Origin: JBBIPZ01 sp037442505 [NCBI: Deltaproteobacteria bacterium]
Lineage (GTDB): Bacteria > CALINM01
DNA: 14,639 nt
Reading direction: 5' to 3'
Assembly (NCBI GenBank): GCA_037442505.1
Contig: JBBIPZ010000008.1
Span: 1-14,639, forward strand
Of the stretch, positions 1 to 14,639 are shown in pieces. Under the pieces are notes generated by a model. The model ran no database searches. It worked only from the letters and a program-made list of their open reading frames with translations, and was not told where the DNA came from. The first letter of the stretch is position 1, and each line of letters opens with the position of its first letter. The position numbers and the translations under genes are program-made.

Positions 1-980
1 ACAACAGCCTTTGGCATACCGTAAACAACGCATGTCTCCTCATCCTGGGCAAATATTCTTCCTCCTGTTTTTTTAAATTCTGTAAGTCCTTTAAGCCCAT
101 CATTTCCCATGCCAGTTAATATAATTCCCAAGGCTCTGCCTGGAAAAATTTCTGCAACTGATAACATCAAAGCATCCACTGAAGGTCTGTAAATGAATTC
201 TTCCTTATCTGCAGAAATGGAAACAACAGTTTCAATTCCTCTTTGCCTTTTTAATCTCATGTGACCATAACCCGGTGCAATATATGCAACTCCATTTTGA
301 ATCACCTCACCATCTTGAGCTTCTTTAACCTTTATTTTACTCAATTCATTTAACCTTTGTGCAAAGGGACCTGTAAAATTTGGTGGCATATGCTGTGCAA
401 TAACTATAGGAACAGGAAAATCAGGAGGCAGTTTTGGTAATATCTCCTGTAAGGCTTTGGGACCACCTGTTGAGGTACCTATTGCCACTATTCCAACTCG
501 TCTTTCACCTGTTGTTCTTGGCATTGATAAGGTATGAGGAGTAGTTTTAATTTCTGTTTTAACAACAGACTTTCTTCTGACAATTCCTTTTTTTGCTATG
601 TGTTTTATCTTGTCTATAAGAACTTCTTTAATTTTGACTATATTTATAGATAGTTCAGATAAATTTTTGGGGATGAAATCCACAGCACCAAGGTCCAAAG
701 CATCAAGGGTTACCTTAGCTCCATCTACTGTAAGAGAGCTTACCATAATTACGGGAACTGGTTTTTTTTCCATAATATGTTTAAGCGCTGTGAGCCCATC
801 CATTCTTGGCATCTCAACATCCATAGTGATAATATCAGGATCTAACTTATCGTTCATCTCAATGGCTTCTAAACCATCTCTTGCTTTCCCAACCACTGTA
901 ATTTCTGGATCTGAGGCGAGCATATTTGATATTGCACTTCTCATGAAAGCAGAATCGTCGACAATTAGTACCTTAATCAT
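1..980 (-). CDS. cheB: Chemotaxis response regulator protein-glutamate methylesterase CheB (C-terminus cut by window edge)
   Basis: CheB removes methyl groups from (and deamidates) glutamates/glutamines of chemoreceptors in the cytoplasm, counteracting CheR. The frame is open from ATG at 980 to the window start, giving about 326 codons. Residues 1-120 are a receiver domain: MIKVLIVDDS at the N-terminus, phospho-acceptor Asp54 in ITMDVEMPRMDG, and Lys105 in DFIPK. Residues about 160-327 are the methylesterase domain, with the family triad visible as Ser170 in IGTSTGGPKAL, His197 in AQHMPPNF and Asp294 in TGMGNDG. AAGGAG at 991-986, 5 bases upstream, supports the start. It is the last visible gene of the leftward operon, 17 bases after the MCP stop. 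Only roughly the last 20-30 residues should be missing, judged from the usual length of about 350. Phosphorylation by the nearby CheA is the expected control. Identification is secure. Confidence 0.97.
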   Translation of the reverse strand, partial: MIKVLIVDDSAFMRSAISNMLASDPEITVVGKARDGLEAIEMNDKLDPDIITMDVEMPRMDGLTALKHIMEKKPVPVIMVSSLTVDGAKVTLDALDLGAVDFIPKNLSELSINIVKIKEVLIDKIKHIAKKGIVRRKSVVKTEIKTTPHTLSMPRTTGERRVGIVAIGTSTGGPKALQEILPKLPPDFPVPIVIAQHMPPNFTGPFAQRLNELSKIKVKEAQDGEVIQNGVAYIAPGYGHMRLKRQRGIETVVSISADKEEFIYRPSVDALMLSVAEIFPGRALGIILTGMGNDGLKGLTEFKKTGGRIFAQDEETCVVYGMPKAV

Positions 981-997
981 GTAAACTCCTTAACGAT

Positions 998-2590
998 TCA
1001 TATTTTAAACTGTTTTATAAGTTCGCTTAACCGAGTAGCAAGCTGAGCTAAGGATGAAGAGGATTGTAACACTTGTTCGGAAGCAGACGAAGATTCGCGA
1101 GCAATATTTGCAATTGTCTCTACATCATTGCTTATTTGTTCTGATACACTCGACATTTCCTCAGTTGCTGTAGCAATTTGTTGAACCATGCCTGATAATT
1201 CTTCCACACTGGCAACTATTTTTTCAAGAGCTTCTTTTGTTTTATTAGCATATTGAACACCAACTTCTACTCTTTTGGTCCCTTCTTCCATAGATACCAC
1301 TGCTTTATCAACTTCGCTTTGAATAGATCCTATCATCTCCCCTATTTCTGATGTTGCTTTACCCGTCCTTTCTGCAAGTTTTCTTACTTCGTCAGCAACT
1401 ACTGCAAAACCTCTTCCCTGCTCTCCTGCGCGAGCCGCTTCAATGGCAGCATTGAGTGCAAGAAGGTTTGTCTGGTCTGCTATATCCTTTATAACATTTA
1501 CAATGTCACCAATTTGCTTTGACTTTTCCCCAAGCATCTCAACTATTTTTGCAGAATTGTTGACAGTTTCTGCAATCTGGGAAACCTCCTTGGTAGATTG
1601 ATTGACTACTTCACCACCATTCTTAGCTAATTTCATAGACTGAAAAGCTAAATTGGCTATGTTTGAAGCATTTTTTGCTATATCTATTATTGTCTGAGAC
1701 ATTTCAGCAGAAGCAGTTGCTATCTGCTGTGCTCTACCTGACTGTTCCACTATTCCTTTAGACATCTGCTCTGAAGAAGCTGAGAGTTCTTCACTTGCAG
1801 ATGCGATCTGGGCAGCACTATCTTTTACTTCCCTTATCATTTCTTTTAATTTACCACACATCTTTTTAAGTTCTACTGCCATTTTACCAATTTCATCTTT
1901 ACTTGTTAGATTAAATTCACAGTTCAGATCACCTTCTGATGCTTTTTCAACATTGGAATTTATTTTATTAATCCCTCTCTCTATTGGTTTTACAATAAAA
2001 AGGATGGGCAAAATACCAAAGATAATAATCAAAGCAATATATAAAACCGAAGATATCCAAAGAAGTCTATGCTGAGAGTCATCTATTTGTTTTCCTTTAT
2101 TTACAATAAGCTTTTTAACTGATAGCCTCATCTCTGTCAAGGCTTCCTGAGTCTGGTGCAGGTATGGTTTTGTTTCTTCTTCATAGATTCTCTTTGCAAG
2201 CTCAATATTACCAGCCTTCATTGCCTCTAAAATTTTTGGGGCAGTGGCATGAAACTTTTTATGAGGCTCTTCTATCTTTTTAAAGCTTTCTTCTAACTCC
2301 TTAGGTGGTTTGTAACTATAATACCATTCACCTAATCCACATTTTGTATGGTCTATCTGCCCATTAAAACCTTTATTTAAAAAAATGCCATTAACAACGA
2401 GATCTTCTAACCATTTGTAGTGGTCAATAGTCTTTGTTCCTAATAATGCTTGTAATTCAGGATATTCAACGAGTTCATCAACATCGTCTGCTGTATGTTT
2501 CGTAGTAAAATAGCTATAAATACCTAACATTAACAAAATTATCACAATGGATATACTCATAAAATAAAGTTTTGATTTAATTGTTTTCAT
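998..2590 (-). CDS. Methyl-accepting chemotaxis protein with an extracytoplasmic CZB-like zinc-binding domain
   Basis: This is a 530-residue transmembrane chemoreceptor that controls CheA through CheW. Membrane segments lie at about 8-28 and 177-200, with a sensor domain between them. HAMP follows at about 198-250, then the signalling hairpin, whose tip sits near residue 390 in [19 protein letters not shown]. The arms are about 140 residues each, roughly 20 heptads, which suggests the 40H class. Typical methylation-type pairs appear in SASEELSAS and ATATEEMSS. The sensor segment carries the chemoreceptor zinc-binding pattern: His57-x2-Trp60, Cys84-x-Leu-Gly-x-Trp89, and His110-x3-His114, a 3His/1Cys ligand set. 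CZB domains are better known in the cytoplasm, so this location stands out. The C-terminus (KQFKI) has no CheR/CheB-tethering pentapeptide of the NWETF type. The gene lies between cheW and cheB; its ribosome site is a G7 run at 2605-2599. The MCP call is secure; the ligand is unknown. Confidence 0.96.
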
Positions 2591-2598
2591 CTTTTCTA

Positions 2599-2612
2599 CC
2601 CCCCCTTTTTTT
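2599..2612 (-). repeat. A7-G7 homopolymer tract forming the ribosome-binding region of the MCP gene
   Basis: On the minus strand seven A (2612-2606) are followed by seven G (2605-2599), then eight bases to the MCP start ATG at 2590. The first two A belong to the cheW stop codon TAA. There is no AGGAGG, so the G run itself must serve as the Shine-Dalgarno sequence. Homopolymers in this position can change length by slippage and so alter translation. That is an inference; only the tract itself is seen. Confidence 0.7.
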
Positions 2613-3099
2613 AAGAAATTTCTGTTAAAGCCTTTTGTTCATTTTCTGCAAGCAGTTTATCCATCTCAAGCAGTATAATCAGCCTGTTATTAACCTCAGC
2701 AATACCTTTTATAAACTCTGATGATACTGTTGTGGCTATTGATGGTGCTGGTTTAACTAAATCATCTGGTATTCTTAAAACTTCAGACACAGAATCAACT
2801 ATTAACCCTATAATTATTGAGCATACTTCCATGATCATAATTCTAGACTGTTCGTTATATTCCTTAACAGGCAAATTGAATCTTTTACGCAAGTTTATAA
2901 CTGGAATAACTTTTCCTCTCAAGTTAATAACTCCTTCTATATAACCAGGAGAATTGGGAATACGTGTTATTTCTTTCATTCTGTTAATTTCTTGAACCTT
3001 TAAAATATCTACAGCAAACTCTTCATCTTCGAGTGTAAACGTAACTAACTGCAACGTTTCATTTTGTTTTTTTTCGTTTATCACTGTCAAGTTTTCCAT
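2611..3099 (-). CDS. cheW: Chemotaxis coupling protein CheW
   Basis: CheW links chemoreceptors to the kinase CheA in the cytoplasmic array. The product is 162 residues, the usual size for a stand-alone CheW, and the whole protein is one CheW domain. Visible signatures are [20 protein letters not shown] near the start, the conserved [19 protein letters not shown] core (the NLRG arginine is a known receptor/CheA contact in the family), and [20 protein letters not shown] near the end. The start is placed at ATG 3099 rather than the in-frame ATG at 3105, because GGAGG at 3110-3106 abuts the upstream ATG but lies 6 bases from the downstream one. The gene sits between the cheW-cheZ fusion (42 bases upstream) and an MCP. 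The operon thus encodes two CheW domains besides the CheW-like regulatory domain of CheA, and this CheW may compete with the fusion for array sites. Confidence 0.96.
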
Positions 3100-3110
3100 A
3101 CCCATCCTCC
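3100..3110 (-). promoter_or_regulatory. Ribosome-binding site deciding the cheW start
   Basis: GGAGG at 3110-3106 is followed directly by an in-frame ATG (3105-3103) and, 6 bases further on, by a second ATG (3099-3097). Normal spacing favours the second ATG, so the protein probably begins MENLTV rather than MGMENLTV. Confidence 0.75.
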
Positions 3111-3141
3111 AATCTTATCTATTATTTAAAAAAACTTTAAT

Positions 3142-4320
3142 CTAAAAACCAAACTCCTTAAGTAAATCATCTACATCAGATTGAGACACTTTCACTGAAA
3201 CCTTTTCTATTTTTTGAGTATCAGTATCTACTTTGAGTCCAAAGGTAGCAATCAGCTTAACTAACTCTTCTTCTAAATCGCCCACCAGACTTATAACCTT
3301 TTTAATTGTTTGTCCTGTTATATCCTGAAAAGACTGAGTTGTGAGTATTTCAGCCAGGTCATCTTCTAATTGATTTTTAAACTTTTTGAGATATTCAGCA
3401 GAATTTTCAGGAAAACTGATAGCCCTTATATGGTTTGCTAAAGTGTCCATCTCTAAAATGTATTTTTCAACCACACCCATAGTTTTATTGGCAGCCTCCT
3501 CTGTCTTACTTATTACAAGCTGAAGCTGGTCTATGGCTCTCGGCATATCATTCGTCGCCATAACTTTTAATTTTGGGTCTATAGCTTCTTTAAAACTTTT
3601 TAGAGAATTGTGGAGCTTCCTTGTAACCTTTCCCACTTCATTGAATAGCTCACTCTGTCCTTTAGCAACTATACTTTTTATTAGCTCTTCAGCCTTTTCA
3701 TAATCCTGTTCTGCAATGGCATTCATAAAGCTTACTATATCATCAACCATATGGTATCTGGGGTCCGTTTCACTTATTCCTCTTTTCTCGAAAAAGTCTC
3801 TGGCAGACATTATCTCTTTAACAACTGTTGTCCCCCCCATACCTTCTGTCTTTTTTGCCACTTCCACTATCTCACCTTTTTCCTGGTATTCAATAATCTC
3901 GTCTTCAAAAAATTTTGCATCATTTTCAGAAATTAGCTTTTGTGTATCAAGCATAATCAACAACTTTTCTTCAACCTTTGCTATACCAGATACAAGTTTA
4001 TTTGGATTAAAATCCTTTGGTTGTTCTATCTCCTTATCTTCAATAGATATAACACCAGTAATACTATCGACAAGTATGCCAAAGTTAGCCCGGCCTGAAG
4101 ATATAACAACAACTTTTGTACCTTCTGTAAGATCGTTTATATTTAAAAGCCTTTTTAGTTCTATTACAGGGATTATTTTGCCCCTTAAATTTGTTACTCC
4201 TTTAACATAGGTGGGAGCTTGAGGAAGTTTGGTTATATTTGGGATATTTATTATTTCTTGCACTTTCAATATGGGAACTGTATACTCATTGTTATTTAAC
4301 TTAAAACCTATAAACTGCAT
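3142..4320 (-). CDS. CheW-CheZ fusion: array coupling domain joined to CheY-P phosphatase
   Basis: This is a 392-residue protein with two recognisable halves. Residues 1-135 are a full CheW domain: FIGFKLNNNEYTVPILKVQE, GVTNLRGKIIPVIELKRLL, and a closing LVSGIAKVEEKLLIMLD. Residues about 136-170 are a charged linker with a Gly-Gly from a G7 run at 3838-3832. Residues about 170-392 are CheZ-like and mostly helical. They include MPRAIDQLQLVISKTEEAA, the catalytic-type motif FQDITGQTIKKV with Asp333 and Gln337 in the spacing of E. coli Asp143/Gln147, and the extreme C-terminus SQSDVDDLLKEFGF, resembling E. coli CheZ's CheY-binding tail. CheZ accelerates hydrolysis of CheY-P. Here the phosphatase should be anchored to the receptor-CheA array through CheW. 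GGAGG at 4332-4328, 7 bases from ATG 4320, supports the start. The gene follows cheA and precedes cheW. The frame is continuous, with no sign of a broken junction. Both domain calls are strong; the localisation is inference. Confidence 0.93.
   Translation of the reverse strand: MQFIGFKLNNNEYTVPILKVQEIINIPNITKLPQAPTYVKGVTNLRGKIIPVIELKRLLNINDLTEGTKVVVISSGRANFGILVDSITGVISIEDKEIEQPKDFNPNKLVSGIAKVEEKLLIMLDTQKLISENDAKFFEDEIIEYQEKGEIVEVAKKTEGMGGTTVVKEIMSARDFFEKRGISETDPRYHMVDDIVSFMNAIAEQDYEKAEELIKSIVAKGQSELFNEVGKVTRKLHNSLKSFKEAIDPKLKVMATNDMPRAIDQLQLVISKTEEAANKTMGVVEKYILEMDTLANHIRAISFPENSAEYLKKFKNQLEDDLAEILTTQSFQDITGQTIKKVISLVGDLEEELVKLIATFGLKVDTDTQKIEKVSVKVSQSDVDDLLKEFGF
3832..3838 (-). repeat. G7 run in the CheW-CheZ linker
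   Basis: Seven consecutive G on the coding strand encode the Gly162-Gly163 step (ATG GGG GGG ACA) of the linker between the two domains. By reading the other frames, one extra G leads to TGT TAA within five codons and one missing G leads to AGA TAA within about eight codons. Either slip would yield a CheW-only protein of about 167-170 residues. The tract and frames are seen; slippage in vivo is inference. Confidence 0.75.
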
Positions 4321-4335
4321 TCATAATCCTCCTTT

Positions 4336-6081
4336 TTAATGTTTTTTGAACATCCATCTCATAAGTATCGCAAGGTCTATGATAAGAACAACCTTACCGT
4401 CACCCCTAATAGTTGCGCCTAAAATCCCACATTGGTCTGCATCCACACCATTTATTGTTTTTATTACAACTTCCTCCTGGCCAAGTAAGCCATTAACAAT
4501 AAGACAAAACTTTTTATCACCAACGGATGCTACGAGAATATAGGAATATAAATTATCAGTGGATTCATCATCAGGAACATTTAATAAATCTTTTAAGTAA
4601 AACAGAGGCAAAACTTTACCCCTAATATTTAAAACCTTTTGCCCTGTTACATCCTTTATTTCAGAAGTTTTAATGCGTAAAGTTTCTTCTATCATAGTCT
4701 GAGGAATTGCATAAACCTCTCTGCCTACCTTTACCATCATAGACTGAATTATTGCCAATGTGAGAGGAAGGCTTATTCTAAAAGTACTACCTATATCTTT
4801 CTTTGAAATAACCTCAACATATCCATTTAATTTTGCAACATTCGTTCTCACCACATCCATTCCAACACCTCTACCGCTTAGTTCTGAAGCAACCTCTTTT
4901 GTGGAAAAACCAGGCAAAAATATTAGATTTATGATATCTTCATCGCTCATTTTTTTTGTTTCTTCATCAGTTATTAATTCTCTTTGAATAGCCTTATTTT
5001 TAACTGCATCAACATCTATACCTTTCCCATCATCAGTTATGTCAATAACTATTTGAGAGCCCTTCTGGTAAGCATTTATTGTTATTTTTCCTTTATGACC
5101 TTTGCCTTTTTTTATCCTTTCCTCAGGTAATTCTATGCCATGGTCTATGGAATTTCTTATTATATGAACAAGAGGATCCGCTATATTTTCAATTACTGTC
5201 TTATCAACCTCTGTATCCTCACCGAATATTTCTAACTCAATCTCTTTGCCAAGAGTTTTCGAGAGATCCCTTACCATTCTTGGAAACTTACTAAAAACCT
5301 TCTGTATGGGCTGCATCCTGATCTTCATAACGGAAAGCTGTAAGTCTGAAGTTACTCTATCAAGAAAACCTGTGGTTTCTAATAGCTGTTCGATATAGTT
5401 TTGAATACTGTCTTTATCAATATTGTTAGAAAGATTTACAAGCCTGTTTCTGATTAAAACTATTTCCCCTGCTAAGTCCATTACTTTATCTATTTTTGAT
5501 ACTTCTACACGCAAGTTTGCCATAACTTCTTTATCTTTATGACTGGTGTCTATTTGAGATATCTGAGAAATAGATTGTTTTTGCTCTACTTCGTTTTTTA
5601 TTTCTTGTTTTTCATCACTCCTTGCAATTGTCTCTTGTTGCCCTTCATTTATAATATTTTGAACATCTTCTACTACCTGAGTTTTCCTATTTTCAGCATC
5701 TTGAAGCGCTAAATCAACATCCTTTAAAAAGATAGATAGCTCTCCAGCGTATTCTCTTTTTTCCCTTATACAACTTATTAGCTCTTTTAAAACATCAACA
5801 CTTTTTAGTACAACATCAATAAGATGCCTTGAAAGAGCTAGTTCACCATCACGTATTTTCTTCATTATGCTTTCTGAACGATGTGCAACATCAACAATAT
5901 TTTGAAAGCCTAAGAAACCAGCAGCTCCCTTAAGGGTATGCATGCTCCTGAAAATCTCGTTGAGAAGCTCTTTATCATCTCCTTTCTTTTCTAACTCAAT
6001 AAAAAGAGGATCGATTTTCTCTAAGGTTTCTTCAGCCTCAGTTATAAACTCATTTACTATTTCTTCCATCTCATCAGACAT
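4336..6081 (-). CDS. cheA: Chemotaxis histidine kinase CheA lacking a P2 domain
   Basis: CheA autophosphorylates under receptor control and passes phosphate to CheY and CheB. The 581-residue protein shows P1/HPt at about 1-105 with phospho-acceptor His48 in FRSMHTLKGAAGFLGF. A Gln/Glu-rich linker follows at about 131-187, then P3 dimerisation at about 188-255 (VDKVMDLAGEIV-like helix, seen as IDKVMDLAGEIVLIRN). The P4 kinase has its N box in HIIRNSIDHGIELPEER, its G1 box in DDGKGID and its G2 box in GRGVGMDVV. P5, a CheW-like domain, covers about 440-581. The 55-60 residue linker is too short for the CheY/CheB-binding P2 domain of E. coli CheA (654 residues), so P2 seems absent. GGAG sits about 8 bases before ATG 6081. 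The gene lies 30 bases downstream of cheY and 15 bases upstream of the cheW-cheZ fusion. Confidence 0.97.
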   Translation of the reverse strand: MSDEMEEIVNEFITEAEETLEKIDPLFIELEKKGDDKELLNEIFRSMHTLKGAAGFLGFQNIVDVAHRSESIMKKIRDGELALSRHLIDVVLKSVDVLKELISCIREKREYAGELSIFLKDVDLALQDAENRKTQVVEDVQNIINEGQQETIARSDEKQEIKNEVEQKQSISQISQIDTSHKDKEVMANLRVEVSKIDKVMDLAGEIVLIRNRLVNLSNNIDKDSIQNYIEQLLETTGFLDRVTSDLQLSVMKIRMQPIQKVFSKFPRMVRDLSKTLGKEIELEIFGEDTEVDKTVIENIADPLVHIIRNSIDHGIELPEERIKKGKGHKGKITINAYQKGSQIVIDITDDGKGIDVDAVKNKAIQRELITDEETKKMSDEDIINLIFLPGFSTKEVASELSGRGVGMDVVRTNVAKLNGYVEVISKKDIGSTFRISLPLTLAIIQSMMVKVGREVYAIPQTMIEETLRIKTSEIKDVTGQKVLNIRGKVLPLFYLKDLLNVPDDESTDNLYSYILVASVGDKKFCLIVNGLLGQEEVVIKTINGVDADQCGILGATIRGDGKVVLIIDLAILMRWMFKKH

Positions 6082-6111
6082 AAAAACACTCCATAACAGT
6101 TATTTATTAAA

Positions 6112-6513
6112 TTAATCTCTTAACACGGGCTTTTTTTCAGCCATTTTTTCTAACTTCTCTTTCAAAACTTCAAGGGTAAAAGGCTTTACAATATAGTTAT
6201 CTACTCCCGATTTTATAGCTTCTATTACCTTGTCTTTTTCTGCCTCTGCAGTAACCATGAGAAAAGGTATGTTACATAAAGGTTCGGTCGATTGTCTTAC
6301 CCTTCTTAATAACTCAATGCCCTCCATGTTAGGCATATTCCAATCAGATACTACAAGACTGAACTCACCACTTTGTAATTTACTATATGCCTGCGCACCA
6401 TCTTCTGCTTCCTCGATATTTTTAAACCCAAGCTGATTTAAAAGATTCTTTACAATCCTTCTCATTGTGGGAAAGTCATCTACTACCAATATTTTAATAT
6501 TGTAATTAAACAT
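6112..6513 (-). CDS. cheY: Chemotaxis response regulator CheY (E. coli-like)
   Basis: This is a 133-residue single receiver domain that, when phosphorylated by CheA, should bind the FliM N-terminus and change flagellar rotation. It closely resembles E. coli CheY: VVDDFPTMRRIVKNLL, the phospho-acceptor Asp57 in SDWNMPNMEGIELL, Thr88 in MVTAEAEKD, and Lys110 in VKPFT. Of the two receiver proteins here it is the better candidate for the motor-binding CheY and for the substrate of the CheZ domain. Its ATG shares one base with the preceding stop (TAATG at 6515-6511), and GGAGG(GG) lies about 7 bases upstream inside the previous gene, so the two are probably translationally coupled. cheA follows after 30 bases. 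Confidence 0.95.
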   Translation of the reverse strand: MFNYNIKILVVDDFPTMRRIVKNLLNQLGFKNIEEAEDGAQAYSKLQSGEFSLVVSDWNMPNMEGIELLRRVRQSTEPLCNIPFLMVTAEAEKDKVIEAIKSGVDNYIVKPFTLEVLKEKLEKMAEKKPVLRD

Positions 6514-6902
6514 TAAATTTCCCCTCCTTTTTCGAAAAATTTTTTCAAGATCCTCTTTATAGAATTTGCAACCTGCTCCGCTGTTGTAGGTTTTGTTAAA
6601 TAATCATCAGCACCTGCTTCAAAGGCTTTCTTTTTTTCGTATTCATCTGCTTCAGTTGTAATCATAACAACAGGTATGTTTCTCAATATTTGATTGGACT
6701 TTAAATTTTTTATAAATTCTATGCCATCCATATAGGGCATATTTAAATCAGTTAGGATAAAATTGATGTCTCCTTCCTTAGCAATTTTTTCAAAAGCATC
6801 AAACCCATTTTCCGCAGTTACAACAGTATAGCCCTTTGATTTCATGTATAGACTTAATAATTTTAAGGTGGTCTTATCATCATCTACTATTAAGATCTTC
6901 AT
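6513..6902 (-). CDS. Second CheY-type single-domain response regulator
   Basis: This 129-residue receiver domain has no output domain. The acidic pocket is in MKILIVDDDKTTLKLL, the phospho-acceptor is Asp52 in LTDLNMPYMDGIEFI, Thr82/Thr83 follow in VVMITTEADEYE, and Lys104 lies in YLTKPTT. It is less E. coli-like than the CheY encoded immediately downstream: TDLNMPYMDG instead of SDWNMPNMEG, and TKPTT instead of VKPFT. It may act as a phosphate sink, as a second CheY, or through another target; the sequence does not decide. A GAGGG ribosome site lies about 7 bases before ATG 6902. It is 12 bases downstream of cheR and overlaps cheY by one base. The receiver call is firm; the role is open. Confidence 0.93.
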   Translation of the reverse strand: MKILIVDDDKTTLKLLSLYMKSKGYTVVTAENGFDAFEKIAKEGDINFILTDLNMPYMDGIEFIKNLKSNQILRNIPVVMITTEADEYEKKKAFEAGADDYLTKPTTAEQVANSIKRILKKFFEKGGEI

Positions 6903-6914
6903 AAATTGCCCTCA

Positions 6915-7727
6915 CTATACCTTCTGGTAAGTTACAACTCTGTTTATAATAAAAGGCTTAAAAGCCCTCGTTACATTATGAAGACTCTCCGAAAGACTTA
7001 AAAACAAAAATCCTCCAGTTGCTAAAGAATCATAGAGGTTTGCAACTGCTCTTTGTTTTGCTTTATCATCAAAATAAATTAATACATTGCGACAGAATAA
7101 TATATCTACATTGCATATTTTTCTTGTTTCACTACTTTTTATAAGATTTATGTGATGAAATGCAACCATTTTTTTTATTTGATCACAAATTTGATAAAAC
7201 TGGTTATCTATCTTTTTGAAATACTTTTGCATAAGAGATGTTGGAACATTTCTAACTGAATATGAATTATATATCCCCCTTTTCGCCGATTCAAGAGCCG
7301 CTAATGAAATATCAGAAGCTATAAGTTCAATTGAAGAAGATATTCCACTTTCTAAAAGCAAAATCGCAATTGTATAAATCTCTTCGCCTGTTGAACAGGC
7401 TGCGGACCAAATTTTTATCCTCGTTTTTTTTTGCTTTAGCTGAGAAATAACATTTTGAACACATACGTATAGTTGTTCCTGTTCTCTAAAAAAATATGTT
7501 TCGTTAGTTGTAATCGCATTATAAAGGTTAATAAGTTCACCACTCCCGGAAGAACTTTTTATATAAGACAGATAATCATCAAAACTATCTTTTCTACACT
7601 CTTTAATCCTATTTTGCAACCTATTTTCAATGAAATATTTTTTTGCATCATTTATATATATTCCAGTAAGTTCATAAATATAATCACGAAGTGCCTTAAA
7701 AGTATTGTCACTTAGAACTAAATTCAT
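6915..7727 (-). CDS. cheR: Chemoreceptor glutamate methyltransferase CheR
   Basis: CheR transfers methyl groups from S-adenosylmethionine to receptor glutamates. The 270-residue product has the N-terminal helical CheR domain (about 1-75, with GIYINDAKKYFIENRL). The Rossmann-type methyltransferase domain follows: TTNETYFFRE at 73-82, the SAM-binding motif WSAACSTGEEIYTIAI at about 107-122, an acidic strand end IASDIS at 136-141, and CRNVLIYF at 212-219. Length matches the family. The start ATG (7727-7725) overlaps the TGA of the HEAT-repeat gene (7726-7724) as ATGA, and no good Shine-Dalgarno is visible, so translation probably depends on coupling to that gene. Both MCPs in the window lack a C-terminal tethering pentapeptide, so CheR here probably docks directly at methylation sites. 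Confidence 0.97.
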   Translation of the reverse strand: MNLVLSDNTFKALRDYIYELTGIYINDAKKYFIENRLQNRIKECRKDSFDDYLSYIKSSSGSGELINLYNAITTNETYFFREQEQLYVCVQNVISQLKQKKTRIKIWSAACSTGEEIYTIAILLLESGISSSIELIASDISLAALESAKRGIYNSYSVRNVPTSLMQKYFKKIDNQFYQICDQIKKMVAFHHINLIKSSETRKICNVDILFCRNVLIYFDDKAKQRAVANLYDSLATGGFLFLSLSESLHNVTRAFKPFIINRVVTYQKV

Positions 7728-9145
7728 ACACTTAAAAACCCCAAACGTTTAGCAAATTCTCTGATATATAAAGGGGCATCCTTTAAAAATTCTAAAAGAA
7801 GCTCCTTATCAATATTTTCTAATGCAAAAAAACATTCAGATATAATATCAGCATATTTTTCATGTATAAGAACAGACCAAATAGAATTAAATGCCTCTTT
7901 TTTCCCTATTTTACCAAGACTTGTGATTGCAACTTTTCTTACATGACTATCAGGATCACTTACTCTTTCTAAAAAAACTTTTTGCACTTCTTCTATATAT
8001 GCAACATTAGACAATGCATTTATTGAAGCTCTTCTTATATCCCTTAAATCTTTCTGTAAAATATTAATTAAATGAGGAACTGATTTTTCACACTGCAACT
8101 CACCTACAATCTCAATAGCCAATACCTTCGCTCGAAATTTGTATTTATCGCTGTTTATAACTTCAATAAAAAAATCATTGCATCCACACTGTCTTAATAT
8201 ATCTTTAACAACAAATAAATAGTCTTCATCATAAGGTTCGGTGGGATCAAGAGAACCGGCAATATCTATAATTTTAGGTAAATTGTGTATATACCCAAGA
8301 GAAATTAACCCTTTTATAGCTAATATTTTTTCTTCCCAAACACTTTCTGTTACAATTTCTAACAGGATATCTTCTATACCATTAACTTTTTTTGCAATAT
8401 CATAAAACTCATTTTTAATAACTCCTTTCACAATTTCAGCCTTTTCTATTTCACCAACCTTAAAAAATGAGTCTATAAGTAGCTCAAAACCAGCTTTACT
8501 TCCCATATTGCTTAATGATTCAATAGCAGCAATCCTGATTGATATAAGCGGCGATTCAATAAGTTTTGCTATTTTTGGAACTGATTTTATACTTTTAAAA
8601 AAAGAAAGAGCTTCTAAAGCTGAAAAAACTACCCATTCTTCGTCATCAAGAGCAGATATAAGTTCATCTTCTGCTTTAACAAGTTCAAGAGATTTAATCG
8701 TTTTTGCTGCTGCCCCTCTTACATTTGGATTTGGGTCTTTTCGCAATAGTTGAATTACTTCATCTTCGTAGTCACAATGTCCAATATTAGATATAATATC
8801 AAGTGCAAATTTTCTGATATCGTCATCTTTATCCATCAAAAGAGGTCTTAGAACTTTAACGGCGGCTTCTCTTAATTGTTGGAGAATAATAATTGCAGTG
8901 TTTCTTAAATAAGCTTCCTCTCTTAATAAAGGAAGTAACATGTAAGCAGTAACTTCTCCGCCAATGTTTATAAGAGATCTCATAGCTGCATCTTGGACTC
9001 CAACATTTTCATCCCTCAATGCATTGATGAGGGGATAAATTGCCCTTTCATCTGCATCTGCTAAAGCTTCTGCAGCCGCATGTCTTACAGTTGCGTCTGG
9101 TGATTTCAATTTTTCAAGATACTTTTCTATTGTTGTGGCTTTCAT
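7724..9145 (-). CDS. HEAT-repeat protein, first gene of the chemotaxis operon; function unknown
   Basis: This 473-residue, all-helical protein is built of about ten or more HEAT/PBS-lyase-type repeats. Clear units include SPDATVRHAAAEALAD, NVGVQDAAMRSLINIGG, DDDIRKFALDIISNIG, NPNVRGAAAKTI, DLRDIRRASINALSNV and DPDSHVRKVAITSLGKIG, at a period of about 30 residues. The middle (about 225-330) is more divergent. No signal peptide, membrane segment or catalytic motif is seen, so a cytoplasmic protein-binding scaffold is likely. Its first position in the operon and its 4-base ATGA overlap with cheR tie it to receptor methylation or array assembly, but no function should be assigned. ATG 9145 lacks a ribosome site and lies about one base after the predicted transcription start of the sigma-28-like promoter, pointing to a leaderless message. 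Confidence 0.9.
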   Translation of the reverse strand: MKATTIEKYLEKLKSPDATVRHAAAEALADADERAIYPLINALRDENVGVQDAAMRSLINIGGEVTAYMLLPLLREEAYLRNTAIIILQQLREAAVKVLRPLLMDKDDDIRKFALDIISNIGHCDYEDEVIQLLRKDPNPNVRGAAAKTIKSLELVKAEDELISALDDEEWVVFSALEALSFFKSIKSVPKIAKLIESPLISIRIAAIESLSNMGSKAGFELLIDSFFKVGEIEKAEIVKGVIKNEFYDIAKKVNGIEDILLEIVTESVWEEKILAIKGLISLGYIHNLPKIIDIAGSLDPTEPYDEDYLFVVKDILRQCGCNDFFIEVINSDKYKFRAKVLAIEIVGELQCEKSVPHLINILQKDLRDIRRASINALSNVAYIEEVQKVFLERVSDPDSHVRKVAITSLGKIGKKEAFNSIWSVLIHEKYADIISECFFALENIDKELLLEFLKDAPLYIREFAKRLGFLSV

Positions 9146-9152
9146 ACTTTAT

Positions 9153-9179
9153 TTATCTGTAGTTTTAGTAAAAACTTTA
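9153..9179 (-). promoter_or_regulatory. Sigma-28 (FliA)-like promoter of the chemotaxis operon
   Basis: On the minus strand TAAAGTTT (9179-9172) exactly matches the E. coli sigma-28 -35 consensus. After an 11-base spacer comes ACAGATAA (9160-9153), 6 of 8 matches to GCCGATAA. With usual spacing the transcript starts near 9146, right at the HEAT gene's ATG (9145). This would place the whole operon under the late flagellar sigma factor. The motif is seen; its activity is inferred. Confidence 0.75.
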
Positions 9180-9207
9180 GTTTAAATAAAATTAATCTAA
9201 AGTTTTT
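9170..9207. repeat. Perfect 11-bp inverted repeat formed by back-to-back -35 elements
   Basis: AAAAACTTTAG (9170-9180) is the exact reverse complement of CTAAAGTTTTT (9197-9207), separated by 16 AT-only bases. Each arm contains the -35 element of one divergent sigma-28-like promoter. The symmetry may simply reflect two copies of the same promoter element, or it may also bind a dimeric regulator. Confidence 0.85.
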
Positions 9208-9224
9208 ATATCTTTTTTCGATAT
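9198..9224 (+). promoter_or_regulatory. Sigma-28 (FliA)-like promoter of the second MCP gene
   Basis: TAAAGTTT (9198-9205), an 11-base spacer, then TTCGATAT (9217-9224), which shares the CGATA core of GCCGATAA. The predicted start near 9231 leaves a leader of about 26 bases that contains GGAGG (9245-9249), 7 bases before ATG 9257. Chemoreceptor genes are classic sigma-28 targets, so sequence and context agree. Confidence 0.8.
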
Positions 9225-9256
9225 AAACATATACTTAATGTTATGGAGGTTTATAT

Positions 9257-10867
9257 ATGTTTAAAGGTTTTACTGTCAAAAGGAAGCTTATTTTTGGATT
9301 TGGAACAATTATCACTGTAATGTTATTTTATGGGTTACTATCTATTTTTGGACTGGTAAAAAATTTAAAAAATTTAGAGGATGAAAAACTTCGAATAGAA
9401 AAAATTTTATTAACTCAGCGCATTAACATAGATGTCCAAAAAATACTTTTAAAAGTATCAAAAATTATAGTTGTAAAAGATCCAGAAATTAAAAATGAGA
9501 TTGCACTTCTTAGAACAGATTATAAAGAAGCCTTTGATAAACTAAAAAAAATAACAAAAAAGCAGGAAGGGCTAAAATTGATAGATGATTTAGCTATCCT
9601 TATGAAAGAAACAGCGCCTTATAATGATATGGTAATTAAAAATGCTACTGAAGGAAATGATACGAATACCGCCATGAGTGTGTATGTCGTAGAGGTAGAA
9701 CCAAGATTATCAAAAATAAATAAAGCATTAACAGATCTTGTACAATACCAACAAAAAAGAGTTAATGAAGAAATAAATCAAAAAAAACAAAATAGTAATA
9801 TTATGCTTATAATGACAACTATAGCAATTGCGATTGTTCTTCTTTTTAGTCTTATAATATCATTTTCTATCTATAATTCCATATCAAAACCTATAGCAAA
9901 TCTTAATTATAATTTACAGAAAATTGCAAATGGCGACTTAGTAATGACAATTGATACTTCACGACAAGATGAAATAGGTGAAATTGCTAGAAACTTAGAT
10001 ACAGCAATAAATGCTATTAAAACACTTATCTCCCACGCAAAGAATGCTTCTTTTAATTTATCTTCGAGTGCCGAAGAATTAAGCAGAACTACTGAAGAGA
10101 TCAATAAAAGCATAAAAAACCAGACAGAACGGGCATCTCAAATTGCTACATCTGCAGAAGAAATGACTCAAACAATTACTGACATAGCAAAAAATGCTTC
10201 CAATATAGCTGAAGTTAGCACAAACTCTGCAGGCACAGCTAAGGAAGGCAAAAATAAAGCTTTAAAAACATTAGAAGAGATCAAAAAGATAAAATTAGCT
10301 TCAGAAAAACTTGGTATGATAATCACCAATTTAGGAGAACGTTCAGCCCACATAGGTGAAATTATCGTCGTTATTAAAGATATTGCTGATCAAACAAACT
10401 TGCTTGCACTTAATGCAGCCATAGAAGCAGCGAGAGCTGGAGAACAGGGTAGAGGTTTTGCTGTCGTTGCTGATGAGGTAAGAAAATTGGCTGAAAGGAC
10501 GGGGAAAGCAACTGATGAAATAAGTCAGATGATACAAAATATTCAAAAAGACATTGAAATTGCAATACAATCAATGGATGAAACTGCAAAAAGAGTTGAA
10601 GACGGTGTAATAGATTCTCAAGATACTTCAGCTTCAATAGACATGATTGTTAAGAAAACTGAAGAAGTTAGAGAGATGATACAGCAAATAGCTACTGCAA
10701 CAGAAGAAATGTCTTCTACAACCGAAACAATTTCTCAAGATATTACAAACATTGTAGAGGGCTTGAAAGGAAATAGCCTTGCTACTGAACAGGCTGATCA
10801 AATTGCTTCTAATGTTTCCTCAATGGGACACGATTTACTTACATCTATTGGAAAGTTCAATATATAA
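9257..10867 (+). CDS. Methyl-accepting chemotaxis protein with helical-bundle-type sensor domain
   Basis: This 536-residue transmembrane chemoreceptor has membrane segments at about 11-34 and 182-206, with an extracytoplasmic domain of about 147 residues between them. That domain is predicted helical and charged (for example [19 protein letters not shown]), most like the four-helix-bundle MCP sensor family. No zinc-ligand pattern like that of the other MCP is seen. HAMP covers about 207-258 ([18 protein letters not shown]). The signalling hairpin has its tip near 396 in [12 protein letters not shown] and arms of about 140 residues, the same length class as the MCP at 998-2590, so the two can probably share mixed arrays. 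The tip regions are nearly identical while the sensor domains differ. The C-terminus is GKFNI, without a tethering pentapeptide. It is divergent from the che operon, has its own sigma-28-like promoter and ends just before a hairpin. The ligand is unknown. Confidence 0.96.
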
Positions 10868-10875
10868 CTTTTTCG

Positions 10876-10907
10876 AGGATGGTATTAAATACCATCCTTC
10901 TTATTTT
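10876..10907 (+). terminator. Hairpin terminator between convergent MCP and fliN genes
   Basis: AGGATGGTAT (10876-10885) and ATACCATCCT (10889-10898) form a perfect 10-bp stem with a TAA loop, followed on the plus strand by T-rich TCTTATTTT. It starts 9 bases after the MCP stop and its tail overlaps the fliN stop codon. On the minus strand no T run follows the stem, so it serves the MCP best and may act only weakly for fliN. Confidence 0.8.
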
Positions 10908-11239
10908 AACTGCTTTATTCTATCTGTAGGGCTTATGATATCAGTTATTCTGATGCCAAATTTTTCATTGATAACTACAACCTCACCACGAGCAATGAGT
11001 CTATTATTGACAAATACTTCCATTGGTTCACCTGCTAATTTTTCAAGTTCAATTACTGACCCTTGACCTAATTGAAGCAAGTCCCTTATTATCATTTTCG
11101 TCCTACCTATTTCAACTGTTACTTCCAAAGGTATATCAAGTAAAAATTCTATATCTCTTGCCATATCCGACTTATTACTGCTTTCCTGAAGGTTATCAAA
11201 GTTAGCATTTTTGATTTCATTGTCATTTTTTTCACCCAT
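10901..11239 (-). CDS. fliN: Flagellar motor switch protein FliN
   Basis: FliN is a cytoplasmic C-ring protein that, with FliM, sets rotation direction and aids export. The product is 112 residues. The first 30 or so are polar and probably flexible (NDNEIKNANFDNLQESSNKSD). Residues about 31-112 form a SpoA domain: LLDIPLEVTVEIGRTKMIIR, LLQLGQGSVIELEKLAGEP, VFVNNRLIARGEVVVINEKF and GIRITDII, all typical of FliN. AAGGAG about 8 bases before ATG 11239 supports the start. It follows fliM after 12 bases, forming a two-gene unit with no further gene before the convergent MCP. It is slightly shorter than E. coli FliN (137), the difference lying in the variable N-terminus. No FliY-type CheC domain is present. 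Confidence 0.96.
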   Translation of the reverse strand: MGEKNDNEIKNANFDNLQESSNKSDMARDIEFLLDIPLEVTVEIGRTKMIIRDLLQLGQGSVIELEKLAGEPMEVFVNNRLIARGEVVVINEKFGIRITDIISPTDRIKQLK

Positions 11240-11251
11240 AAACTACGCTCC

Positions 11252-12232
11252 TTACCTGGTTTTATCTATAATCTTTGTAATTTTTACAGCTTGGCTTCCC
11301 TTATGAATTCCAAGTATCCCTTTAAGTTTTAAAACTCCTTCCACTTTAATATCTAATTCTTCTGATACATTCTTTTTTAAAACTATTACGTTACCTACCT
11401 TCATCTCTTTCATATCTTTTATCATCATTTCCGTTTTACCAAGTTCAACAGTTATATTTACCATCGATGATAAAAGAGCATCTTTTATAATAGTATAAAC
11501 ATTTTGATCTATTTCGTGAGTTTCCTTTTTCACAACTGAATAAAGTTTATCCCTAATAGGCTCTAACATTGAAAAGGGAATACAAAAAAACATTTTTCCA
11601 GAAAAATCTTCAATATAAATTTCCATCTCTATCTTAATAACTATTTCTGAAGATGTAACAATATTTACAAATTGTGGGTTCATTTCAGAACTAACAAATT
11701 GAGGGCTGATTTCTATTATAGTTTTCCACCCTTCTTTAAGATCATTTAATGCAGCATCTACAAGCTTTCTAATAATTTTTTGTTCAATAGGTGTAAAATA
11801 TCTACCTTCTGATTTTACATATCTAACTGAAGGACTGCCAAAAAAGCACTCTACAAAAGCAAAGACTGTGGGGGCTTCAATTATAAATAGTGCAGTACCT
11901 TTTAATGGTTCCATTTTAAAAATGTTTATACTTGAAGGCATAGGAATCGTTTTTATAAAATCACCAAATTTAATTGTTTCTACGGTCTTAACTTTAATAT
12001 CAACAAACTTCTTTATTTGTGTTGACAAAGAATCTCTAAAAAGACGGTTGAATTTTTCCTGAACCATTTCCAGCCCCTGCATACGACCTCTCACAACCTT
12101 TTCAGGGCTCGCAAGGTCAAGTAGTTTAACACCGTCTGTTGGAGCTTCTTTTTTTGTTTCTGTCTCTATAGCCCCACTTTCTACACCACTTAAAAGGGCA
12201 TCAACCTCGTCTTGAGATAATATTTTGCTCAC
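11252..12232 (-). CDS. fliM: Flagellar motor switch protein FliM (GTG start)
   Basis: FliM is the C-ring protein that receives CheY-P. From GTG 12232 it is 326 residues and begins with the CheY-P-binding peptide SKILSQDEVDALLSG (residues 2-16), almost the family consensus. The middle domain covers about 45-230 (GLEMVQEKFNRLFRDSLS near its start). The GGxG loop seen in many FliMs appears here as CFFGSPSVRY, a small departure. A C-terminal SpoA domain (about 245-326) includes NITVELGKTEMMIKDM. The GTG start is preferred over the in-frame ATG at 12262 because AAGGAG (12245-12240) lies 7 bases before it and because FliMs begin near this peptide; the ATG would add 10 atypical residues. fliN follows after 12 bases. 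Confidence 0.96.
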   Translation of the reverse strand: MSKILSQDEVDALLSGVESGAIETETKKEAPTDGVKLLDLASPEKVVRGRMQGLEMVQEKFNRLFRDSLSTQIKKFVDIKVKTVETIKFGDFIKTIPMPSSINIFKMEPLKGTALFIIEAPTVFAFVECFFGSPSVRYVKSEGRYFTPIEQKIIRKLVDAALNDLKEGWKTIIEISPQFVSSEMNPQFVNIVTSSEIVIKIEMEIYIEDFSGKMFFCIPFSMLEPIRDKLYSVVKKETHEIDQNVYTIIKDALLSSMVNITVELGKTEMMIKDMKEMKVGNVIVLKKNVSEELDIKVEGVLKLKGILGIHKGSQAVKITKIIDKTR

Positions 12233-12245
12233 TAATATGCTCCTT
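12230..12245 (-). promoter_or_regulatory. Ribosome-binding site and GTG start of fliM
   Basis: AAGGAG (12245-12240), 7 bases, then GTG (12232-12230). The upstream in-frame ATG at 12262 has no comparable site. This places the CheY-P-binding peptide at the very N-terminus, as in other FliM proteins. Confidence 0.85.
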
Positions 12246-12284
12246 ACATTACTTACTATCAAAAACTATGCCTTACAATATTTC

Positions 12285-12317
12285 ATTGTAATCATAGTAC
12301 ATCTAAATTCAAGTCAA
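12285..12317 (-). promoter_or_regulatory. Possible sigma-70-type promoter for fliM-fliN
   Basis: On the minus strand TTGAAT (12312-12307), 16 bases, TACAAT (12290-12285) is a fair match. An overlapping alternative is TTGACT (12317-12312), 15 bases, TATGAT (12296-12291). A promoter is needed here because a terminator lies just upstream. The area is AT-rich, so chance matches are likely. Confidence 0.35.
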
Positions 12318-12330
12318 AATATTGACATAG

Positions 12331-12357
12331 AAAAGGGGAGGGTAATAATCCCCTCCC
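12331..12357 (-). terminator. Intrinsic terminator after flgE
   Basis: On the minus strand GGGAGGG (12357-12351), an 8-base loop, CCCTCCC (12342-12336), then C and TTTT (12334-12331). The 7-bp all-GC stem is conspicuous in this AT-rich region. It begins 8 bases after the flgE stop, closing the fliK-flgD-flgE unit and separating it from fliM-fliN. Confidence 0.8.
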
Positions 12358-12364
12358 AATTTAA

Positions 12365-13630
12365 TTATCTTTTGAGGTTTATCATTTCTTGTAAAAGTTC
12401 ATCGGAGGTTGTTATTATTCTGGAATTTGCTTGAAACCCTCTCTGAGCAGATATCATTCTAACAAACTCTTCTGCCATGTCTACATTACTTAACTCCAAA
12501 GAGTTTGATAAAACCCTTCCAAGTCCTCCCTTGCCGGGTGTACCAATTGTTGCAAATCCAGAATCAAAAGACTCTGAATAAAGATTTCTACCCAATTTGG
12601 TTAATTGAGTTGGTGCTACAAACTTCGCAAGTGCTATCTGTGCAATTGGTTTTATCTCTCCATTCGTATATATACCCGAAATAGTTCCATCCTGAGATAC
12701 TGAAACACTTTTTAATGCACCAGCTGGAAATCCATTTTGATTCTGGAAAAGAGTTGCAGACTCAGCAGCAAACTGGGTAAAACTCTGAAAATTAATCTGA
12801 ATAGGTTGGTTAGGTGTAGCTCCTCCGCCAAAATTAAATGTCTCATTAATTGCTGTACCACTTGCTGTTCCAGTGTTAGATGTTAGATTTACCAGAGCTC
12901 CTGTGCTATCAAATGTCATTGTTCCACTTGCTTGAACCTGATCAACGCCTGAAGCAGAGTCACTTGCTGAAACCACAGCATTCCAATCCCAGGTATTGCC
13001 AGCCGTTTTTGTAAAATATAAGGTTATGGACCTTGTATTACCTAAAGAGTCATAAACAGTAATAACATTGGAAAAGTTTGAAGTATTTAAAGGATCTGCA
13101 AGATTAAAACCGCCAGCTATTGGCGAAAGACGAGAGTCTAAGTTTGCAGAAAGGTTGACTATTGATGTTGGAAGCGTAGAATTATTAAATTGAGAAACAT
13201 CAATATCTCCAAGTACTCCTGAAAGTTGTCCTGCAGTGGTATAATTATACCCCTGAACGCTGAGACCATCACTATTAACAAGAAATCCATTTTTATCAAT
13301 AGTAAACTGACCAACTCGAGAATAGTACTTGCCTGATGCATCTTTTACAATAAAAAATCCATCTCCATCAATTGCAAGATCAAGAGCATTGCCCGTCGTC
13401 TCAAAAAAACCTTGAGAAAAAAGTGGTGATACATCACTTAACATTACTCCCCTCCCAATCTGCGAAGAACTAGTTCCACTTGAAAGGGTCTGACTCATAA
13501 CATCTGCAAATGTAACTCTGCTTGCTTTAAAACCCAAAGTGTTTAAATTAGAGATGTTATCACCAATCACAGATAATGCTGTTCCATTTGATTTCATACC
13601 ACTTATTCCTGTAAAAAGTGAAGTTAACAT
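12365..13630 (-). CDS. flgE: Flagellar hook protein FlgE
   Basis: FlgE polymerises outside the cell to form the hook, the flexible joint between rod and filament. The product is 421 residues, near the E. coli length (402). The N-terminal D0 segment has MLTSLFTGISGMKSNGTAL and NISNLNTLGFKAS, the rod/hook signature. LDLAIDGDGFFIVKD at about 83-97 is typical of the family. The centre is Ser/Thr/Asn-rich, consistent with the exposed hook domains. The C-terminal helix has NVDMAEEFVRMISAQRGFQA and ends DELLQEMINLKR, also canonical. There is no cleavable signal peptide, as expected for type III export. GGGAGG sits 9 bases before ATG 13630. It lies 14 bases after flgD, whose product caps the growing hook, which favours FlgE over the shorter rod proteins FlgF/FlgG. 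Confidence 0.95.
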   Translation of the reverse strand: MLTSLFTGISGMKSNGTALSVIGDNISNLNTLGFKASRVTFADVMSQTLSSGTSSSQIGRGVMLSDVSPLFSQGFFETTGNALDLAIDGDGFFIVKDASGKYYSRVGQFTIDKNGFLVNSDGLSVQGYNYTTAGQLSGVLGDIDVSQFNNSTLPTSIVNLSANLDSRLSPIAGGFNLADPLNTSNFSNVITVYDSLGNTRSITLYFTKTAGNTWDWNAVVSASDSASGVDQVQASGTMTFDSTGALVNLTSNTGTASGTAINETFNFGGGATPNQPIQINFQSFTQFAAESATLFQNQNGFPAGALKSVSVSQDGTISGIYTNGEIKPIAQIALAKFVAPTQLTKLGRNLYSESFDSGFATIGTPGKGGLGRVLSNSLELSNVDMAEEFVRMISAQRGFQANSRIITTSDELLQEMINLKR

Positions 13631-13644
13631 AGTTTTTTTCCTCC

Positions 13645-13998
13645 CTATAGTAAGATTTCTTTTATATCACTCATTGTTATAATGTTACCATTATCTAAAA
13701 CAAGATTTGTCTTTCCTTCTCCAAAATTAATTCCTAAAACCTTTGCTGAAAGACCTTCAATTGTTTTAACATTTTTTCCTATTAAATTAATAATCATACC
13801 ATTATTTAATGATTCCTGATAATTAATACTTTGTTCCATATTTTTGTTTAAATTAAATAATTGTTCTAATGAACTAAACTGGGCTAATTGAGCTGTAAAT
13901 TCTGTGCTATCCATTGGCTTTAATGGATCTTGGTATTGTAGCTGAGTTGTGAAAAGTTTTAAGAAATCATCTTTACTAACAATATTTCCAACAGCCAT
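13645..13998 (-). CDS. flgD: Flagellar hook-assembly (cap) protein FlgD, short form
   Basis: FlgD is the exported scaffold that caps the growing hook and allows FlgE to assemble. The product is only 117 residues. The conserved N-terminal region is complete: DDFLKLFTTQLQYQDPLKPM, then STEFTAQLAQFSSLEQLFNL, the family signature. A short beta-rich tail follows, IGKNVKTIEGLSAKVLGINF to NIITMSDIKEILL. E. coli FlgD (231 residues) carries an additional Ig/Fn3-like insertion that is absent here. Short FlgDs are also known in other bacteria, so this looks like a natural minimal form, not a truncation. AAAGGAGG 6 bases before ATG 13998 is an excellent ribosome site. It lies between fliK (12 bases) and flgE (14 bases). 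Confidence 0.95.
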   Translation of the reverse strand: MAVGNIVSKDDFLKLFTTQLQYQDPLKPMDSTEFTAQLAQFSSLEQLFNLNKNMEQSINYQESLNNGMIINLIGKNVKTIEGLSAKVLGINFGEGKTNLVLDNGNIITMSDIKEILL

Positions 13999-14010
13999 AT
14001 CAAACCTCCT

Positions 14011-14639
14011 TTAAGCAATTAAGCTTATTTTTCTATTTCTAACTTTTTTTACAAAAACTTCTTTAACGTCCATAACTTTGTATACCTTATCTTTATTAAA
14101 TGTTAAATCGTCTCTTTCCCACCTGTTTCCCTGCCCTCTATCACCTAAAAACACTGAGAAATTGCCCACTGAAAGCCCTTGTTTTGAAAGTGCATCTATA
14201 ATTCCCTTTAGATTCTGTTCTATAAAGTTTTTGCTCTGGTAATCAGATGCTATAATATGAGCATTTATCACTCCTTTCTGAGATGTCAACTCAAGTTCGA
14301 GTTTTCCTATACCGTCAGGCTGTAAAGTAAGTTCTATAATGTTTTCTGATTTTGGTTTTATTGAAAAAAGCTTTTCTTCAACTTTTATCAATTCTGGTAA
14401 CTTAAAGAATTCATCTTTAGTAGTTACTGTTTTCTGATTATTTAAATTTTGATTCTTCAGTATAATACTTTCATTGGCAGAATAATGTTTATAATCTCCT
14501 CTTATATCTTCAATTTTGCCTTTTTTCTCTATTTTCTTTTCAAAAGCTACTTTAGCTTCTGGTTCTAATTTTAAATGAATATCAGTATTTATATTACCTT
14601 TATTAAATTCATTGCTTTGACCAACCGTTATCTTTTTAT
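14011..14639 (-). CDS. fliK: Flagellar hook-length control protein FliK (N-terminus cut by window edge)
   Basis: FliK measures hook length and switches the export apparatus from hook to filament substrates. The frame is open from the window end to the stop at 14011, giving about 208 visible residues; the start is outside. The first 80 or so visible residues are Lys/Asn/Glu-rich and low in complexity (for example KLEPEAKVAFEKKIEKKGK), as usual for the variable N-terminal part. The C-terminal export-switch domain is recognisable: IELTLQPDGIGKLELELT, then GVINAHIIASDYQSKNFIEQ and LSKQGLSVGNFSVFLG, matching the Flg_hook (FliK C-terminal) pattern of LQPxGLGxVEV and a later GL. A TTG codon at 14391 could be mistaken for a start, but the open frame and domain boundary argue against it. 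flgD follows after 12 bases. Confidence 0.9.
   Translation of the reverse strand, partial: KKITVGQSNEFNKGNINTDIHLKLEPEAKVAFEKKIEKKGKIEDIRGDYKHYSANESIILKNQNLNNQKTVTTKDEFFKLPELIKVEEKLFSIKPKSENIIELTLQPDGIGKLELELTSQKGVINAHIIASDYQSKNFIEQNLKGIIDALSKQGLSVGNFSVFLGDRGQGNRWERDDLTFNKDKVYKVMDVKEVFVKKVRNRKISLIA

What the first reader, a model, noticed from the sequence alone, without database searches (positions are those of the whole stretch)
3142..4320. A CheW-CheZ fusion: the CheY-P phosphatase is built into an array protein
One uninterrupted frame encodes a full CheW domain (1-135) and a full CheZ-like domain (about 170-392) with the Asp333/Gln337 catalytic pair and a CheY-binding-type C-terminus. In E. 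coli CheZ is a separate protein recruited to receptor clusters by the short form of CheA. Here the fusion would hard-wire the phosphatase into the array. CheV (CheW plus receiver) is the well-known CheW fusion; I do not recall a described CheW-CheZ protein, but I cannot search. This is the strongest candidate for something undescribed in the window.
Basis: partly seen in the sequence, partly recalled or inferred. Interest (0 to 1): 0.8.

Follow-up and report, generated by a model that had tools for sequence, protein, structure and literature searches.

The report
Chemotaxis coupling protein joined to phosphatase
As assembled, one bacterial gene joins the CheW array-coupling protein to CheZ, the enzyme that switches off the swimming signal, but the joint sits on a run of seven Gs where a one-base change would leave two ordinary genes.

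Summary
Window 4320-3142 is one 392-codon frame with a CheW domain (2-132, Pfam E 7e-37) and a CheZ domain (Pfam E 1e-30; residues 191-391), catalytic Asp333/Gln337 and a CheY-binding-type C-terminus, inside a che operon. Best reading: an array-anchored CheY-P phosphatase. Its CheZ lacks 21 residues at the hairpin tip, where E. coli CheZ binds CheA-short, so CheW could supply the targeting; but a free alpha-type CheZ is reported short there too. With one G fewer, CheW would stop after residue 169 at a TAA overlapping ATG171, leaving CheW and CheZ of normal size. Twenty-five other runs of 7 or more inside this contig's frames, all A or T, break no frame, so an assembly error is possible but not favoured; a slippable tract is also open. 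No relative with both domains was found, but these searches hardly touched the likely lineage. No paper describing such a fusion was found in the held library.

The parts
3142..4320 (-). CheW-CheZ open reading frame, 392 aa
3925..4317 (-). CheW domain, residues 2-132
   Evidence: Pfam PF01584 E 7.1e-37; 32-38% identity to four other CheW proteins
3751..3924 (-). linker, residues 133-190
   Evidence: residues 136-190 score +0.42 per codon in frame, negative in the five other frames
3832..3838 (-). G7 run in the linker (codons 161-163); a change of one in its length would break the fusion
3808..3812 (-). TAATG: ATG171 preceded by TA; with one G fewer in the run the upstream frame would end at this TAA
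3148..3750 (-). CheZ domain, residues 191-391
3310..3324 (-). catalytic Asp333 to Gln337
3145..3174 (-). C-terminal CheY-binding-type segment VDDLLKEFGF (383-392)
6112..6513 (-). CheY, the probable substrate
   Evidence: 55% and 59% identical to E. coli and P. aeruginosa CheY
4336..6081 (-). CheA kinase
   Evidence: Pfam Hpt, H-kinase_dim, HATPase_c, CheW
2611..3105 (-). separate CheW (164 aa)
   Evidence: Pfam E 2.9e-40; 35% identical to the fused CheW domain

Best explanation
A real single gene encodes CheW joined by a linker of about 58 residues to a CheZ with a short hairpin. Shown by sequence: both domains, the catalytic Asp/Gln pair, the CheY-binding-type C-terminus, and the place in a che operon next to cheA, a CheY close to those of CheZ-bearing bacteria, and a separate cheW. 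Inferred: the CheW domain takes CheW positions in the receptor/CheA array beside the separate CheW, the CheZ parts pair into a four-helix bundle below the array, the C-terminal helix catches CheY-P, and Asp333/Gln337 speed its dephosphorylation. Phosphatase is thus tied to the kinase, which would even out CheY-P through the cell and may sharpen responses, the job that CheA-short does for CheZ in E. coli.
For: Pfam CheW and CheZ far over their cut-offs; CheZ profile 107.4 bits against 6.2 for the best of 200 shuffles; catalytic pair and C-terminus aligned with four free CheZ; linker codon usage favours this frame, and the seven codons between the G run and ATG171 score +0.74 per codon in the fused frame against +0.23 in the +1 frame; AAGGAGG before the fusion's start and only TAAAGAG before the internal ATG171; the 25 other runs of 7 or more inside the 15 frames examined are frame-consistent; the CheY of the locus is 55% and 59% identical to CheY of two CheZ-bearing species. 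Co-localised CheA and CheZ give a sharper response in E. coli (Vaknin and Berg, as told in PMC2673030, passages).
Against: A G7 run in the linker and an overlapping stop/start (TAATG) near where a free CheZ would begin look like traces of two genes; 7 of 89 other internal in-frame ATGs are preceded by TA, but 39 of 89 are followed by A, which would give the other kind of overlap (ATGA) in the same frame, so some such overlap is not rare. No second example of the fusion was found, so conservation of the joint is untested. In a Deferribacterota genome, the phylum of the first-listed plasmid-borne CheA match, cheZ is listed beside cheY (PMC11896075, passage), which may mean a separate gene there. 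PMC2673030 also argues that placement alone does not explain the sharper response. Both structure models were poor (mean pLDDT 35 and 49), so neither fold nor dimer was shown. No functional data.
Confidence: 0.52

Rival explanations
1. Two ordinary overlapping genes, cheW (169 aa) and cheZ (222 aa) joined by TAATG, appear fused because the assembled G run is one base off.
For: One G fewer gives that arrangement; the RR>cheY junction in this operon has the same TAATG overlap; both products would have normal sizes. In alignment A1 the starts of three of the four free CheZ fall about 7-11 residues downstream of ATG171; E. coli's falls later.
Against: The 25 other runs of 7 or more inside the 15 frames examined (all A or T) leave frames intact; weak Shine-Dalgarno (TAAAGAG, 3 nt spacing) before ATG171; codons between the run and ATG171 fit the fused frame slightly better; an overlap of some kind at an internal ATG is not rare by chance (TA before 7 of 89, A after 39 of 89).
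Confidence: 0.26
2. The G7 run is a slippable tract, so cells or mRNAs switch between the fused, array-tethered phosphatase and separate CheW plus CheZ made by coupled translation.
For: The window (33% GC) holds two G/C runs of 7, both in this operon: this one and one in the ribosome-binding region of the MCP at 998-2590; 300 dinucleotide shuffles average 0.17 such runs and 3 of 300 reach two. One-base slippage would give the overlapping pair.
Against: Seven Gs is short for phase variation as I recall it; no length variants or relatives were seen (looked only in viral contigs); two runs in one window is a small sample.
Confidence: 0.13
3. The gene is fused, but an internal start (ATG171) also yields free CheZ, in the way one cheA gene gives CheA-long and CheA-short in E. 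coli.
For: ATG171 lies near where a free CheZ would begin and has a weak TAAAGAG upstream.
Against: The site is poor: the short-motif scan of start codons between residues 121 and 239 flagged none of the ATGs and only GTG152.
Confidence: 0.06
4. The fused CheZ domain is not an active phosphatase but a CheY-P binder or structural part of the array.
For: Divergent: 28-35% identity to free CheZ and a shortened hairpin.
Against: Catalytic Asp333/Gln337 and the surrounding QDxTGQ are intact.
Confidence: 0.03

Closest known systems
CheZ of E. coli and other gammaproteobacteria
   Same: Catalytic Asp/Gln, C-terminal CheY-binding-type segment and first hairpin helix align.
   Different: Free protein; 21 residues longer at the hairpin tip, where E. 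coli CheZ binds CheA-short (PMC7750401 passages).
CheZ of Azorhizobium caulinodans (alpha-proteobacterial type)
   Same: Bundle about 25 residues shorter than E. coli's, longer N-terminal helix, no D(D/E)WF motif (PMC7750401 passages); the fused CheZ also has a short hairpin and no such motif.
   Different: Free, and polar without CheA; here preceded by CheW. Compared from the paper's description, not by my own alignment.
CheV (CheW plus receiver; description recalled)
   Same: CheW domain at the N-terminus followed by a second domain.
   Different: Here the second domain is CheZ; Pfam finds no receiver in this protein.
CheA-CheC/CheX fusions of Leptospirae
   Same: A CheY-P phosphatase built into a core array protein (PMC10542144 passages).
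   Different: Other phosphatase families (CheC/CheX), and CheA rather than CheW.

Membership tests
CheW | CheW-like domain over the Pfam cut-off | tested here: met
   126.5 bits against 23.5, residues 2-132
CheW | Conserved core residues (GVxNLRG and others) | tested here: met
   18 invariant columns across five CheW sequences, among them G41 V42 N44 L45 R46 G47
CheW | Incorporation in receptor/CheA arrays | not testable with these tools
   needs localisation or cryotomography
CheZ | CheZ domain over the Pfam cut-off | tested here: met
   107.3 bits against 30.7; 115.1 for residues 185-392 alone
CheZ | Catalytic Asp and Gln (D143/Q147 of E. coli, numbers recalled) | tested here: met
   D333 and Q337, invariant in 5 of 5
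CheZ | C-terminal CheY-binding helix | tested here: met
   sequence only: VDDLLKEFGF aligned with VDDLLxSLGF
CheZ | Apical hairpin that binds CheA-short (enteric CheZ only) | tested here: not met
   21 residues absent; profile 122-158 against residues 301-316; also lacking in a reported free alpha-type CheZ
CheZ | Dimeric four-helix bundle | tested here: inconclusive
   single-sequence monomer models too poor, mean pLDDT 35 and 49
CheZ | Dephosphorylates CheY-P | not testable with these tools
   needs an assay
CheV | Receiver domain after CheW | tested here: not met
   no Response_reg match in this protein

The most novel reading that the evidence does not exclude
A switchable tether: the G7 run lets slippage toggle the signal-terminating phosphatase between a form built into the receptor array (CheW-CheZ) and free CheZ translated from the overlapping start, so that a lineage can change the place of CheY-P breakdown without changing its enzymes.
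Probability: 0.1. Interest if true: 0.8.

Novelty: new variant of a known kind. Interest (0 to 1): 0.45.

Why it matters
Where CheY-P is destroyed bears on how sharply a bacterium responds (E. coli, PMC2673030, passages). E. coli uses CheA-short, epsilonproteobacteria use ChePep, and the partner that anchors alpha-type CheZ is unknown (PMC7750401, passages). A covalent CheW anchor would be a further and simple solution, and a natural construct for testing phosphatase placement. If the G run varies in length, placement itself could be under slippage control.

Tried and rejected
Considered and rejected: CheV (no receiver); a chance CheZ match from coiled coil (200 shuffles at most 6.2 bits against 107.4; none of the eight other window proteins searched is among the 20 best rows printed); the weak sub-cut-off Pfam match to a clostridial neurotoxin translocation domain (17.5 and 19.2 bits, cut-off 25), taken as helical similarity. 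My first idea (note), that the hairpin tip was lost because CheW replaced it, was weakened: a free alpha-type CheZ is reported to be short too.

Led nowhere: own genome not held. The one genome-contig scan found one Bacillota MAG with a plain CheW. Relatives of that MAG: 11 of 11 genomes matched, the rows listed lying within residues 1-153, the CheW part; CheZ over cut-off in 0 of 119, with 5 of 119 weak matches below it. This says nothing of the window's own lineage. The megaplasmid of Deferribacter desulfuricans has no CheZ match (0 of 1). Viral contigs: none with the fusion, the CheZ alignment or the junction pattern. Plasmids: 285 records match the fusion, none covering 80% of it in one place; 24 match CheZ alone. 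Of those 24 I looked at three: two with an annotated free cheZ and one unannotated, whose open frame holds CheZ alone. Structure predictions were too poor for a fold search, so none was run.

Full report
What is there. The stated coordinates hold one open frame on the minus strand, 4320 to 3142, 392 codons from ATG to stop. The plus strand read from the first base is full of stops. Pfam finds CheW at residues 2-132 (E 7.1e-37) and CheZ (E 1.3e-30, two stretches), both well over the curated cut-offs; a third family is below its cut-off. NCBIfam gives the same two families below its full-length cut-offs, and a third at 15 bits. Among solved structures the best matches are CheW chains, and the E. 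coli CheZ chain 1kmi_Z matches at E 9.3e-7, best stretch 321-359.

The CheZ part. I aligned residues 185-392 with free CheZ from E. coli K-12, Pseudomonas aeruginosa, Aeromonas caviae and Photobacterium toruni: 28-35% identity, with Asp333 and Gln337 in QDITGQ and the C-terminal VDDLLKEFGF lined up with the catalytic and CheY-binding segments. A profile from those four matches 191-301 (profile 14-122) and 316-391 (profile 158-250), 107.4 bits in all; the best of 200 shuffles has 6.2. So the domain is whole except that 35 profile positions are spanned by 14 residues: 21 residues are missing at the hairpin tip. In E. coli that apical tip binds CheA-short (PMC7750401 and PMC1447658, passages). 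PMC7750401 also reports that free CheZ of Azorhizobium has a bundle about 25 residues shorter, and cites work saying that alpha- and delta-proteobacterial CheZ lack the CheA-short-binding sequence. The short tip therefore may mark a CheZ subtype, and is not by itself evidence that CheW replaced it. The AXXFQ motif described there reads TQSFQ here.

The neighbourhood. In reading order on the minus strand: HEAT-repeat protein (9145-7724), cheR, a single receiver (6902-6513), cheY (6513-6112), cheA (6081-4336), this gene, cheW (3105-2611), an MCP (2590-998) and cheB (from 980, cut by the window end; named from its translation). The CheY is 55% and 59% identical to the E. coli and P. aeruginosa CheY; the other receiver is 32% identical to it. 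The separate CheW is 35% identical to the fused CheW domain. Upstream lie flagellar genes, fliN and fliM by Pfam; fliK, flgD and flgE are named from my reading of the translations. The N-terminus of FliM (ILSQDEVDALLSG) resembles the CheZ C-terminus (SQSDVDDLL), as expected if both bind CheY (inference). Among the plasmid records matched by CheA the first listed is from Deferribacter desulfuricans, 45.5% over 98%: a lead on the lineage, not an assignment. A paper on another Deferribacterota species lists cheZ and cheY with neighbouring tags and cheW elsewhere (PMC11896075, passage); whether that cheZ carries CheW is not said.

The joint. This is the weak point. In a contig of 33% GC, the linker carries a G7 run at 3832-3838 (codons 161-163, EGMGGTT). 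With one G fewer the CheW frame ends after residue 169 at a TAA that overlaps ATG171; with one more it ends after 167. In alignment A1 the starts of three of the four free CheZ fall about 7-11 residues downstream of ATG171, and E. coli's falls later, so ATG171 would be a fitting start for a free CheZ. A TAATG overlap also joins the receiver gene to cheY in this operon. Of 89 other internal in-frame ATGs, 7 are preceded by TA, but 39 are followed by A, which would give an ATGA overlap in the same +1 frame; so TAATG is uncommon by chance, while some overlap is not. The assembled sequence is one base from two ordinary genes.

Weighing it. For a true fusion: in-frame codon usage is positive in 15 of 15 blocks of 25 codons (residues 1-375), and residues 136-190 score +0.42 per codon against negative values in the five other frames; two intergenic controls are negative in all six (stops in other frames were scored -5, which lowers those frames). 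The seven codons between the run and ATG171 score +0.74 in the fused frame and +0.23 in the alternative, too few to decide. The 15 frames examined, 13,980 bases summed out of 14,639, hold 26 runs of 7 or more and no internal stop; this run apart, the 25 are A or T, since the only other G/C run of 6 or more lies between genes. That bounds the error rate only loosely, and not for G runs. ATG171 has a weak Shine-Dalgarno at poor spacing. Against: the coincidence of G run, overlap and fitting start. A third reading is a slippable tract: the window has two G/C runs of 7, the other in the ribosome-binding region of the MCP gene, against a shuffle mean of 0.17, and 3 of 300 shuffles reach two. I give about 0.52 to a fixed functional fusion, 0.26 to an artefact, 0.13 to a slippable tract and the rest to variants.

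How it would work. Shown: domains, residues, operon. Inferred: the CheW domain places the protein in the array, two CheZ parts pair below it on linkers of about 58 residues, the C-terminal helix captures CheY-P made by the nearby CheA, and the Asp/Gln pair speeds its hydrolysis. In E. coli, cells with CheA and CheZ co-localised respond more sharply to attractant than cells with dispersed CheZ, although the same paper argues that placement alone does not explain this (PMC2673030, passages). Fold and dimer remain unshown: both predictions, made without an alignment, had mean pLDDT below 50.

Novelty. I searched the held papers for the fusion by several names. One search gave 0 papers. One search gave 17, judged from titles and matched terms in the listing to be labelled CheZ or unrelated; none was opened at that passage. 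Searches (11 listed; 1; 2; 1) were broader; of these I read passages of PMC10542144, PMC9321776, PMC2829493, PMC9665402 and PMC1447658 and saw no CheW-CheZ protein; the others were seen as listings only. Two surveys of CheW architectures and a chemotaxis census that I recall are not held, so a prior listing there or in a domain database cannot be excluded. CheA-CheC/CheX fusions are known (PMC10542144, passages), so a phosphatase built into an array protein has a precedent. No second CheW-CheZ gene was found, but what I could search was poorly suited: one genome scan with close-relative patterns, plasmids, viral contigs, relatives of one Bacillota genome in which 0 of 119 had CheZ over the cut-off, and one Deferribacter megaplasmid without CheZ.

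Noticed in passing
2599-2605: A second G7 run, in the ribosome-binding region just upstream of the MCP gene 998-2590; length changes could tune that receptor's expression.
   Followed up: partly
7724-9145 (-): A protein of HEAT repeats (473 aa) overlaps cheR by four bases in the che operon; its role in chemotaxis is unclear.
   Followed up: no
4336-6081 (-): CheA shows no P2 (CheY-docking) match at E 0.01 between Hpt (to 98) and the dimerisation domain (from 190); HMMER often misses P2 (PMC10542144, passages), so its absence is not settled.
   Followed up: partly
998-2590 (-): MCP with a CZB zinc-binding domain at residues 57-120, apparently between the two membrane segments rather than in the cytoplasmic part (topology by eye).
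   Followed up: no
6513-6902 (-): A second single-domain receiver, 32% identical to the adjacent CheY and joined to it by TAATG.
   Followed up: no
9257-10867 (+): A second MCP on the opposite strand between the che operon and the flagellar genes.
   Followed up: no
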